Shown here: positions 1-64,000 of the stretch, one piece after another | How the letters are laid out: the number at the start of each line of letters is the position of its first letter | Numbering within the stretch: position 1 is the stretch's first letter | Origin: Rhizobium rhizogenes NBRC 13257 | GTDB taxonomy: Bacteria; Pseudomonadota; Alphaproteobacteria; Rhizobiales; Rhizobiaceae | Assembly: GCF_000696095.1 (NCBI RefSeq) | Contig: NZ_BAYX01000007.1 | Location: forward strand, 1 to 64,000 | Length of the DNA stretch: 64,000 nucleotides | Reading direction: 5' to 3' | Position numbers and translations under genes: made by a program | The notes under the pieces: generated by a model | What the model saw: only the letters and a program-made list of their open reading frames with translations | Told to the model about the DNA's origin: nothing | The model's database searches: none

Positions 1-80
1 CATCATTCATCCAATTGCGCCGTAAGATTTGTCCCGCCCACGATTTTGGGTCTCAGAGGGGATAAATCGGCGTTCCCCAA

Positions 81-839
81 TTATTGCTGCTGCAAGATAA
101 TTGGCGGCACATACATCGGCGTTATGAGGCCGTCGCTTTGGATTCGCTTCTGAACATTGGACGGCCGCGAGGCAGACGACGTCGGTTTCGTGCCGGCATT
201 CTTTTTTCCGGATGGAGATGACGCGGATACCGATTGTGATTCCGTAAGTGTCATTGCCTGCAGCACGGCAAGCGCGAAATCGCTGTATGCCTTTCCTCCT
301 TGGGAAAATAGCCAATATTTCCCGTATTGACCTAACGTTACACACTGCAGTCCACCTGCCGAACACGCGGCTGGTGGGGTCGAACTGCGGCTGTGATATA
401 ACCAGCCATGATGAGGCGGCTTTGTCGTCAACGCCGCTAAATCTTCAAGCCGAATTGGATCGCCATTTACGGCGTTAGCATAGAGATCACGCATGACCTG
501 AACGGCTTTAGCACTATTGACTGGTGTGACCGTAAGAGTTGATGAACTGGAAAAAGCCCCGACACTCAGTGCAACCTCGCTGGTGACCCCGGCAGGCGCA
601 AACGTCCGTTTTGGAGAGGCGCTTAAAGAGCTGTCATATTTGAGGCTGGCACCTGAGATATTCGCGAAAGCTGGAACCGTGTAGGGGTCGTCAATCGCTT
701 TCGAAAGCTGCATCTTTATTTGATCATACGACGCTGATTCGACGCTACTCTGATATCTTTTTGCCCCCTGCAAGCTAGCAACATCAGCACAACCGGAAAC
801 AAGTATTGGAAATAAAATTACACAAAGTCTCGTTTTCAT
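81..839 (-). CDS. Hypothetical outer-membrane or periplasmic lipoprotein
   Basis: A 252-residue protein. The N-terminus has a short charged start, a hydrophobic stretch and the lipobox LVSGC with Cys at about residue 17, so it is probably processed by signal peptidase II. The rest is Ser/Ala/Thr-rich. A segment around residues 185-200 is mildly hydrophobic, and the C-terminal third is low-complexity Ser/Lys/Pro. Two Cys lie near residues 159 and 165. I recognise no family. It stands alone, with about 75 nt to the next gene on the same strand. The gene is more AT-rich than its neighbours and uses less GC-biased codons, which is compatible with an accessory origin. The lipoprotein call is well supported; the function is unknown. 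Confidence 0.65.
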   Translation of the reverse strand: MKTRLCVILFPILVSGCADVASLQGAKRYQSSVESASYDQIKMQLSKAIDDPYTVPAFANISGASLKYDSSLSASPKRTFAPAGVTSEVALSVGAFSSSSTLTVTPVNSAKAVQVMRDLYANAVNGDPIRLEDLAALTTKPPHHGWLYHSRSSTPPAACSAGGLQCVTLGQYGKYWLFSQGGKAYSDFALAVLQAMTLTESQSVSASSPSGKKNAGTKPTSSASRPSNVQKRIQSDGLITPMYVPPIILQQQ

Positions 840-914
840 AGCTGCCCCACTCGCCCATTAAACGATAGTAATATTTGCAATCACACGCTGCTCGATCGCT
901 CGGCAGCCACCACC

Positions 915-1703
915 CTACCGCCCCAGCCACGCCCTCAATCCACTCCCCCTATGCGGATCCGCATAGTGAAACAGCGCCGTCGCCCTGATCTTCTCGGGGT
1001 CGCAGGGTGCGTTTGTGTGGATCGAGCGATAGCCCCAGAAGAAGTAGAGATTTCCCGGGACCATGGAGATGCGAAGGAATCGATCCGGGATCGATTTTGC
1101 CATGCTTCGGAGGGCCCATTGGGTGAGCGGGTTGTCGAGCAGGATCTTGTCGATCAGATTGCTGGCATACCAGCGCCTGACGCGCCGGAAATTCGGCAGG
1201 ACGATGAGTTCACCATTGTCCTTTCCGGTGGGCACCTCGATGGGCAGCAGCACGGTCAGAACATAGGAATCGAAGTGAAACACCATCGAATGCTTGCGGC
1301 CCGTGCTGCCGGTCAGGCATCGCAGGATTTGATAATAGGGCTGGTCGGGCGCGGGTCTCGACGTCGCGATCTCATAGGCGCGCATGCAAATGTGCCGGAG
1401 CGCCGGCGACGACGCCAGCTTCCCGAGCGCTGTTTCAGCGACGGGGTCCGGACCGCGCAGCATGGTGTAGCGATTGCCCGCCGCCGCCACCGTATCCCGC
1501 ACGAATTGGCGCAAGTCCACCAGCTCAGCGGGCGAGATATATCGGGGAAGAACAGCATATCCATCCCGATCGATCTCCTGAACCAGCGACGAAATCTCCG
1601 CCTCCGACAGTTCCCGGCAATCGTAAGGCTGGTGAGGGTCAATCGGCTCACAGGAATCAGGTGGCTCAAGAGCGCCCGCTGAAGCGACGATTTCGGAAGT
1701 CAT
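915..1703 (-). CDS. PhyH-like 2-oxoglutarate/Fe(II) oxygenase
   Basis: A 262-residue protein. The start chosen is the ATG at 1703, because GGAGGG lies 6 nt upstream; a reading frame 11 codons longer is open but lacks such a site. The facial-triad residues are visible as H143-F-D145 and distal H229, with R240 positioned to bind the 2-oxoglutarate carboxylate. This is the layout of phytanoyl-CoA dioxygenase-type non-heme iron oxygenases. The substrate cannot be read from the sequence. No partner gene is adjacent, so it is probably monocistronic behind the promoter at 1736-1764. Family call good; exact role unknown. Confidence 0.7.
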   Translation of the reverse strand: MTSEIVASAGALEPPDSCEPIDPHQPYDCRELSEAEISSLVQEIDRDGYAVLPRYISPAELVDLRQFVRDTVAAAGNRYTMLRGPDPVAETALGKLASSPALRHICMRAYEIATSRPAPDQPYYQILRCLTGSTGRKHSMVFHFDSYVLTVLLPIEVPTGKDNGELIVLPNFRRVRRWYASNLIDKILLDNPLTQWALRSMAKSIPDRFLRISMVPGNLYFFWGYRSIHTNAPCDPEKIRATALFHYADPHRGSGLRAWLGR

Positions 1704-1735
1704 AATATCCCCTCCCATCATCCGTAATAAATTCA

Positions 1736-1764
1736 ATTAAAAGTTAAGTTCAAATCATCGTCAA
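1736..1764 (-). promoter_or_regulatory. Sigma70-type promoter of the 2OG oxygenase gene
   Basis: On the minus strand, TTGACG (1759-1764) is separated by 17 nt from TTTAAT (1736-1741). This is a near-consensus vegetative promoter. The predicted transcription start falls near 1729, shortly upstream of the GGAGGG and the ATG at 1703. Confidence 0.5.
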
Positions 1765-2191
1765 GGACGTTTTTTTCTTTAATAACACGAACTTATTTGA
1801 AATATTTCGACTTATTAAGGAATTTCATAGCAGCAACAACGAGATATAATTTACAATTTTCACGCCACCAGCACATAATCTTCTATATCTCTGCCCGCAT
1901 GAGGCGAATAACGACTATCGCCAGAAACATAGACAGAAATGCTCTCGGAGATAGCTCAGCGCGACATCGACCGTAGCCTCGTCACTTCAAAATCGAATTC
2001 GCCCGCCGGCCTGAAAACGAGCGGTGGCTCACAGGATAGACAAGGCGCTGAACCAGAAAGTTAGCCGGGCAAATTTCTCCAGCGATCACGACATTGTGCG
2101 CAACAGCTAAAAATCATGAAAAAACTGTAACTTGTCTCTCGGCTCATTGAGAGCGACATTTCCCTCGCGCCGGATAAACGAGGTGATAGAC
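1765..2191. other. AT-rich intergenic region, no gene seen
   Basis: About 430 nt between the oxygenase promoter and the small plus-strand gene. The first 100 nt are strongly AT-rich. I see no credible open frame, RNA gene or long repeat. The right end presumably holds the promoter of the 51-codon gene at 2192, but I cannot pick out a convincing -35/-10 pair. Confidence 0.4.
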
Positions 2192-2347
2192 ATGTCAGAC
2201 TTGGAAATGTTGGTGAGACGCCGGATCGAGGAAGAACGTGCCAAGGGCACATCCCCGGAGCGTATAACCCAGCTCATTCAAGAGCTCTTCAACAGCGTGG
2301 ACGCCGCCCAGGCGAACGCGCCCGTAGCGGCTTCTCGCAGACGATAG
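2192..2347 (+). CDS. Small charged helical protein, 51 aa, unknown function
   Basis: The frame is open from 2132, but the ATG at 2192 has GAGGTGAT just upstream and starts a compact protein. Residues 1-32 are rich in Arg/Glu/Leu and predicted helical (SDLEMLVRRRIEEER, then a second helix with TQLIQELFNS). An Ala-rich tail ends in SRRR. It is cytosolic with no membrane segment. A hairpin terminator follows immediately, which supports a real transcription unit. I do not recognise the family; a small regulatory or stress protein is possible but unproven. Confidence 0.5.
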   Translation: MSDLEMLVRRRIEEERAKGTSPERITQLIQELFNSVDAAQANAPVAASRRR

Positions 2348-2371
2348 CAAAACTCCCGTAGACTGACAGCG

Positions 2372-2410
2372 GCCGGCTCGCGACATCTCTCGCTGAGCCG
2401 GCTCGCTTTT
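2372..2410 (+). terminator. Rho-independent-type terminator after the 51-aa gene
   Basis: GCCGGCTC (2372-2379) pairs with GAGCCGGC (2395-2402), with a 15-nt loop, followed by TCGCTTTT. Confidence 0.55.
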
Positions 2411-2473
2411 GCCCGGCCGAGCATGGAACCTGGCCGGGCGAAACACAGATGACATTACCAGCCGAGAGTGGTC

Positions 2474-3655
2474 TCAGCGCATGCCCGACTCCTTGTCCAG
2501 CGCCGTCAAGATCCGGTATGCCGCCTTGATGCGTGCGGGGATCGGATAGTTCCTATTTGCCAGCATCACGATGCCGATCCCCTTGGCGGGAGCGAAGGCG
2601 ACATAGGCGCCGAAACCGTTGGTGGAGCCGGTCTTGTTGATCAGCACGTCCCTGCGCGGCGGCTGAGGAGGCACGAGCTTATTCGCCTTGTTGGGGTTGC
2701 GGGACATCTCGTTGGAATTTCCCGCCTGCAACCGCTCAAGGCTAGTGGGATAGGCATACATTTCCCAACCCAGCCCCTGCGTCATGTCGCCGATCCTGTA
2801 ATATCCGGTATGCGTCGTGGCGATCGCGCTTTGCAGCGTTTCATCCAGCTTCGAACTGTCCATGTTCGCTTCAAGGAAGTGGATCATGTCGGCCGCGGTC
2901 GTCTTCACACCGTAGGCTTCCGAGTCCAAGGCGCCCGGCCCCACGCGGATGGGTTTGTTACTCTTCGAATAGCCATAGGCGTAGTTGCCCATCTGATCCT
3001 GGGGCACGCGGATATAGGTATGGGTCAGGCCAAGCCCCGGGAAAATCTTCTGTTCCATCAGAGCGTCGAAAGGCTCGCCCATGCTTGCGGCGGCGAGATA
3101 GCCGAACAGGCCGATGCTCGGGTTGGAATAGAGCCGACGGGTGCCGGGGGCATGGTCCGGACGCCAGTTCTTGTAATAGGCGATCATCTTGTCCTGACCG
3201 GTCACATCATCAGGAAACTGCAACGGCAGGCCGCCCGCCGTATAGGTGCCGAGATCGAGAAGGTTGATAGTGTCGAAGCTGCTGCCGGCCAGAGCCGGCA
3301 AATACTTGCTCGCCTTGTCGGAGAAGGACAGCGTGCCGCGCAACTGTGCATAAGATGCAAGCGTCGCGGTGAAGGTCTTGCTGATCGAGCCGAGCTCGAA
3401 GATCGTATCCTCGGTGACCTTCTGCCCGTTTTCCCTGGAGGCGACGCCATAGTTGAAGACATAGCGCTTGCCGTTGACAGTGACCGCAACAGCCATGCCC
3501 GGAATGTCGTTTTCCTTCATGACGGGCCGGATGGCCTCGTTGACGGCCCGCTCAAGTCGGGCTTGCTCGCCGCCATCAGCAGCGCAGGCACTGCTCCCAT
3601 GGAAAAGAGAGGCGACGGCGATCATTCCAAATGTTGGAAGAAAGAGATTTCTCAT
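2474..3655 (-). CDS. ampC: Class C beta-lactamase (AmpC type)
   Basis: A 393-residue serine hydrolase with a Sec signal peptide; cleavage is likely after ...SSACAA, near residue 26. The catalytic motifs of class C enzymes are all present: S90-I-S-K93 (within FELGSISKTF), Y176-S-N178 and K341-T-G343. The length and the YSN/KTG spacing match periplasmic cephalosporinases, which acylate and hydrolyse beta-lactams. It lies divergent from an AmpR-type gene, the classical inducible arrangement, across a 213-nt intergenic region. Because that regulator is frameshifted here, induction may be lost. Other serine esterases share the fold, but the combination of motifs and neighbour makes AmpC the best call. 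Confidence 0.88.
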   Translation of the reverse strand: MRNLFLPTFGMIAVASLFHGSSACAADGGEQARLERAVNEAIRPVMKENDIPGMAVAVTVNGKRYVFNYGVASRENGQKVTEDTIFELGSISKTFTATLASYAQLRGTLSFSDKASKYLPALAGSSFDTINLLDLGTYTAGGLPLQFPDDVTGQDKMIAYYKNWRPDHAPGTRRLYSNPSIGLFGYLAAASMGEPFDALMEQKIFPGLGLTHTYIRVPQDQMGNYAYGYSKSNKPIRVGPGALDSEAYGVKTTAADMIHFLEANMDSSKLDETLQSAIATTHTGYYRIGDMTQGLGWEMYAYPTSLERLQAGNSNEMSRNPNKANKLVPPQPPRRDVLINKTGSTNGFGAYVAFAPAKGIGIVMLANRNYPIPARIKAAYRILTALDKESGMR

Positions 3656-3868
3656 AACGAAAACAATGTCCTCATGTGAATGGTCAACCGCATCCGCATT
3701 GAATGACGGCGAGCGGTTGTCAAAGGGGGGAAGCAGACGGTGATTGATCCCGTTGATGTCTTAAGGGCCGCCTGCACTTCTCGAAGCGGACTATGCAGCC
3801 GCGCCATGCCCTCGACAAACGATCAATTCTGGGCTTAGACATGAGAAAAACTTGGGCATTGAGGAACC

Positions 3869-4746
3869 ATGGATATCTCGCAGCTACCACTGAACGCCCT
3901 GCGCGTCTTCGAAGCCTCGGCGCGGCATGGCAGCTTCACGCGGGCCGGCATGGAACTTCGGGTCACGCAAACGGCCATCAGCCATCAGGTCAAGGCGCTT
4001 GAAGAGGTCCTGGGCATCACCCTGTTCAAGCGCCTCCCGCGCGGGGCCTGGCGCTGACCGATGAAGGACATGCGCTGCTGCCGGTGCTGACTGATGCGTT
4101 TCGGCGCATGAGTGCGACGCTCAGCCAGCTCGAGGAAGGCAATTTCGACGAGATACTGACCGTCGGCGTGGTTGGCACCTTCGCGATCGGCTGGCTCCTG
4201 CCGCGCCTCACCTCCTTCAAGACACAGCATCCCCATGTCGACCTGCGTCTCAAGACCAACAACAACCGCGCCGACATGGTATTGGACGGCCTCGATTTCT
4301 TCCTCCGGTTCGGCGATGGCGCCTGGCATGGCACGGAAGCGATCCATCTGATGGATGCACCCCTTTCTCCGGTGTGCACGCCGGCATTAAGCGAAGGGCT
4401 TCACACACCGGCAGACCTGGCTAATCTTGACCTGCTGCGGTCATACCGGATCGATGAATGGCCGCTCTGGTTCAGGGCGGCGGGGGCAGCGCCACCCAAT
4501 CTCCGCGGCTGGATGTTCGATTCGTCGCTGACGCTGGTGGAGGCTGCGGCGCGCGGCGTGGGCGCGGCACTCGTCCCTGTCGCCATGTTCTCGGAGGAGA
4601 TCGAAGCCGGCCGGATCATTCAGCCGTTTCCAATCACCGTGCTGACCGGCAGCTATTGGCTGACCCGGCTGAAATCCCGCGCGGAAACCGCTTCGATGAA
4701 GACATTCCGGCAATGGTTGATGGCGGAAATGGAAGATCAGCCATAG
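3869..4746 (+). pseudogene. ampR: AmpR-type LysR regulator, broken by a 2-nt frameshift
   Basis: Two frames together make one AmpR-like protein. 3869-4057 encodes the N-terminal HTH (LNALRVFEASARHGSFTRAG...TQTAISHQVKALE), after GAGGA upstream of the ATG. The second frame, up to 4746, carries the effector domain, including GVVGTFAIG, GAWHGTEA, LRSYRIDEW, MFDSS and GSYWLTRLKSRAET, all typical of AmpR. After CGC-GGG (Arg58-Gly59) two extra bases, GC at 4046-4047, push the frame to a stop at 4055. Removing them restores RGLALTDEG and a 291-residue protein, the normal AmpR length. It could be a true inactivating mutation, a phase-variant or an assembly error; the sequence alone cannot decide. In the intact family, AmpR senses muropeptides and controls ampC. 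Confidence 0.85.
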
Positions 4747-4764
4747 CAGGCTGAAGACCCTCGC

Positions 4765-5277
4765 TCAGCTTATCCTTGGCGCGGCGAGCGCAAAGAGATT
4801 GGTCGGCGCACCATGCAGCATGACCTCGCGCTCCAGGGTGAAACCGCATTTCTCCAGCACATTGCGCGAGGCGACATTGATCGGACGGACGAGGCCGATG
4901 ACCCGCGCGGCATGCAAGTCATTGAACGCAAAGTCCAAGACCTGCCGCACCAGCTCGGTCGCATAGCCCTTACCCCAGTTATCCGGATGCAGATGATAGG
5001 ACAGGTTCAGCCCCTCGAACTCCTTCGATGTGGTCACGCCCCCGAACCCGATCAGCCCGCTATCCGCTTCGACGGCCCAGCGGCCAAATCCGTGGCTGCG
5101 CCAATGATCCATATCGCGCGCAAGGCGCCGGGCACTCTCCTCTCGCGTATCCGGCGTCGGGTCAGGCCGATGCGCGACGAGCTCCTGCCGTGAAAAAAGC
5201 GCGGTGACGAAATCGACGTCCGCCTCCACCGGCACCCGTAGAAGCAGCCGCTTTGTATGCCAAACCCGCTCAGTCAT
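4765..5277 (-). CDS. GNAT N-acetyltransferase, RimJ/RimL type
   Basis: A 170-residue protein that opens with TKRLLLRVPVEADVDF, typical of the RimJ/RimL-like Acetyltransf_3 family. The acetyl-CoA pyrophosphate loop appears as NWGKGYATELV around residues 97-107, and the conserved C-terminal segment is NVASRNVLEKCGF. It is cytosolic. These enzymes acetylate protein N-termini or small molecules, and the substrate here is unknown. It is convergent with the ampR remnant, with only 18 nt between the stops. Confidence 0.8.
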   Translation of the reverse strand: MTERVWHTKRLLLRVPVEADVDFVTALFSRQELVAHRPDPTPDTREESARRLARDMDHWRSHGFGRWAVEADSGLIGFGGVTTSKEFEGLNLSYHLHPDNWGKGYATELVRQVLDFAFNDLHAARVIGLVRPINVASRNVLEKCGFTLEREVMLHGAPTNLFALAAPRIS

Positions 5278-5429
5278 CGATCATCCTAACAACCCTCTCC
5301 CGGAACGAGCACAGTTGCCGCAATCAGAGGCAAAGAAAAACGCCCACGATCCATTGTGATCGCCATGGGCACTTTGCGGTCTTCCATGGATTATGTAAAT
5401 CGAACGGAAACAAGGATTGGGAGATGGTT

Positions 5430-5945
5430 ATGAACGACGACTTGCTGGGCACTGATATCAATGCGATTGCGCGGATCCATGGGACTTTCACGCTGCGATC
5501 CGGTCAGGTCTCAAACGAATATTTCGACAAGTATCGATTCGAATCCGACCCAGCTCTTCTGCGCCGCATAGCGCGACGCATGTTGCAGCTTCTGCCGAGC
5601 GACACGCAGGTTCTGGCCGGACTGGAACTCGGCGGCGTCCCGATTGCCACAGCAATGTCGCTGGAAAGCGGCCTGCCAGCCGCATTCATTCGCAAGGAAG
5701 CAAAGAGCTACGGCACATGCAAGGCGGTCGAGGGCCTGGATATCAAGGGCAAGAAGGTCACGTTCATAGAAGACGTGATCACCACGGGCGGCGCTGTCGT
5801 CGACGCGGCTAAGCTGGTCAATGCCGAAGGTGCCGATATCCTCGCAGTCGTCTGTGCCATCTGGCGGGGGAAAGGTGAACCCTCTCTCCCCGGACTGCCC
5901 GACCTCTCGGTCTTTCCGGCGCTGCTGGCATCGGAATTGCGGTAG
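5430..5945 (+). CDS. pyrE: Orotate phosphoribosyltransferase-like protein
   Basis: The frame opens at 5253, but GGGAG sits 6 nt before the ATG at 5430, giving a 171-residue protein. It carries the type I PRTase PRPP-binding loop, FIEDVITTGGAVVDA, the substrate-end sequence HGTFTLRSGQVSNEYFDKYRF, and GLELGGVPIA. PyrE transfers orotate to PRPP to make OMP in pyrimidine biosynthesis. The protein is about 40 residues shorter than E. coli PyrE, as in a class of short PyrE-like proteins, so a second, specialised paralogue remains possible. It appears monocistronic. Confidence 0.82.
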   Translation: MNDDLLGTDINAIARIHGTFTLRSGQVSNEYFDKYRFESDPALLRRIARRMLQLLPSDTQVLAGLELGGVPIATAMSLESGLPAAFIRKEAKSYGTCKAVEGLDIKGKKVTFIEDVITTGGAVVDAAKLVNAEGADILAVVCAIWRGKGEPSLPGLPDLSVFPALLASELR

Positions 5946-5960
5946 GACCGCACTCGAGCT

Positions 5961-6956
5961 TTATACGGCTACGGCCAAGGGCGCCTGTTCGTAGCAGCAG
6001 GCGGCGTTGGAAACACCCACGCGGCATCCGGATGCCTGAAGCGCATCCGCCACCACCTCCACGAAGAGCCGGCGGAACCATACGGCCCTGCTATCGGCCT
6101 GGTCGACCCGACGATAGAGCATCGTCACCGGATCGGCCGGCAGGTCGAGAGGCGGCTGCGAAACCGTCAGATTATGCAATTGCGCCATGCAGCGGGCGAT
6201 CGATTCCGGGATTGTCGCAATAGCCGGCATGGCCCGGAGCGCCATCGGCAAGGCGGAATAACGCGGCACGGTCGCGACGACCTGACGATGGTATCCGACA
6301 CGGGCAAGAGCGAGATCGACATTGGTCAGCGTGTTGCCTTCCAGGGAGACGGTAATGTGGTCCGCCTTGGCAAAATCCTCAAGCCCAAGCGGCGCGTCCA
6401 ACCGGATGTGCCGCGGATCGTAGATACAAGCCGACGCCTGATTGAACAGTGGCGCGCGAATGTGCCAGGATGCCGGTTCGTCATGCACCGAGATGCTGAA
6501 GTCATAGGCCCCTTCATCGAGCAGGCGCCCAGCTTCGCGTTTGTCGAAAGCCACACCGGTCAGTCGGGCGTTCGGCGCAAGGCCACGCAACCGCGCCGCC
6601 AACGGGCCGAAAAAATCCGATTCGAGATTGTCGCACATGCCGACGCGAAACTCGCCTTGCCAGCTTGAAGGGTCGAAAGCCGCCGGCGGCCGGATGGCAC
6701 GCTCGATGCCCGAAAGCGCGTCCTCGATGGCAGGCGCAATGGACAGCGCCCGCGCCGTCGGCTGCAAACCGCGCCCGACCCGCACGAACAATTCGTCGTC
6801 GAGCGTCTCGCGCAACCGCCGTAGCGCGGCCGACAGGCCCGGCTGGCCAAGCAACAGGCGTTCGGCGGCACGGCTGACATTCCGTTCCTGCATCAGCACG
6901 GAAAAGGCGAGCAGCAGATTAAGATCGATTTTTCGAAGTGCAGCATCATTCATCAT
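5961..6956 (-). CDS. LysR-family transcriptional regulator
   Basis: A 331-residue protein. The N-terminal winged HTH (LRKIDLNLLLAFSVLMQERNVSRAAERLLLGQPGLSAALRRLR, residues 7-50, written here in part) is of the NodD-like LysR subgroup, followed by a periplasmic-binding-like effector domain. It is divergent from the DHA2 efflux gene at 7077. An imperfect dyad sits in the 120-nt gap right beside its start codon, which suggests it controls the pump and represses itself. The inducer cannot be inferred. Confidence 0.85.
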   Translation of the reverse strand: MMNDAALRKIDLNLLLAFSVLMQERNVSRAAERLLLGQPGLSAALRRLRETLDDELFVRVGRGLQPTARALSIAPAIEDALSGIERAIRPPAAFDPSSWQGEFRVGMCDNLESDFFGPLAARLRGLAPNARLTGVAFDKREAGRLLDEGAYDFSISVHDEPASWHIRAPLFNQASACIYDPRHIRLDAPLGLEDFAKADHITVSLEGNTLTNVDLALARVGYHRQVVATVPRYSALPMALRAMPAIATIPESIARCMAQLHNLTVSQPPLDLPADPVTMLYRRVDQADSRAVWFRRLFVEVVADALQASGCRVGVSNAACCYEQAPLAVAV

Positions 6957-6960
6957 CGCC

Positions 6961-6982
6961 AGTAATACCTGACATGGTTACT
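6961..6982. promoter_or_regulatory. Candidate LysR operator
   Basis: AGTAATACC (6961-6969) and GGTTACT (6976-6982) form a dyad with one bulged base, in the divergent gap between the LysR gene and the MFS gene. It has the general T-N11-A character of LysR sites. Its place 5 nt from the regulator start fits autorepression. Confidence 0.4.
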
Positions 6983-7076
6983 ATCAATTTGCAATAGGGT
7001 TTGAACGTGTACATTTTCTCGTTCCCTGCCGTTTGCAACCTCCCAAGAGGCGGCAGCATAGAAAGGAACGATCCCG

Positions 7077-8477
7077 ATGACTTCTTCCCAAACCCGAAGC
7101 GGGGCCGGATTTGCGCTGCTGCTGCTATGCGCCGCCAACTTCCTGGACGCCATGGACGTCTCCACCATTGGGGTGGCCCTACCCGCAATCCAGAAAGAGC
7201 TCGGCATGCAGGCGACATCGCTGCAATGGGCCGTCAGTGCCTATGTGCTCGGCTATGGCGGCTTCCTGCTGCTCGGCGGCCGTGTCGCCGATCTCTTCGG
7301 CCACCGCCGCGTCTTCCTCTGGTCGCTTGCCGTCTTTGCCGCCGCCAGCATTGCCGGCGGCTTCGTCGACAGCGCACCGACCCTGATCGCCGCGCGACTG
7401 ATCAAGGGCATCGCCGCCGCCTTCACCGCGCCGGCGGCCCTCGCACTACTGCTCTCCGTCTTTGGAGAGGGCAACGCCCGCGCCAAGGCGCTCGGCGTAT
7501 TCTCGTCAACCGGCGCCGCCGGCTTCGTACTCGGCATGGTGCTGGGTGGGGCTGCGACCATCATCAGCTGGCGGGCAACCATCGTCATGGGTGCACCCGT
7601 CGCCATCCTCGCCCTGATCGTCGCACCCTTCGTCCTGCCCGCCGATCACATGCGAAGCGGCCCACGCGCCCGCTTCGACTGGGCAGGCGCAATCACCATC
7701 ACCCCCGGACTACTGCTCTTCGTTTTCGGCGTCACCAACGCCGCGGCCGATGGCTGGCAGGCATTTGCCACATGGGGATCCCTGGTTGCGGCTCTGGTGC
7801 TGATCCTGCTCTTCCTGCTGGTCGAAGCACGGCATAGCGATCCTATGGTGCCGCTTGCCATGTTCCGGCGAGCCAAGCTCAGCCATGCCAATGCCATCGC
7901 CGCGCTGTTCCAGGGAGCCTATGTCGGCTTCCAGTTCATCGCGACGCTCTACTATCAGACAGTCGTCGGCTGGTCGGCCTTCGCCACTGGATTCGCTTTC
8001 GCCATTGGCGGCGTCTGCGTCATGTTCCTCGCACCGCGCTTCGCCACTATCGGGCAGGCTCGCGGCACGACCCTGCTCATGACGTTGGGCGTCGGACTGC
8101 AGGCCATCAGCTATCTCTTCTGGGCGCTGTCGGCCGGCCATATCGATACGATCCTGCTGGTCGCCATCTCGCAGCTGCTGCTTGGTATCGGCTATGCCAT
8201 GACCTATCCGTCCATTCAGGTCGCAGCCCTGTCCGATATCGAAGAGGATAAGGCCGGCCTGGCTTCGGGCATGCTCTTTGCCTCCTTCCAGATTGGCGGC
8301 GGCATCATCCTGGCGGCAGCCTCGGCCGTCTTCAGCGCAGCACCCAGTTACGGCTGGAACCCCTATATCGCCGGCATCGGTTTCGTGACGATCCTGGCCG
8401 CCGCCATAACGTTGCTGGCCGCTGTCGGGCCAAAAACGGCAACATCGCGTCCGGATGCCTACCAGGCAGCCGAATAG
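7077..8477 (+). CDS. MFS multidrug transporter, DHA2 (14-TM) family
   Basis: A 466-residue, highly hydrophobic inner-membrane protein. Features are the first-helix LCAANFLDAMDVSTIGVALP (family motif D1-like), LGYGGFLLLGGRVADLFGHRRVF (motif A) and helices throughout, consistent with the 14-TM drug:H+ antiporter-2 family (EmrB/QacA-like). There is no HlyD/EmrA partner next to it, so it may act as a single-component exporter. Divergent from the LysR gene that probably regulates it. AAAGGAACG precedes the ATG. A GC-rich hairpin follows the stop. Confidence 0.85.
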   Translation: MTSSQTRSGAGFALLLLCAANFLDAMDVSTIGVALPAIQKELGMQATSLQWAVSAYVLGYGGFLLLGGRVADLFGHRRVFLWSLAVFAAASIAGGFVDSAPTLIAARLIKGIAAAFTAPAALALLLSVFGEGNARAKALGVFSSTGAAGFVLGMVLGGAATIISWRATIVMGAPVAILALIVAPFVLPADHMRSGPRARFDWAGAITITPGLLLFVFGVTNAAADGWQAFATWGSLVAALVLILLFLLVEARHSDPMVPLAMFRRAKLSHANAIAALFQGAYVGFQFIATLYYQTVVGWSAFATGFAFAIGGVCVMFLAPRFATIGQARGTTLLMTLGVGLQAISYLFWALSAGHIDTILLVAISQLLLGIGYAMTYPSIQVAALSDIEEDKAGLASGMLFASFQIGGGIILAAASAVFSAAPSYGWNPYIAGIGFVTILAAAITLLAAVGPKTATSRPDAYQAAE

Positions 8478-8490
8478 CCAACGACTTTCA

Positions 8491-8515
8491 TACCCGCGCC
8501 AATCCGGCGCGGGTA
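8491..8515 (+). terminator. Hairpin after the MFS gene
   Basis: TACCCGCGCC and GGCGCGGGTA are perfect 10-bp arms around an AATCC loop, 13 nt after the stop. No T-tract follows, so it may pause or protect the 3' end rather than terminate by itself. Confidence 0.5.
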
Positions 8516-8680
8516 CTCCGCATCATTGTGTCAGCGCTCTTCCCCGCGCACTTCATTGACTCCGAACGGTCGTTGCAAGATGGTGTGCCAACGCTGGAGC
8601 CCCTGGTTTTAGAAGGGATGGCAGGCCCTTCGCCTTGGGACGCACGAAGCCGCTACAGTGGGCAAGAGGAGTCTGCATCC

Positions 8681-9058
8681 ATGTTCGATCATGTCTCGAT
8701 TGGCGTCAAAAGCCTGGAAAGATCCCGGCAATTCTACGATGCAGCGCTAGAACCCCTCGGCTACGAGCGGCTGACGAATTTCGACGGCACTGTCGGCTAT
8801 GGCGCAGAGCGGGCGCAATTCTGGGTCAGCCAGGTGGAACGTCCCGTTCCGGCAGATCGCGGCTCCGGCCTGCATTTCTGCTTCGTGGCACCGAGCCGGG
8901 AAGCAGTCGATGCCTTCTACGCCGCCGGCATCGCCCAAGGCGGCGAGGACAATGGCAAGCCGGGTATCCGGCCGGACTACAGCCAGTTCTACTATGCCGC
9001 CTTCGTCATCGACCCCGACGGCTACCGTCTCGAAGCCTATTTTCAGACGGGCTTGTGA
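8681..9058 (+). CDS. VOC-family (glyoxalase/dioxygenase fold) protein
   Basis: A 125-residue protein starting at the ATG with AAGAGGAG upstream; the open frame extends back to 8528 without a ribosome site. MFDHVSIGVKSLERSRQFYDAALEPLGY is the classical beta-alpha-beta opening of the vicinal oxygen chelate fold. The end FVIDPDGYRLEAYF supplies the usual terminal metal-ligand Glu. Members bind a divalent metal and act as glyoxalases, resistance proteins or lyases. The function is not predictable from one domain. Confidence 0.8.
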   Translation: MFDHVSIGVKSLERSRQFYDAALEPLGYERLTNFDGTVGYGAERAQFWVSQVERPVPADRGSGLHFCFVAPSREAVDAFYAAGIAQGGEDNGKPGIRPDYSQFYYAAFVIDPDGYRLEAYFQTGL

Positions 9059-9284
9059 CGATGATCGCCTGATCGGCAACATCTCATCGTGTAACCTGCC
9101 TCCACGGAACGCTGCTCATGGCGGCATCTCCGCACACCATTTTTGCTAACCATTTGATGTTTCAGGCTACTGTCAGGCTTCTGCCGTAAATGCACGGTCG
9201 ATGGGGATTATCAGTGCCGTTGCGCAAGACGCCAGTGAAATTCCGTCTCACTTTTGCATTCGATGACGGAGGCGGCGTTTCCTG

Positions 9285-10061
9285 ATGTATGATGACTATG
9301 TTGCGTACCCGAAACGCGCGACGTCACTCAGCAGACCCCTTGCATCGTTTCTGACGTTGTTTGCCTTCTGGTGGCTGCTGCTGCTTGTTTTCAATAGATT
9401 TCCTGAGATCGATCTTTCTGTTGCCCGCAGCGTCTTTACCAATGCGCCCTGCCCTTCGAGTGATCCGATCGGCAAGGTTTGTGGCATATTCGCTTACGAC
9501 AGGAGCTCGCTCTTCGCCTTCCTGCGCGCCATCACGCTCGTCCTGCCCTATATCGCAATCATCATATTGCTCGCGCTTCCGATTCTGTCCTGGAGGCGGC
9601 TCGGGCCGCTTTGGCGCACGCCGAAAATCGACCGGTACATAGCCGCGCTGCTGTCGCTGGCCCTTGGCTGCGGCCTCCTCGTCAACCTTATCCTGAAAGG
9701 CTTCTCCGGCCGGCCGCGCCCTCGTGGCACCGATCTCTTCGGCGGGGCGCTGGATTTCGTCCAGGCGGGCTCGTTCGCCGGTAAATGCCTCAGGAACTGT
9801 TCCTTCATCTCCGGAGAGGCATCATCGGCCGGCTGGCTTCTCTGTCTTATCTTGCTGCTGCCGCCGCGCTGGCGCATTCCGCTCGGCGTGCCGCTGGCAG
9901 CTATATCGATCCTGATGCCGACCATGCGCGTCCTTACCGGCGCCCATTACCTGTCCGACGTGGTCCTCGGCTGGCTTTCGTCGCTGGTGATCTTCGCCGG
10001 CATGCTGGCGATTCTCGAGCTCCTCGGCACCTCTTCAGCCCACCCTGGGCAGAAGGCGTGA
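9285..10061 (+). CDS. PAP2-family membrane phosphatase, LpxE/LpxF-like
   Basis: A 258-residue inner-membrane protein with about six hydrophobic segments; GGAGG lies 12 nt before the ATG. The phosphatase motifs are K138-X6-R145-P146, S176-G177-E178 and R215-X5-H221-X3-D225. The middle motif is usually PSGH, but here it reads ISGE, so His is replaced by Glu. Family members remove phosphate from lipid A (LpxE at position 1, LpxF at 4') or from other lipid phosphates on the periplasmic face. The downstream EptA-like gene supports an envelope-lipid role, since dephosphorylation followed by phosphoethanolamine addition is a known route. The SGE variant leaves catalytic competence open. Confidence 0.75.
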   Translation: MYDDYVAYPKRATSLSRPLASFLTLFAFWWLLLLVFNRFPEIDLSVARSVFTNAPCPSSDPIGKVCGIFAYDRSSLFAFLRAITLVLPYIAIIILLALPILSWRRLGPLWRTPKIDRYIAALLSLALGCGLLVNLILKGFSGRPRPRGTDLFGGALDFVQAGSFAGKCLRNCSFISGEASSAGWLLCLILLLPPRWRIPLGVPLAAISILMPTMRVLTGAHYLSDVVLGWLSSLVIFAGMLAILELLGTSSAHPGQKA

Positions 10062-10445
10062 CCGGTCGTTCCTCGATCTCCCAGCAGCCGCAGGCATGAC
10101 CGCCTTGCGGATTCGAGCCGTCAGTTCGGCAAGCCCGAACGGCTTTATGAGATAATCGACCGCACCGATGCTCAATCCGGTCATCTGATCGGAAATCTGG
10201 TCATAGGCGGAAAGGATGATGACCGGCGTCGTCCCCACCTGCGCCTCCATGGATTTCAGCAGGTCCAGACCACTTCCGTCCGGCAGACGCAAATCAAGAA
10301 GAACCAGGTCATAATGGCCTCCGGCAACCGCCATCTTCGCCGCTCCAAGGTCCATCGACCAGTCGACCGCAAACCCCTCCGCCAGCAGATGATCCTGCAC
10401 GGCGTTACCGATGATGGCATTGTCCTCGACCAGTAAAACCCGCAC
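10035..10445 (-). CDS. Truncated OmpR-type response regulator (receiver domain only)
   Basis: A 136-residue protein that covers a complete receiver: acidic pocket E7/D8, phospho-acceptor D51 (LLDLRLP), S79 (ILSAYD) and K101 (YLIKPFG). The sequence most resembles PmrA/QseB regulators, which normally continue into a winged-helix DNA-binding domain of about 100 residues. Here that domain is absent. After ARIRKAV only about 20 residues follow, and the last 27 nt overlap the 3' end of the convergent PAP2 gene. No histidine kinase lies beside it. It looks like the remnant of a two-component system left by a deletion, although a functional single-domain regulator cannot be excluded. Confidence 0.75.
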   Translation of the reverse strand: MRVLLVEDNAIIGNAVQDHLLAEGFAVDWSMDLGAAKMAVAGGHYDLVLLDLRLPDGSGLDLLKSMEAQVGTTPVIILSAYDQISDQMTGLSIGAVDYLIKPFGLAELTARIRKAVMPAAAGRSRNDRSRLLPRVG

Positions 10446-10596
10446 GGCTGCTTCCTTGATTCAAGAAAGGAAGCTATGATCGGGATTGCTGACGGCGACC
10501 TGAACTCCACTTAACCGTGCGACAAAAAGCGCGGATAAGCGCAATCGACCAAGGCACAGGTGGACGCTATTCAGGTAAATGTCAGGAACGGCGGGC

Positions 10597-12354
10597 ATGG
10601 TCTCGCGCTCAAACAGTCTGAGCCGCGTCCCGCGCGTTAAGTTGTACGGCATTCCCGCTCTGTTCAGGGGAATGCCCTGGAGAAAACCGTTGAACAATAA
10701 AAACACTCAGTCTGGCGGACGCAGCGTCCGACCAGCCATCGGCAGCGTCACTCTTTGTCTTATAGCCACCCTTTATATCCTTCTTGTGACGAACCGGATG
10801 TTCTGGACCAAGGCTTATGGCTATTTCATTGAAGAGCCCGCCGCCTTCGCCGGCTTCGTCGTCGGCATCTCGGCCGTCATCATGGCGCTCTTCACGTTTT
10901 TCTCCGCCAAATACATCACCAAGCCGATCCTGATTTTCTTCGTTCTCGTGGCTTCGGTGTCCTCGTGGTTCAACGACCAGTTCGGCGTGATCATCGACAA
11001 GGAAATGATCCGCAACGCGGCGGTATCGACGGGCGCCGAGGCGGGCCACCTGATCACCACGCGTTTTGTGACGCATGTGCTGCTGACCGGTGTTCTTCCG
11101 TCGCTGGTGATCGCGTCCGTACGCATCGTCCATCGCCCCATTCTCAAGAAGCTTGCCTACAACACCGCAGTCATTCTCTCCTGCGTCGCGATCTTCATGG
11201 TCGCCGGCATCAGCTTCTACAAAACCTATGCCGGCGTCGGCCGGGCGCATCGCGACATGATGGATACGCTCAATCCGGTGGTGCCGATTACCAGTGTCGT
11301 ACGCTACATCGTCGATTCCACCAGGAATGCAAACGTCGTTGCACAGCCCCTGGGCACAGATGCCCGCAGGGTTGGAGCCGTCGACAACGGCAAGCCGCGC
11401 GTGACGATCATCGTCGCCGGCGAAACGGCGCGCGCCCAGAATTTCTCGCTCGGCGGCTATGGCAAGATGACCAATCCTGAGCTCGCGAAGCAGAATATCG
11501 TCTATTTCCCCAACACCACGAGCTGCGGAACGGCAACGGCGACATCGATCCCCTGCCTGTTTTCCGTCTACCCGCGGGCGCAATATAGCCATCGCAAGGG
11601 TCTGGAAACGGAGAACCTGCTCGACGTGCTGACGCATGCCAAGGTCGACGTGACCTGGCTGGACAACGACACCGGCAGCTACAATGTGACAGATCGCGTT
11701 CCCTATACCTATCTGCCGCCCTCAGCCGATCCCCGCTTCTGCAAGGACGGCGAATGTCATGATGCGATCCTGGTCGACAAGATCGACAACTGGCTGGACC
11801 ACATCAAGGGAGATAGCGTCCTCGTGCTGCACCAGCTCGGCAGCCACGGTCCGGCCTACTACCAGCGCTACCCCGAAGAGTTTCGCCGCTTCACGCCGGA
11901 CTGCCGGGCCAATGACTTCGGCAAGTGCTCGCAGGAACAGATCAACAATGCGTACGACAATACGATCCTCTACACCGATCACATCGTCTCGGCGGTCATC
12001 GACAAGCTGAAGCAGCGCTCGGCCACGGTATCCGGCGCGGTGATGTATTTCTCGGATCACGGCGAGTCGCTTGGCGAGAACGGCATCTATCTGCATGGCA
12101 CGCCGTATATTATCGCGCCGCCGGAGCAGATCCATGTGCCCTTCCTGGTCTGGATGGCCGACGATCTGGCAAAGATCGGCGGCTATGACATGAGTTGCGT
12201 TGCCAAGCAGGCGACCGAAGGCACCCACTCGCACGACAACATCTTCCATAGCGTTCTTGGCATGATGGACATAGCAACGAAGGTCTACGATCCCAGCCTC
12301 GACGTCTTCGCCGCCTGCCGCCATCCGGCAAACAAGCTGGCTCAATTGAATTAA
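10597..12354 (+). CDS. eptA: EptA-like lipid A phosphoethanolamine transferase
   Basis: About 585 residues; the frame is open from 10579, but AGGAA precedes the ATG at 10597, which I prefer. The N-terminal third has about five membrane helices (DUF1705 domain). The C-terminal two thirds form a periplasmic sulfatase-fold catalytic domain with the nucleophile Thr in IIVAGETARAQNFSLGGYG, a WLDNDTG segment, and the zinc-binding FSDHGESLGE motif. Several Cys pairs (SCGTATATSIPC, FCKDGEC) match the disulfides of this family. It transfers phosphoethanolamine from phosphatidylethanolamine to lipid A and lowers its negative charge. Its place after a PAP2 phosphatase resembles the LpxE-EptA pairing known in Helicobacter. 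Confidence 0.87.
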   Translation: MVSRSNSLSRVPRVKLYGIPALFRGMPWRKPLNNKNTQSGGRSVRPAIGSVTLCLIATLYILLVTNRMFWTKAYGYFIEEPAAFAGFVVGISAVIMALFTFFSAKYITKPILIFFVLVASVSSWFNDQFGVIIDKEMIRNAAVSTGAEAGHLITTRFVTHVLLTGVLPSLVIASVRIVHRPILKKLAYNTAVILSCVAIFMVAGISFYKTYAGVGRAHRDMMDTLNPVVPITSVVRYIVDSTRNANVVAQPLGTDARRVGAVDNGKPRVTIIVAGETARAQNFSLGGYGKMTNPELAKQNIVYFPNTTSCGTATATSIPCLFSVYPRAQYSHRKGLETENLLDVLTHAKVDVTWLDNDTGSYNVTDRVPYTYLPPSADPRFCKDGECHDAILVDKIDNWLDHIKGDSVLVLHQLGSHGPAYYQRYPEEFRRFTPDCRANDFGKCSQEQINNAYDNTILYTDHIVSAVIDKLKQRSATVSGAVMYFSDHGESLGENGIYLHGTPYIIAPPEQIHVPFLVWMADDLAKIGGYDMSCVAKQATEGTHSHDNIFHSVLGMMDIATKVYDPSLDVFAACRHPANKLAQLN

Positions 12355-12375
12355 TGCCTGTGGGCTTGTGACTTC

Positions 12376-12407
12376 AATCGCGGTATCGCCAATCCGATAT
12401 CGCGATT
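12376..12407 (+). terminator. Hairpin after the eptA-like gene
   Basis: AATCGCGGTATCG (12376-12388) pairs with CGATATCGCGATT (12395-12407), a 13-bp stem with one mismatch and a 6-nt loop. There is no clear T-tract. Confidence 0.5.
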
Positions 12408-12563
12408 CCCTCCGTCACCCCCGCAGGACACGTCTGCGACGTTTCTTGTCCTCACTACTGCTGTCGTCATATCGAATTCCTCGAACGGAACCCTCGAAAC
12501 TTTGCGGGTGTTTCGCAATTGGGAACGCGAGTAAATGCCTCCCGAACATCATGGCGATAGGCA

Positions 12564-13610
12564 ATGGACACAATCATGACGGCAAACACGGTCGAATTCG
12601 GGCTCGATACATTCGGCGACGTAACCCATGACGAGAGCGGGAAGCCGGACTCTCATGCGCAGGTCATCCGCAACGTCATCGAGGAAGGCGTGCTCGCGGA
12701 CCAGCTCGGGATCGATTTCTTCGGTATCGGCGAGCATCACCGCGAGGATTTCGCGGTCTCCTCGCCCGAGACTGTTCTCGCCGCCATCGCCGGGCGCACG
12801 TCGCATATCCACCTCGGATCGGCGGTCACGGTTCTGAGCTCCGACGATCCTATTCGTGTCTTTCAGCGCTTTTCGAGCCTGGACGCGGCATCCAACGGAC
12901 GCGCCGAGGTGATCCTCGGCCGTGGGTCCTTCACCGAATCCTTCCCACTGTTCGGCTTCGAGCTGTCGCAATATGAAAAGCTGTTCGAAGAAAAACTCGA
13001 TCTTTTCGCCGCATTGCTCACCAACGAACCGGTGACCTGGAAAGGCAGCATCCGCCCACCGCTCGACAAGCAAAAGGTCTTCCCGACGATCGAGAAGGGT
13101 CACCTGAAGACCTGGATCGGCGTCGGCGGCAGCCCAGCTTCGGTCGTGCGCGCCGCACAATATAATCTGCCGCTGATGCTGGCGATCATTGGCGGCAGCC
13201 CCTACCGTTTCCAGCCTTATATCGATCTCTATCACAAGGCATTCGCGCAACTGGGCGGCACGGCCCAGCCGATCGGCATCCATTCTCCCGGTTACATTGC
13301 CGATACCGACGACCAGGCCCGCGAAGAACTCTGGCCCTGCTACAAGGTGATGCGCGACCGCATCGGCCGCGAGCGCGGCTGGCCGCCGGTGACGCGCAAC
13401 GAATTCGAGAACGAGATCGAACACGGCTCACTCTATGTCGGCTCGCCCGAAACGGTCGCCGCCAAGCTGACGCCGGTGATCAAGACGCTCGGCATCAACC
13501 GCTTCCAGTTGAAATACAGCACCGGCACACTCAGCCACCAGAAGCTGATGCACTGCATCGCGCTTTACGGCCGGGAAGTCATCCCTGCCGTGCGAGCGGG
13601 ATTGGCGTAA
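12564..13610 (+). CDS. LLM-class flavin-dependent oxidoreductase (Atu2307/SP_0267-like)
   Basis: A 348-residue luciferase-like TIM-barrel enzyme. Recognisable segments are VEFGLDTFGDV, the GIGEHHREDFAVSSP active-site region, HLGSAVTVLSSDDPIRVFQ, and NGRAEVILGRGSF. Members use reduced FMN, often as monooxygenases or dehydrogenases; the substrate is unknown. Two in-frame ATGs (12564 and 12576) compete. Only a weak AGGC precedes the first, and neither is decisive. It stands between the eptA hairpin and an RpiR regulator 163 nt downstream on the same strand, with no evidence that they are linked. Confidence 0.8.
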   Translation: MDTIMTANTVEFGLDTFGDVTHDESGKPDSHAQVIRNVIEEGVLADQLGIDFFGIGEHHREDFAVSSPETVLAAIAGRTSHIHLGSAVTVLSSDDPIRVFQRFSSLDAASNGRAEVILGRGSFTESFPLFGFELSQYEKLFEEKLDLFAALLTNEPVTWKGSIRPPLDKQKVFPTIEKGHLKTWIGVGGSPASVVRAAQYNLPLMLAIIGGSPYRFQPYIDLYHKAFAQLGGTAQPIGIHSPGYIADTDDQAREELWPCYKVMRDRIGRERGWPPVTRNEFENEIEHGSLYVGSPETVAAKLTPVIKTLGINRFQLKYSTGTLSHQKLMHCIALYGREVIPAVRAGLA

Positions 13611-13773
13611 CACTCTCCAACCTCAACTGCCGTGCCTGATCGGCCGAAGGGGATGATTGCGGCCGCGACAGCTCGACGCGGCCGCTGGAATCCTGTTGCC
13701 ATACTTGGTAACGAATACTACATTCATCTCTATCGGTAGCATTTACTACACGACGATAGATGGAAGCATCAGC

Positions 13774-14679
13774 ATGACAACGGATGCACGATCGCAACCG
13801 CAGCCTAATTTCGACGCCCGGATTTTCGCCGCGATCGAGGGCCTGGCGCCTGCCGAACAGCGCATGGCCCGCTTCTTCATCGATCAGAAGCAGGCTGTGC
13901 TGCTGAACTCCGCCGCCCAGATTGCCGAGCTTGCCGGCGCCAGCGATGCGACGGTGGTGCGAACCGCCCGCGCGCTCGGCTTCGAGAGCCTCTCGGCGCT
14001 TCGCGCGGCGCTGCTTTCGGAACTGACAGGAACCTCGACGCCCGGCAATCGGCTGGAGCGGACACTTGCCGAAACCGACGGCGACGCTGCCGGCATCCTG
14101 CACCATGTCATCGGCATTCACGAAACCGCGCTGGACGTTCTGAAGCGGCCAGAGACTGCCGCAAGCTTTACGCGCGCCATCGATATTCTGGCGGCGGCAA
14201 ACCGGCGCCATGTCTTCGGCATCGGCCCCTCCGGCGCAATGGCGGACTATGCCAGCCTGCAATTCAACCGCATCGGCCTGCCCACCTACCCGCTCTCCGC
14301 ATCAGGCATCGCTCTCGCCGACCGCCTTCTCTGGCTCGGCAGGGGCGACGCCGTTTTGATGATGGCCTACGGCCCGCTCTATCGCGAAGTCGAGGTCGTG
14401 CTCGAACAGGCCAGTCGGCATGGCGTGCCGGTGATCCTCATCAGCGACAATCTCGGCCCACTGGTCGCCGACAAGGTGGCGGAAATCCTTCCCGTCCCAC
14501 GCGGCAAGGCCGATCATCTCGCCATGCATGCCGGCACCATGGTGCTGATCGAAGCGACGATCGTCGGGCTCGCCGCGCATCGCCGACAAGCCGCCTTCGA
14601 CAGCCTTGATCATCTGAGCACCCTGCGCGGCTCCATCGACAAGGCCTGGAGCAAACGCGGCACGAAGAGAAAGAAATAG
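13774..14679 (+). CDS. MurR/RpiR-family transcriptional regulator with SIS domain
   Basis: A 301-residue protein. The start at 13774 has GGAAG upstream; the frame is open further back but without support. An RpiR N-terminal HTH lies at about residues 10-85 (LAPAEQRMARFFIDQ...AAQIAELAGASDATVVRTARALGF). A SIS phosphosugar-binding domain covers about 125-255 (RRHVFGIGPSGAMADY, DAVLMMAYG, VPVILISDN). Such regulators sense phosphosugars. The next gene is a membrane protein only 42 nt away on the same strand, so the two may be co-transcribed. Confidence 0.82.
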   Translation: MTTDARSQPQPNFDARIFAAIEGLAPAEQRMARFFIDQKQAVLLNSAAQIAELAGASDATVVRTARALGFESLSALRAALLSELTGTSTPGNRLERTLAETDGDAAGILHHVIGIHETALDVLKRPETAASFTRAIDILAAANRRHVFGIGPSGAMADYASLQFNRIGLPTYPLSASGIALADRLLWLGRGDAVLMMAYGPLYREVEVVLEQASRHGVPVILISDNLGPLVADKVAEILPVPRGKADHLAMHAGTMVLIEATIVGLAAHRRQAAFDSLDHLSTLRGSIDKAWSKRGTKRKK

Positions 14680-14721
14680 CATGCGGAATCAGACCCCTAT
14701 CCGCCACTCAGGATTCATTGC

Positions 14722-15477
14722 ATGAATAGTCTCACCCCCATCCTCTCCACCCTGACGGCTTCCTTCCTCGGCTCGTTCGTCGAAGTCGTGGAAGCCTTCA
14801 CCATCGTCCTCGCGGTCGGTGTCACGCGCAGTTGGCGCCCGGCGCTAATCGGTGCGGCGCTCGCGCTCGCCCTGCTGGCCGCCCTCGTCCTCGTCTTCGG
14901 GCCGCTGCTGGCGCTGATTCCGATCCATACGATGCAATTCGTCATCGGCGTTCTCCTGATCCTGTTCGGCATGCGCTGGCTGCGCAAGGCCATCCTTCGC
15001 TCGCTCGGCGTCATCGCCCTGCATGACGAGGCCGCCGCCTTCACCAAGGAAGCAGCAGCCCTGCGGCAGCAATCCGACGACCGGCGCGCCGATTATCTCG
15101 CTGGGCTTGCATCCTTCAAAGCGGTGTTGCTGGAAGGTGTCGAGGTGGTCTTCATCGTCATCGCCGTCGGCGGTGCCCACGGCATGACGCTCTATGCCGG
15201 TCTTGGCGCACTGGCCGCCTTCGTCCTGGTCATGCTGATCGGCCTGCTGGTGCATCGCCCGCTCGCCACCGTGCCGGAAAACACGCTCAAATTCGTCGTC
15301 GGGCTGATGCTGACCAGCTTCGGCATCTTCTGGACCGGCGAAGGCATCGGCGCGGACTGGCCGGGCGCAGATCTGGCGCTGATCGCCATCTTCGCGATCG
15401 TTTCGCTGGTATCCTTCATCATCGTTCGCAGCCTGCGCGGCTCGACCGGCAAACCCACCGCAAAGGCAGCCCAATGA
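14722..15477 (+). CDS. COG4280-like multi-pass membrane protein with duplicated acidic helix motif
   Basis: A 251-residue protein with about 6-7 hydrophobic helices. Two similar motifs, SFVEVVEAFTIVLAVG near residue 18 and LLEGVEVVFIVIAVG near residue 138, put pairs of Glu inside membrane segments. This is reminiscent of the duplicated E-x-x-E motifs of FTR1 iron permeases and GDT1-type cation exchangers, so metal or cation transport is plausible but unproven. A charged cytosolic loop (KEAAALRQQSDDRRADYL) separates the halves. The stop overlaps the start of the next small membrane protein by 4 nt, which indicates translational coupling. Confidence 0.6.
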   Translation: MNSLTPILSTLTASFLGSFVEVVEAFTIVLAVGVTRSWRPALIGAALALALLAALVLVFGPLLALIPIHTMQFVIGVLLILFGMRWLRKAILRSLGVIALHDEAAAFTKEAAALRQQSDDRRADYLAGLASFKAVLLEGVEVVFIVIAVGGAHGMTLYAGLGALAAFVLVMLIGLLVHRPLATVPENTLKFVVGLMLTSFGIFWTGEGIGADWPGADLALIAIFAIVSLVSFIIVRSLRGSTGKPTAKAAQ

Positions 15478-15680
15478 GCGTCGTCCGCACCGCCCTGTCC
15501 GAGCTGATCGGCATGTTCATCGATGATGGCAGCCTGGCGACCCTCTGCCTGATCCTGGTCGCCGCCGTCGCCGGAGCCGTCGAGCTTCTGGCACTGCCGC
15601 CACTTATCGGCGGAGTCCTGCTTCTGGTGGGATGCCTCGCCATTCTGGTGCACAGCGTTCTGCGTGCGGTAAAACGATAG
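15474..15680 (+). CDS. Small two-helix membrane protein
   Basis: A 68-residue protein whose ATG overlaps the stop of the preceding transporter-like gene (ATGA). Two hydrophobic helices span about residues 20-40 and 44-63, with a basic C-terminus (VLRAVKR). The overlap suggests it is made in fixed ratio with the 251-residue protein and may be a subunit or modulator. No family recognised. Confidence 0.6.
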   Translation: MSVVRTALSELIGMFIDDGSLATLCLILVAAVAGAVELLALPPLIGGVLLLVGCLAILVHSVLRAVKR

Positions 15681-15843
15681 GATCATCATTCCCCTGCAAA
15701 CCATTGGTATACAGGGGAAATCAAGGAACTCCCTGCGAACTGATCGCCATCCCTGAGCGAGGCGATGGCCGCCCTGTCCCTCGACAGATCGTCTGGCAGG
15801 TGCGAAGAAGCTGAAAGGTTCAGCGCGATTGAGAGGCGTTCAG

Positions 15844-16425
15844 ATGAGCAGTGCATATCCGGAAATCTATCTGGTTCGGCATGGGCAGACGGAATGGAGC
15901 CTGTCGGGCCGGCATACCGGACGAACCGACATACCCTTGACCACCGCCGGAGAAGATGCCGCCCGCAAGGTTACCGGCCGCCTGCCTGCCATCGACTTCG
16001 CCGCCGTCTGGTCGAGCCCGTCGCAGCGCGCCAGGAACACCTGCGCACTGGCCGGCTTCGGTGACGTCGTTGTCATCAAGGACGATCTGGCAGAGTGGGA
16101 TTACGGCGCCTATGAAGGCATCACCACCAAGGACATTCAAGCTCAACGCCCCGGCTGGGAGATTTTCCGCGACGGATGCCCAAATGGAGAGACGGCAGCC
16201 GATGTCGGTGCACGGGCCGACCGGATCATCGGCCAGCTCCGAGAGATCAACGGCAACGTCCTGATCTTCTCCAGCGCCCATTTCCTGAGGGTCTTTGCCC
16301 CGCGCTGGATTGGCCTGCCGCCGGAAAACGGCGCACGTCTCGTGCTCGACACCACCAGCATCAGCATTCTCGGCTACGACCACGACTTAACCGAACCCGT
16401 TATCCGCCGCTGGAATCAGATCTAA
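15844..16425 (+). CDS. Histidine phosphatase (phosphoglycerate mutase-like)
   Basis: A 193-residue protein starting at the ATG preceded by GAGAGGCG; a TTG five codons upstream is less likely. The catalytic YLVRHGQTEWS motif, the second Arg in SSPSQRARNTC, the acid Glu in LAEWDYGAYEG and the second His in FSSAHFLRVFA are all present. Members are acid phosphatases or mutases that form a phosphohistidine intermediate. The small size suggests a phosphatase, for example of sugar or nucleotide phosphates. A hairpin separates it from the convergent PhyH gene. Confidence 0.87.
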   Translation: MSSAYPEIYLVRHGQTEWSLSGRHTGRTDIPLTTAGEDAARKVTGRLPAIDFAAVWSSPSQRARNTCALAGFGDVVVIKDDLAEWDYGAYEGITTKDIQAQRPGWEIFRDGCPNGETAADVGARADRIIGQLREINGNVLIFSSAHFLRVFAPRWIGLPPENGARLVLDTTSISILGYDHDLTEPVIRRWNQI

Positions 16426-16448
16426 CGGATCGCATCGCCAACAGATAA

Positions 16449-16478
16449 TGATCGAGCGGCAACAAGGCCGCTCGATCA
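16449..16478. terminator. Bidirectional hairpin between convergent genes
   Basis: TGATCGAGCGGC and GCCGCTCGATCA are perfect 12-bp arms around AACAAG. The hairpin lies between the stops of the histidine phosphatase (16425) and the PhyH gene (16505). Confidence 0.6.
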
Positions 16479-16504
16479 AAGCTTAGCGTCGAACAGTACC
16501 CGCC

Positions 16505-17440
16505 TTACCAGGCCGTCAGCCCCAGCAGCTTTTCACCCAAAGGTGTCAGAACCGCTGTCTCGGCATTATGCTTTTCCCATTCGCGCGGGTCGCCCGGAAA
16601 CGAGTCGCGCTTCGGATGATCGCGCTCGCGCCATAGGCGGATGCGCTCTTCCCTCTCGACGACATCGTCGAACTCGGCCGGGTGCATCGACACATACTGC
16701 GCCATACGCACGCGGTTTTCCGCATGGTTTGGGCGAACACCGTGAGCCAGCAGCGAATTGAAGATCATCAGGTCACCCGGCTCCATCTCGATATTGACGA
16801 CGGAAAGCCCCGTCATGTCGGGATGCATCGGGTCTCGATCCGCAGGCTGCGTCTTCTCCCATTCTTCGAAACGCTCGAATAGTTCCGGCACGCACTGAAA
16901 CCCGCCGACATCGCCGTCCTGCTTCTTCAGGCTGAGGACGCCCTGCACGCCGATCGGCAGCGGACGGCGCGATGTGTCCACATCCCAGTGAATGAAGCCG
17001 TTCGGATTGCCCCTGACCTTCTTCGGCGCATTGAGATTGGCGCGGTCGATCGTCACCCATAGATCTTCGCGGTCCCAGATATCGACAAAAACGTCATAGA
17101 TGCGCCGTTCCATGCGGTTGTCCCAGAGCGCCTGGTGATTATAGATCTCCAGCATGCCGGTGTTGTTGAGCTCCTTCATCTTGTGCTCGCGGCGTTGCGG
17201 CGCATACCAGGTCGAGGGATCGTTCGGATCCTTCTCGTCAAATGCCCAGAGCACCTCCACAAGCCGCTCGACATTGGCGGCGGGGACCGCCTGCCGCACG
17301 ATCACATAGCCCTTGGTGATCCAGTGCTGCCAGTCCTGCTGCGAAAGAACCCGCAATGGCAGCGTCTTCTTGATGTCCTTCAGTTGCGTCGTGACCGAAG
17401 AAGCGGTCGGATGAGCGTCTCGTTTCAAGGCCTGTTGCAT
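16505..17440 (-). CDS. Phytanoyl-CoA dioxygenase (PhyH) family protein
   Basis: A 311-residue Fe(II)/2-oxoglutarate oxygenase. The iron ligands are H151-W-D153 and H233 (LLAHGVRPNHAENRVRMAQYV), with R243 for 2-oxoglutarate. The long C-terminal charged tail ends in LLGLTAW. The gene is divergent from an AraC regulator 133 nt away, the usual layout for a substrate-induced catabolic enzyme. The substrate is not evident. It is distinct in sequence from the other PhyH-like protein at 915-1703. Confidence 0.83.
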   Translation of the reverse strand: MQQALKRDAHPTASSVTTQLKDIKKTLPLRVLSQQDWQHWITKGYVIVRQAVPAANVERLVEVLWAFDEKDPNDPSTWYAPQRREHKMKELNNTGMLEIYNHQALWDNRMERRIYDVFVDIWDREDLWVTIDRANLNAPKKVRGNPNGFIHWDVDTSRRPLPIGVQGVLSLKKQDGDVGGFQCVPELFERFEEWEKTQPADRDPMHPDMTGLSVVNIEMEPGDLMIFNSLLAHGVRPNHAENRVRMAQYVSMHPAEFDDVVEREERIRLWRERDHPKRDSFPGDPREWEKHNAETAVLTPLGEKLLGLTAW

Positions 17441-17573
17441 ATGGTCCTCCCATCGGATTGATGCCTGTCGTTTCAGACGACGACCGATTTGTAATGGGAC
17501 GTAAGCTGCTCGTGTTGCCCTGCTCCGGCAATTTCTGATACTATTCTGGCTTTCCTATTCCTATAGGCGCCCG

Positions 17574-18437
17574 ATGAGACCCTATCTTGAAGTGTTGCAG
17601 CGCTCGCCCGAGACCTCGTGGAGCATGCTCAACCGACGGCTCGACGACGCCATTCCCTTCCAGTGGCACCATCATCCCGAATTCGAGCTCACCCTCACGC
17701 TGAACTCGATCGGCCAGCGTTTCATCGGCGATCACAGCAGCGATTACGACGACGGTGATCTCGTGCTGGTCGGGCCGAACCTGCCGCACACATGGGCCTC
17801 ACGCGCCAAGATCAATGAGCATCAGCCGCATGTCGCACTTGTCCTCTGGTTCCATCGTGATTGGCTGTTGCGCATGACCGGCGGCGCCGTCGAGTTTCGG
17901 CAGATCGAGGCGATGCTCGAGCGAGCCGATGGCGGCCTGCATTACTCGAAGGAGACCGCACAAGCAGTGCGGCTTGAATACGAAGCCGTCTTCGACAAGC
18001 CGCCGGTGGAGCGCCTGTTGTCCCTCTTGAACATCCTTGCCAGAGTTGCCGAGGATCGACAGGCAACACCGCTTGCGAGCGCGCCGGGTCGATCACCAGA
18101 CATCAAGGAAAGCCGCGAACGCATCGACCGCGTACTGACGCATATGCATCTCCACTATGCGCGCGCCATCAGCCTGGAGGAGTTGGCCGATATCGCCGCA
18201 CTCAGCGTTTCTGGCCTGCACCGCATGTTCCGTCGCCACACCGGCACCGCCATTTCTGACTACCTGACGCGCATGCGGATCGGCGACGCCTGCGCCCGCC
18301 TCTCCTCCACCAATCAGGCTATCCACCACATCAGCGATGCGGTCGGCTATCACTCCATCGCCAACTTCAACCGGCAGTTCAAGACCCTCAAGAGCATGAC
18401 GCCGCGGCAATACAGGGCATTGTTCGTCAGGCGATGA
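17574..18437 (+). CDS. AraC-family regulator with cupin sensor
   Basis: A 287-residue protein. The N-terminal cupin-like sensor (residues about 15-100) has the metal-type PFQWHHHPEFELTL strand and VGPNLPHTWAS. Two C-terminal helix-turn-helices (about residues 185-285) include ISLEELADIAALSVSGLHRMFRRHTG and the AraC signature IHHISDAVGYHSIANFNRQFK. It is divergent from the PhyH gene and probably controls it. The last 11 nt overlap the 3' end of the convergent MocR gene. Confidence 0.85.
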   Translation: MRPYLEVLQRSPETSWSMLNRRLDDAIPFQWHHHPEFELTLTLNSIGQRFIGDHSSDYDDGDLVLVGPNLPHTWASRAKINEHQPHVALVLWFHRDWLLRMTGGAVEFRQIEAMLERADGGLHYSKETAQAVRLEYEAVFDKPPVERLLSLLNILARVAEDRQATPLASAPGRSPDIKESRERIDRVLTHMHLHYARAISLEELADIAALSVSGLHRMFRRHTGTAISDYLTRMRIGDACARLSSTNQAIHHISDAVGYHSIANFNRQFKTLKSMTPRQYRALFVRR

Positions 18438-19854
18438 CCGACGAACGGCGAAACAGCCTGGCGATCCTTGCCGCCGCCGCATCCGCCGCTTCTGGCGGCA
18501 TGCGTGCAATGCCGAACAACAGGCCCGGCCGTGGCGGACCGAGGTGCAGGGATGACATGGCGCGGAGCGCGAATCCCTCCGCGTTGATCCTTCGCGTCGC
18601 CGCCAGATCGTCGATACCCGCATCCTTGAACCAGGTGGCCAGCTGCAGCCCGCCGGCGCCCTCGCCCAGCTCGAGCCAATCGCCGCAATGGCGGCGTAGC
18701 GCTGAAACACTCGCTGCCATGCGCGCGGCATAGATCGCGTTCATCTGTCTCAGATGCGCGCGAAAACGGCCGTCACGGATAAAATCGGCAAGTGCTGCCT
18801 GAATATGAATGGGGACGACGGCTCCTCTCAACAGCTGTGCGGCTGTCACCTCCGGCACGAGCCAGGACGGCACGACCGCGTAGGCAACGCGCAGACCGGG
18901 AGCAAGCGTCTTCGAGAAGGTGCCGAGATAGGCAACGACTTCGCCACGGTCGATGCCCTGCAGGGCGGCAATCGGACGCGAGGCATACTGGAATTCGCTG
19001 TCGTAATCATCTTCCAGCACGACCGAACCGTTGGCGCGGGCAAATTCGAGCAGGGCCAGACGACGCGAAAGGCTCATCGTCGCGCCGGTCGGATATTGAT
19101 GCGAGGGTGTAACATAGATCAGCCGCGGCGGCGGACCGGCGGCTTTGGTGACATCGATGCCCTCGATATCGCAGGGCACAGGCACGAGGCTCGCGCCCGC
19201 CATCCGCAGCAGCGCCTGTGCGGTCGCATATCCCGGCTCTTCTATCCAGGCGACAGCACCATCCGGGCGATCGGATCTCAACAGGACGCGCGCCAGGAGA
19301 TCGATGGCCGCTCCGGTCGAGGGAACGATAATAAGCTGCTCCGCGCGCGCGATTACGCCGCGCGTGACGGAGATGTGCTCGAGGACCGCTTCGCGCAACT
19401 CGCGAATGCCGCTATGGGCGCCGTAGCCGAGGTCATGCACCCGGAGCGAACGGCCGCGAGCGCCGAGATACCGCGCCCACGCGGCATGCGGAAAGGCGGC
19501 AGTATCCGGCACGCCGGACTTGAACAAGCCGTCGGTGGCAACCTCGAGCGTTGGCGGCGGGCTGAGCGGAGATGGCTCCGCCTGCCCTTGCAGAGGCGGT
19601 GTTGCGAATGCGGCAACGCGGGTCGCCGCCCCCGTCGTCGACTGCAGATAGCCCTCGGCCTTCAGCCGCTCGTAGGCATTGACCGCAGTGGAACGCGCCA
19701 CACCGAGCGAGATCGCCAGCGTCCTTGTCGACGGCAGCTTTTGTCCCGGCAACATCTGCCCCTGAAGGATGCGGTCACGCATCAGGCGATAGACCTGCCC
19801 TTCCAGATCGCCCGAGGTTCGAGCGAGCGCCGGCCATTGCGCAACTGATGTCAT
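18427..19854 (-). CDS. MocR/PdxR-type regulator (GntR HTH plus aminotransferase domain)
   Basis: A 475-residue protein from the ATG at 19854, preceded by GGGGACGT; a 22-codon upstream extension lacks a ribosome site. A GntR winged HTH covers about residues 15-75 (LPGQKLPSTRTLAISLGVARSTAVNAYERL). A fold-type I aminotransferase-like domain follows, with EDDYDSEF (D283/Y284) and the PLP Lys K315 in GTFSKTLAPGLR. Such proteins sense PLP or an amino compound and control vitamin B6 or amine genes. The divergent gene encodes an FMN/PNPOx-fold protein, which fits a B6-linked role. Two direct repeats lie in the shared promoter. Confidence 0.87.
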   Translation of the reverse strand: MTSVAQWPALARTSGDLEGQVYRLMRDRILQGQMLPGQKLPSTRTLAISLGVARSTAVNAYERLKAEGYLQSTTGAATRVAAFATPPLQGQAEPSPLSPPPTLEVATDGLFKSGVPDTAAFPHAAWARYLGARGRSLRVHDLGYGAHSGIRELREAVLEHISVTRGVIARAEQLIIVPSTGAAIDLLARVLLRSDRPDGAVAWIEEPGYATAQALLRMAGASLVPVPCDIEGIDVTKAAGPPPRLIYVTPSHQYPTGATMSLSRRLALLEFARANGSVVLEDDYDSEFQYASRPIAALQGIDRGEVVAYLGTFSKTLAPGLRVAYAVVPSWLVPEVTAAQLLRGAVVPIHIQAALADFIRDGRFRAHLRQMNAIYAARMAASVSALRRHCGDWLELGEGAGGLQLATWFKDAGIDDLAATRRINAEGFALRAMSSLHLGPPRPGLLFGIARMPPEAADAAAARIARLFRRSSVIA

Positions 19855-19862
19855 ACGTCCCC

Positions 19863-19894
19863 AACTGGTCTGCTTTGAATATAAAAACTGGCTG
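19863..19894. promoter_or_regulatory. Candidate MocR operator: tandem direct repeats
   Basis: AACTGGTCTG (19863-19872) and AACTGGCTG (19886-19894) repeat with 23 bp start to start, about two helical turns. They lie in the divergent gap between the MocR gene and the FMN-binding gene. MocR-family dimers are known to bind direct repeats, so this is a good operator candidate. Confidence 0.5.
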
Positions 19895-19949
19895 TTTATA
19901 ACATACCTCTTTGGCGGCAAGGATCAAAGCGATACCAACGAGGAAAACC

Positions 19950-20633
19950 ATGGCCGATCTCTCCCCGCTATCCACCGACGACTATCCGACCACAGAACGC
20001 ACGCGCGTGCGGCGCGAACATCATCGCGGCAGCCATGCGCAGGCGGACGTCCATGCTATCCTAGACGCCGCCCCGCTCTGTCACGTCGGCTATGTCATCA
20101 ATAGTGCGCCCTATGTGACGCCGACGCTGCATTGGCGCGAAGGCAATCATGTCTACTGGCACGGCTCCGCCGCCAGCCGCTTTCTGCGCGCAGCGGAGGA
20201 TATGCCCGTCTGCCTCACCTGCAGCATCATGGATGGCTATGTGCTCGCCCGCTCCGCCTTCTACCATTCGGTCAACTACCGTTCCGCCATGGTCTTCGGC
20301 AAGGCATGCCTGCTGGAGGACACCGAGGAGAAGGCCGATGCGCTCCGCCGTTTCGTCGAGAACCTGTTTCCCGGCCGCTGGGACAGCCTGCGACCGATGA
20401 CCAGCCAGGAGGTGAAAGCGACCTCCGTGCTGCGGATGGAAATCGAGGAGGCGACCGCCAAGGTGCGCAACGGCCCGCCGGGCGATGCCGACGAGGCGGA
20501 TGTTCCGGTCTGGGCGGGCGTCTTGCCGGTGCGCAGCCACCTCGCCCCGGCGCAAGCCGCACCCGGATTGCTCGACGGAATAGAGCTACCCGAACCGCTG
20601 GCGGCGCTGATACAATCAGGCCGGCTTCGATAG
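19950..20633 (+). CDS. Pyridoxamine 5'-phosphate oxidase-fold FMN-binding protein
   Basis: A 227-residue protein starting at the ATG with GAGGAAA upstream. The segments AILDAAPLCHVGYVINSAPYVTPTLHWREGNHVYWHGSAASRF (quoted only in part here: APLCHVGYV and VYWHGSAASRF) are typical of the Pyridox_ox_2/NimA-like flavin-reductase-like split barrel. These proteins bind FMN, F420 or heme and carry out various reductions. It faces a MocR regulator, which suggests control by a PLP-related signal. NimA-type nitroreductases share the fold, so the substrate is open. Confidence 0.78.
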   Translation: MADLSPLSTDDYPTTERTRVRREHHRGSHAQADVHAILDAAPLCHVGYVINSAPYVTPTLHWREGNHVYWHGSAASRFLRAAEDMPVCLTCSIMDGYVLARSAFYHSVNYRSAMVFGKACLLEDTEEKADALRRFVENLFPGRWDSLRPMTSQEVKATSVLRMEIEEATAKVRNGPPGDADEADVPVWAGVLPVRSHLAPAQAAPGLLDGIELPEPLAALIQSGRLR

Positions 20634-20667
20634 ATTGCCCTCGCATTTGATACCGAAGGACTTCGAC

Positions 20668-21330
20668 ATGGACCTTACGAATTGGAACGGCGTGCCGCGC
20701 CCGCAACGGATCACTCTGGAAGGCCGCTATGTCCGGCTGGAACCGCTCGACGCCACGCACCATAGCACCGACCTCTTCGCTTCGGCGCAGGCGCCCGGCG
20801 CCGATGATCGTTTCCGCTACCTGTTCGAGAACGTCCCCGCCGATCTCGCCACCTTCACGCCCTGGCTCGAGAAAGCCGCAGCCAGCACCGACCCGCTGTT
20901 CTTCGCCACGATCGACAAGCGGACCGGCCGGGCCGAGGGCCGGCAGGCATTGATGCGTATCGACCCCGCGCATGGCGTCATCGAGATCGGCAGCATTCTC
21001 TGGGGTCCGGCAATCGCCCGCAGTCGCGTCACCACCGAGACGCTCTATCTCTTCGCCTCCTATGTCTTCGACACGCTCGGCTATCGTCGTTTCGAATGGA
21101 AATGCAACAATCTCAACGAGCCCTCCAAACGCGCCGCCGAGCGCTTCGGCTTTTCCTTCGAAGGCATTTTCCGCCAGCATATGGTCGCCAAGGGCCAAAA
21201 CCGCGACACCGCCTGGTTCGCGATGATCGATGCCGACTGGCCGCGCCTGAAGGCCGGCTATGAGCGGTGGCTGAGCCCGGAGAATTTCGACGAGGCCGGA
21301 CAGCAGAAGAGCAAGCTGACGTTCGGCTAG
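20668..21330 (+). CDS. GNAT N-acetyltransferase (RimL-like)
   Basis: A 220-residue protein starting at the ATG after GAAGGAC; a TTG at 20635 is also open but less likely. ITLEGRYVRLEPLDATHH is the standard Acetyltransf_3 opening. FEWKCNNLNEPSKRAAERFGFSFEGIFRQH, of which RFGFSFEG and FRQH are the diagnostic parts, matches proteins related to RimJ/RimL and YdaF. It follows the FMN-binding gene after 34 nt and may be co-transcribed. The stop overlaps the convergent AAC(6') gene by 4 nt. Confidence 0.82.
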   Translation: MDLTNWNGVPRPQRITLEGRYVRLEPLDATHHSTDLFASAQAPGADDRFRYLFENVPADLATFTPWLEKAAASTDPLFFATIDKRTGRAEGRQALMRIDPAHGVIEIGSILWGPAIARSRVTTETLYLFASYVFDTLGYRRFEWKCNNLNEPSKRAAERFGFSFEGIFRQHMVAKGQNRDTAWFAMIDADWPRLKAGYERWLSPENFDEAGQQKSKLTFG

Positions 21331-21767
21331 AGCAGCTTTCGAAAGTACACGACGCGTTGGGTTTCCTCGAAACCCAACGCGTCGTGAAAGGCATGGCTTT
21401 CGACATTGTCGAGCAGCGCATCCGAAGCAAATTCCTGGCACCCGGAGGCTCGTCCCCAATCGGCGACGGCGCGGCAAAGCAATTGCGCGGCGCCCTGCCG
21501 CCTGTACTCCCGGCGCACATAAATGCCCTCAAGGAAAAGCACCGGAGAGGTCTTGCAGCCATTGACATAATCATGCCGGAGCGTCGCCTCGGCAAACCCC
21601 ACTGCGTGACCCGTCTGATTGCAAGCAATGAAGGCGATGGCATTTTCTTTCGTGAGAATTTGTGTCAGCTCGGCGCGATGATGCTCCATCGAGCTACTCG
21701 GCCAGAGCTCGGCGCGCAGACGCAACCATGCATCCAGATGTTCGAAACTGGCTTCCTTTATTTGCAT
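21327..21767 (-). CDS. Aminoglycoside 6'-N-acetyltransferase, AAC(6')-I type
   Basis: A 146-residue GNAT protein that resembles the small AAC(6')-I enzymes throughout: LDAWLRLRAELWPS at the start, the substrate-pocket RHDYVNGC, PVLFLEGIYVRREYRRQGAAQLL (acetyl-CoA loop RRQGAA), and the end ALGFEETQRVVYFRK. Family members acetylate the 6'-amino group of aminoglycosides such as tobramycin and amikacin. A housekeeping acetyltransferase with incidental drug activity is possible. The 3' end of the gene contains a perfect 18-bp-arm hairpin. The stop overlaps the neighbouring GNAT gene. Confidence 0.8.
   Translation of the reverse strand: MQIKEASFEHLDAWLRLRAELWPSSSMEHHRAELTQILTKENAIAFIACNQTGHAVGFAEATLRHDYVNGCKTSPVLFLEGIYVRREYRRQGAAQLLCRAVADWGRASGCQEFASDALLDNVESHAFHDALGFEETQRVVYFRKLL
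21348..21386. repeat. Perfect 18-bp-arm inverted repeat inside the aac(6')-like coding sequence
   Basis: The arms 21348-21365 and 21369-21386 are exact reverse complements around the 3-nt loop CTC. The hairpin encodes residues HDALGFEETQRVV of the acetyltransferase and lies just inside the junction of two convergent genes. It could act as a terminator for both directions, although no T-tract follows on either side. Confidence 0.8.
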
Positions 21768-21816
21768 CGTCCCTCCCCATCCTTTGATAGATTTAGCCGC
21801 AATGACACTCCCCCAG

Positions 21817-22383
21817 CTAAGCCGTCAAAAACGTGCTCCGCATCATCGCGACGACGTCCGAAACAGTCGGCCCCGTGACTGGCGGCGGATTTGGCGCCTC
21901 ACAAAACTCCCGCCAGATAAAGAATGTCAGCTCGGCACCATCCGTCCCCGGCTCCCCCGCAGGCTGACCGAAGGAGCCAAGAGCCCGATAACGCTCATCC
22001 TTCCAGAACAGGGCTTCAAGCCAATCATAGACCGGCATGATATGGAAATGTAACGGATGTCCCGGCGAATGACCGTAGCGGCCAATATAGACGCGCGCGG
22101 GATGAAGCAGGGTTTCGAGCTCCCGCTGCACCTTGGCAAGAAGAGGCCCAAGCGATGCGAGCGCTTCGGTTGGCAGATCGTACAACGCATTCGTCCCGCG
22201 CTTGGAGCCGACCATCAGATAACCCGGCAGGACCGTGTCCATGCGATGGTTCACGAGCCAATGCTCCGTCTCGTGAATTCTGAATTTGGAAGGAATATCC
22301 AACGACGTCACCTTTTCATTGCCGTCAGGGCAGCCCCACCCAAGACTTACGCCCGCAAAGACCGATGTCTTAAGGCGGAGCAA
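21817..22383 (-). CDS. HIT-family protein
   Basis: A 188-residue protein. SLDIPSKFRIHETEHWLVNHRMDTVLPGYLMVGSKR is the usual opening of this HIT subgroup (key parts: FRIHETEHWLVNHR, LPGYLMVG). The active-site region is GHPLHFHIMPV, a variant of the His triad. HIT enzymes hydrolyse or transfer nucleotides. The start is uncertain: the open frame begins with TTG at 22383, and a GTG at 22311 is an alternative; neither has a strong ribosome site. It sits alone downstream of the acetyltransferase promoter region. Confidence 0.75.
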   Translation of the reverse strand: MLRLKTSVFAGVSLGWGCPDGNEKVTSLDIPSKFRIHETEHWLVNHRMDTVLPGYLMVGSKRGTNALYDLPTEALASLGPLLAKVQRELETLLHPARVYIGRYGHSPGHPLHFHIMPVYDWLEALFWKDERYRALGSFGQPAGEPGTDGAELTFFIWREFCEAPNPPPVTGPTVSDVVAMMRSTFLTA

Positions 22384-22535
22384 CTTGAGACGACGAGGTT
22401 GATCAGCGTCTGCAATATAGTGAAATGCACGCTTCTATCTCGACTCAAGTTTTCCCTTTCGCGACCACAATCATCGCGTTACATATCGCGCATATTCACG
22501 CGCCAACCACCAGATGACAATTCGAGGACAATGGC

Positions 22536-23534
22536 ATGACGTCAAAAAACAGTTCGCGCCTTTACGCTGCTGTTTCATCCCTGTTGTGGCCAGCCATCTT
22601 TTGCGCCGGCCTGACAGGCTCCTATTTCGCCTTCCAGTCCGATATGCATCTGCTGTGGTTCAACGTCACTTATTTCTCGATCGTGGCGATCATCGCGCTC
22701 TTCGAGCGGCTGATGCCCTATGAAGAGACCTGGCTGGAGAGCGATGGCGAGACGTTCAACAACATCGCTCATACGCTCCTGAGCAAGGGCGGCGTGCAGA
22801 TCGCCGCGGCCATTGGCACCTCATTCCCGATGGCGGTGGCGACCGTGGCGCAGCCTTTCCTGAGCCACAAGGCGAATATCTGGCCGGAGCAATGGCCGAT
22901 GGCCCTGCAGGTCGTGCTCGGGCTCGTCATCGCTGAATTCGGCCTCTATCTCGCCCATCGCCTTGCACATGAATATCTGTCGCTATGGCGCTTCCATGCC
23001 CTGCACCACAGCGTCGAACGCCTATGGGTCATCAATACCGGACGTTTCCATATCATCGACTCGCTGTTCAAGATCGCGCTCGGCCAGATCCCGCTCTATC
23101 TGCTCGGCGCGCCGCTGCCGGTCTTCCTGTGGATAGGCGCGGTCACGGCCTTCATCGGCCTTCTGACCCATTGCAACATCGATGTCCGTACCGGCCCGCT
23201 CGACTGGATCCTCTCCACTCCGCGCCTGCACCGCTGGCATCATTCCAAGCTGCTGGCCGAGGGCAATACCAATTATGGGGAAAACCTTGTGATCTGGGAC
23301 CAGATCCTCGGCACCTACTATAACCCACCTCGCCCCTCCTCCACCGACATCGGCATTACCGGCAAGGTCGCCGACAGTTTCGTTGCCCAACTCGTGCAGC
23401 CCTTTTCCAAGAAAGGCGCCAAGCAGATCATCGGCAAGAAGCCGAAGGAAGTCCGGGACAAGGAAGAACTGGCCGCCGCCAAGGCCGCCTCCCGGCGCAA
23501 GCAGGCCGAGGAGCCGATCCGCAAGTCAGGCTGA
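22536..23534 (+). CDS. Fatty-acid hydroxylase/sterol-desaturase superfamily membrane protein, OlsE candidate
   Basis: A 332-residue di-iron membrane enzyme with four or more helices. The His clusters HRLAHE (HX3H), HALHH (HX2HH) and HRWHH (HX2HH) are intact. The C-terminus is a charged Lys/Glu/Ala-rich tail from about residue 285. In R. tropici a protein of this superfamily, OlsE, hydroxylates the ornithine headgroup of ornithine lipids. The nearby olsC-like gene and the similar size make OlsE a reasonable guess, but other rhizobial paralogues exist and I cannot tell them apart from the sequence alone. Confidence 0.75.
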   Translation: MTSKNSSRLYAAVSSLLWPAIFCAGLTGSYFAFQSDMHLLWFNVTYFSIVAIIALFERLMPYEETWLESDGETFNNIAHTLLSKGGVQIAAAIGTSFPMAVATVAQPFLSHKANIWPEQWPMALQVVLGLVIAEFGLYLAHRLAHEYLSLWRFHALHHSVERLWVINTGRFHIIDSLFKIALGQIPLYLLGAPLPVFLWIGAVTAFIGLLTHCNIDVRTGPLDWILSTPRLHRWHHSKLLAEGNTNYGENLVIWDQILGTYYNPPRPSSTDIGITGKVADSFVAQLVQPFSKKGAKQIIGKKPKEVRDKEELAAAKAASRRKQAEEPIRKSG

Positions 23535-23801
23535 AAGACACGCGACACCGGTCAAATTTTCGAATGGATATGCGGCGCAGGGACAGGCAAGGATGAAATG
23601 GCCTCGCCCCGCTACTGCGCGAAAGCGCATAGACTGTGTCCAGGGAAACCGGCTCGACCCAATTCGAAGTGCCGCCGACACACGTAAACCTATTTCAAAT
23701 CGAGAAGATATTGTCATTTAACGTGTATTGAAAAAGGCACCCTGGGGGGTTACCTATCCCTCGCAAATTATTGACCATGAAAGATTAGGAAAACTATTGA
23801 A

Positions 23802-26800
23802 ATGGAAGGGAGATTTACCACAGATCATCTCAAGCAACTCCATAGAATATTTTTCACATCTCGTGAAATAGATAGACTTGAACGAGAATTCATTAAGCAA
23901 GGCATAGCACACTTTCATGTTTCCGGTGCCGGACACGAGTCGACGGCGCTGTTGAATGAATTCCTTCATGACGACGATTGGCTGCATCTGCACTATCGCG
24001 ACAAAGCCCTGATGCTGGCGCGCGGCATGCCCATTCGTGAGTTTTTTTCCAGCCTTCTCGCCACGGGCAATTCGCATTCCGCCGGCCGCCAGATGAGCGC
24101 GCATCTTTCCTCCCGCGCTCTCAACATCACGTCCATCGTTGGTCCGGTCGGCAACAATGCACTTCATGCCGTCGGTGCCAGCGCAGCGCTGAAGCATAAG
24201 GCAGGCATGCCGATCGCCATCTGTTGCGTTGGCGACGGCACCACGCAGCAAGGCGAATTTCTGGAAGCCGTGGCCGAAGCCGTGCGCGGCCAATATCCGG
24301 TCGTCTTCGTCGTCGAGGACAATAGTTTCTCCATCTCGACGCGGACCAGAAAGCAGACCTTCTTCGATCTGCCGACCGGCCCCGCACCATCCTTCTACGG
24401 CCTCGACATCATCCGTGCCGAAGGCGACGATCTGGCGGCCTCGCGCGAAGCCTTCCGCAAGGCCGTCCGCCATAGCCGCAACAACCGCACGCCGAGCCTT
24501 GTCGTCATCAACATGGAGCGGCTGACCGACCACACCAACGCCGACGACCAGAAGACCTATCGCACGCAGGATGAGATCGAGAACGCGGCTTACCGCGATC
24601 CTCTCATCAATTTGAGAGTCGCCCTGCTGAAGGCGGGTATCGACGACACCGCGCTGGACAAGATCGAAAAAGACCTGACTGCAGAAGTGCAGGCGGAAGC
24701 AGCCCTTGCCCGCAAGGAAGATGCGCCTAAGGTCGAGCCGGAAGCAAAAGCGCCCTACCCAGCCTCCTTCGACAAGACAGCCGAATATCGCGGCGGCGCC
24801 AGTGCTGCGACGCTGACGATGCGCGAGGCGCTGAACGGCGTGCTCGACAAGCAGCTGGCCAACAATCCGGATGTCGTCCTCTTCGGCCAGGACATCGAGG
24901 ACCCCAAGGGCGATGTCTTCGGCGTCACACGCGGCCTCAGCACGAAGTATCCCGAGCGCGTCTACAATGCGGCGCTGAGCGAATCGACCATCGTCGGCAC
25001 CGCCGTCGGCCGGGCGCTAGCCGGCCAGCGCCCCGTCGCCTTCCTGCAATTCGCCGATTTCCTGCCGCTCGCCTATAACCAGATCGTCTCGGAAATGGGC
25101 AGCATGTTCTGGCGCAGCAATGGCGACTGGGAATCGCCCGTCATCCTGATGGTGAGCTGCGGCGGTTACAAACCCGGCCTTGGACCGTTCCACGCGCAAA
25201 GCTTCGAGAGCATGCTGGCGCACACGCCCGGGATCGACGTCGTCATGCCCTCCACCGCCGGCGATGCTGCCGGCCTGCTCAATGCCGCTTTCGAATCCAG
25301 ACGCCCGACCGTCTTTCTCTATCCGAAGGCTGTGCTCAACAATTCCGACGGCCGCACCTCCGTCGATGTCGACCAGCATTTCGTCCGTCCCGGCCTGTCG
25401 CGTTATATCGCCCGCGGCCGCGACCTGACGCTGGTCACCTACGGCAACACGGTGTCGCTCTGCGCCAAGGCGGCAAGCGCCTTCGAGACCCAGGGATTTT
25501 CGGTCGAGGTCATCGACCTGCGTTCGATCTCGCCATGGGATGAGAAGGAAGTGCTGGCCAGCGCCAAGCGCACCAAGCGCCTGATCGTCGTGCATGAAGA
25601 CAACCGCACGGTCGGTATGGGCGCTGAAATCGTCGCCACCGTCTCCGAAAAGGCCGACGTGCCTGTCGTCGTCCGCCGGCTTGCCCGTTCTGACTCGCAT
25701 GTCCCCTTTAACTTCGGCAACCAGCTGGAAACGCTGCCATCCTACAGCAAGCTGGTCGATCTGATGGCCGAAGTCCTCGAATGCGAGGTCACCTGGCATG
25801 AAGAGGACAAGTCTGGCCCGACGGCCGCGATCAAGGCGATCGGCTCTGGCCCCGCCGACGAAAACGTGCTGGTGACCGATCTCCTGGTGAAGCCTGGCGA
25901 TACGATCGAGGTTGGCCAGCTCGTCGCGGTGGTCGAGGCGACCAAGGCTTCGGTCGAGATCTGCGCCAATATTGGCGGCGTGGTGCAGGAAGTCTTCGTC
26001 AAGATCGGCGACCAGATCGCCACCGACAGCCCACTTCTGACCGTGGACGCCGACCGCGACCTCAGCGAGCGCAATTTCGCGCTGGCTTCCGAGGTCCAGA
26101 ACAAGTTCGTGCTGCGCCGCCTGAAGTCGCACGCCATCCCGGCGCTGCGCCGCCATTCCGGTAATTTCACGGAAATCGCCGTCAGCGGCATGGGCTTTGC
26201 GACCGGCGCCCGCCGTGTCAGCAATGAAGAGATCATCCATAACTGGCCGAACCGGCGCGCAGAGGAAATCTTCGCGCTGACCGGCATCAAGAGCCGCTAT
26301 TGGGTCGGCCCCGGCGAAAGCACGCTGAGCCTGGCGACCAAGGCCGTTCGCGACCTTCTGCACCAGACCAATACGACGATCCATGACATGGACCTCGTCA
26401 TTGCCGCTACCGGCACGCCCGATATCGCGACGCCGTCGCTCGCAAGCCGCGTTTCGGTTGCCGTTGCCGAAGACGGCGTGCGGCCGTCGCTCGCCGCCTA
26501 CGACATGGGCGCCGCCTGCTCCGGCTATCTCTATGCCCTGCAGCAGGCTTACGATTTCATTGCCCAGCAGAACGACGCCAAGGTGCTGATCGTCACCTCG
26601 GAAGTGCTGTCACCGCTGCTCGACATGAGCGATTTCTCCACCGCCATCCTGTTCGGCGACGCCGCCACCGCCTGCCTGGTGACCAGCCGCGACATGGCGC
26701 GCAATCCGCTGTTTGCAGCCAGCCGCCCGGTCATCAGCGGCCGTCCGGAACCGGGCGATCTTCTCTATGTACCGCTGCCGGACAAGGGCGTCATTTCCAT

Positions 26801-27125
26801 GAACGGACGCTCGGTCTTCACCGAAGCCGTTCATTCCATGTCGCGCTCGATCGAGGATGCCTGCGTCGATGCAGGATTGGAGCTTGCCAATCTCGACCTT
26901 CTGGTGCCGCATCAGGCCAACCAGCGCATCATCGACACCATCGCCAAGCGCAGCGGCCGCCCGGCGCTGAGCGTCATCGAGAACTACGGCAACACCAGCT
27001 CGTCGAGCATTCCGCTCGCCATGATGCATGTCGCCAAGGAACGCTCCGAGCCACTCAACCTTGGCCTCGTCGCCTTCGGCGGCGGCATGACCTCGGGCGC
27101 AGCCATCGTACGCACGATCAAGTAA
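23802..27125 (+). CDS. Fusion: 2-oxoacid dehydrogenase E1-alpha/E1-beta, lipoyl domain and ketosynthase III
   Basis: A single 1107-residue open frame with four modules. Residues 1-300 are E1-alpha with the thiamine-diphosphate motif GDG (144-146)...N174. Residues 335-660 are E1-beta (transketolase-like; ALSEST with E394, then a C-terminal domain). Residues 685-750 are a lipoyl domain with the modifiable Lys K715 in VVEATKASVEI. Residues 790-1107 are FabH-type ketosynthase III with C906 (GAACSG), H1037 (PHQANQ) and N1064 (YGNTSSSS). No E2 acyltransferase core separates lipoyl and ketosynthase. I infer decarboxylation of a 2-oxoacid, acylation of the lipoyl arm and direct hand-off to Cys906 to prime a fatty acid or polyketide. 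AGGAAA precedes the ATG. The first 130 nt are clearly AT-richer than the rest. A terminator follows. Confidence 0.88.
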   Translation: MEGRFTTDHLKQLHRIFFTSREIDRLEREFIKQGIAHFHVSGAGHESTALLNEFLHDDDWLHLHYRDKALMLARGMPIREFFSSLLATGNSHSAGRQMSAHLSSRALNITSIVGPVGNNALHAVGASAALKHKAGMPIAICCVGDGTTQQGEFLEAVAEAVRGQYPVVFVVEDNSFSISTRTRKQTFFDLPTGPAPSFYGLDIIRAEGDDLAASREAFRKAVRHSRNNRTPSLVVINMERLTDHTNADDQKTYRTQDEIENAAYRDPLINLRVALLKAGIDDTALDKIEKDLTAEVQAEAALARKEDAPKVEPEAKAPYPASFDKTAEYRGGASAATLTMREALNGVLDKQLANNPDVVLFGQDIEDPKGDVFGVTRGLSTKYPERVYNAALSESTIVGTAVGRALAGQRPVAFLQFADFLPLAYNQIVSEMGSMFWRSNGDWESPVILMVSCGGYKPGLGPFHAQSFESMLAHTPGIDVVMPSTAGDAAGLLNAAFESRRPTVFLYPKAVLNNSDGRTSVDVDQHFVRPGLSRYIARGRDLTLVTYGNTVSLCAKAASAFETQGFSVEVIDLRSISPWDEKEVLASAKRTKRLIVVHEDNRTVGMGAEIVATVSEKADVPVVVRRLARSDSHVPFNFGNQLETLPSYSKLVDLMAEVLECEVTWHEEDKSGPTAAIKAIGSGPADENVLVTDLLVKPGDTIEVGQLVAVVEATKASVEICANIGGVVQEVFVKIGDQIATDSPLLTVDADRDLSERNFALASEVQNKFVLRRLKSHAIPALRRHSGNFTEIAVSGMGFATGARRVSNEEIIHNWPNRRAEEIFALTGIKSRYWVGPGESTLSLATKAVRDLLHQTNTTIHDMDLVIAATGTPDIATPSLASRVSVAVAEDGVRPSLAAYDMGAACSGYLYALQQAYDFIAQQNDAKVLIVTSEVLSPLLDMSDFSTAILFGDAATACLVTSRDMARNPLFAASRPVISGRPEPGDLLYVPLPDKGVISMNGRSVFTEAVHSMSRSIEDACVDAGLELANLDLLVPHQANQRIIDTIAKRSGRPALSVIENYGNTSSSSIPLAMMHVAKERSEPLNLGLVAFGGGMTSGAAIVRTIK

Positions 27126-27156
27126 CCGCAAACGGCTCTTCACATCGACCAAAACA

Positions 27157-27191
27157 AAACCCCGAAATCCGCAGCGGATTCCGGGGTTTTT
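27157..27191. terminator. Bidirectional terminator
   Basis: CCCCGAAATCCGC pairs with GCGGATTCCGGGG (13 bp, one mismatch, short loop) and is followed by TTTTT. On the opposite strand the stem is followed by TTTTG. It lies between the convergent fusion gene and the olsC-like gene. Confidence 0.8.
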
Positions 27192-27216
27192 CGTAAGATT
27201 AACAAGCCAGTGCTAA

Positions 27217-28062
27217 CTACGCCTTCGGGCGGTTTCTCAGCGCCTCGGCTTCGGCATAGAATTTCTTTTCCCATTCTTTATGATTGTCGAGGCCCTCTTT
27301 GATGAAGGGCGTGAAGATCGCCAGGTTCATCAAAGCCCAGTTGACGATGCGGGCCGGGAATTTCAGCGGCTTGACGAAATCGACGAAGAGGACGACGCGG
27401 GTCTTGTCGGTGTGGTTCCAGGCCTCATGCTCATAGGCGTCGTCAAAGATCAGCGCCTTGCCTTCTTCCCAGTGGCAGATCTGCTTGTCGACGCGGATGG
27501 CGAGCTGGTCCTTCGGCTCCGGTACGATCAGGCCGACATGCAGGCGCAGCACGCCGTTATAGGGGCCGCGATGGGCGGGAAGGTGCTTGCCCGGCTCGAA
27601 GATCGAGAACATCGCCGTCGTCAGTCCCGGGATCTTCTGCACCGCCGCCCAGGTGTTCGGGCAGGCCTTGATGTTCTGCTCCGACTTCACGCCGAATCCG
27701 AGAAGGAAGAAGGTCTTCCAGCGGTTATCGGTCGAGATGGTCTTCACATCGGTAGAAATGTCCTGGAAGGTCGGCAGCTCACTCTGGCGTTCCAGCACCT
27801 TTTCCAGCTCGGCACGGATCGCGGGATAATCCTTCTCGATCTCGGCGGCCCAGGGGAAAGTGGCGTTGTCAAAGACCGGCGGATTGCCGAGCTTGGCGTA
27901 TTTCAAATTAAGGCTTTCGGCCCAGGCGACGACGCCCATAAAGAAGCGTGTGACTGTGCTTGGGCGATCCATCGGCGCGATGCCGGTTGTACCAAAGGTT
28001 TGTTCCGGAGCATTCGGCTCGGCGGTTGTGGGAGCTGGTGCGCTCAAAGTGCTCTCCGTCAT
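27217..28062 (-). CDS. olsC: Aspartyl/asparaginyl beta-hydroxylase-family lipid hydroxylase, OlsC-like
   Basis: A 281-residue protein. The Fe/2OG core runs from about residue 100 to 230, with PAHRGPYNGVLRLHVGL (H164) and DDAYEHEAWNHTDKTRVVLFVDF (H212, R222; quoted in part), the pattern of LpxO and OlsC. In R. tropici, OlsC hydroxylates the secondary fatty acid of ornithine lipids and lies beside the ClC gene sycA. The same neighbour is present here, 327 nt upstream on the same strand, which makes olsC more likely than lpxO. The Pro/Ala/Thr-rich first 30 residues may be an extension; Met31 is a possible alternative start. Confidence 0.8.
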   Translation of the reverse strand: MTESTLSAPAPTTAEPNAPEQTFGTTGIAPMDRPSTVTRFFMGVVAWAESLNLKYAKLGNPPVFDNATFPWAAEIEKDYPAIRAELEKVLERQSELPTFQDISTDVKTISTDNRWKTFFLLGFGVKSEQNIKACPNTWAAVQKIPGLTTAMFSIFEPGKHLPAHRGPYNGVLRLHVGLIVPEPKDQLAIRVDKQICHWEEGKALIFDDAYEHEAWNHTDKTRVVLFVDFVKPLKFPARIVNWALMNLAIFTPFIKEGLDNHKEWEKKFYAEAEALRNRPKA

Positions 28063-28389
28063 GTCTGTCTGCGTAGGGGTTGTTTGGGAGGAGGAAATCT
28101 TGTCTCAGGGGAATTTGCGCGGGAATCTTGGAGCGGCAATAGGTCCAGCAACGTCTGCATTTGCCTGGCCGATCCACGATCTGCGCCCGACTCCTCTGTT
28201 ATGCAATGATCATAATAAGCGATTATATGAGTTCATTAGTCGAATTTCGCAAGAGTATCCGTTCGCAAGAGCGGGGCTTTGTCGTGCGTATTTTTCAATG
28301 CCTGTTTTCTGCGGATATCTGCCCCGGAGCCGGCGGAAATACGGCCGAGCCCAAGATTTTTTCCGCAATGATTTCACAATTTTGCGAGC
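28063..28389. promoter_or_regulatory. Intergenic region with olsC promoter candidate
   Basis: 327 nt between the ClC stop and the olsC-like start. On the minus strand an exact TATAAT occurs (plus-strand ATTATA at 28222-28227), about 160 nt before the olsC start; upstream of it TTGCGA lies at a slightly long spacing of 19 nt. This suggests olsC has its own promoter as well as any read-through from the ClC gene. No open frame seen. Confidence 0.4.
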
Positions 28390-29736
28390 TCACGGCTCAT
28401 CTCGCTTGGTCTTGGTGTTCAGCAGCGAGCGGATCGATACGCCGGACGAAATGCCGCCGTCAGCGGCACCCTTCACGACGCCGACACGCTGCGACAAATA
28501 GATGCTGGTATGGCCGCTACAGATGTAGGCGAGGAAGCAGGCGACGGCGAGATAGACCGTGTGTGTCGCACCGAAGAGCTCGATGCCCATGATCATGCAG
28601 GCGAGCGGCGTATTGGTAGCGCCTGCGAAAACCGCGACGAAACCGAGTGCCGCGAAGAGATCGACCGGCGCGCCAAGAATGGCGGCGATGGCATTGCCAA
28701 GTGCGGCGCCGATGAAGAACAGCGGCGTCACCTCGCCGCCTTTGAAGCCAGAGCTCAGCGTCACGATAGTAAAGACCGCCTTCCAGAACCAGCTGCAATA
28801 ATCGACGCGCGCCGGATCGAAGAAGCCCGGGATCGTCGCATCGCCAGGATTGGGTGACCAGACGCCGAGACCGAGATATTCTCGGGTGCCGAGCGCATAG
28901 ACGAGGCCGATCAGTACGATGCTGGCAATCACCGGCCGGAGCGGCGCATAGGCACAAACTTTCTTGAAGGCAGCCGACATCCTGTGGGAAATCTCGCTGA
29001 AGCAGCGGGCCATCAGCCCGAAGAGCACGCCGGCAATGCCGACCTTCAGAAGCAGCAGCGCATCGAGATGGAAGGTGCTAGCCGGCGTGCCGGCGAGATA
29101 GGCGATATGGTACTGGATGTGCTCGATACCCCAGGCATGGCAGGTCCAGTCGGCCGCGATCGCCGCCACAAGGCTGGGGATCAGCGCTTCATATTGCATA
29201 CGGCCGATGGTCAGCACTTCGAGCGCGAAGACTGCGCCTGCGATCGGCGTACCGAACACCGCGCCGAAACCGGCGGCGATGCCGGCCATCAGCAGGATGC
29301 GGACTTCGGCGTGGCTCAGTCGGAAAAACCTGGCAAAGGCACTGGCGATGCTGCCGCCGAGCTGCACCGCCGTTCCCTCGCGCCCCGCCGAACCGCCGAC
29401 CAGATGCGTCAGGACGGTCGAGACCAGGATGAACGGCGCCATGCGCAGCGGTACGCCACCGCCCGGCTCATGGATCTGCTCGACGATCAGATTATTGCCG
29501 CCCTCCGCGCCCCGTCCGAAACGCTGGTACGCCAGCACCATCAGGAAACCGGCAACCGGCATCAGGAAGATCAGCCAGGGATAGTCGAACCGCGCCTGCG
29601 TCGCCCGGTCAAGGCTCCAGAGAAACAATGCACAGAGCGAGCCGACCACGGCCGCCATCGGCACCACCAGAAAGATCCATTTGAATATGCTGCGCAACTG
29701 CTGGAAACGATGATGAAAGAACTCGGATGCCGACAT
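28390..29736 (-). CDS. sycA: ClC-family chloride channel/transporter, SycA-like
   Basis: A 448-residue membrane protein; the ATG at 29736 follows GGGAGGGG, and a 20-codon extension lacks support. It shows the ClC selectivity-filter motifs as [15 protein letters not shown] (GREGT in place of GREGP) and [18 protein letters not shown], with about 10-12 helices. In R. tropici the ClC homologue sycA and the adjacent olsC were both linked to acid tolerance and symbiotic efficiency. The same pair here supports that assignment. It may be a Cl-/H+ exchanger; the gating glutamate E of GREG is present. Confidence 0.83.
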
Positions 29737-29997
29737 CAGTTCGCCCCTCCCGGAAGACCAGCGATGAGCCTGACGGGGACAAGGATCATAAAACAAAGTT
29801 GGGGTAACAGCAGGATTGCGGACACGACTCTACTCCTTCGCCCCACCGGGCACGTTGAGTAGGAGTCATCAGCTTCCCTGAATCTTCAGAGCAGCGGTTC
29901 GGCCACCATGGCCCGGCAGAAATCCATTACCGTTGGATTTTTCATACAGATAAGGAAGCGTCCCTGTCAATCCGGGCGCCGCGGATGCGGCCGCCCT

Positions 29998-30822
29998 TCA
30001 AACTGCTTTGGCGATCATTTCGATCGGCGCGATCAGGCCGCTGCCGACCGACGTACCGACATTGCCCACGCGCTCCGCCGCCTTCGGCCCCATCAGTGCG
30101 CCGAGGCTCAGCGACTGGCCGCCACCGGCGGCGCTTGCGCGCATCTCCTGCGCCAGTCGGATTGCCAGCGCACTGCGATCCTGCTCGGACTCCACCGTGA
30201 AGCCGGCCTCGCTGAGCAACTGTCGATAGGTTTCGGGCGTACAAACGAAGCTCGTCTCCGGCGTCATCGCCCAGGGCATCGGATAGGGCAGCTCGCCGGC
30301 CCGCATCTGCATAATTTCATAGAGACCGAACCGGCCGCCGGGCTTCAGCACGCGTCGCACCTCGGCAAACAGCCTCGCCTTATCCTCGATGTTCATGCCG
30401 ACATGAATGAGCGTGGCACGCTCGAAGCTTTGGTCGGCAAAGGGAAGCGACAGCGCGCTCGCCTGGCGGAACAACACCTGCGCGGCCATGCCGCAACGCT
30501 CGGTCAGAACATTGGCGACCTTGACGAATTCATCGGTCAGATCGACTCCGGTGACGATAGAGCCATAGGTGCTGGCCATATAGCGCGCCGGCCCGCCAAG
30601 TCCCGATCCGATATCAATCAGCCGCATGCCGTCGATCAAATCGAGATCCCGGGCAAACTCCCGCGTGGCCTCGCGCCGTCCGAGATGGAATTCATCGACC
30701 CCGGCAAGGTCGTCGATGCTAAGATGATCGATATCCTTGCCGCCGGCGGTAAGCCCCGCAAGGATCGTTTCTTCCAGTGAGCCGTGCGTATAATGACTCG
30801 CAACCTTTTCCTCGGTGGACAT
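29998..30822 (-). CDS. Class I SAM-dependent methyltransferase
   Basis: A 274-residue protein from the ATG with GGAGGAGG upstream. Motif I is LIDIGSGLGGPARYMAS at about residue 65; motif II is GVDLTDEFV; motif post-I/III includes LIHVGMNIEDKARLFAEVRRVLKPGGRFGLYE (key part RRVLKPGGRFGLYE). This is the UbiE/Methyltransf_11 type that methylates small molecules or lipids. It is flanked by a ClC gene and a sugar-enzyme pair and appears to be a single-gene unit. Substrate unknown. Confidence 0.8.
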   Translation of the reverse strand: MSTEEKVASHYTHGSLEETILAGLTAGGKDIDHLSIDDLAGVDEFHLGRREATREFARDLDLIDGMRLIDIGSGLGGPARYMASTYGSIVTGVDLTDEFVKVANVLTERCGMAAQVLFRQASALSLPFADQSFERATLIHVGMNIEDKARLFAEVRRVLKPGGRFGLYEIMQMRAGELPYPMPWAMTPETSFVCTPETYRQLLSEAGFTVESEQDRSALAIRLAQEMRASAAGGGQSLSLGALMGPKAAERVGNVGTSVGSGLIAPIEMIAKAV

Positions 30823-30916
30823 GACCCCTCCTCCCATGACCTCGCATTCAGAGCATGATGGAAGGATGCTGCACCTGCCTCCCTATCCCGTCAAGCAATT
30901 GGGCAGATCTCAATGA

Positions 30917-30939
30917 AACGGCCGCCCGAAGGCGGCCGC
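30917..30939 (-). terminator. Terminator after the oxidoreductase/thuA pair
   Basis: On the minus strand GCGGCCGCC, a TTCG tetraloop, then GGCGGCCG followed by TTTC. It lies 30 nt beyond the stop of the gene ending at 30970. Confidence 0.65.
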
Positions 30940-30969
30940 TTGAATGTCGAAGATAAAGCAGGGGCAACC

Positions 30970-32013
30970 TCAAACCTTGAGTTCGCGCCGCTCCGTTTCT
31001 GTGACCATGGCAAGATCCAGCACACGCTGCAAATTGGCGGCATGGCGGAAGCTCGGATCCTGCGGGCTGCCGGTCATCACCGCATCGGCGAAACGCTGAT
31101 AATTGGTCAGTACCGGCGGCACTTCGATGACCTTCCACGTCGCCGTTTCAGTGTCGTCGCCAAGGCAACCGCGCAGCTCCGAACCGTTGGGGCTGTGGTT
31201 GACTTCCAGCCCGCCGCGTTCGCCATAGATGCGCAGCTTCAACTCGTTCAGATGCCCAGTCGCCCAGCGGCTCGCATGCACGACACCGAGCGCGCCATTG
31301 GCGAAATCGACCGACATGGAGAAGCTGTCATTGGCATCAAGCGTATATTCGCCGATGCGCTCATCCGGAGCCTTATTGAAGGTCTTTAGCCGAGCGAAGA
31401 CATGATCGATATCGGTCGCTGCGCCATAGGCGGCGAAATCGAGGATATGGATGCCGATATCCCCGAGCACGCCGTTGGAACCGTGCCCGGTCGACAGCCG
31501 CCACAACCACTTGGATTCGCTCCGCCAATCGCCCCAGGCCCTGGAGACGAGCCAGCTCTGCAAATAGGAAGCCTCGACATGCTTGACCGTGCCGATCTCG
31601 CCCGAGATCACCATCTCACGCGCCTTCTGCAGTTGCGCGACATTGCGGTAGGTCAGGTTGACCATGTTAATGACGCCGGCTCGTTCGGCCGCCTCCGTCA
31701 TCTCCAGCGCCTTGTCGTAATTCTCCGCCAGCGGTTTCTCGCAGAGAACATGCTTGCCCGCGGCCAGCAGCGGCAAGGTCGTCGGGTGGTGGGCCTTGTC
31801 CGGCGTGACATTGGTCGCCGCGTCGAAGTCGCCCCAGGCCAGCGCCTCGTCCAGCGACAAGAAGCGGTTCTTGATATCGAACGTATCGGCGAAGGCGGCG
31901 AGCCTCGTCGCATCCGTATCGACGGCGCCGACAATCTCGACGCCTGGAATACGGACGAAATGCTCGGCTTGGTTCTTCGCCATGCCGCCCGTGCCAACAA
32001 TTATGAGACGCAT
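30970..32013 (-). CDS. Gfo/Idh/MocA-family oxidoreductase (ThuB-like)
   Basis: A 347-residue NAD(P)-dependent dehydrogenase. The N-terminal Rossmann motif is RLIIVGTGGMAKNQAEHF. The conserved EKPLAENYDKALEM contains the family Lys. The C-terminal dimer domain is of the usual length. It starts 8 nt after the ThuA-like stop and is certainly co-transcribed with it. In S. meliloti the ThuA/ThuB pair oxidises trehalose and related sugars to 3-keto derivatives; a similar role on a glycoside is a reasonable inference. Substrate not determined. Confidence 0.8.
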   Translation of the reverse strand: MRLIIVGTGGMAKNQAEHFVRIPGVEIVGAVDTDATRLAAFADTFDIKNRFLSLDEALAWGDFDAATNVTPDKAHHPTTLPLLAAGKHVLCEKPLAENYDKALEMTEAAERAGVINMVNLTYRNVAQLQKAREMVISGEIGTVKHVEASYLQSWLVSRAWGDWRSESKWLWRLSTGHGSNGVLGDIGIHILDFAAYGAATDIDHVFARLKTFNKAPDERIGEYTLDANDSFSMSVDFANGALGVVHASRWATGHLNELKLRIYGERGGLEVNHSPNGSELRGCLGDDTETATWKVIEVPPVLTNYQRFADAVMTGSPQDPSFRHAANLQRVLDLAMVTETERRELKV

Positions 32014-32021
32014 TTTATACC

Positions 32022-32807
32022 TCAGCGATAACCGGCTTCGCCGGCCTGGTGGAGTTTAGGACCACGTTCGACGATCGGCTCCAACGCCTTCTCGACCGGC
32101 ACGTTCGGCGCATCATGGATGCTCGCCTGTGTGCCGAGCGGATTGTGCGCCCATTTGACGGAGTTGATCAGAACCTTCTGCACGGTGTCGTTGTGATAGG
32201 TCGGATAGGTCTCGTGACCGGGGCGGAAATAGAAGATATTGCCGGCGCCACGACGCCAGGTCATGCCAGAGCGGAAGACTTCGCCGCCCTGGAACCAGGA
32301 GATGAACACCGTTTCCAGCGGTTCGGGAACGGAGAACTGCTCGCCGTACATTTCTTCGTTTTCCAGCTCGAAATGTTCGCCGAGACCGGCAGCGATCGGA
32401 TGGCGCGGGTTGATGACCCAGAGTCGCTCGCGTTCGCCCGCTTCGCGCCATTTCAGCGCGCAGGGCGTGCCCATCAGCCGTTTGAAGACCTTCGAGAAAT
32501 GGCCGGAATGCAGCACGATAAGGCCCATACCTTCCCAGACGCGCTTGGCGACACGCTCAACGATCTCGTCACTCACGGCGCCGTGGTCCTTGTGGCCCCA
32601 CCAGAGCAGCACATCAGTGTCCTTCAGCCGGGCTTCGCTCAGGCCGTGTTCCGGCTCCTGCAACGTTGCAGTGGTTGCTTCAATGCCGGCATCGGCATTG
32701 AGCCCCTTGGCGATCGTCGTATGCATGCCCTCCGGATAGATGTCGGCGACGACCTTGTTTGTCTGTTCATGAATGTTCTCGCCCCAAACGACGGCACGAA
32801 TAGTCAT
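32022..32807 (-). CDS. ThuA-domain protein
   Basis: A 261-residue ThuA-like protein with a GATase-like fold: [52 protein letters not shown] and [18 protein letters not shown] are characteristic. GAGGAG lies 7 nt before the ATG. ThuA works with a Gfo/Idh/MocA partner in trehalose or other disaccharide utilisation in rhizobia, and such a partner follows immediately. Two LacI-type palindromes lie in its promoter. It is a ThuA paralogue rather than a certain thuA. Confidence 0.82.
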
Positions 32808-32852
32808 TACGGCACTCCTCTAATACCATTGAGATTGAACAGGTTATGCGAT

Positions 32853-32866
32853 CCAAAGCGCTTTGG
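32853..32866. promoter_or_regulatory. LacI-family operator upstream of the thuA-like gene
   Basis: CCAAAGCGCTTTGG is a perfect 14-bp CG-centred palindrome 46 nt upstream of the start codon. The type is common to sugar repressors of the LacI family in rhizobia. Confidence 0.65.
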
Positions 32867-32919
32867 AAAAGCGCCACTTTCAGGCCTCCATCAGCCCTTC
32901 CAGCGCAAGAGATAATGCG

Positions 32920-32934
32920 TCCGAAGCGATTTGA
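32920..32934. promoter_or_regulatory. Second, degenerate LacI-type operator
   Basis: TCCGAAGCGATTTGA resembles the operator at 32853-32866. The surrounding sequence also repeats (ATGCG before and ACAAAG/AAAAG after each copy), so the two look like a tandem duplication 67 bp apart. Confidence 0.45.
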
Positions 32935-32970
32935 CAAAGGCTAAAATTACCATGCGAAACACCTGTCTTT

Positions 32971-33315
32971 TCAGTGCGACACGGATTTTGAAAACAGGTT
33001 GACGACGATGACGCCGGCGATGATCAGACCAAGGCCTATGACCGCCGCCAGATCAAGTTTCTGGCGGAAAAACACCAGCCCGACGGTGGAGATCAGCACG
33101 ATGCCGAGCCCGCTCCATATGGCGTAGGCAATGCCGACCGGGATCACCCGCAGGGTCACAGACAGGCAATAGAAGGATGCGGCATAGCACAGCACAAGCA
33201 CGATCGAGGGACCGAGCCGGGTGAACTGCTGCGACATCTGCAGTGCCGTCGTGCCCATCACCTCCAGCACGATCGCCACCATCAGCACCGCATAAACGGA
33301 CGCGTTCGCCATCAA
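32971..33315 (-). CDS. SMR-family small multidrug efflux protein (EmrE-like)
   Basis: A 114-residue protein with four transmembrane helices. The conserved Glu14-equivalent of EmrE is in MVAIVLEVMGTTALQ, and YAIWSGLGIV is the family signature of helix 3. It works as a dimer exchanging protons for lipophilic cations. Its gene follows the TetR gene by 16 nt on the same strand, forming a regulator-pump operon. Confidence 0.87.
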   Translation of the reverse strand: MMANASVYAVLMVAIVLEVMGTTALQMSQQFTRLGPSIVLVLCYAASFYCLSVTLRVIPVGIAYAIWSGLGIVLISTVGLVFFRQKLDLAAVIGLGLIIAGVIVVNLFSKSVSH

Positions 33316-33331
33316 ACCCTCTCGATATTCA

Positions 33332-33895
33332 TTAGAGTTGCGTGAGCTCGATCAGCCGCTCGACCAGTTTCTCGCGGGCGCTCTCGTCCATCGCATGGCT
33401 GTCGAGCAGATCGGCGAGCCAGATCCCATCGGTCGCCAGCCGCACGATCGCCGCATCCACGGAGGAGTCCGTGCCGACATATTCCTCGCTGCGTTCGCGC
33501 ACCCAGTCGAGCCAGCGCTGCCGCAATTGCGGCTCGCTGAGCAGCACCATCGTCACCTGAGCCCAATCCTTCGTTTCCTCGGGTTGGTCGCGCAGCGCCA
33601 GGCAGGCGCGAAGGTAGCCGCGGGTGAAGCGCCCATGCGGCAGCGGATCGGCTCGCATCTCCTCCTCGATCGCCCGGTCCAGCCGCTCGATCAAACTGTC
33701 GAACAAGGCCTCCAGCAGCGTATTCTTGTTGGGGAAATGATGCAGCAATCCGCCCTTGCTGACCCCGGAGGCACCCGAAACCGCATCCAGCGTCACCGCC
33801 GTCATGCCCTTCTCCGACGCCAGCCGCGCCGCCACCTCCAGCAACTGCTGGCGGACGAGCAAAGGCTGCTTCTTTCTGTGGTGCGCTGTAGACAT
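33332..33895 (-). CDS. TetR-family repressor of the SMR pump
   Basis: A 187-residue protein. Residues about 12-60 form the TetR HTH (LLEVAARLASEKGMTAVTLDAVSGASGVSKGGLLHHFPNKNTLLEAL; diagnostic part GVSKGGLLHHFPNK). The C-terminal ligand-binding domain is helical. It lies upstream of emrE in the same operon, so it most likely represses both genes and responds to a cationic compound. The region just before the start holds a short CCA-GT-TGG dyad that could be part of its operator, but the evidence is weak. Confidence 0.82.
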   Translation of the reverse strand: MSTAHHRKKQPLLVRQQLLEVAARLASEKGMTAVTLDAVSGASGVSKGGLLHHFPNKNTLLEALFDSLIERLDRAIEEEMRADPLPHGRFTRGYLRACLALRDQPEETKDWAQVTMVLLSEPQLRQRWLDWVRERSEEYVGTDSSVDAAIVRLATDGIWLADLLDSHAMDESAREKLVERLIELTQL

Positions 33896-33926
33896 GGCGA
33901 CATAACATACCAGTTGGACGGTTTCG

Positions 33927-35015
33927 TCAATGCGCTGCGTGATGGGCTACGTCGTTCTGGTCGAAAATGGTCAGCTTTGCCCCATCGACGGCAAAGACGA
34001 TCGGCGCACCGCTAGTGATGGTCGTCATGCCCGGGTCGGTGCCAATGATCTTCGAGCCGTCCTTCAGCCGGACATGGACGAGCGACCGGTCGCCCAACCG
34101 CTCCACCGTCTCGACCGTTCCGGCGATGTCGCCCTTGTCCGCAGTGGTCGCCACCAGATATTCCGGCCGAATGCCGAGCGTCAGCTCCGAGCGCGCCATA
34201 CCGTTCACCGAAACCGCAGTCTTGATGATCGATCCGTCCGGCAAAGTCGCCGTCGCAAAGCCCCCGGCCTCGCCGACGCCGGCCACGTTGACGAAGTTCA
34301 TTCCGGGTGAGCCGATGAACTGGGCGACATAGCGCGTCGCCGGCCGCGTATAGATCTCCACCGGCGTCGCCACCTGTTCGATCTTCTTGTTGTTCAACAG
34401 CACGATCCGGTCGGCAAGCGTCATCGCCTCGATCTGGTCGTGGGTGACGAAGACCATCGTTGCGCCCAGCCGCTCATGCAATTGCGCAAGCTCGACGCGG
34501 GTGCGGTTGCGCAGACCAGCGTCGAGGTTGGACAGTGGCTCATCGAACAGGAAGACATCGGGCTCGCGCACGATAGCGCGGCCAATGGCGACACGCTGAC
34601 GCTGGCCGCCCGAAAGCTCCGATGGCTTGCGGTCAAGCAGATGCGGCATCTCCAATATGGTGGCTGCGATGTCGATGCGCTTTGCGATCTCGGCCTTCGG
34701 TGTACCGATGTTTCTGAGACCGAACGACATGTTGTCACGTACCGTCATATGCGGATAGAGCGCGTAGGATTGAAACACCATCGATACGCCGCGTTCGCCG
34801 GGCGGAAGCTGGTCGACCCGCCGTCCGCCGATCCAGACCTCACCGCTGGTGATCGCCTCAAGCCCTGCGATCATCCGCAGCAGAGTCGATTTACCACAGC
34901 CGGAGCCGCCCAGGAACACGACGAATTCGCCGGGCTCGATCGTGAGATCGATGTCGTTGAGAACCTGCACCGCACCGAAATGCTTGGTGACGGATTTGAT
35001 GTTGATTCCTGCCAT
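33927..35015 (-). CDS. Sugar ABC transporter ATPase (UgpC/MalK type)
   Basis: A 362-residue ATPase of the CUT1 family. Walker A is GGSGCGKSTLLRMIAGLE, the signature LSGGQRQRVAIGRA, Walker B DVFLFDEPLSNLDA. A C-terminal TOBE/OB region from about residue 240 is typical of MalK-like subunits that can take part in regulation. It is the last gene of the operon with two permeases and a binding protein. Confidence 0.9.
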   Translation of the reverse strand: MAGINIKSVTKHFGAVQVLNDIDLTIEPGEFVVFLGGSGCGKSTLLRMIAGLEAITSGEVWIGGRRVDQLPPGERGVSMVFQSYALYPHMTVRDNMSFGLRNIGTPKAEIAKRIDIAATILEMPHLLDRKPSELSGGQRQRVAIGRAIVREPDVFLFDEPLSNLDAGLRNRTRVELAQLHERLGATMVFVTHDQIEAMTLADRIVLLNNKKIEQVATPVEIYTRPATRYVAQFIGSPGMNFVNVAGVGEAGGFATATLPDGSIIKTAVSVNGMARSELTLGIRPEYLVATTADKGDIAGTVETVERLGDRSLVHVRLKDGSKIIGTDPGMTTITSGAPIVFAVDGAKLTIFDQNDVAHHAAH

Positions 35016-35084
35016 TTTTCCTCCTCCGGAAGAATTGAACTTCGCCAGACCTGCTGTTTCTCTCTTTATGTTCCCGGCATTCGT

Positions 35085-35969
35085 CTATTTGACAGCACCA
35101 GCAGCCACGCCCCGCGTCAGGGTGCGTTGGAAAATCAGGAAGAAAATCACCGTCGGCGTGACGCCGAGCAGCGAAGCTGCGGCAACCGCCGTCGGATCCT
35201 GCGTATTGGCGCCTGAGAGGACACCCATGGCGACCGAAACCGTCTGGTTGTTGTTGGAGACCAGGAACACCAGCGGGATCAGGAACTCGTTCCAGGTCCA
35301 GATGAAGAAGAAAGTCGCAAGCACGGCAAGTGTCGGCCTGAGAACCGGCACGATCACCAACCACAGGATCTGCCAGCGGCTCGCATTGTCGATCTGCGCC
35401 GCCTCGATGATCTCACGCGGGAAGGTGGTCAGCACCGAGGACAGAAGATATGTGCCGAAGGCGGTGTGCAGCACGCCGACGATCAGGATCACCGACAGCA
35501 TGGAATCGAATAGGCCCACCTGCTTGGCCATGTAGTAAAGCGGATAGATCAGGGCTTCCTGCGGCGCCATGATCGAGATCAGCAAGATTACCAGCAACAC
35601 CCGCCCTCCCCGCACGCGACCGATGCCGATGGCATAGGCATTGAGGAGACTGAGAACGACCGCGAGAATGGCGGTGCAGCCGCTGATCAGGATGCTGTTG
35701 AAAAGCTTTCGCGTAAAGTCGACATTGCTCCAGAAATTCTTGAGCGCCGTCAGGTCGAAGCTATGCGGGAAGGCAAGCGGACCATTGGCCGCATAATCGG
35801 TCGGGGTCTTGATGGCGTTGAAAGCCGCCAGGAAGAACGGAAACAGCGTACCACCAAGAAAAACGAACAGAACGGCCAGGACGATCCAGCGGGTCACGCC
35901 CTTCTTCTGGCGATGCTCCGTCGGCGCATCCGATGCGACCGTGGCCGAAAGTGAAGCCGTAGCAGCCAT
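35085..35969 (-). CDS. Sugar ABC transporter permease (MalG-like)
   Basis: A 294-residue inner-membrane protein with six helices. The EAA loop is EIIEAAQIDNASRWQILWLVIVPVLRP (key part EAAQIDNASRWQ). It starts one base after the stop of the partner permease, so the two are translationally linked. It forms the heterodimeric channel of the importer. Confidence 0.9.
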   Translation of the reverse strand: MAATASLSATVASDAPTEHRQKKGVTRWIVLAVLFVFLGGTLFPFFLAAFNAIKTPTDYAANGPLAFPHSFDLTALKNFWSNVDFTRKLFNSILISGCTAILAVVLSLLNAYAIGIGRVRGGRVLLVILLISIMAPQEALIYPLYYMAKQVGLFDSMLSVILIVGVLHTAFGTYLLSSVLTTFPREIIEAAQIDNASRWQILWLVIVPVLRPTLAVLATFFFIWTWNEFLIPLVFLVSNNNQTVSVAMGVLSGANTQDPTAVAAASLLGVTPTVIFFLIFQRTLTRGVAAGAVK

Positions 35970-35970
35970 C

Positions 35971-36873
35971 TCAGTGTCCCCCTTCGGTCTGTTTGGATTG
36001 CATGCGCAGGAAGAAGATACCGAGCATGATCGTTACGACGGTTTGCAGTGTCGCAATCGCGGCCGCATAGCCGACGCGGTTGGTGGTGAAGAAGTGGTAG
36101 TAAGAGAGGTAAGACGGCACCGTCGTCGCATTGTCCGGCCCGCCGGATGTCAAGACGTAGATCGGCGCGAAAACCTTCAGGGCGGCGATCAACGTGGTGA
36201 GAGCAACCACGAAAATCTCCGGCATCAGCATGGGGATCGTGATGTAGCGAAAACGGCCGAACCAGCTGGCATTGTCGAGCTCGGCGGCTTCGTAGAGCGA
36301 AGGATCGACCCGCGCCAGCCCCGACATGAAGACCACCAGACAGTAGCCGACCTGGATCCAGACAATGACGGCGGAAACGGCCCAGAGCGCGTAACTTGCA
36401 TCCCCCAGCCAGTTCTGCGCCATGAAATCGAGGCCGATCGCTTTCAGGACTGCGTTGACGATCCCGATCGGATTGAGGATCCACCCCCACAGCACGCCGG
36501 CTGCGGTCAGCGGCAAAATCTGCGGCAGATAAAAGCCGGCGCGGAAGAAGCTCGACAAGGTCTCGCCGAACTGTGCGCTGATATAGTCGAACAGCACCGC
36601 CGCCAGCACCAGGCCCAGAATGATCGGCACGATCGTCATCGAAATGATGAACAGGAGCGTGTGCTGGATCGATCCCCAGAATGCCGCGTCCACGAGCAAT
36701 CTCTCGTAGTTTTGAAACCCGACATACCTCGGCGTTCCAATGCCCTTCCAGGTCGTGAAGCTGATCGCGAAATTGGCGATCAGGGGGACAAGCACGATCA
36801 GAGCGAACCCCAGCATGCCGGGCAGAATATAGAGATAATACCCCGCCCTGCCGGAGTTTTTGGACTTCTCCAT
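35971..36873 (-). CDS. Sugar ABC transporter permease (MalF-like)
   Basis: A 300-residue protein with six predicted helices. The EAA loop is SLYEAAELDNASWFGRFRYITIPMLMP (key part EAAELDNASWFGRF). It lies between the binding protein and the second permease and belongs to the CUT1 family of oligosaccharide importers. Confidence 0.9.
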   Translation of the reverse strand: MEKSKNSGRAGYYLYILPGMLGFALIVLVPLIANFAISFTTWKGIGTPRYVGFQNYERLLVDAAFWGSIQHTLLFIISMTIVPIILGLVLAAVLFDYISAQFGETLSSFFRAGFYLPQILPLTAAGVLWGWILNPIGIVNAVLKAIGLDFMAQNWLGDASYALWAVSAVIVWIQVGYCLVVFMSGLARVDPSLYEAAELDNASWFGRFRYITIPMLMPEIFVVALTTLIAALKVFAPIYVLTSGGPDNATTVPSYLSYYHFFTTNRVGYAAAIATLQTVVTIMLGIFFLRMQSKQTEGGH

Positions 36874-36946
36874 CGCATTCCTCCAGTCCGAGACAGCGAG
36901 ACGGCATCAAGCCGTCCCGCCGCTGCGAATTGCTCCAGTACAGGGG

Positions 36947-38215
36947 TTACTGCGCTGCCTGCGCGTCGTCGTAAGCCTTCTTCAGGCGATCGGCGAATTG
37001 CTCCGGCGTCGTCGAGCCATTCACCAGGCCGGTGGTCGCCTGGATCAGCAGCTCATAATAGCCGGGAACCGGCCAGTCCGGATAGAAACCGAGACCGCCC
37101 TTGCTCGAGATCTCGTTGAAGAGCTCGACATTGCGCTTGCCGACCGGATCGGTGATCGCTGCCGGATCTGCAGCAATGGCCACGCCGCCGAAATTGGCTT
37201 GGTCATTCTGGTTCTGTTTGCTCAGCACCAGATCGATGAACTCATAGGCGAGATCCTTGTTCTTGGAGCTTTTGGGCACCATGAACAGGTTGCCGGTCGA
37301 ACCCGTGCTGTATTTCGGGGTCGGGAAGATGAACTGGCTCCACTTGAAATTCTTGATCGTGCTCGCGAAATTGCCGTTGTTCCAGGTTCCGCTGACAAAC
37401 ATCGGCGCTTTGCCGGAAGAGAAGAGGTTGTCGGCACCTCCCGTCCCCTTCAGACCCGTCGAATCCTTGGAGATGTAACCCTTCTTGACCCAATCGACGA
37501 TCTTCTGCGCGGCAAACAGGAAAGGCTTGGTATCAAGCGGCGCCTTGAGGCCCTGATAGTTCTTAACCCAGGTATCGTCAGCCTGTGTCAGCGCCAGCGT
37601 ATAGAGCAGATGCTGCGCATTGGAGTCGACTGTGCCATAAGCGAGTGGTGTGATGCCTTTCTTCTGGAAAGTCTCCAGGGCGGCCTCGAATTCGTCCAGC
37701 GTCGTCGGCACCTTGATGCCGTTGGCCTCGAACATATCGATATTGTAGAAGACCGAGACGAACTCGGCGTTGACCGGAAGGCCGATGATCGGACCGGAGC
37801 CGTAAACGCCGCTCTGATCATATTTGCTGAGCTGCGTGTTGGTTTCGTTGACAATCTTGTCCCAACCGCGCGTCTTGAATTCATCGTCAAGCGGGGTCAG
37901 AAGGCCCTGCGAGGCGACGAGACCGGCCGTCGCATTACCCTTGTTGTATTCCAGCACGTCCGGCGCCTGGTCCGAATTGAGAATAAGGCTGCCTGCCTTC
38001 TGCAATTGCTCAAAGGTCTTCTGTTCAAAATTGATCGTGACATCGGGATGCTTGGCCTTAAGTTCGCCGAGCGCCTTCGTCCAGGCCTTGGCCTGAGGTG
38101 TATCCGGCAGCTCATACCACCAGACATTTAATGTCTTGCTCTGCGCTTGCGCGACGCCGGCAGCCAACAAGAGCGACATGCCGGCGGTGATCGCCAGCTT
38201 CGAAAACATGTTCAT
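36947..38215 (-). CDS. Extracellular sugar-binding protein (family 1)
   Basis: A 422-residue periplasmic protein with a signal peptide cleaved near AGVAQAQS (residue about 25). The mature protein begins TLNVWWYELPDTPQAKAW and has the two-lobed family 1 solute-binding architecture (APDVLEYNKGNATAGLV, GLPVNAEFVSVFYN, MFVSGTWNNGNF). It should deliver a sugar or glycoside to the permease pair downstream. A gap of 73 nt leads to the first permease. The ligand cannot be assigned; the neighbours suggest a disaccharide or aryl or alkyl glycoside. Confidence 0.87.
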   Translation of the reverse strand: MNMFSKLAITAGMSLLLAAGVAQAQSKTLNVWWYELPDTPQAKAWTKALGELKAKHPDVTINFEQKTFEQLQKAGSLILNSDQAPDVLEYNKGNATAGLVASQGLLTPLDDEFKTRGWDKIVNETNTQLSKYDQSGVYGSGPIIGLPVNAEFVSVFYNIDMFEANGIKVPTTLDEFEAALETFQKKGITPLAYGTVDSNAQHLLYTLALTQADDTWVKNYQGLKAPLDTKPFLFAAQKIVDWVKKGYISKDSTGLKGTGGADNLFSSGKAPMFVSGTWNNGNFASTIKNFKWSQFIFPTPKYSTGSTGNLFMVPKSSKNKDLAYEFIDLVLSKQNQNDQANFGGVAIAADPAAITDPVGKRNVELFNEISSKGGLGFYPDWPVPGYYELLIQATTGLVNGSTTPEQFADRLKKAYDDAQAAQ

Positions 38216-38429
38216 AAATTGTCCTCCACCATGCGAACCGTGACGGTCTCAGTCCGACGGCATGGCTCGCGATGCCCGTCGGTGCTCCTCTTATTTCACC
38301 CCTCGTCCGTTCATCGACGATGAGACGAACCACTTGGATGTCGCAACGCTCCTCCGTTCCGATATCCGGGCCGACTGGAACGCCGCACGGCGACGCCGCT
38401 CCAGTTCCCCGAATTAACGCATAACTCCG

Positions 38430-38455
38430 TCCTTAAATCGATTCAGATTTAAGGA
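38430..38455. terminator. Perfect hairpin downstream of the isomerase gene
   Basis: TCCTTAAATC and GATTTAAGGA are perfect 10-bp arms around a 6-nt loop, 10 nt beyond the isomerase stop and about 215 nt before the binding-protein start. No T-tract follows. It could stop or attenuate transcription between the enzyme genes and the transporter genes, or serve as an operator. Confidence 0.45.
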
Positions 38456-38464
38456 GCGGGCACG

Positions 38465-39358
38465 CTATTCGACGAATTCGCCGCCCCGGCTGTGCTTCAG
38501 ATAGTTCAGGCCATGGATCTGACCAGTCATTTCCAACTCGTCGCGATAAACCGGGTCATGCCAGCCTTCGATATCGATCGATCCCGACCAGCCGGCGAGA
38601 CGCAATTCGGAGATGATGTCCGTCCAGTTGCTGTCGCCGAAACCTGGCGTACGCATGAAGACGAACTTCTCTTTGCCGAAAATGCCGTGCTCCTTGATGA
38701 CGTCCCAGCGGATCGTCGCGTCCTTGCCGTGAACGTGAAAGATTTTGCTTGCCCATTTGCGGATCTGCGGCAGCGGCTCGATCAGATAGACCATCTGATG
38801 GCAGGGTTCCCATTCGAGGCCGATATTGTCGTCCGGCGTCTCGTTGAACATCAGCTCCCAGGCATCCGGATTATGCGCGATGTTCCAGTCGCCGGTTGCC
38901 CAGTTGCCGTCCATGGCGCAGTTTTCGAAGGCAATCTTGATGCCCTTGTCGGCGGCTCGCTTGGCAAGCTCGCTCCACACCTGCTTGTAGCGTGGCAGGC
39001 TGTCGGTCAGCGGCTTGTTGCGAATCCGGCCGGTGAAGCCGGCAACGCAGGTGGCGCCGAAGTGATGGGCGTTGTCGATGCAATCCTTCCAGCCCTGCAG
39101 CGTCTGCTGATCGAGCTCGGTGGTTTCAAGCGGATTGCCGAACATGCCAAGCGTGGAAATGGTAATGTCGCGGCTGCCGATGGCGTCGAGGCAGCGCTTG
39201 CCGAGCTCCGCCAGATTCTGGCCGTTGGTCGTCTGCCAGAAGAAGGGTTCAAAGCTTTCGAAGCCGTGATCGGCGATCTTGGCGATGCCCTTGGCGGCAT
39301 CCTCACTGGTCGCCTTGATCATCGTTCCGATGCGGATGGCCTTTGCCGGATTTGTCAT
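38465..39358 (-). CDS. Sugar phosphate isomerase/epimerase (xylose isomerase-like TIM barrel)
   Basis: A 297-residue AP-endonuclease-2 fold enzyme. Metal-binding residues are likely in KIAFENCAMDG, GLEWEPCHQM, KIFHVHGKDATI and GSIDIEGWHDP. It follows the oxidoreductase gene by 19 nt on the same strand. In sugar clusters such enzymes epimerise or cleave keto-sugars, including 3-keto-glycosides made by Gfo/Idh/MocA enzymes. That combination is present here, which supports a keto-glycoside pathway. Confidence 0.8.
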   Translation of the reverse strand: MTNPAKAIRIGTMIKATSEDAAKGIAKIADHGFESFEPFFWQTTNGQNLAELGKRCLDAIGSRDITISTLGMFGNPLETTELDQQTLQGWKDCIDNAHHFGATCVAGFTGRIRNKPLTDSLPRYKQVWSELAKRAADKGIKIAFENCAMDGNWATGDWNIAHNPDAWELMFNETPDDNIGLEWEPCHQMVYLIEPLPQIRKWASKIFHVHGKDATIRWDVIKEHGIFGKEKFVFMRTPGFGDSNWTDIISELRLAGWSGSIDIEGWHDPVYRDELEMTGQIHGLNYLKHSRGGEFVE

Positions 39359-39377
39359 GGTCTCACTGTCCTTATGC

Positions 39378-40406
39378 TTAGATTTCGATACGCCGGCCCG
39401 ACTTGGCGCTTTCGATCGCGCCGAGGACCATTGCGAGGCTATGAATATTGTCGCTGCTTTCGGTCTCCGGCCGCTTGCCCGTCTTCACCGCATCGATAAA
39501 GGAGGCGATGACGCTGGCATGCCCATGCGTCTCGTCATCATGCCTGGGGCCGGGAACGTCGATGGGGGTAAAACCATGCAACAGGCCCGGCTCATGGCCG
39601 GCGACGGAAGCTTCGAAATGTTCTTCGCCGTCCCAGGTCAGCATGCCTTTGCTGCCGGTGAGCCGCCATTGGCTCTCCCAGCTCGTGCGCTTGCCTTCAG
39701 TGCACCAGGAGCCGCGATAGCTGAAGACGACGTCGTCGGAAAACTCGAATAGCGCATGCGCGGACGCACCATGCCTGTACCAGGACCCGGCAGGGTTCTT
39801 CTCGACGCAATAGACCGAAAGCGGCGTCTTGCCGGCAACGAAACGGGCGGCATCGAAAGTATGGATCGCCATGTCGAGCAGGAGTACATTGTCCATCTCC
39901 TCACGGAAGCCGCCAAAATGCGGCCCGAGGAAGAAATCGCAATGAATGCCGGTGAGCTCGCCGATCGCGCCCTCTTCGACAAAGCGGCGCAGACGGCGCA
40001 CGCCGGAGATGAAGCGGCGGTTCTGGATGATGGCGTGTACCTTGCCGGTCTTGGCGGCGAGATCGATGAGGGCAGCCCCCTCTTCAAGCGAAGTTGCCAT
40101 CGGCTTTTCGCTGAGGACATGGCAGCCGGCTTTCAGCGCCGTCGAGACAACGCCGAAGCGAGCGGCGGGAATGACGACATCGAACACCAGGTCGGCCTTC
40201 GTCGCCGCGATGACTGCGGCAAGGTCCGAACCGATAACGGCCTCTTCGAGACCGAACTCTTTCGCAAGGTTTTCGGCGGTCGCTCGATTGAGATCGACCA
40301 GGCCCACGACATTGATGGTTTCGGCAAGCGACGGCGTCGAGGCGATGGCCTTGAGCCAGCCTTTGGACATAGCTCCGCACCCGCACAAAATGGCGTTAAA
40401 TTTCAC
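39378..40406 (-). CDS. Gfo/Idh/MocA-family oxidoreductase
   Basis: A 342-residue dehydrogenase. The N-terminus is FNAILCGCGAMSKGWLKAIA (Rossmann motif GCGAMS). SEKPMATSLEEGAALI supplies the catalytic Lys. It is the first gene of the minus-strand operon that continues with the isomerase and the ABC transporter, and its promoter carries a perfect LacI operator. The probable role is NAD-dependent oxidation of the imported sugar. Confidence 0.82.
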   Translation of the reverse strand: MKFNAILCGCGAMSKGWLKAIASTPSLAETINVVGLVDLNRATAENLAKEFGLEEAVIGSDLAAVIAATKADLVFDVVIPAARFGVVSTALKAGCHVLSEKPMATSLEEGAALIDLAAKTGKVHAIIQNRRFISGVRRLRRFVEEGAIGELTGIHCDFFLGPHFGGFREEMDNVLLLDMAIHTFDAARFVAGKTPLSVYCVEKNPAGSWYRHGASAHALFEFSDDVVFSYRGSWCTEGKRTSWESQWRLTGSKGMLTWDGEEHFEASVAGHEPGLLHGFTPIDVPGPRHDDETHGHASVIASFIDAVKTGKRPETESSDNIHSLAMVLGAIESAKSGRRIEI

Positions 40407-40451
40407 GATTCCCTCCAGCGAATGGTGTCAAACTCCTCGTGACACGCATTC

Positions 40452-40465
40452 CGTAAACGTTTACG
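40452..40465. promoter_or_regulatory. LacI operator in the divergent promoter
   Basis: CGTAAACGTTTACG, a perfect CG-centred 14-bp palindrome, lies 46 nt from the oxidoreductase start and 50 nt from the LacI start. It most likely lets the LacI protein control both directions. It differs in sequence from the operators at 32853-32934, so a different LacI protein probably binds those. Confidence 0.75.
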
Positions 40466-40514
40466 ATCCTATGCGAAAAGATTTTCCTGTGTCAATAGAG
40501 GAGGACTATGGAAA

Positions 40515-41582
40515 ATGGCGCATGGAGGAAAACACCCGCCGATGAAGGGAATTCGTCAGCTCGCCGAACATCTCGATATCTCGATCGGCACAGTATCACG
40601 CGCCTTGAACGGCAAGCCTGATGTCAACGAAGAGACCCGCAAGCGCGTACTCGCCGCCGCCGAACAGCTGGGCTATGTGGCCAACCAATCGGGGCGCAGC
40701 CTGCGGCAAGGCACGACCAACGTCATCGGCCTGATGATCCAATCCAGCAAGGAAACGGTTGAAAACAGCGACAATTTCTTTCTGACCGTTACGGGTGGGC
40801 TGCAGAGCGTGTTCGCGCGCCACAACCTCGATTTGGTCATGCTCCCCTGCCCGAACGACGAAGACCCCTACGAGTACCTGAAACGCATGGTGGCGAGGCG
40901 CATCGTCGATGCCCTGATCATTTCCGAGACACAGCGCATCGACAAACGCTTCGATCTGCTCGCCAAAACGAAAATCCCTTTCGCAGCGCTTGGCCGCAGC
41001 CTCTCGATCGGGCAGCATTCCTGGGCCGACCTCGATTTCGACGGCGTCGCCAATTGCGCTGTCGACCGGCTCGTGGCGCATGGGCATCGCCGCATCGCTA
41101 TCAGCGCGCCCTCCAGCGACATCAATCTCGGCTTCATCTTCGTGGAGGGTTATCGGCGCGCGCTCGAGCGGCACGGCATCGCCTACGACCCGGATCTGGT
41201 CATTCGCGCGAAATCGAGCGAACAGGGTGGCTATCAGGTCGCCGACAAATTGCTTCACCTCGATGACAAGCCGACGGCTGTAATCCTGATCTACGAATTG
41301 ATGGCCATCGGCTTCTACCAGCGCGTGATGGAAGCCGGCATCATTCCAGGGCGCGATATTGCCGTCGTGGGCTTTCGCGAGGCGCCGCGCGCCAAATTCC
41401 TGCAACCGCCGCTAACCTGCTTTCGCACATCCCTGCACGAACTCGGTGTCGAATTGGCCGAGATCTTGCTCTCCAGCATGCCCGCCTACAGCCATATCTA
41501 CCCCAAGACCAAGCGCCAAATGATCTGGCCGCTACAGCTCGTCCCCGGAGAAAGCGACAGTTTTCACCTGAAGGCGGAGTAG
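40515..41582 (+). CDS. LacI-family repressor of the sugar operon
   Basis: A 355-residue protein. GGAGG precedes the ATG at 40515 by about 10 nt; Met10 (40542) is an alternative start nearer to the usual HTH onset. The HTH is MKGIRQLAEHLDISIGTVSRALNGKPDV (key part IGTVSRALNGKPDV). The effector domain is of the periplasmic-binding type with the end region ADKLLHLDDKPTAVI and GFREAP. It is divergent from the oxidoreductase-isomerase-ABC operon. The inducer is presumably the imported sugar. Confidence 0.87.
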   Translation: MAHGGKHPPMKGIRQLAEHLDISIGTVSRALNGKPDVNEETRKRVLAAAEQLGYVANQSGRSLRQGTTNVIGLMIQSSKETVENSDNFFLTVTGGLQSVFARHNLDLVMLPCPNDEDPYEYLKRMVARRIVDALIISETQRIDKRFDLLAKTKIPFAALGRSLSIGQHSWADLDFDGVANCAVDRLVAHGHRRIAISAPSSDINLGFIFVEGYRRALERHGIAYDPDLVIRAKSSEQGGYQVADKLLHLDDKPTAVILIYELMAIGFYQRVMEAGIIPGRDIAVVGFREAPRAKFLQPPLTCFRTSLHELGVELAEILLSSMPAYSHIYPKTKRQMIWPLQLVPGESDSFHLKAE

Positions 41583-41667
41583 CGCCGAAACGCCGCATGG
41601 GTGAAATCTGCGATTGCGATCCGCCTTGCAAATTGCCATGTAGAACGCGGCGAACGGGGACCGGCAT

Positions 41668-42057
41668 TTGAGCGAAGAGACCATCACACTCTACCAGGCG
41701 ATCGGCGGCGATCAGACCGTGCGTGCGCTGACGACACGCTTCTATGATCTGATGGACACGCTGCCGGAAGCCGCCAACTGCCGCGCCGTGCATCCGCCGA
41801 GCCTCGAAGGCTCCCGTGAAAAATTCTACGAATATCTGACCGGCTATCTCGGCGGACCACAGCTCTATATCGAGAAACGCGGCCATCCACGCCTGCGCAG
41901 CCGTCATTTCGTCGCCGCTATCGGCCCCGCCGAGCGCGACGAATGGCTGCTCTGCTTCCGCCGCGCCATGGCTGAAACCATCGAAAACGAAAAGCTGCGG
42001 GCGATCATCTGGGAGCCCATCGAGCGCCTCGCCTTCCATATGCAGAACCGGGAATGA
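41668..42057 (+). CDS. Truncated hemoglobin, group II
   Basis: A 129-residue globin that begins with TTG; GGGGA lies 7 nt upstream, and no better ATG exists. LYQAIGGDQTVRALTTRFYDLMD is the group II opening, HPRLRSRHFVAAI contains the proximal His (F8), and DEWLLCFRRAM the conserved Trp G8. Group II globins bind O2 and react with nitric oxide or peroxide. It is followed by a DUF423 gene 8 nt after the stop, likely in the same transcript. Confidence 0.85.
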   Translation: MSEETITLYQAIGGDQTVRALTTRFYDLMDTLPEAANCRAVHPPSLEGSREKFYEYLTGYLGGPQLYIEKRGHPRLRSRHFVAAIGPAERDEWLLCFRRAMAETIENEKLRAIIWEPIERLAFHMQNRE

Positions 42058-42065
42058 GAGAAGAC

Positions 42066-42443
42066 ATGAGCTTCAGCACGATAATCCGTCCGCTCACCCT
42101 GTTTGTTGCCGGCACCCTCGGCGCCGCCGGTGTCGCGCTTGCAGCCGCCGCGTCCCATGGCGGCGATACACTTTTTCTCGGCTCCGCCTCGACCATGTGC
42201 CTGGCACATGCCCCTGCCCTGCTCGCGCTCTACGCCGGCTATGACCGCATCCGCACCGCGCCGGTGGCGACCATCCTGCTTGGATTGGGAACGCTGATCT
42301 TCGCGGGCGATCTGGTCAGCCGCCATTTTCTCGGCAGCTCGCTATTTCCCCTGGCCGTGCCGACCGGAGGAATGGGCATGGTGGCGGGATGGGTTGTCGT
42401 GGCGCTGAGCGCTTTCTTCAGGAAAGGCGCGGCGGGAGCTTGA
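42066..42443 (+). CDS. DUF423 membrane protein
   Basis: A 125-residue protein with four hydrophobic helices and the DUF423 layout (FVAGTLGAAGVALAAAASHG, LFAGDLVSRHFLG, VPTGGMGMVAGWVVVALSAFF; last segment quoted in part as PTGGMGMVAGW). AGAGAAG precedes the ATG at 42066; an ATG at 42054 overlaps the hemoglobin stop. Function unknown. Confidence 0.8.
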   Translation: MSFSTIIRPLTLFVAGTLGAAGVALAAAASHGGDTLFLGSASTMCLAHAPALLALYAGYDRIRTAPVATILLGLGTLIFAGDLVSRHFLGSSLFPLAVPTGGMGMVAGWVVVALSAFFRKGAAGA

Positions 42444-42459
42444 GGCGTGTCAGCCTATC

Positions 42460-42774
42460 TCAAACCCCAGCAACCACATTGAACCCTTCGAACTGCGGCG
42501 GCCCCCAGTACAATGCCTTGTTACTGCCGGCATTGCGGTGCGCCTCGCGGAAATTCTCGGATTTCGTCCAGTTGAGGAAATCCTCTTCGCTGCGCCAGAT
42601 CGTATGCGAGGAAAATAGCGTATAACCCTCCTCGACATTCACGGAACCGCGCAGCAGGCGGAACTCCACGAAACCGGGAACCTCCCCCAGCCGGGAATCA
42701 CGGTCTCTCCAAATAGTTTCGAAAGCAATCTCTGAACCGATGACGACCTTGAAGCGGTTCATGGCGATGTACAT
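42460..42774 (-). CDS. hmuQ: Heme-degrading monooxygenase, HmuQ/IsdG-like
   Basis: A 104-residue antibiotic-biosynthesis-monooxygenase-fold protein starting at the ATG with GAGAGG upstream. MYIAMNRFKVV, VPGFVEFRLLRG, YTLFSSHTIWRSEEDFLNW and SENFREAHRNAG match rhizobial HmuQ, which cleaves heme to biliverdin and iron. The axial His lies in REAHRNAG. It ends an operon with a 92-residue protein and a DUF2325 protein that is preceded by an iron box. The hmuPSTUV locus is 3 kb away. Confidence 0.82.
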   Translation of the reverse strand: MYIAMNRFKVVIGSEIAFETIWRDRDSRLGEVPGFVEFRLLRGSVNVEEGYTLFSSHTIWRSEEDFLNWTKSENFREAHRNAGSNKALYWGPPQFEGFNVVAGV

Positions 42775-42795
42775 GGGGCTAGACCTCTCGGGCAA

Positions 42796-43074
42796 TCAGA
42801 CCTTCTTGCGACGGTCGACAGTCTTGCCCGGTCGAGGTGTAAAGGCAATGACATTCGTGCCATCGCGTGCCGTAATATCTGGCGCTATATCCGATTGCTC
42901 TCCCCGCAGGCGCGCCTGCCAGGACGGAAAGGTCATCACGTTGGGAGCCTGCCGCTGCTGCTCTGCACGACGCATCAGCAATTCATAGAGTTCCGGCACG
43001 AGGCCGTCACCATTCTGCGCGGCCAGCTTGTGCAGACCGATCATCATGAACCCGTCAGGGCCTTTGTCATTCAT
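42796..43074 (-). CDS. Hypothetical 92-aa protein between DUF2325 and hmuQ
   Basis: Starts at the ATG that overlaps the stop of the DUF2325 gene (ATGA), so translation is coupled. Residues 1-50 are helical (GFMMIGLHKLAAQNGDGLVPELYELLMRRAEQQ). The C-terminus is basic (RPGKTVDRRKKV). No family recognised. Its place in an iron-box operon with hmuQ suggests a role in heme or iron metabolism, without direct evidence. Confidence 0.6.
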   Translation of the reverse strand: MNDKGPDGFMMIGLHKLAAQNGDGLVPELYELLMRRAEQQRQAPNVMTFPSWQARLRGEQSDIAPDITARDGTNVIAFTPRPGKTVDRRKKV

Positions 43075-43469
43075 CGGGTAGCGTCTCGTTCGTTCATTGT
43101 GTTCAGCGCCCGCTCGAGGCTCGACTTGCTGCCATTGCGCAAGGGTATGAACGCCTTGCCGAACTTCTTGCAGCCGGTCTTCACCCGCAGGCACGCATCA
43201 TGGCTGATACAGTCGATCGGGCAGAAGACACAGTCGACGGACGGTAGCACGGTGTCGATGCGCGACACCGCCTCGCGCAAGCCGCCATCATGATGGATCA
43301 GCTCGGCGCCGAAGTTGCTGGCGATCTGCCGCAGATGCGCCACCTGGCAATCGCGACCGCCGACATACAGGAAACTGCGCCCATCGAGGCTGGATTTCCC
43401 GGATGTCTGCTCCGGCTTTTGCGCCTCGCGACTATCCCGGCCCAAATCCCTCTTCCCCTTACGCGCCAT
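43071..43469 (-). CDS. DUF2325-domain protein
   Basis: A 132-residue protein. The DUF2325 core is FLYVGGRDCQVAHLRQIA, HHDGGLREAVSRIDTVLPSVDCVFCPIDCISHDAC (key Cys-containing part DCVFCPIDCISHDAC) and GCKKFGKAFIPLRNG. The multiple Cys and His residues could bind a metal. It is the first gene of the operon that includes hmuQ. An iron-responsive box lies about 95 nt upstream, which gives a clue to function. Confidence 0.78.
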   Translation of the reverse strand: MARKGKRDLGRDSREAQKPEQTSGKSSLDGRSFLYVGGRDCQVAHLRQIASNFGAELIHHDGGLREAVSRIDTVLPSVDCVFCPIDCISHDACLRVKTGCKKFGKAFIPLRNGSKSSLERALNTMNERDATR

Positions 43470-43562
43470 ACATCACCCGTTCATTGGTTGCTCTTGCGCA
43501 CCCGATTCCGTCGAGCGCTGGGTGACCATATTAAACATGAGTTTTGGAGTAAAGTATAAAGT

Positions 43563-43577
43563 TGACGATTATTATCA
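43563..43577. promoter_or_regulatory. IRO box (RirA-type) upstream of the DUF2325-hmuQ operon
   Basis: TGACGATTATTATCA matches the iron-responsive operator TGA-N9-TCA recognised by RirA in rhizobia. It lies in an AT-rich stretch between the DUF2325 start (43469) and the tonB stop, suited to a promoter of the minus-strand operon. Confidence 0.6.
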
Positions 43578-43675
43578 TATTTTGTCGCGACATGTTTTCC
43601 GTACGCAACAATCAGGCCCAAAGATGGTCAAACGATTGAAATCGATACGATGCTTGCTATAGGCACGAACGCAAC

Positions 43676-44872
43676 CTACCGCCCGGTTACCTGAACCTCT
43701 TGCGTGAACGTCCAGCTCGGCTTGCCCCATTCCGAGGGTAACGGCGGAAAGGGTGCAGCCCGCCTGACACCGTCGGTGACAGCTTCGTCCAGCTCTGGAA
43801 TACCCGAGCTGCGTGCTACCGAGAGGGAAGCCAGCTCACCACTCGCACCAATTGTCAGGCGCACACGCACCGTTATGCCCTTTTCATATTTCGACGACAG
43901 ACGGACGGCGCGGCGAATGCGGGCCTGGACCTTACCCGGATAATTGGCAACGGCTGCACTACCCGAGCCGGTGCGGCGGGCGTTTGACAGCGAATTCGTA
44001 TCGGACTGCGAGGTCTCGGTTCCTTCCACAGAACCCCTCTTCGAATCCTGCTGGCTCTCGCCATTGGAGCCGGTCCTAACCTTCGCAATCTTCGGCACCG
44101 GCTTCTTAACAACTTCCTTCGCCTTTTCCTGGCGAACGGGCTTTGCGAGCGGAGTGACAACTTCAGGTGTCGGCTCAACGGGCTGCACAGTTTCGGCCGG
44201 CTGCACGACGGTCGTCTCGGCGGGCGCTTGCGTTGCAAGGACCTGTGGCTGCTCGGTCGGTTGAACCACCTCCGCCATTTCGGTCGGCTGCACTTCCGTC
44301 TCAGCAGGCTGAACGGCTTCTGGCTCGGCCGGCTGTACTTCATCCGGCTTGATTTCGGTCGGCTGAACCGTTTCCGGCTGCACAGCCTCTGCCGTCACCT
44401 CTTCCGGGGGCTGCTGCGGGCTTTCTTCACCTGCCGCCATCTGATCCATATCGGAATTGCCGATCATTACGACACTGACGGTATCGCCGGCTTCTTCCTG
44501 CGCCTCTTCAGGCGTTGCGACGATCGCCACCAGCAACGCCGCAATCACCATGGCGTGGAAGAAGCAGGACCCCAAGCCAGCGAAAGCAAGTGACTTCTTA
44601 CCGGCACCCGCTACTTTTTGCGTCCTCTCCGCCGACAACATGTCCATGACCGGCGGCTCGGAGGCATCCGGCGCGGGCTCGGTCGGGTGAACGGGATAGG
44701 AGTCGATCTGGGTGAAGCGGCTGTAATGCGATACTGCCTCGGCGGTGGGCGGATGCGGCAGGCCGTCGAGGCCGGCCAGTTCATGGCCCGGAAGCACACT
44801 CGGATAGTTGTCATTCAAGCCATCGCCGGAGCGGCGGCGATCGATGGAAACCTGAGCCGAGCGGCGTGCCAT
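43676..44872 (-). CDS. tonB: TonB energy-transducing protein
   Basis: A 398-residue protein. An unusually long cytosolic N-terminus precedes a single anchor at about residues 97-120 (LGSCFFHAMVIAALLVAIVA), then a periplasmic Pro/Glu/Val-rich spacer (163-235) with repeated VQP-(A/T)-E units, then a basic segment. The C-terminal TonB domain, residues about 310-398, has YPGKVQARIRRAVRL and a YEKGITVRVRLTIGASGEL core. It transfers proton-motive energy to outer-membrane receptors. It follows a small periplasmic-protein gene by 4 nt and is divergent from hmuPSTUV. ExbB/ExbD are not in this window. Confidence 0.85.
   Translation of the reverse strand: MARRSAQVSIDRRRSGDGLNDNYPSVLPGHELAGLDGLPHPPTAEAVSHYSRFTQIDSYPVHPTEPAPDASEPPVMDMLSAERTQKVAGAGKKSLAFAGLGSCFFHAMVIAALLVAIVATPEEAQEEAGDTVSVVMIGNSDMDQMAAGEESPQQPPEEVTAEAVQPETVQPTEIKPDEVQPAEPEAVQPAETEVQPTEMAEVVQPTEQPQVLATQAPAETTVVQPAETVQPVEPTPEVVTPLAKPVRQEKAKEVVKKPVPKIAKVRTGSNGESQQDSKRGSVEGTETSQSDTNSLSNARRTGSGSAAVANYPGKVQARIRRAVRLSSKYEKGITVRVRLTIGASGELASLSVARSSGIPELDEAVTDGVRRAAPFPPLPSEWGKPSWTFTQEVQVTGR
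44168..44386 (-). repeat. VQP(A/T)E tandem-like repeats in TonB
   Basis: The coding region for TonB residues about 163-235 repeats the unit V-Q-P-x-E at least seven times with variable linkers. It is the extended Pro-rich spacer that spans the periplasm. Such repeats can change in number between strains. Confidence 0.6.
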
Positions 44873-44876
44873 GGCG

Positions 44877-45332
44877 TCAGCCTTCGAAAGGAACGGAAAG
44901 CTGGGAGCGCGTCATCAAGGCGGCCTTGCAGGCGCCCGCCGCCGGGCCATCGCAGACCGGCGTATCGTTGACGATGATGCGGCTTACGCTTTCGCATTTC
45001 ACACCGGGCATGTCGAACTGCCGTACGCGCTTCTTACCGACCGGCAGGTCGCGGAAGTCGAGAACGGTGACGCGGTCGACCGCATTCTTGTCGTTGAAGA
45101 AGGCAAGCTCGAAGGAGATCTTGCTGATCGGCGTCGCCAGGTCGTTTTCCGCAACGAAGGTCATCATGCAGCCCTTCTGGGAGGGCGCCAGCGCGTTGAG
45201 TTCGACGTTGAGCTTCTGCGCATCCGTTGCAGGAGCCTGCGCCGCGACCGCATCCTCGGCGAAGGCCGGGACACAAGAAGCCATGGCAAACAGCCCACCG
45301 GCGGCAACGGCTAAAATCGTCTTGGTCAGCAT
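44877..45332 (-). CDS. Periplasmic protein of unknown function, cotranscribed with tonB
   Basis: A 151-residue protein starting at the ATG preceded by GGGAG; a TTG two codons earlier is open. The signal peptide is MLTKTILAVAAGGLFAMASC...AFAEDA with cleavage near residue 27. The mature part has four Cys in two regions (SQKGCMMTF, PGVKCESVS and VCDGPAAGACKAAL), suggestive of disulfides. FELAFFNDKNAVDRVTVLDFRDLPVG (part FELAFFNDKN) hints at an immunoglobulin-like beta fold. Its position upstream of tonB under an iron box links it to iron uptake. Confidence 0.65.
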   Translation of the reverse strand: MLTKTILAVAAGGLFAMASCVPAFAEDAVAAQAPATDAQKLNVELNALAPSQKGCMMTFVAENDLATPISKISFELAFFNDKNAVDRVTVLDFRDLPVGKKRVRQFDMPGVKCESVSRIIVNDTPVCDGPAAGACKAALMTRSQLSVPFEG

Positions 45333-45407
45333 CAGCAATCACTCCCGAAATGTCTCTTGGCGAACGCAAAGCGAGCATTGGATGCCGGCGCGCGCACCAC
45401 CTAAAAT

Positions 45408-45475
45408 TTTAAACTTGACTCCAACAGTCTTCTATTGCGTCTTTAGGAAACCATGACTATGTGAGTCAAGTTAAA
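45408..45475. promoter_or_regulatory. Mirror-image divergent promoters of tonB operon and hmuP
   Basis: AACTTGACTC (45412-45421) and GAGTCAAGTT (45463-45472) are perfect inverted 10-mers 41 nt apart. Each holds a TTGACT-type -35 facing the other, so one drives the minus-strand tonB unit and the other drives hmuP, with the -10 regions interleaved. Confidence 0.5.
45454..45468. promoter_or_regulatory. IRO box (RirA-type) in the tonB/hmuP divergent promoter
   Basis: TGACTATGTGAGTCA fits TGA-N9-TCA and overlaps the right arm of the mirrored promoter repeat. A repressor bound here would cover both -35/-10 sets. Confidence 0.65.
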
Positions 45476-45502
45476 TCTGGCCGGAGTAACCTTCGGTCCC
45501 CT

Positions 45503-45703
45503 ATGAATTTTCAGGCAAAACCAAGCAGGATGATTGCTGAGAAGCCCCCAATACAGCCGGTGCCGCCAGTGGCCGCACAGCAAATTAGAATGGTCGAAAG
45601 CACGGATATTTTCCGGGGCCAGACCGAAATCATGATCAGACATGAGGGTGCGGTCTATCGGATGAAGATCACGCGCCAAGGCAAACTCATTCTCAACAAA
45701 TAG
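45503..45703 (+). CDS. hmuP: Hemin uptake protein HemP/HmuP
   Basis: A 66-residue protein if started at 45503; the frame is open from 45461, but that start would lie in the promoter. The conserved HemP C-terminus TDIFRGQTEIMIRHEGAVYRMKITRQGKLILNK (key part HEGAVYRMKITRQGKLIL) is complete. In Bradyrhizobium HmuP is a coactivator of heme receptor and hmu gene expression with Irr. First gene of the hmuPSTUV row; the start is the least certain part. Confidence 0.8.
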   Translation: MNFQAKPSRMIAEKPPIQPVPPVAAQQIRMVESTDIFRGQTEIMIRHEGAVYRMKITRQGKLILNK

Positions 45704-45712
45704 GCATAGCAG

Positions 45713-46768
45713 ATGACCGAGACGACCCGCCCCACCCCCGCCGCCATCCGCGCCTTCCGCGCCGAGAATTCGAACATGCGCGAGCGCGATATCGCAGCCC
45801 GCTTGAGCGTTTCCGAAGCCGCGCTGGTCGCCGCCGAAGTCGGCATTTCCGCCATTCGCATCGATGCCGACGCCAACCGTTTCCTTGAGCACATCGCCCC
45901 GCTCGGTGAAGTCCTGGCGCTGTCGCGCAACGAGAGCACCGTGCACGAGAAGATCGGCGTCTACGAGAACATCAAATCCGGCGTACAGGCCGCCATCGTG
46001 CTCGGTGAGAACATCGACCTGCGCATCTTCCCGCAGCGCTGGGCGCATGGCTTCGCCGTCACCAAGACGGACGGAGACCAACAGAAGCTCAGCCTGCAAT
46101 TCTTCGACAAGGCCGGCGACGCCGTACACAAGGTGCATCTGCGTCCCGCCTCCAATGTCGAGGCCTATCACGACATGGTCGCGGCACTTCGCCTCGATGA
46201 CCAGTCGCAGGATCTGATCGAAGATTTCTCCGGCTATGACAATGGCGCGATCGACGGCGATATCAGCCGCGACGAGCTGCGCGACCATTGGAGCCGCATG
46301 ACCGACACGCATGAATTCTTCGGCATGCTGAAGAAGCTGAAGATCGGCCGCCAGGCGGCGATCCGCGCCGTCGGCGATGATTACGCCTGGAAGCTCGGAA
46401 CCGGTGCTGTCGCCGAGATGATGCATGCCTGCGTGCGCGAGGGCCTGCCGATCATGTGCTTCGTCACCAATGAAGGCACCGTGCAGATCCATTCCGGCCC
46501 GATCGTCAACGTTGCGACCATGGGACCCTGGATCAACGTCATGGATCCCACCTTCCACCTGCATCTGCGCCAGGACCACATTGCGGAAGCCTGGGCCGTG
46601 CGCAAGCCGACCAAGGACGGCCATGTCACCTCGTTCGAAGCCTATAATGCCAAGGGCGAAATGATCATCCAGTTTTTCGGCAAGCGGAAGGAAGGCTTCG
46701 ACGAACGCCGCGACTGGCGCGCCATCATCGAAAACCTGACACGGGCTGACGCCAGCGTCGCCGCCTGA
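45713..46768 (+). CDS. hmuS: Heme-degrading/heme-transport factor HmuS
   Basis: A 351-residue protein with two similar halves, as in HemS/ShuS proteins. RDIAARLSVSEAALVAAEVG near residue 26, ENIDLRIFPQRWAHGFAV in the first half and PWINVMDPTFHLHLRQDHIAEAWAVRKPT (key part DPTFHLHLRQDHIAEAW) in the second are typical. It accepts heme from the ABC importer and helps release iron or pass heme on. It lies 10 nt after hmuP. Confidence 0.9.
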   Translation: MTETTRPTPAAIRAFRAENSNMRERDIAARLSVSEAALVAAEVGISAIRIDADANRFLEHIAPLGEVLALSRNESTVHEKIGVYENIKSGVQAAIVLGENIDLRIFPQRWAHGFAVTKTDGDQQKLSLQFFDKAGDAVHKVHLRPASNVEAYHDMVAALRLDDQSQDLIEDFSGYDNGAIDGDISRDELRDHWSRMTDTHEFFGMLKKLKIGRQAAIRAVGDDYAWKLGTGAVAEMMHACVREGLPIMCFVTNEGTVQIHSGPIVNVATMGPWINVMDPTFHLHLRQDHIAEAWAVRKPTKDGHVTSFEAYNAKGEMIIQFFGKRKEGFDERRDWRAIIENLTRADASVAA

Positions 46769-46778
46769 GGATCGAACC

Positions 46779-47711
46779 ATGACGATGTTGACCAATATCA
46801 AGCGCATCAAGCCGTGGGAAATCGCGCTCACCGCCGTGGTGATGATCCTACCGCTGGTGCCCGTCAGCCCGATCAAGGGCAACTATAGCCTGGTCCAGCA
46901 CGCCCATGCAGCCGAGGTGCCAAAGATCGACACATCGCGGCTCGTCTCGGTCGGCGGCGATGTCACCGAGATCATTTATGCACTCGGCGAGGAAAAGCGG
47001 CTCATCGCCCGCGACTCCACCAGCAACTATCCGGAAGCCGCAGCCAAGCTGCCTGATGTCGGCTATATGCGCGCGCTGTCGCCGGAGGGCATCCTTGCCG
47101 TCAATCCGACCGCCATCATCGCCGTTGAGGGCTCCGGCCCGCCGGAGGCGCTCGCCGTGCTGCGCAATGCCAGCCTGCCCTTCGAAACCGTGCCGCAGAC
47201 CTACGACCGTGACGGCATCCTGAAGAAGATCGACGTCATCGGCTCGCTGCTCGGCGTGCCGGACAAGGCAAAGGCGCTGGAAGGCAAGGTCGCCGCCGAT
47301 CTCGATGCCGCCATTGCCAATTCCGAAAAGCGTCCGGAGGCCGAGCGCAAGCGCGTGCTCTTCATCCTCAGCAACCAGAACGGCAAGATCCTCGCCTCCG
47401 GCGACAATACCGCCGCCAGTGGCATCATCAAGCTTGCCGGCGCGATCAACGCGGTCGGCAGCTTTTCCGGTTACAAGCCGCTGACGGACGAAGCCATCAT
47501 CGAGGCCAAGCCCGACATCATCCTGATCATGGATCGCGAAGGCCCGCTGTCGATGAAGGACGAGGACCTGTTGAAGCAGCCGGCGATTTCGCTGACGCCC
47601 GCGGCCAGCCACAAGGCAATCGTCCGCATGGACGGCCTGCATCTCCTGGGCTTCGGACCCCGCACCGCCAGCGCCGTACGCGAGCTGAACGCGGCGATCT
47701 ACGGAGGCTGA
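46779..47711 (+). CDS. hmuT: Heme ABC transporter binding protein HmuT
   Basis: A 310-residue periplasmic heme-binding protein of the cluster A type. The signal region includes ALTAVVMILPLVPVSP and a mature start near AAEVPKIDTSRLVSVGGDVTEIIYALGEEKRL (key part LVSVGGDVTEIIYALG). The final part has LHLLGFGPRTASAVREL. It delivers heme to HmuU. The stop is one base before the hmuU start. Confidence 0.9.
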   Translation: MTMLTNIKRIKPWEIALTAVVMILPLVPVSPIKGNYSLVQHAHAAEVPKIDTSRLVSVGGDVTEIIYALGEEKRLIARDSTSNYPEAAAKLPDVGYMRALSPEGILAVNPTAIIAVEGSGPPEALAVLRNASLPFETVPQTYDRDGILKKIDVIGSLLGVPDKAKALEGKVAADLDAAIANSEKRPEAERKRVLFILSNQNGKILASGDNTAASGIIKLAGAINAVGSFSGYKPLTDEAIIEAKPDIILIMDREGPLSMKDEDLLKQPAISLTPAASHKAIVRMDGLHLLGFGPRTASAVRELNAAIYGG

Positions 47712-47712
47712 C

Positions 47713-48822
47713 ATGGCGCTCAGCGAGGTCGTGGCGGAGCTGAAGCACATGTCGCACGGAACGACCCGCCGTCGCGAGGGCGACCGCACGCTGCTCGCCC
47801 TCCTCGTCCTCGCCGGCCTCGCGGTCGCCTCCGTGCTCGCTTTCGCCTTCTCGATCACCATGGGCGCCTCGAATGCGTCGATCAGCGATGTCATCCGCAG
47901 CATGGTCGGCAGCGGCGCGGATAGCGCGCTCAGCAGCCGTGACCGCATCATCATCTTCGATATCCGCCTGCCCCGCGCCATCCTCGGCTTCCTGATCGGC
48001 GGCGGGCTTGCCGTCTCCGGCGCGGTCATGCAGGGCCTGTTCCGCAATCCCCTGGCCGATCCCGGCCTGATCGGCATTTCGGCGGGCGCCAGTCTCGGGG
48101 CAGTCGGAATGATCGTCCTGGGCGCTGGCATCCTCGCGCCGGTCACGCATCTCCTGGGCATCTTCGCCCTGCCCATCGCCGCCTTCATCGGCGGCCTTGC
48201 CACGACGATCATCCTCTACAAGGTAGCAACGCGGCATGGGCAAACATCGATCGCCACCATGCTTCTCGCCGGCATCGCCATCGGCTCGCTGGCGCTGGCG
48301 GCAACCGGCCTGTTGATCTACATGGCCGATGATCGGCAGTTGCGTGATCTCACCTTCTGGAGCATGGGCTCACTTGCCGGTTCGACCTGGAGCAAGATCG
48401 TCGCAGCCGGCCCCATCATCGTCCTTGCCATGCTGCCATTGCCGTTCATGGCGCGCGGCCTCAACGCGCTGACACTCGGCGAAGCCGCAGCCTTCCACAT
48501 GGGCATCGCCGTCCAGCGTTTGAAGAATATCGCCATCGTCAGCGCCGCCGCCGCAGTCGGCGCTTCCGTCGCGGTCAGCGGCGGCATCGGCTTCATCGGC
48601 ATCATCGTGCCGCATATCCTGCGCATGGTGATCGGTCCGGACCATCGTTTCCTGCTGCCGGCCTCGGCCCTGCTCGGCGGCTCCCTGCTGATCATCGCCG
48701 ATGTGGTTGCCCGCACCATCGTCTCGCCGGCGGAACTGCCGATCGGCATCATCACCGCCAGCGTCGGGGGGCCGTTCTTCCTGTGGATGCTGCTTCGGCA
48801 GCGCTCGCGCCTCAGCCTGTGA
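47713..48822 (+). CDS. hmuU: Heme ABC transporter permease HmuU
   Basis: A 369-residue FecCD-family permease with about ten helices. IIFDIRLPRAILGFLIGGGLAVSGAVMQGLFRNPLADPGLIGISAGA (key part SGAVMQGLFRNPLADPGLIG) is diagnostic, as is GFIGIIVPHILRMVIGPDHR near the end. It is dimeric and powered by HmuV. A 45-residue cytosolic N-terminal extension precedes the first helix. Confidence 0.92.
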   Translation: MALSEVVAELKHMSHGTTRRREGDRTLLALLVLAGLAVASVLAFAFSITMGASNASISDVIRSMVGSGADSALSSRDRIIIFDIRLPRAILGFLIGGGLAVSGAVMQGLFRNPLADPGLIGISAGASLGAVGMIVLGAGILAPVTHLLGIFALPIAAFIGGLATTIILYKVATRHGQTSIATMLLAGIAIGSLALAATGLLIYMADDRQLRDLTFWSMGSLAGSTWSKIVAAGPIIVLAMLPLPFMARGLNALTLGEAAAFHMGIAVQRLKNIAIVSAAAAVGASVAVSGGIGFIGIIVPHILRMVIGPDHRFLLPASALLGGSLLIIADVVARTIVSPAELPIGIITASVGGPFFLWMLLRQRSRLSL

Positions 48823-48829
48823 GTTCTCG

Positions 48830-49621
48830 ATGATCGACGTCTCGAACCTTTCCGTCCGGCTTGCCGGCAAAACAGTCGTGCAGGACGTCTCCTTCATCGC
48901 CGAACCCGGCGCCCTCACGGCGATCTGCGGACCGAACGGTTCCGGCAAGACGACGACAATGAAGGCCATTTCCGGTGAGCTTGCCTATCAGGGCTCGGTG
49001 CGCCTCAATACGACGGAGATCGGCAGCCTCCAGCCGTGGCAACTGGCGGAAATACGCGGCGTGCTGCCGCAGGCAAACACCATCTCCTTTCCCTTCACCG
49101 TCCGCGAAATCGTCCGCATGGGGCTGACGACCGGACGCAATCGCCATCCCGACCAGGCCGACCGTATCGCCGCCGATGCGCTTGCCTCCGTCGATCTCAC
49201 AGGCTTCGAGGGACGCTTCTATCAGGAACTTTCCGGCGGCGAACAGCAGCGCGTCCAGCTCGCGCGCGTGCTCTGCCAGATCTCGGAGCCCGTCATCGAC
49301 GGCAAGCCATGCTGGCTGCTGCTCGACGAGCCGGTCTCCAGCCTCGACATCAGCCATCAGTTGACGATCATGACGCTTGCCCGGCAATTTTGTCAGCGCG
49401 GCGGCGGTGTCATCGCCGTGATGCACGATCTCAACCTTACCGCGCTTTTCGCCGACCAGATGGTACTGCTCAAGAATGGCCAGCTGCAAGCAGCCGGCCC
49501 GGTCGCCGAGGTCCTGACAGACCGGCATCTGCTGGATGTTTTCGGCTGCGCGCTGAGGGTCAACCGCACTCCCAGCGACGGCGCTCCCTTCGTCCTCGCC
49601 CACAGTGCGCTTGGCGACTGA
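48830..49621 (+). CDS. hmuV: Heme ABC transporter ATPase HmuV
   Basis: A 263-residue ATPase starting at the ATG 8 nt after the hmuU stop. Walker A is CGPNGSGKTTTMKAI, signature LSGGEQQRVQLARVL, Walker B CWLLLDEPVSSLD, then the H-loop VIAVMHDLNLTALFAD. The insertion before Walker B (CQISEPVIDGKPC) is common in HmuV. Last gene of the uptake row. Confidence 0.92.
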   Translation: MIDVSNLSVRLAGKTVVQDVSFIAEPGALTAICGPNGSGKTTTMKAISGELAYQGSVRLNTTEIGSLQPWQLAEIRGVLPQANTISFPFTVREIVRMGLTTGRNRHPDQADRIAADALASVDLTGFEGRFYQELSGGEQQRVQLARVLCQISEPVIDGKPCWLLLDEPVSSLDISHQLTIMTLARQFCQRGGGVIAVMHDLNLTALFADQMVLLKNGQLQAAGPVAEVLTDRHLLDVFGCALRVNRTPSDGAPFVLAHSALGD

Positions 49622-49643
49622 ACTCGCTTTCGTTGCAAAGTCT

Positions 49644-49669
49644 GGAACCTTTCGTTGCATCGCCGCGTT
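49644..49669 (+). promoter_or_regulatory. EcfG-dependent promoter upstream of the DUF883-like pair
   Basis: GGAAC (49644-49648), 17 nt, CGTT (49666-49669): an exact match to the alphaproteobacterial general stress sigma factor consensus. It lies about 125 nt before the ATG at 49796. Confidence 0.75.
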
Positions 49670-49795
49670 GTTGACGGGTGACCCGGATCGATTTTCTGCG
49701 CGCCTGACGGCGCAACATGTCTGGCAGCATTCGGTCATCGCAACAGCCAGCGCGCCGTTCCCGGCGCCAGAGCAAAGACGCAAGGGAGAAAGACC

Positions 49796-50149
49796 ATGGC
49801 CACATCCATCCTCCATTCAGCGAAAGCCAAGCGCAACGGCAGCAGCACCCTGCACGATATGGAAACCAGCATCGAGGAGCAGATCGCACATCTGCGCAGC
49901 GAGATTGCCGCTTTTGCCAAGATCGTCGGTGAAAGCAGCGCCAAGCAGGGCGAGACGATGCGAGCCCGCGCGGAGACCGGCTTGGAAGATCTGACGGCAC
50001 GCGGCGAGGACCTGCTGCATGAGCTGCAGCGAGGCTACGCCAAGGGTTCACGCGAAATGCGCAGGACCGTCCGGCAGCATCCGGTCGCAACCATCGGGGC
50101 CGCTACGATCTTCGGTCTGGCAATCGCCCTGCTTCTGTCCCGCCGCTAA
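49796..50149 (+). CDS. DUF883/ElaB-YqjD-like membrane-anchored protein
   Basis: A 117-residue protein. Residues about 20-85 are a charged helical region likely to form a coiled coil (METSIEEQIAHLRSEIAAFAK, GLEDLTARGEDLLHELQRG). A single C-terminal membrane helix follows, after VRQHPVATIGAATIFGLAIALLLSRR (key part HPVATIGAATIFGLAIALLL). E. coli relatives associate with ribosomes under stress at the inner membrane. The EcfG promoter upstream makes it a member of the general stress regulon. Confidence 0.78.
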   Translation: MATSILHSAKAKRNGSSTLHDMETSIEEQIAHLRSEIAAFAKIVGESSAKQGETMRARAETGLEDLTARGEDLLHELQRGYAKGSREMRRTVRQHPVATIGAATIFGLAIALLLSRR

Positions 50150-50158
50150 GGAGCCGCG

Positions 50159-50563
50159 ATGCTCGCTCCAATCCTCAGCCTGCTCCTGTCGGGCACACTG
50201 AACCGTACCGTTGCGCGCACCAAGCGCAACGGTATTTTTGTCGCCATTGCCGCGATCCTTCTTCTCACGGCCTATGGCTTCGCACTGGTGGCCGCCGCCA
50301 TATGGCTCGCGACCATCTATGGTGCCGCCATCTCGGCGCTGCTGCTCGCCGCCGGCGCGCTGCTGCTCGGATTGATCGTCCTGGTCATCATGGCGATCCT
50401 CAACAAGCAGGAAGAGCGCCGTGCCCGTGAACGCCGCGCCTCCTTGGAGACCATGGCCGTCGCCGCGCTCGGCCTTGCAAAGACACAGCCGCTGCTGACC
50501 GCCGCCATCGCCACGGCACTGGTGTTCGGCAACCTGCTTGGAACGAAAAAACGGGATGATTGA
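50159..50563 (+). CDS. YqjE/holin superfamily-like small membrane protein
   Basis: A 134-residue protein with two strong hydrophobic helices at about residues 26-50 and 54-82, then a basic segment (NKQEERRARERRASLE) and a third weaker segment. It starts 9 nt after the DUF883-like gene, in the order common in proteobacteria, and shares its EcfG promoter. Function unknown; probably an envelope stress component. Confidence 0.65.
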   Translation: MLAPILSLLLSGTLNRTVARTKRNGIFVAIAAILLLTAYGFALVAAAIWLATIYGAAISALLLAAGALLLGLIVLVIMAILNKQEERRARERRASLETMAVAALGLAKTQPLLTAAIATALVFGNLLGTKKRDD

Positions 50564-50653
50564 GCGGCGGCCCAGCCGCTCGATGGGGTTCGCGACTGCG
50601 CGCAAACGCATAAAGTGACCAGCCCGCACCATCATGAGTGATCGTGCGGGCTG
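50562..50653. terminator. Two hairpins between convergent genes
   Basis: GAGCGGC/GCCGCTC (50562-50568, 50575-50581) forms a 7-bp stem directly at the stop of the membrane gene. CAGCCCGCACCATCA/TGATCGTGCGGGCTG (50620-50634, 50639-50653) is a 15-bp stem with one mismatch and a TGAG tetraloop, just after the ecfG stop. They can insulate the two convergent units. Confidence 0.65.
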
Positions 50654-50662
50654 ATTGCAATC

Positions 50663-51214
50663 TCAGAAGGCAAACGCCTTGGAGGTCAGCGGCGCGGACG
50701 TGGCGTCCGGGCCGAAATCCGCCTCTCCTGAAATCTGTAGCACTTCCTGCAGACGCTGGCGGGCGCGATTGACGCGGCTCTTGATGGTGCCAACGGCACA
50801 ACCGCAGATCTCGGCTGCTTCCTCATAGGAAAAACCGGAAGCGCCGACGAGGATGATGGCTTCGCGCTGATCGGGCGGCAGCTGATCCAGCGCCTTGCGG
50901 AAATCCTGCAGGTCGAGTGCGCCATATTGGGAAGGATGCGTCGCCATCGATTCGGTGAACAGGCCATCGCTGTCCTGTACCTCGCGGCCGCTCTTGCGCA
51001 TCTGGCTGTAAAGCTCGTTGCGCAGGATGGTGAAGAGCCAGGCCTTCATGTTGGTGCCCATCTCGAAATGATCCTGCTTCGCCCAGGCTTTCATGATGGT
51101 ATCCTGCACGAGATCATCGGCCCGGTCGTGACGGCCGGTGAGCGAAATGGCGAAGGCACGGAGGCTCGGCAGGGCAGCCAGGAGTTCGCGCTTGAAGCTC
51201 GGTTGCTGTTCCAT
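50663..51214 (-). CDS. ecfG: General stress response sigma factor EcfG
   Basis: A 183-residue ECF sigma factor. AGGGGAAGC precedes the ATG at 51214. Sigma2 covers about residues 10-85 (FAISLTGRHDRADDLVQDTIMKAWAKQDHF, key part HDRADDLVQDTIMKAW). Sigma4 covers about 110-165 (LPPDQREAIILVGASGFSYEEAAEICGCAVGTIKSRVNRAR; key part SYEEAAEICGCAVGTIKSRV). It reads GGAAC/CGTT promoters and is held by NepR until PhyR-P releases it. It follows nepR by 11 nt. Confidence 0.92.
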   Translation of the reverse strand: MEQQPSFKRELLAALPSLRAFAISLTGRHDRADDLVQDTIMKAWAKQDHFEMGTNMKAWLFTILRNELYSQMRKSGREVQDSDGLFTESMATHPSQYGALDLQDFRKALDQLPPDQREAIILVGASGFSYEEAAEICGCAVGTIKSRVNRARQRLQEVLQISGEADFGPDATSAPLTSKAFAF

Positions 51215-51225
51215 GATGCTTCCCC

Positions 51226-51453
51226 TCAATCGGAGACTTTTGCGGAAGCCAAGCGTTCAACCTGATCCAGTTTCTCGAGCAGATCGAGAAAGCGATCGGG
51301 GATAGCCTCGTCTTGCACCGCGGCGTAGAAGGAGCGCAGCCGGTTGCCGATCTGATTGTTGGGATCGAGGATATCGGCAGCGCGCAGATCTGCGCGGTTC
51401 CGGTCCGTTTCCTCTTGATTTTGGGTGGTCATTTGGCCTGCTCGCTTCCGCAT
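51226..51453 (-). CDS. nepR: Anti-sigma factor NepR
   Basis: A 75-residue protein; Met8 at 51432 is a possible alternative start. The NepR core is IGNRLRSFYAAVQDEAIPDRFLDLLEKLDQVE (key part LRSFYAAVQDEAIPDRFLDLL), the two helices that bind either EcfG or phosphorylated PhyR. First gene of the nepR-ecfG operon, facing phyR. Confidence 0.92.
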   Translation of the reverse strand: MRKRAGQMTTQNQEETDRNRADLRAADILDPNNQIGNRLRSFYAAVQDEAIPDRFLDLLEKLDQVERLASAKVSD

Positions 51454-51575
51454 TTTCTCGCGTTCATGGGTCGGGTGCGCCTATATGCCCTGGTCTGGGA
51501 GACCAATCTGCCTCGCCCACGTCCGTTTCGAGCCGAATTCGGAAGAGGATGAAACCTACTGTTCGTTGGCAGGGT

Positions 51576-51600
51576 AATGCCATTGCCTAAAAAAAGTTCC
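51576..51600 (-). promoter_or_regulatory. EcfG-like promoter of nepR-ecfG
   Basis: On the minus strand GGAAC (51596-51600) is followed by 16 nt and CATT (51576-51579). The -35 is exact and the -10 keeps the conserved TT. It is back to back with the phyR promoter and shares the inverted repeat formed by the two GGAAC elements. Confidence 0.5.
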
Positions 51601-51608
51601 GGTGCAGA

Positions 51609-51633
51609 GGAACTTTTTTACCAAACTGGCGTT
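51609..51633 (+). promoter_or_regulatory. EcfG-dependent promoter of phyR
   Basis: GGAAC (51609-51613), 16 nt, CGTT (51630-51633): exact consensus, about 65 nt upstream of the phyR ATG. It predicts positive autoregulation of the stress module. Confidence 0.8.
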
Positions 51634-51698
51634 TCTTTGTCATTGCAGCTCGGAGGCTGTGTTTCAATTAAGAATTGATTAAAAGGCGGGAGCCATTA

Positions 51699-52493
51699 AT
51701 GACACTTTCCACACGCATTGCGCCGCATCTTCCGTACTTGCGCCGCTACTCCCGCGCGTTGACCGGGACACAGACTTCGGGAGACGCCTATGTCGCAGCG
51801 GTCCTCGAAGCGATCATCAGCGATCTCTCCATCTTTCCGGAAACATCCAACGATCGCGTCGCCCTTTATAAACTCTTCACCAAGCTCTTCGGTTCCTCGG
51901 CGATCCAGATTCCCGAACCGACGTCGCCCTATGCCTGGGAGCAGCGCGCTTCGATAAACCTCGCAAAGGTGTCGCCGATCGCCCGTCAGGCCTTTCTTCT
52001 TGCCTCCGTCGAAAACTTCCGCCTCGGCGAGATCGCCAGCATTCTCGAAGTATCGGAAACCGAAGCCATGAGTTTGCTCGACAAGGCGTCGCAGGAGATT
52101 TCGCGCCAGGTTGCCACCGATATCATGATCATCGAGGATGAGCCGCTGATCGCGATGGATATCGAACAGATGGTGGAAAGCCTCGGGCATCGCGTGACCG
52201 GCATCGCCCGCACCCATGCGGAGGCTGTCGCCCTGCACAATGCCACCAAACCCAGCATGGTGCTTGCCGACATCCAGCTTGCCGATGGCAGCTCCGGCAT
52301 CGACGCCGTCAACGAGATCCTCAAGACATCGAACATTCCGGTCATCTTCATCACAGCCTTCCCGGAGCGTCTTTTGACCGGCGAACGCCCCGAGCCGACC
52401 TTCCTCGTCACCAAACCGTTCAATCCGGACATGGTGAAAGCCCTGATCAGCCAGGCGCTTTTCTTCAACGAAACCACAAAGGTGGCCGCCTGA
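51699..52493 (+). CDS. phyR: Response regulator PhyR
   Basis: A 264-residue protein from the ATG preceded by GCGGGAG; a TTG eight codons upstream is open. The N-terminal sigma-like domain (about 1-135) mimics EcfG. The C-terminal receiver has E146/D147, phospho-acceptor D191 (VLADIQL), T/S switch ITAF and K239 (TKPF). On phosphorylation the sigma-like domain sequesters NepR. It is divergent from nepR-ecfG. Confidence 0.93.
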   Translation: MTLSTRIAPHLPYLRRYSRALTGTQTSGDAYVAAVLEAIISDLSIFPETSNDRVALYKLFTKLFGSSAIQIPEPTSPYAWEQRASINLAKVSPIARQAFLLASVENFRLGEIASILEVSETEAMSLLDKASQEISRQVATDIMIIEDEPLIAMDIEQMVESLGHRVTGIARTHAEAVALHNATKPSMVLADIQLADGSSGIDAVNEILKTSNIPVIFITAFPERLLTGERPEPTFLVTKPFNPDMVKALISQALFFNETTKVAA

Positions 52494-52514
52494 CACGATT
52501 CGACACCCTGTCGC

Positions 52515-52539
52515 GGAACAAAGATAGCAACCGAACGTT
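52515..52539 (+). promoter_or_regulatory. EcfG-dependent promoter of the HWE kinase gene
   Basis: GGAAC (52515-52519), 16 nt, CGTT (52536-52539): exact consensus, 22 nt after the phyR stop. It gives the kinase gene its own stress-induced transcription. Confidence 0.8.
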
Positions 52540-52661
52540 CCGGCTGCTAAGGGACGCTTTACCGACTGTTATGGCGAGTGAATGTATGGACCGGATCGAG
52601 TTTTTCCGGCGGAGAATGCCCTGTTGGCGGGATTCTCGAAATTCGAGTGAAAGGCAAACCG

Positions 52662-53672
52662 GTGAATACGACTGAACCATTGTCCGGCGCGCCTTTAAGT
52701 TTTGAAGGCAAGGCCGCTATGATGGAGCGGGCGCTCGGAAGCGCCGGCATCTCGATCCTCTTTCAGGATACGACCCTTGCGATCCGCTATGCCGAAAACC
52801 TGCCCGACCACCTGAAACCATCCCTGATCATCGGCGGCACCGACCTGCACCTCTTCGGCGAGAAGGACGGCGCGCACCTGCTGCAGCTCAAGCGTGGCGT
52901 GCTGGAAAGCGGCAAGCCCGCCAGCGCGGAAGTGGAGCTTCCAACCGGCGACGGCGTACGCATCTACGAGCTGAAGATCGAGCGCATAGGCGGGCGCAAG
53001 CCGCAGGGCCTGCTCTCCGTCATCTCCGAGGTCACCGAGACGCGCCACCGCGAAAAGGTCCTGAAATCGCTGCTGCGTGAGCTATCGCATCGCTCCAAGA
53101 ACCTACTGGCAATCATCCAGGGCATCGCAACCCAGACAGCCCGCCATACGCTGACGATCGACAATTTCCTCATCAAGTTCCGCGGTCGCCTGCAGTCTCT
53201 GTCGAATTCTCAGGACCTGATCACCGATTCCAGCTGGCGCGGCGCCTATCTGTTCGAACTTGCCGAAAAGCAATTCGCCCCCTACTGGCCCGATGCTGGC
53301 GTACCCATGCCGATCTACGGGATCAACGCGCATCTGACGCCGAATGCCGCCGTGCATCTCGGCCTTGCCCTGCACGAACTGATTGTCAATTCCGCCTCGC
53401 ACGGTGCCATTTCCGCGGGCGCCACGAGCATCACGCTGAATTGCAGGGAATCCGAACTCGACGGCAAGAAAGCGATCGAGGTCGCCTGGTCGGAACGCTT
53501 CTATTTCCCTGCCGACCACGAATTCGAGGATAATAGCTTCAGCCGCACCGTGCTCGAGCGCGTGGTCCCGAGCTCCATGAACGGCCGCGCCGATTTCTCC
53601 ATCGGCGACGACAGCATCGGCTATCGCCTGATCATCCCTGAAAGCGAATACGAAATCCTCCGCCGCAGCTGA
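52662..53672 (+). CDS. HWE/HisKA_2-family sensor histidine kinase of the PhyR module
   Basis: About 336 residues from a GTG at 52662 with AAAGG upstream; a GTG at 52578 would add 28 residues. Residues about 15-125 form a PAS-like sensor without membrane segments, so the kinase is cytosolic. The phospho-acceptor is in LRELSHRSKNLLAIIQ, the N-box is LHELIVNSASHGAIS, and W-S-E (VAWSERFYF) completes the HWE signature. Its place after phyR and the EcfG promoter make it the probable kinase or phosphatase for PhyR. Confidence 0.83.
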   Translation: MNTTEPLSGAPLSFEGKAAMMERALGSAGISILFQDTTLAIRYAENLPDHLKPSLIIGGTDLHLFGEKDGAHLLQLKRGVLESGKPASAEVELPTGDGVRIYELKIERIGGRKPQGLLSVISEVTETRHREKVLKSLLRELSHRSKNLLAIIQGIATQTARHTLTIDNFLIKFRGRLQSLSNSQDLITDSSWRGAYLFELAEKQFAPYWPDAGVPMPIYGINAHLTPNAAVHLGLALHELIVNSASHGAISAGATSITLNCRESELDGKKAIEVAWSERFYFPADHEFEDNSFSRTVLERVVPSSMNGRADFSIGDDSIGYRLIIPESEYEILRRS

Positions 53673-53701
53673 GCGCAGCTCATGAGAACGACAAATGAAA
53701 A

Positions 53702-53735
53702 CAGCCAGTGCGAGGGCGGCGCACTGGCTGCTTTT
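53702..53735 (+). terminator. Rho-independent terminator after the kinase gene
   Basis: CAGCCAGTGCG and CGCACTGGCTG are perfect 11-bp arms around a 7-nt loop, followed by CTTTTC. Confidence 0.75.
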
Positions 53736-54180
53736 CACTCATCGGGAGGGGACCGTGAGTAGTTGCCCGGTAACGATGTTGGGGGCGTGCATCAACTGAT
53801 GCACTCATCACCAAGCATTCTCTAAACGACGGCGCCGGGGCCTTGGTTCCCATCTTTTTCAAAAAATTTTGATTTTCTTCTCATGCGTCCGCCGCCCATC
53901 TCGAAGGGGGCAACGACAGCCGACGCACGCCTTGAGAGCTTCTCCATAATTCCGGACTATTACAGTTAAGTTTTTTGATCTTTCCCCGATCAGAAACTCA
54001 AGAATACAAAATACAAAACATACCCTTAGTAGAAACCCTCCGGCCAGGTTCAGCACCGTGCGGTAGAGACCAACATTTCTACTTCGACGAAAGCGAAATC
54101 CAAAATTTTACCGTTTGATAAATTTTTTATCCTGAGTTACCGTTTGTTCCACTGGCCGTTTACTATAAGAGGGAACTTCA
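53736..54180. other. AT-rich intergenic region before the pyrimidine genes
   Basis: About 445 nt without a credible gene. It is much more AT-rich than its surroundings, with runs such as AAAAAATTTTG and AAATTTTTTATC. The right end should hold the pydA promoter; a RutR-like dyad at 54107-54122 is noted separately. Nothing else recognised. Confidence 0.45.
54107..54122. promoter_or_regulatory. Weak RutR-like dyad upstream of pydA
   Basis: TTTACCGTTTGATAAA is a dyad that departs at about four positions from TTGACCA-NN-TGGTCAA. It lies 59 nt before the pydA start, so it is well placed but not a strong match. Confidence 0.3.
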
Positions 54181-55542
54181 ATGGGACGACTGGAAACTGG
54201 GATTCATAAAGGCCGGCTGACGCCCGCCGAATATGAAGCGAACTTCTCCGATCTTCATCCGCGCCTGAACGATCACGAGGCGCTGGTCGCTGCCGACCGC
54301 TGTTATTTCTGCTACGACGCGCCGTGCATGACGGCCTGTCCCACCTCCATCGACATTCCGCTGTTTATCCGTCAGATCTCGACGGGCAATCCGATCGGCT
54401 CGGCCAAGACGATTTTCGACCAGAACATCCTGGGCGGCATGTGCGCCCGCGTCTGTCCCACCGAACAGCTCTGCGAGCAGGATTGCGTGCGCAATACTGC
54501 CGAGGAGCGCCCGGTCGAGATCGGCCGCCTGCAGCGCTACGCGACCGATATAGCCATGGCCGAGAACAAGCAGTTCTACGCCCGCGCCGCTTCGAGCGGC
54601 AAAAAGATCGCCGTCGTCGGCGCCGGTCCCGCCGGCCTTGCCTGCGCCCATCGCCTTGCGGTGAAGGGTCACGAGGTCGTAATCTTCGACGCCCGCGAAA
54701 AGGCCGGCGGCCTCAACGAATACGGCATCGCCACCTACAAGGCGGTCGACGATTTCGCGCAGAAGGAAGTCGATTACGTGCTGTCGATCGGCGGCATCGA
54801 GGTGAAGAACGGCCAGGCGCTCGGCCGCGATTTCAGCCTCGCCGATCTCGCCTCGCAATATGACGCCGTCTTCCTCGGCCTCGGCCTTGCCGGCGTCAAC
54901 GCGCTGCGCGCAGAAGGCGAGGATCTCGATGGCGTCGCCGATGCGGTCGCCTATATCGCCGGCCTTCGCCAGGCGAACGACAAGGCCGATATCGCCATCG
55001 GCCGCCGCGTCGTCGTTCTCGGCGGCGGCATGACCGCCATCGACGCCGCCGTGCAGGCAAAGCTGCTCGGCGCCGAAGAGGTGACGATCTGTTATCGCCG
55101 CGGCAAGGAGCACATGAATGCTTCCGAGTATGAGCAGGATCTCGCTGCCTCCAAAGGCGTGATGATCCGCCATTGGCTGGCGCCGAAGCGCATTCTCGAC
55201 AAGGACGGCAAGGTCGCCGGCATCGAGGTGGAATATACCGAACTGCGCGACGCCAAGCTCACCGGCACCGGCGATCTCGGTGTCATCGCCGCTGACCAGA
55301 TCTTCAAGGCCATCGGCCAGACCTTCGAAGCCTCCGGCCTCGGGGCATTGCGCATGGAAGCCGGCCGCATCGCCATTGACGGCGAAGGCCGCACCTCGCT
55401 CGACCACGTATGGGCCGGCGGCGACTGCGTGCTCGGCGGCGACGACCTGACGGTCTCGGCTGTCGCACAGGGTCGCGACGCGGCCGAATCCATCAACCAC
55501 GCGCTCGCTGCCTCTGCGCAGCCGAACGCCGCCGTCGCTTGA
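54181..55542 (+). CDS. pydA: NAD-dependent dihydropyrimidine dehydrogenase subunit PreT/PydA
   Basis: A 453-residue flavoprotein; AAGAGGGAA precedes the ATG. The N-terminal region binds two Fe-S clusters (CYFCYDAPCMTACP and CARVCPTEQLCEQDCV). The FAD site is IAVVGAGPAGLACAHRLA at about residue 142, and an NAD site is VVVLGGGMTAIDAAVQAK at about 278. It passes electrons from NAD(P)H to the PydB subunit, which reduces uracil and thymine to their dihydro forms. 13 nt separate it from pydB. Similar to the small subunit of glutamate synthase, but the neighbour excludes that. Confidence 0.92.
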   Translation: MGRLETGIHKGRLTPAEYEANFSDLHPRLNDHEALVAADRCYFCYDAPCMTACPTSIDIPLFIRQISTGNPIGSAKTIFDQNILGGMCARVCPTEQLCEQDCVRNTAEERPVEIGRLQRYATDIAMAENKQFYARAASSGKKIAVVGAGPAGLACAHRLAVKGHEVVIFDAREKAGGLNEYGIATYKAVDDFAQKEVDYVLSIGGIEVKNGQALGRDFSLADLASQYDAVFLGLGLAGVNALRAEGEDLDGVADAVAYIAGLRQANDKADIAIGRRVVVLGGGMTAIDAAVQAKLLGAEEVTICYRRGKEHMNASEYEQDLAASKGVMIRHWLAPKRILDKDGKVAGIEVEYTELRDAKLTGTGDLGVIAADQIFKAIGQTFEASGLGALRMEAGRIAIDGEGRTSLDHVWAGGDCVLGGDDLTVSAVAQGRDAAESINHALAASAQPNAAVA

Positions 55543-55555
55543 AGGAGAAATCGAT

Positions 55556-56869
55556 ATGGCAGATCTCCGCAATAATTTCGTCGGCATCAAATCCCCGAAC
55601 CCGTTCTGGCTCGCCTCGGCGCCGCCGACCGACAAGGCCTACAATGTCGAGCGCGCCTTCAAGGCCGGCTGGGGCGGTGTCGTCTGGAAAACCCTTGGCG
55701 AGGAAGGCCCGCCGGTCGTCAACGTCAACGGCCCGCGCTACGGCGCGATCTGGGGCGCCGACCGCCGCCTGCTTGGCCTGAACAATATCGAGCTGATCAC
55801 CGACCGTGACCTCTATACCAACCTGCGCGAAATGAAGCAGGTGAAGATGAACTGGCCGGATCGCGCCCTCATCGCCTCGATCATGGTTCCCTGCGTCGAG
55901 GATGCCTGGAAGGCGATCCTGCCGCTGGTGGAGGAAACAGGCGCTGACGGTATCGAGCTCAACTTCGGCTGTCCGCACGGCATGTCGGAACGCGGCATGG
56001 GCGCCGCCGTCGGACAGGTGCCGGAATATATCGAAATGGTCGTGCGCTGGTGCAAGCAATATACCCGCATGCCCGTCATCACCAAGCTGACGCCGAATAT
56101 CACCGACGTCCGCATGCCTGCCCGCGCCGCCAAGGCCGGCGGCACCGATGCCGTGTCGCTGATCAACACGATCAACTCGATCGTCTCCGTCGACCTCGAC
56201 AATTTCGCACCGAACCCGACGGTCGGCGGCAAGGGCAGCCATGGCGGCTATTGCGGCCCGGCAGTCAAGCCGATCGCACTCAACATGGTGGCCGAGATCG
56301 CCCGCGATCCGCAAACCCAAGGCCTGCCGATCTCCGGCATTGGCGGTATCACTACCTGGCGTGACGCGGCCGAATTCCTGGCGCTCGGCGCCGGCAACGT
56401 GCAGGTCTGCACGGCGGCGATGACCTACGGATTCAAGATCGTTCAGGAGATGATTACAGGTCTCTCCGACTGGATGGACGAAAAGGGACATCGCACGCTG
56501 GACGACATTATCGCCCGCGCCGTGCCGAACGTCTCCGATTGGCAGTATCTCAACCTCAACTACATCGCCAAGGCCAAGATCGACCAGGACGCCTGCATCA
56601 AGTGTGGCCGTTGCTACATCGCCTGCGAAGATACCTCGCACCAGGCGATCACCAACATGGTGGATGGCGCCCGGCATTTCGAGGTGATGGACGAGGAATG
56701 CGTCGGCTGCAATCTCTGCGTCAGCGTCTGCCCGGTCGAAAACTGCATCACCATGGAAGAACTGCCGGCCGGCAGCCTCGACAAGCGCACCGGCAAGATC
56801 GTCGACCCGAACTACGCCAACTGGACGACCCATCCGAATAACCCGATGGCGCAGCAGGCGGCGGAGTAA
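55556..56869 (+). CDS. pydB: Dihydropyrimidine dehydrogenase subunit PreA/PydB
   Basis: A 437-residue protein with a dihydroorotate dehydrogenase-like FMN barrel (NPFWLASAPPTDKAYNVERAF, LNFGCPHGMSERGMGAAVGQ with the catalytic Cys in FGCPHG, SGIGGITTWRDA). The C-terminal ferredoxin domain holds two [4Fe-4S] sites (CIKCGRCYIAC and CVGCNLCVSVCP). It reduces the 5,6 double bond of uracil or thymine, the first step of the reductive pathway. It works with PydA. Confidence 0.93.
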   Translation: MADLRNNFVGIKSPNPFWLASAPPTDKAYNVERAFKAGWGGVVWKTLGEEGPPVVNVNGPRYGAIWGADRRLLGLNNIELITDRDLYTNLREMKQVKMNWPDRALIASIMVPCVEDAWKAILPLVEETGADGIELNFGCPHGMSERGMGAAVGQVPEYIEMVVRWCKQYTRMPVITKLTPNITDVRMPARAAKAGGTDAVSLINTINSIVSVDLDNFAPNPTVGGKGSHGGYCGPAVKPIALNMVAEIARDPQTQGLPISGIGGITTWRDAAEFLALGAGNVQVCTAAMTYGFKIVQEMITGLSDWMDEKGHRTLDDIIARAVPNVSDWQYLNLNYIAKAKIDQDACIKCGRCYIACEDTSHQAITNMVDGARHFEVMDEECVGCNLCVSVCPVENCITMEELPAGSLDKRTGKIVDPNYANWTTHPNNPMAQQAAE

Positions 56870-56890
56870 CACGGGGTCAGTTCCAAAGAG

Positions 56891-56926
56891 AGCCTTCGCA
56901 CTTATGTCGACATAAGTGCGAAGGCT
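56891..56926. repeat. Perfect 36-bp palindrome between convergent pydB and rutR
   Basis: Positions 56891-56908 are the exact reverse complement of 56909-56926, with no loop. The centre is GTCGAC. It lies 21 nt after the pydB stop and 5 nt before the rutR-like stop. It is probably a bidirectional transcription end signal, although no T-tract follows. Confidence 0.85.
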
Positions 56927-56931
56927 AAGAA

Positions 56932-57576
56932 CTAAGGCCTCCGAATGCCGAGCCCGTCGACAAATAGCTTTTCCAGATAGCGCGCCGCATCCTCGAAGCG
57001 CCCTTCTCCCGAATGTTCCTGCCCAAGCACAGCGCGCACCTGCACATCGAAATCGGCATAATGCTGCGTCGTCGACCAGATGGAGAAGATCAGGTGGTAG
57101 GGGTCGCATTTGGCGATCTTGCCAGCCTTGGCCCAGGTGCGGATGACCTCGGCCTTTTCATCGACGAGACTCTTCAGCGGACCGCGAAGCTCGTCCTCGA
57201 TATGCGGCGCGCCCTGCAGCATCTCGTTGGCGAACAGGCGGCTTTCGCGTGGGAAGTCGCGGGCCATTTCGAGCTTGCGGCGGATATAGGAGCGGATCTC
57301 GCTTTCGGGATTGCCATTGGCGTCAAAGGCACGCAACGGCTCCAGCCAGGTGAACAGCACGCGGTCGATCAGCGCGCGGTGCATGGCCTCCTTGGTGCGA
57401 AAATAATAGAGCACATTGGGCTTCGACATGCCGGCGACATCGGCGATCTGATCGATGGTCGAGCCGCGGAAACCGTGGACGGAAAATACGTCCAGCGCGG
57501 CCTCGAGTATCACTTCCTCTTTTTCTTCCTGGATGCGGGTGCGGCGCTGGGTCCTGGCGGCTCTGGGAATGGCCAT
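56932..57576 (-). CDS. rutR: TetR-family regulator, RutR-like
   Basis: A 214-residue protein. The N-terminal HTH (EEVILEAALDVFSVHGFRGSTIDQIADVAGMSKPNVLYYF; key part GMSKPNVLYYF) and the C-terminal domain (DPYHLIFSIWSTTQHYADFDVQV, SGEGRFEDAARYLE) match the RutR/YcdC subgroup, which senses uracil or thymine. It is convergent with pydB and divergent from pydC. A good RutR box lies in the pydC side of its promoter. Confidence 0.83.
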   Translation of the reverse strand: MAIPRAARTQRRTRIQEEKEEVILEAALDVFSVHGFRGSTIDQIADVAGMSKPNVLYYFRTKEAMHRALIDRVLFTWLEPLRAFDANGNPESEIRSYIRRKLEMARDFPRESRLFANEMLQGAPHIEDELRGPLKSLVDEKAEVIRTWAKAGKIAKCDPYHLIFSIWSTTQHYADFDVQVRAVLGQEHSGEGRFEDAARYLEKLFVDGLGIRRP

Positions 57577-57722
57577 GTCTGCTCTGTTTCTCCTTGAAAT
57601 CCAAGCCCTTCGGCCAAGTTCTCATTGCACCCTGCCCGCGCTGTAAATTTGGGCAATTGCCTGAAATTTTATCGGGAATTTTCGCGCTTTTCGTCTTGAG
57701 CGCCGCCACGGAAGTTGTAATG

Positions 57723-57738
57723 TTTACCAATCGGTCAA
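57723..57738. promoter_or_regulatory. RutR box between rutR and pydC
   Basis: TTTACCAATCGGTCAA differs at only two positions from TTGACCA-NN-TGGTCAA, the known RutR operator. It lies in the divergent promoter region. Confidence 0.65.
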
Positions 57739-57877
57739 ATTATCTGTCAGATGTCTTACAAAGGCAACCGGCGATTTTCCGGGGCAAGAAAAACAAGCAA
57801 ACGCTCCGGCAACGACCATCGGGAACAATTGGGCATGCGCCTTGCATGACCCGGCATAAACAGGTGAGGATTGCATC

Positions 57878-59131
57878 ATGGTGGCAGCGCCAGGAGAAAA
57901 CATGCGTATCAACGGCGATCGCCTTTGGGACGCATTGATGGACATGGCGAAAATCGGCCCCGGCATTGCCGGCGGTAATAATCGTCAGACGCTGACGGAT
58001 GCCGACGCCGAAGGCCGCAGCCTTTTCAAAACCTGGTGCGAAGATGCCGGTATGAAAGTCGGCGTCGACAAGATGGGCACGATGTTCGCCACCCGCGCCG
58101 GCACCGATCCGGACGCGCTGCCGATCTATGTCGGCTCGCATCTCGACACCCAGCCGACCGGCGGCAAGTATGACGGCGTCCTCGGTGTCCTCGGCGCCCT
58201 CGAAGTCGTTCGCACGATGAACGATCTCGGCATCAAGACCAGGCATCCGATCGTGGTCACCAATTGGGCCAATGAAGAGGGTGCGCGCTTTGCTCCCGCC
58301 ATGCTCGCCTCCGGCGTCTTCGCCGGCATGCATACGCTGGATTACGCCTATGGCCGCAAGGATCCAGATGGCAAGACCTATGGCGAGGAACTGAAGCGCA
58401 TCGGCTGGCTTGGCGAAGAGGAAGTCGGCGCCCGCAAGATGCACGCCTATTTCGAATATCACATCGAACAGGGTCCGATCCTCGAGGCCGAGGACAAGAC
58501 GATCGGCGTCGTCACGCACTGTCAGGGCCTTTGGTGGCTGGAATTCACGCTGACCGGCAAGGAAGCCCATACCGGCTCGACGCCGATGAACATGCGCGTC
58601 AATGCCGGGCTTGCCATGTCGCGGATCATCGAGATGGTGCAGGGCGTCGCCATGGAAAATCAGCCGGGCGCCGTCGGCGGTGTCGGACAGGTGTTCTTCT
58701 CGCCGAATTCGCGCAATGTCCTCCCCGGCAAGGTGGTCTTCACCGTCGACATCCGCACGCCCGACAAGGACAAGCTTGATCGCATGCGCGCCAAGATCGA
58801 AGCTGAAGCGCCAAAGATCTGCGACGCCCTCGGCGTTGGCTGCTCCGTCGAGGCCATCGGTCATTTCGAGCCGGTGACCTTCGACCCGAAGCTGGTAACC
58901 GCCGTGCGCAACGCCGCCGAGAGGCTCGGCTATAGCCACATGAACATCATCTCCGGCGCCGGCCATGACGCGTGCTGGGCCGCCAAGGTAGCACCCGCCA
59001 CCATGGTCATGTGCCCCTGCGTCGGCGGCTTGTCGCATAACGAGGCGGAAGAAATTTCAAAGGAATGGGCGGCTGCCGGCGCCGACGTCCTGTTCCACGC
59101 GGTCGTGGAGACGGCGGAGATCGTGGCGTGA
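57878..59131 (+). CDS. pydC: N-carbamoyl-beta-alanine amidohydrolase (Zn-dependent M20 family)
   Basis: A 417-residue enzyme. The ATG at 57878 has GAGGA upstream; ATG 57902 with AGGAG is an alternative. Metal ligands and acid are in VGSHLDTQPTGGKYDGVLGVLGAL (key part GSHLDTQPTGGKYDG), TNWANEEGARFAPAML, YFEYHIEQGPILE and ISGAGHDACWAA. It hydrolyses N-carbamoyl-beta-alanine to beta-alanine, ammonia and CO2, the last step of the pathway. Family relatives act on allantoate or N-carbamoyl amino acids; the neighbours favour the beta-alanine substrate. 49 nt to the next gene. Confidence 0.87.
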   Translation: MVAAPGENMRINGDRLWDALMDMAKIGPGIAGGNNRQTLTDADAEGRSLFKTWCEDAGMKVGVDKMGTMFATRAGTDPDALPIYVGSHLDTQPTGGKYDGVLGVLGALEVVRTMNDLGIKTRHPIVVTNWANEEGARFAPAMLASGVFAGMHTLDYAYGRKDPDGKTYGEELKRIGWLGEEEVGARKMHAYFEYHIEQGPILEAEDKTIGVVTHCQGLWWLEFTLTGKEAHTGSTPMNMRVNAGLAMSRIIEMVQGVAMENQPGAVGGVGQVFFSPNSRNVLPGKVVFTVDIRTPDKDKLDRMRAKIEAEAPKICDALGVGCSVEAIGHFEPVTFDPKLVTAVRNAAERLGYSHMNIISGAGHDACWAAKVAPATMVMCPCVGGLSHNEAEEISKEWAAAGADVLFHAVVETAEIVA

Positions 59132-59180
59132 TACCCGTCTTCGCCGAGCACCAGAATCTCACATATCGGGAGCAGACACC

Positions 59181-60635
59181 ATGAGCACTGTCATCAAGGG
59201 TGGAACCATCGTTACAGCCGATCTGACCTACAAGGCCGACGTCAAGATCGAGGGTGGGAAGATCGTCGAGATCGGGCAGAACCTGTCCGGTAGCGAAGTG
59301 CTCGATGCCTCCGGCTGTTATGTCATGCCGGGCGGCATCGACCCGCACACCCATCTCGAAATGCCGTTCATGGGCACCTATTCCTCTGACGATTTCGAGA
59401 GCGGCACGCGAGCGGCACTCGCCGGCGGCACGACGATGGTAGTGGATTTTGCGCTGCCCTCGCCCGGCCAGTCGCTGCTCGAAGCGCTGACCATGTGGGA
59501 CAACAAGTCGACACGGGCGAACTGCGACTACTCCTTCCACATGGCGATTACCTGGTGGGGCGAGCAGGTCTTCAACGAGATGGAAGCCATCGTCCGCGAC
59601 AAGGGCATCAACACCTTCAAGCATTTCATGGCCTATAAGGGCGCGCTGATGGTGGATGACGACGAGATGTTCTCGTCCTTCCAGCGCTGCGCCGAGCTCG
59701 GCGCGCTGCCGCTCGTCCATGCCGAAAACGGCGACGTGGTGGCGCAGATGCAGGCAAAGCTGCTGGCCGAGGGCAATAACGGCCCGGAAGCGCATGCCTA
59801 TTCCCGCCCCGCCGAAGTCGAGGGCGAGGCAACCAACCGCGCCATCATGATCGCCGACATGGCGGGCAGCCCGGTTTACATCGTCCACACCTCCTGCGAA
59901 CAGGCCCATGAAGCCATCCGCCGCGCCCGCCAGAAGGGCATGCGCGTCTATGGCGAGCCGCTGATCCAGCATCTGACGCTGGACGAAACCGAATATGCCA
60001 ATGCCGATTGGGACCATGCCGCCCGCCGTGTCATGTCGCCGCCCTTCCGCAACAAGCAGCATCAGGACAGCCTCTGGGCCGGCCTCGCCTCCGGCTCGCT
60101 GCAAGTGGTCGCGACCGACCATTGCGCCTTCACCACCGAACAGAAGCGTTTTGGCCTTGGCGATTTCACCAAGATCCCGAACGGCACCGGCGGTCTCGAA
60201 GACCGTATGCCGATGCTCTGGACCTACGGCGTCAACACCGGCCGCCTGACCATGAACGAATTCGTGGCGGTGACCTCGACCAATATCGCCAAGATCCTCA
60301 ACTGCTACCCGAAGAAGGGCGCGATCCTCGTCGGTGCCGATGCGGATATCGTCGTCTGGGATCCGAAGCGCTCGAAGACCATTGCCGCCAAGACGCAGCA
60401 GTCGGCAATCGACTACAACGTCTTCGAGGGCAAGGAAGTGACCGGCCTGCCGCGTTATACCCTGACCCGCGGCGTAGTCGCCATCGAGGACGGCACGGTG
60501 AAGACGCAACAGGGCCACGGCGAGTTCGTCAAGCGCGAGCCCTTCACCGCCGCCAACCGGGCACTTTCGACCTGGAAGGAAGTCACCGCGCCGCGCAAGG
60601 TGCAGCGCAGCGGTATCCCCGCGAGCGGGGTGTAG
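59181..60635 (+). CDS. hydA: Dihydropyrimidinase (D-hydantoinase)
   Basis: A 484-residue cyclic amidohydrolase. The metal site has GGIDPHTHLEMPFMG (H-x-H), the carboxylated-Lys segment FKHFMAYKGALMV, LVHAENGD, and YIVHTSCEQAHEAIR. It opens dihydrouracil or dihydrothymine to the N-carbamoyl-beta-amino acid between the reactions of PydAB and PydC. Hydantoins are also substrates in this family. It follows pydC in the same direction. Confidence 0.92.
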   Translation: MSTVIKGGTIVTADLTYKADVKIEGGKIVEIGQNLSGSEVLDASGCYVMPGGIDPHTHLEMPFMGTYSSDDFESGTRAALAGGTTMVVDFALPSPGQSLLEALTMWDNKSTRANCDYSFHMAITWWGEQVFNEMEAIVRDKGINTFKHFMAYKGALMVDDDEMFSSFQRCAELGALPLVHAENGDVVAQMQAKLLAEGNNGPEAHAYSRPAEVEGEATNRAIMIADMAGSPVYIVHTSCEQAHEAIRRARQKGMRVYGEPLIQHLTLDETEYANADWDHAARRVMSPPFRNKQHQDSLWAGLASGSLQVVATDHCAFTTEQKRFGLGDFTKIPNGTGGLEDRMPMLWTYGVNTGRLTMNEFVAVTSTNIAKILNCYPKKGAILVGADADIVVWDPKRSKTIAAKTQQSAIDYNVFEGKEVTGLPRYTLTRGVVAIEDGTVKTQQGHGEFVKREPFTAANRALSTWKEVTAPRKVQRSGIPASGV

Positions 60636-60665
60636 CGCATGGCTCCGGCATTTCTGCCCATCAGC

Positions 60666-61079
60666 TCAAAGCGGCACCAATCGCTCCAGATCCGGCAGCA
60701 GGACGACGCTTTCCTGCTCGTTCGGGTCTGTGCGAGCGATGATGGCCGTCGCCGGCTGATCGCTGAGATTGGCGGGCAGATGCGGCACGCCGGCCGGAAT
60801 GTAGAACATCTCGCCTTCGCGAACGATAACGTGCTCTTCCAGCTGGTCCCCAAACCAGCAATGTGTCTCGCCGGAGAGCGCATAGATCGCCGTCTCATGC
60901 GCGGCATGCAGATGCGCCTTGGCGCGGCCGCCCGGCGGGATGGTCAGAAGATGCATGCAGATGCCTGTCGAGCCAACCGTCTCGGCGGCAATCCCCTCGA
61001 AATAGCTAAAGCCCTGCTTGCCGGCATAGGTGCCGCCAGGCCGCACGACACGGCAGGTGGGCTTCGATGACATACTCAT
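60666..61079 (-). CDS. Cupin-domain protein
   Basis: A 137-residue single-domain cupin. The metal motif is in PPGGRAKAHLHAAHETAIYALSGE (key part HLHAAHETAIYALSG: three His and Glu) and the second motif is EGEMFYIPAGVPHLPANLS. Such proteins bind metal and small substrates or act as sensors. It is convergent with hydA, 30 nt apart, and divergent from the ABC importer genes. Role not known; a link with purine/pyrimidine breakdown is possible. Confidence 0.8.
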   Translation of the reverse strand: MSMSSKPTCRVVRPGGTYAGKQGFSYFEGIAAETVGSTGICMHLLTIPPGGRAKAHLHAAHETAIYALSGETHCWFGDQLEEHVIVREGEMFYIPAGVPHLPANLSDQPATAIIARTDPNEQESVVLLPDLERLVPL

Positions 61080-61202
61080 GGCATTGCTCCTCTGGATCGG
61101 GCAGCCGCGCCGCGGCCTTGCCTTCCAAAGTTACCGCAATGCCAAACAGGATAACAAGCAATCCGCCGCTCTACGCGGTGAAAACATGACTGGTAGGTGT
61201 TA

Positions 61203-61994
61203 ATGACGTCGCCCGCTTCCTCCGTCGTCTCTGCGCGGAACCTCTGTCTCACCTACGAGACCAATGACGGGCCGGTGCACGCGCTGAGCAATGTCGATCT
61301 CGAGGTGAGCAAGGGCGATTTCGTTTCCTTCATCGGACCCTCCGGCTGCGGCAAGACCACGTTCCTGCGCGTCATCGCCGATCTCGAGCGCAAGACCTCC
61401 GGCGATATCACGGTCAACGGCATGACGCCGGACGAGGCTCGCGAGGCCCGCGCCTACGGCTATGTCTTTCAGGCGCCCGCCCTTTATCCCTGGCGCACCA
61501 TCGAAAAGAACATCGCCTTGCCGCTGGAGATCATGGGCTATGCCAGGGCCGAACAGGCCAAGCGCATCGCCCAGACGCTCGATCTGGTCAATCTCACCGG
61601 TTTCGAGAAGAAATTTCCCTGGCAGCTTTCGGGCGGCATGCAGCAGCGCGCGTCGATCGCCCGCGCGCTCGCCTTCGATGCCGACCTGCTTTTGATGGAC
61701 GAGCCCTTCGGCGCCCTCGACGAGATCGTTCGCGACCACCTCAACGAACAGCTGCTGAAGCTCTGGAAGCGCACGAACAAGACCATCTGTTTCGTGACAC
61801 ACTCAATCCCGGAGGCGGTCTATCTCTCCACCAAGATCGTCGTCATGTCGCCCCGCCCCGGCCGCGTCACCGACATCATCGAATCCACGCTGCCGCTGGA
61901 GCGCCCGCTCGACATTCGCGAAACGCCGGAATTCCTGGAGATCGCCCATCGTGTCCGCGAAGGGCTGAGAGCGGGGCATAGTTATGAGGAATAG
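61203..61994 (+). CDS. ABC importer ATPase of the pyrimidine locus
   Basis: A 263-residue ATPase of the SsuB/TauB/ThiZ type, starting at the ATG after AGGTG; a GTG two codons earlier is open. Walker A GPSGCGKTTFLRVIADLE, signature LSGGMQQRASIARAL, Walker B DADLLLMDEPFGALD, H-loop FVTHSIPEAVYLS. Genes of this type next to hydA in rhizobia are thought to import pyrimidines or their derivatives. It lies 9 nt before a small membrane gene and then two permeases. Confidence 0.87.
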   Translation: MTSPASSVVSARNLCLTYETNDGPVHALSNVDLEVSKGDFVSFIGPSGCGKTTFLRVIADLERKTSGDITVNGMTPDEAREARAYGYVFQAPALYPWRTIEKNIALPLEIMGYARAEQAKRIAQTLDLVNLTGFEKKFPWQLSGGMQQRASIARALAFDADLLLMDEPFGALDEIVRDHLNEQLLKLWKRTNKTICFVTHSIPEAVYLSTKIVVMSPRPGRVTDIIESTLPLERPLDIRETPEFLEIAHRVREGLRAGHSYEE

Positions 61995-62003
61995 GATCGC
62001 ACC

Positions 62004-62339
62004 ATGACCCCGCAATTCCTCCTCTGGCTCGTCGGCGCCATGGCGATCTTCATCGGCGGGGCAACCGCCTCGCGAACCTATATCGCCAACAACAACATCC
62101 TGGTCCTAGTATTCGCGCTCGTTCTCTATTGCATCGGCAATCTGATGATGATCCGGCTCATGCGCGAGGGTGGGTTGGGGCTGGCGATATCAGCCTCCTC
62201 CATCGCCCAACTCGTGGTCGTCAACATTGTTGCCTTCGTCGTCTTCGGCGAGCGGCTGAGCCTGCCGCAACTGGCCGGCGTCGGGCTCGGCATCGTCGCC
62301 ATGGCGCTGATGCTGTTTCCAGCGCAAGGGAGGGCGTGA
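62004..62339 (+). CDS. Small four-helix membrane protein (SMR/EamA-half-like)
   Basis: A 111-residue protein with about four hydrophobic helices and a C-terminal SLPQLAGVGLGIVAMALMLF, which resembles the end of SMR or half-EamA transporters. It is inserted between the ABC ATPase (9 nt before) and the first permease (2 nt after), so it is in the same operon. Whether it assists the importer or works as a separate dimeric transporter is unknown. Confidence 0.65.
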   Translation: MTPQFLLWLVGAMAIFIGGATASRTYIANNNILVLVFALVLYCIGNLMMIRLMREGGLGLAISASSIAQLVVVNIVAFVVFGERLSLPQLAGVGLGIVAMALMLFPAQGRA

Positions 62340-62341
62340 GC

Positions 62342-63229
62342 ATGGAGAAGGAGCAGTTCTTCAAGCACAAGTTCCTGCCGGTGACGACCATCGTGCTGGC
62401 GATCGTCCTGCTGTGGTACGTCTTCGCCGTCATCCTCAATGCGCCGTTCCAGCGCGATCTCGACCGGCGCGGCAACGTCACCTCGACGACGATAGAATTC
62501 ATCGGCAAGACGCTGGCGCAGCCGAAACCGATCCTGCCGGCGCCGCATCAGGTGGCGCAGAACGTCTTCGAAAACACGTTTCTGCGAGCCCCGACCAGCA
62601 ATCGCAGCCTCGTCTACAATGCCTGGGTAACGCTCGCCCCCACCGCTGTCGGCTTTGCCTTCGGCACCGTGCTCGGTATTCTCTTTGCCGTTGGCATCGT
62701 GCATATGGTCGCGCTCGACCGCAGCCTGATGCCTTGGATCATCGCTTCGCAGACGATCCCTATCCTGGCAATCGCGCCGACGATCATAGTCGTCTTCAGT
62801 GCCTTGGGCATCGACGGGCTGATCCCCAAGGCACTGATTTCCACCTACCTGTCCTTCTTCCCCGTCACCGTCGGGATGACCAAGGGGCTACGCTCGCCGG
62901 AGGTCATGCATCTGGACCTGATGCGTACCTATAACGCCAGTGCGTCGCAGACCTTCTGGAAGCTGCGCGTGCCGGCCTCGATCCCCTTCCTCTTCACGTC
63001 AATGAAGGTGGCGATTGCCGCAAGTCTGGTTGGCACCATCGTCGGCGAACTTCCGACCGGAGCCGTCGCTGGCATCGGCGCCAAGCTGCTCGCAGGCTCC
63101 TATTACAGCCAGACGATCGACATCTGGGCGGCACTCGTCGCTGGCTCGGTACTTGCGGCGATCCTTGTCGCCATCGTCGGCATTGCCGCCCGCATCGTCA
63201 ATCACTCAATGGGAGGGAGACCGGCATGA
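62342..63229 (+). CDS. ABC importer permease 1 (SsuC/ThiX type)
   Basis: A 295-residue inner-membrane protein starting at the ATG 2 nt after the previous gene. Six helices are predicted. The EAA-like loop is HLDLMRTYNASASQTFWKLRVPASIPFLF (key part TYNASASQTFWKLRVPAS). It belongs to the BPD_transp_1 permeases of nitrate/sulfonate/pyrimidine-type importers. The stop overlaps the start of the second permease. Confidence 0.87.
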   Translation: MEKEQFFKHKFLPVTTIVLAIVLLWYVFAVILNAPFQRDLDRRGNVTSTTIEFIGKTLAQPKPILPAPHQVAQNVFENTFLRAPTSNRSLVYNAWVTLAPTAVGFAFGTVLGILFAVGIVHMVALDRSLMPWIIASQTIPILAIAPTIIVVFSALGIDGLIPKALISTYLSFFPVTVGMTKGLRSPEVMHLDLMRTYNASASQTFWKLRVPASIPFLFTSMKVAIAASLVGTIVGELPTGAVAGIGAKLLAGSYYSQTIDIWAALVAGSVLAAILVAIVGIAARIVNHSMGGRPA

Positions 63230-64000
63230 AACTACTCCAGCTCTCCTGGCAGGGTCTTCTTGCCCTCCTGCTCTGCCTTGCCGCCGCGCTCACGCTACCG
63301 CTGTTTGCGGATGGCGCGCCGGAGCCGATCCCTTCGAGCGTTGTAGTACTCGTCTTCTTTCTCATCGTCGTCACTGCGATTTTTTCCCAATCTACTCTGC
63401 CGGCGCCTATCACTGCGGCCATCCTGTTTCTGGGCGCGCACGAAACCGCCTGGCTGCTGTTGTCCCAGATCACCGGCAACGAGGGCAAGGCTCAGCCCTC
63501 CTTCTTCCTGCTGGTCGCGGCCGGCTGGCTTCTCGCCTGGCGCTGCGTCTCCGTGCTGTCATCAACCCGGCCGCACTCCACCGTCGGCAATTATGGGCTG
63601 CGGTTGCTGATTCCGGCGATTTTCGGCGTCTGGATTCTGATCATCTGGGAGGCGGTGACGCGCGGCGCCGGCGTCTCCCTGGTTCTGCTGCCGCCGCCGA
63701 GCGCCATCGGGGCAAGGATTGTCAGCTCGCTTCCAACACTTTGGACCGATATACAGCAGACCATCTTCAAATCGGTCCTGATTGGCTATATCATCGGCTG
63801 CGGCAGCGGTTTTATCGTCGCCATCCTCGCCGACCGCTTCGCTTTCCTGCGTCGTGGCCTGCTGCCGATCGGCAATTTCGTCTCGGCGATGCCGATCATC
63901 GGCGTCGCGCCGATCATGGTCATGTGGTTCGGCTTCGACTGGCAATCCAAGGCCGCCGTCGTCGTCATCATGACCTTCTTCCCGATGCTGGTGAACACCG
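63226..64000 (+). CDS. ABC importer permease 2, partial (runs off the window)
   Basis: Starts at 63226 with ATGA overlapping the permease 1 stop; GGGAGGGAG is just upstream. 258 residues are visible without a stop. The first 110 residues contain three or four hydrophobic helices that look like an extra N-terminal membrane domain. The permease proper begins near LLIPAIFGVWILIIWEAVTR, with LVLLPPPSAIGARIVSSL. The window ends in the helix before the EAA loop. A binding protein was not found in the window and is expected downstream. Confidence 0.8.
   Translation, partial: MKLLQLSWQGLLALLLCLAAALTLPLFADGAPEPIPSSVVVLVFFLIVVTAIFSQSTLPAPITAAILFLGAHETAWLLLSQITGNEGKAQPSFFLLVAAGWLLAWRCVSVLSSTRPHSTVGNYGLRLLIPAIFGVWILIIWEAVTRGAGVSLVLLPPPSAIGARIVSSLPTLWTDIQQTIFKSVLIGYIIGCGSGFIVAILADRFAFLRRGLLPIGNFVSAMPIIGVAPIMVMWFGFDWQSKAAVVVIMTFFPMLVNT

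Follow-up and report, generated by a model that had tools for sequence, protein, structure and literature searches.

Introduction

Branched-chain 2-oxoacid dehydrogenases have separate alpha and beta E1 chains, work with a partner E2 and yield acyl-CoA. To our knowledge, the acyl group of a 2-oxoacid enters fatty-acid or polyketide synthesis as acyl-CoA, although certain assembly lines receive it via an E2. For naphthyridinomycin, the E1-like NapB/NapD loads a glycolyl group from a sugar phosphate on a lipoyl arm, from which a carrier protein is supplied; these are separate proteins with an E2 and an ACP and, unlike the protein described here (P0001), they have no KAS III. Actinobacterial OdhA is presented in PMC10415282 as a two-in-one 2-oxoglutarate dehydrogenase; like P0001 it has a decarboxylase and an acyl-transferring step in one polypeptide, whereas its second step is an E2-type succinyl transfer and P0001 has a ketosynthase instead. 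We analyzed P0001 in its window, the whole 64,000-nt stretch of DNA under study. The open-access literature, to which our search was confined (subscription papers lay outside it), yielded no description of an E1-alpha/E1-beta/lipoyl/KAS III build.

Domain organization of P0001

P0001 is encoded by a single intact frame of 1107 residues followed by a stop. Translation and Pfam confirmed the claim of an earlier note on this DNA that four modules lie in one uninterrupted 1107-codon frame, and G144-D-G, N174, K715, C906, H1037 and N1064 sit at the positions given there. The features are as follows.

23802..27125, + strand: P0001, E1-alpha/E1-beta/lipoyl/KAS III fusion, 1107 aa (ORF translation, family models)
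23859..24734, + strand: E1-alpha domain, residues 20-311 (Pfam E1_dh, 7.5e-45; ThDP motif G144-D-G...N174)
24810..25727, + strand: E1-beta domain, residues 337-642 (Pfam Transket_pyr 337-512 and Transketolase_C 536-642)
25860..26042, + strand: lipoyl domain, residues 687-747 (Pfam Biotin_lipoyl, 1.9e-12)
25944-25946, + strand: lipoyl lysine K715, within the lipoyl domain
26127..26165, + strand: linker between lipoyl and ketosynthase domains, residues 776-788 (pLDDT <50, AlphaFold2 model)
26172..27116, + strand: KAS III domain, residues 791-1105 (triad C906/H1037/N1064; E822 and F945 at the CoA-stacking sites)

The KAS III domain was matched by ACP_syn_III (residues 900-967) and ACP_syn_III_C (1023-1104). 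Of the features of a 2-oxoacid dehydrogenase, P0001 has E1 alpha/beta with catalytic residues and the lipoyl lysine but not the E2 core: 2-oxoacid_dh (PF00198) is absent from the eight Pfam families matching P0001, and likewise from the matches of five homologues run against Pfam. Neither an E3 domain nor an ACP is among the Pfam matches of P0001, in agreement with the earlier claim that the polypeptide lacks both an E2 core and an E3. The linker appears disordered in the AlphaFold2 prediction, a monomer model with reach between subunits outside its scope.

Conservation of the fusion

A search for full-length homologues, proposed in the earlier note, identified the fusion well beyond this genome. 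A genome scan whose two search patterns both lie within E1-alpha confirmed 139 loci; the 80 with the best matches all carried the fusion in one frame and span about nine phyla. Two further copies (60% and 47% identity) came from other searches, giving 82 homologues with 44-98% identity to P0001 over the whole length, two of which (L065 and L106) are cut by contig ends. Among the carriers are named Rhizobium and Devosia isolates. Of these 82 rows, 26 belong to one Rhizobium group, so that the rows are not independent; outside Rhizobium, among the best 80 of 139 loci and the others, the fusion is retained at 44-60% identity. Alignment A2 comprised 46 of 83 sequences. Against six Rhizobium orthologues, dN/dS was 0.025-0.129 across the four domains. 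The fusion is therefore a conserved family and no accident: whole-length homologues in 82 loci together with low dN/dS in four domains put it far above chance. Plasmid spread was considered and rejected. The 226 plasmid records matching at E 1e-60 all have <60% identity, and in the four that cover at least 80% of the query the annotation shows separate genes.

In an E1 tree of 33 rows, only nine of which are E1s from outside the family, all without a solved structure, the fusion formed one clade (support 100/100), whose sister was the E1 found beside assembly lines that start with a lipoyl domain (99/98). The nearest analogues that we saw are on the Streptomyces plasmids NZ_CP061282.1 and NZ_CP108424.1, whose clusters may be streptogramin-like, judging by the gene content of NZ_CP061282.1. 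As in P0001, E1 alpha and beta are fused and a lipoyl domain lies ahead of a ketosynthase. However, the Streptomyces E1 is a protein of its own next to a lipoyl-E2-ACP-KS synthase, with an E2 core and an ACP between lipoyl domain and ketosynthase, whereas P0001 is one chain without either; the Streptomyces ketosynthase is of the ketoacyl-synt type, and that of P0001 is a KAS III. In P0003 and P0004, unlike P0001, Pfam matched both E2 and ACP. Another protein, the 922-residue frame L033 from an order-mate, has, to judge by its sequence, E1 alpha, E1 beta and lipoyl domain in one chain like P0001, but stops after the lipoyl domain and is placed elsewhere in the E1 tree than the fusion clade.

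Ketosynthase domain and proposed reaction

The KAS III domain shares its fold and Cys/His/Asn triad with FabH and BioZ. C906 and H1037 are present in all 82 homologues and N1064 in 81, missing only in the contig-end fragment L106. Among family models, the FabH subfamily model NF006829 matches the domain best, yet P0001 stays below the FabH cut-offs (234.4 vs 249 bits for NF006829; 191.9 vs 292.1 for TIGR00747); homologue L069 passes the former (253.6) and fails the latter (217.7). In a superposition with CoA-bound E. coli FabH, described in PMC4606726, Trp32 and Arg151 sandwich the adenine. Neither residue is kept in the fusion family: the Trp32 equivalent is W in 0/82 homologues (D/E in 76; E822 in P0001), and the Arg151 equivalent is R in 0/82 (F in 66; F945 in P0001). 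In contrast, both are kept in each of the 27 control FabHs whose triad is intact, and in 7/7 members of a second KAS III family (PRK05963, which we take to be BioZ; seven of eight loci extracted). For the FabH control, a strict extraction covered 22 of 31 fetched loci, with W and R in 22/22; a looser one covered 31 rows, 28 with W and 27 with R. Four of these 31 rows have an incomplete triad and are perhaps misframed, and the other 27 have both residues.

The loss of Trp32 alone is not decisive, because PqsD, according to PMC3734052, uses anthraniloyl-CoA despite Phe32, with Arg36 and Arg151 present. FabH Arg36 contacts the phosphopantetheine moiety, and its equivalent is still Arg in 40/82 homologues (Leu in 39/82); half of the fusion family thus retains some of the CoA/ACP site, which speaks against a feed from the lipoyl arm alone. 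R1042, the equivalent of FabH Arg249, presumably an ACP contact, is present in 82/82. The loss of the CoA-adenine residues fits a KAS III fed by its own lipoyl arm rather than by acyl-CoA. The reading in the earlier note is partly supported: the direct hand-off that it suggested survived, at the level of sequence, a test able to fail, because the CoA-adenine residues are lost in 82/82 homologues with the triad, and also the Arg249 equivalent, kept.

P0001 is probably a one-polypeptide 2-oxoacid-primed 3-oxoacyl-ACP synthase, a reading in keeping with the domain order, complete catalytic residues, missing E2, loss of the CoA-adenine residues and retention of the fusion in distant groups, all of which can be read from the sequence. 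The E1 domains would bind ThDP and decarboxylate a 2-oxoacid, and the acyl group would be transferred reductively onto Lys715, presumably lipoylated. This arm would then hand the acyl group to Cys906 of the KAS III, which is the direction of transfer that we infer, with no E2 passing it to CoA. Malonyl-ACP, the likely acceptor, would be decarboxylated by His1037 and Asn1064, and condensation would give 3-oxoacyl-ACP. Each turnover would leave the lipoyl arm reduced, a point absent from the earlier note, and a free E3 would have to re-oxidise dihydrolipoyl-Lys715. The own genome carries lipA and, away from the fusion locus, two genes that score above the E3 family cut-off. With E3, the net reaction would be 2-oxoacid + malonyl-ACP + NAD -> 3-oxoacyl-ACP + 2 CO2 + NADH. 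An ordinary FabH over the cut-off is present in the own genome and in 12/12 distant genomes tested; the fusion is therefore an addition, and its role as a FabH replacement was rejected.

On balance, we lean towards a class of enzymes, widespread and so far undescribed, whose ketosynthase stands in for the E2 acyltransferase of a 2-oxoacid dehydrogenase, with chain initiation fed directly by 2-oxoacids and bypassing the CoA pool. It would be in use in Rhizobium, Devosia, Planctomycetota, Verrucomicrobiota, Spirochaetota and others. If so, loading of a ketosynthase straight from a lipoyl arm would add a third route to those by acyl-CoA and E2, would make chain initiation depend on the state of 2-oxoacids and NAD instead of on CoA pools, and could offer a compact tool for odd starter units. 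As a single gene in named Rhizobium and Devosia isolates, the fusion is directly testable.

Two alternatives concern the ketosynthase step. The KAS III might instead serve as a substitute E2 that makes no C-C bond and simply passes the lipoyl-bound acyl group on to an ACP thiol. The Streptomyces synthases, in which E2 and ACP follow the lipoyl domain, agree with such a loader, as do the lost CoA-adenine residues and the kept Arg249 equivalent. In FabH, however, His and Asn serve malonyl-ACP decarboxylation, so the conservation of the complete triad (82, 82 and 81 of 82) favours condensation, and we consider the loader unlikely. Acylation of, or condensation onto, a non-ACP partner (a small nucleophile or beta-keto acid), giving a signal or secondary metabolite, is rather improbable. 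Such chemistry is known from the KAS III relatives PqsD and DarB (the DarB match of P0001 is weak, at 28.7 bits), and the identified neighbours of the fusion include no fatty-acid gene, save a short-chain dehydrogenase at L083 (one of 20 neighbours identified) that could be a ketoreductase. Against this stand the best match to a FabH subfamily model and the invariant Arg249 equivalent.

E1 and lipoyl domains

G144, N174, R240 and H244 are kept in 82/82 homologues, G146 in 81/82 and D145 in 78/82; H464 of E1-beta and lipoyl K715 are invariant (82/82 each). The ThDP motif named in the earlier note, G144-D-G with N174, was borne out with a small correction: its second part reads DN in P0001 and in 4/5 sequences compared, and NN in L025, with the last Asn, N174, being the invariant one. 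H244 aligns with human BCKDH His291-alpha, which the title of PDB 1ols names, together with His146-beta', for reductive acylation.

The solved E1-alpha chains nearest in sequence are branched-chain (Thermus 1um9, human 1dtw) and share H244 and the DD...YR motif with P0001. We therefore guess that the substrate may be a short or branched 2-oxoacid. The pocket motif, however, is GPVG in P0001 and SPIA/SPLA in branched-chain E1s, which leaves room for a substrate of another kind. This difference in the pocket would also suit a transketolase-like E1 part acting on a sugar phosphate and loading a glycolyl group, as in NapB/NapD, but all 82 homologues retain H244, D248, D249 and R254, which belong to the branched-chain E1-alpha motif, and this donor is very unlikely. 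Scarcely credible is an ordinary 2-oxoacid dehydrogenase component served by a separate E2 while the ketosynthase is a mere passenger: four E2 genes do lie elsewhere in the genome, but P0001 has its own lipoyl domain, the triad is kept, every domain is under purifying selection and the fusion persists in other groups at 44-60% identity.

Gene neighbourhood

The fusion gene is flanked by ornithine-lipid genes.

22536..23534, + strand: olsE, ornithine lipid hydroxylase (NF052566, 567.9 bits vs cut-off 475), directly upstream of the fusion
27156..27190, - strand: terminator-like hairpin of 16 pairs, between the convergent fusion gene and olsC
27217..28062, - strand: olsC, ornithine lipid acyl 2-hydroxylase (NF052565, 534.6 bits vs cut-off 450), convergent

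The lipid-modifying neighbours pointed out in the earlier note hold in Rhizobium, where olsE is upstream of the fusion in 26/26 loci and olsC downstream within 10 kb in 24/26, but not elsewhere, as no Ols gene is among the 20 neighbouring ORFs of other groups identified by Pfam. Across 60 genomes of the genus, olsE is present in 39 and the fusion in 19; the two adjoin in 18 of the 19 (including G003, where the gene is split over two contigs), and the fusion lies elsewhere in G008. The olsE regions of eight fusion-free genomes and of G008 gave no olsC match above 40% identity. The ornithine-lipid link is a Rhizobium-only association.

Comparing the neighbours of homologues, as the earlier note had advised, thus showed a constant olsE in Rhizobium and no travelling partner elsewhere: ORF clustering around 54 non-Rhizobium loci (first 60 of 195 clusters inspected, Pfam on 20 neighbours) found no specific partner gene. 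Clusters 0-6, common to most loci, have 340/345 members inside the fusion gene. Within the 60 clusters inspected, those spanning phyla were two-component regulators, at 10 loci, and ABC transporters, at 7, rejected as partners since both are large families at scattered distances on both strands. A release-factor ORF is common to the Devosia loci and one spirochaete, and the remaining identified clusters are clade-specific. The window holds eight terminator-like sites, against a mean of 5.0 in shuffles; the hairpin between the fusion gene and olsC has the longest stem, and the next longest has seven pairs.

Domain architecture and predicted structure

The fusion protein, P0001, is encoded as follows:

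23802-27125, + strand: fusion gene P0001, 1107 residues in a single frame

Profile matches place the two E1 parts first, alpha before beta, followed by a lipoyl domain and then a FabH-type ketosynthase, and a Pfam scan of P0001 found no match to an E2 core. Translation and domain matches thus bear out the earlier note, which had described four modules in one 1107-codon frame and no E2 acyltransferase core. On sequence grounds, P0001 is best read as a 2-oxoacid-primed 3-oxoacyl-ACP synthase: a 2-oxoacid would prime the enzyme, and the KAS III domain would stand in for E2. We infer the lipoylation of P0001, the direction of transfer, the acceptor and the product. Every module of the fusion is already known singly; the proposed reaction, if shown, would merit a separate enzyme class.

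An AlphaFold2 model built from 46 sequences reached a mean pLDDT of 88.2 (pTM = 0.70), with residues 776-788, at the lipoyl/ketosynthase junction, predicted to be poorly ordered. Among the 50 Foldseek matches listed, E1-beta and FabH/BioZ chains as well as two-domain ThDP enzymes each matched separately, and none covered the whole build. Against six Rhizobium orthologues, each of the four domains shows purifying selection (dN/dS 0.025-0.129).

Loss of CoA-binding residues in the ketosynthase

A ketosynthase fed by a lipoyl arm is expected to keep its chemistry but may drop the parts that hold CoA, and we tested this expectation in 82 homologues. A published superposition of CoA-bound E. coli FabH shows the adenine sandwiched by Trp32 and Arg151 (PMC4606726). 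The Trp32 equivalent was Trp in none of the 82 homologues (47 Asp, 29 Glu, 6 others), and the Arg151 equivalent was Phe in 66, Pro in 10 and another residue in 6, but never Arg. Both equivalents were present in 27/27 control FabH rows with an intact triad and in 7/7 rows of a second KAS III family. The catalytic triad was kept in 82, 82 and 81 of the 82 homologues, the missing residue being cut off at a contig end, and the Arg249 equivalent was invariant (82/82). Because the 82 rows are related, these counts are not independent events.

Loss of Trp32 alone is not decisive, since PqsD uses CoA despite a Phe at position 32 (PMC3734052). The argument for hand-off is the joint loss of Trp32 and Arg151, with a mostly acidic replacement. 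Against loss of the CoA site, the Arg36 equivalent is Arg in 40/82 homologues and Leu in 39. The direct lipoyl-to-ketosynthase hand-off claimed earlier is favored by the lost adenine contacts and the intact triad, but the Arg36 retained in about half of the homologues speaks against it.

The E1 part and its relatives

By sequence comparison, the nearest solved E1-alpha is the Thermus branched-chain E1. H244 of P0001 aligns with His291-alpha of human BCKDH, the residue that the title of PDB 1ols names for reductive acylation. Branched-chain E1s read SPIA or SPLA where the fusion reads GPVG (G114 in 65/82 and V116 in 75/82 homologues), so the substrate is not readable from this motif.

In a tree of 33 E1 rows, the fusion rows formed one clade (support 100/100), whose sister E1 sits in Streptomyces plasmid clusters. 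In two such loci (L119:14956-32091 and L120:11869-25896), a fused E1 alpha/beta gene immediately precedes a giant synthase, which, in both, starts lipoyl-E2-ACP-KS. These synthases may load their start unit from a 2-oxoacid without CoA. The presence of pabB, ornithine cyclodeaminase and NRPS genes suggests that one is a streptogramin cluster. The starter of pristinamycin II is isobutyryl-CoA according to a review (PMC6963833); the Streptomyces domain order would allow loading via lipoyl and E2 instead. Separately, an order-mate locus (L033:1006-3774) has a single 922-residue frame for E1 alpha-E1 beta-lipoyl, which stops after the lipoyl domain.

Distribution and probable horizontal transfer

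The fusion gene was present in 17/60 genus genomes, its own included (identity 88-100%); it was split across two contigs in G003, and a 60% copy lay at a different locus in G008. In the same search, 40 other order-mates gave no match better than 3e-83. At E<=1e-90, the fusion was found in 2/397 order and 2/398 phylum genomes, own genome counted, and these matches included one 47% full-length homologue from another family. The fusion is thus rare across order and phylum.

In a genome scan, the fusion occupied one frame in each of the best 80 of 139 loci. These came from the Rhizobium tropici/rhizogenes group and Devosia, from Planctomycetota, Verrucomicrobiota, Kiritimatiellota, Lentisphaerota, Spirochaetota and Sumerlaeota, and from a cyanobacterium (Xenococcus MAG), a Burkholderiales, a Betaproteobacteria MAG and a MAG titled Deltaproteobacteria. 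Since many of these are metagenome bins, individual assignments may be mistaken. Lentisphaerota paired with cyanobacterial rows in the E1 tree, and the G008 copy, located elsewhere in its genome, fell among Devosia rows. These positions suggest horizontal transfer of the fusion gene, which is likely for the G008 copy.

Partner functions and genomic surroundings

The own genome encodes an ordinary FabH, lipA, two E3 over cut-off and, at other loci, four E2 genes; FabH was also over cut-off in 12/12 distant fusion-bearing genomes. Since ordinary FabH co-occurs, the fusion would give a second, additional way of starting chains rather than a replacement.

In Rhizobium, olsE (ornithine lipid hydroxylase) lay upstream on the same strand in 26/26 named loci, with 227-322 bases between matches in 24 loci and about 1.1 kb in 2. 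Downstream, olsC (ornithine lipid acyl 2-hydroxylase) lay within 10 kb in 24/26, at 3.85-3.97 kb in 14 of the 24, whereas the distance was otherwise under 0.5 kb. A 16-pair hairpin sits between the fusion gene and the convergent olsC in the window. Two further genes there are:

28390-29796, - strand: ClC-type channel gene (PF00654), adjoining olsC
16505-17440, - strand: Phytanoyl-CoA dioxygenase-like oxygenase gene (PF05721, 29.3 bits)

The channel gene is putatively named sycA after the gene arrangement in the literature, which links R. tropici acid tolerance to the sycA-olsC cluster (PMC5936775). The oxygenase gene product also gave a weak chlorinating-enzyme match, far below cut-off. The extra olsC-side stretch, whose gene content we inspected in L059 and L060, carries PspA-like, YqiJ-like and flotillin-like genes in L059 (13567-17096), which suggests a membrane-stress island.

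The lipid-modifying neighbors noted earlier thus hold for Rhizobium, but neighbors vary in other groups, where the only recurrent ones across phyla were two-component regulators and ABC transporters, both large families at scattered positions. Given these variable neighborhoods, the fusion chemistry is probably self-contained, with ACP and E3 supplied by the cell. In a spirochaete locus (L083), a short-chain dehydrogenase gene lies immediately downstream. Five Pirellulales/Planctomycetaceae loci (L080, L087, L102, L111 and L117) carry a same-strand ORF of 208-223 aa, 7-22 bases 3' of the fusion gene; that of L080 (13328-13999) has two bacterial-microcompartment shell (BMC) domains, and the other four cluster with it.
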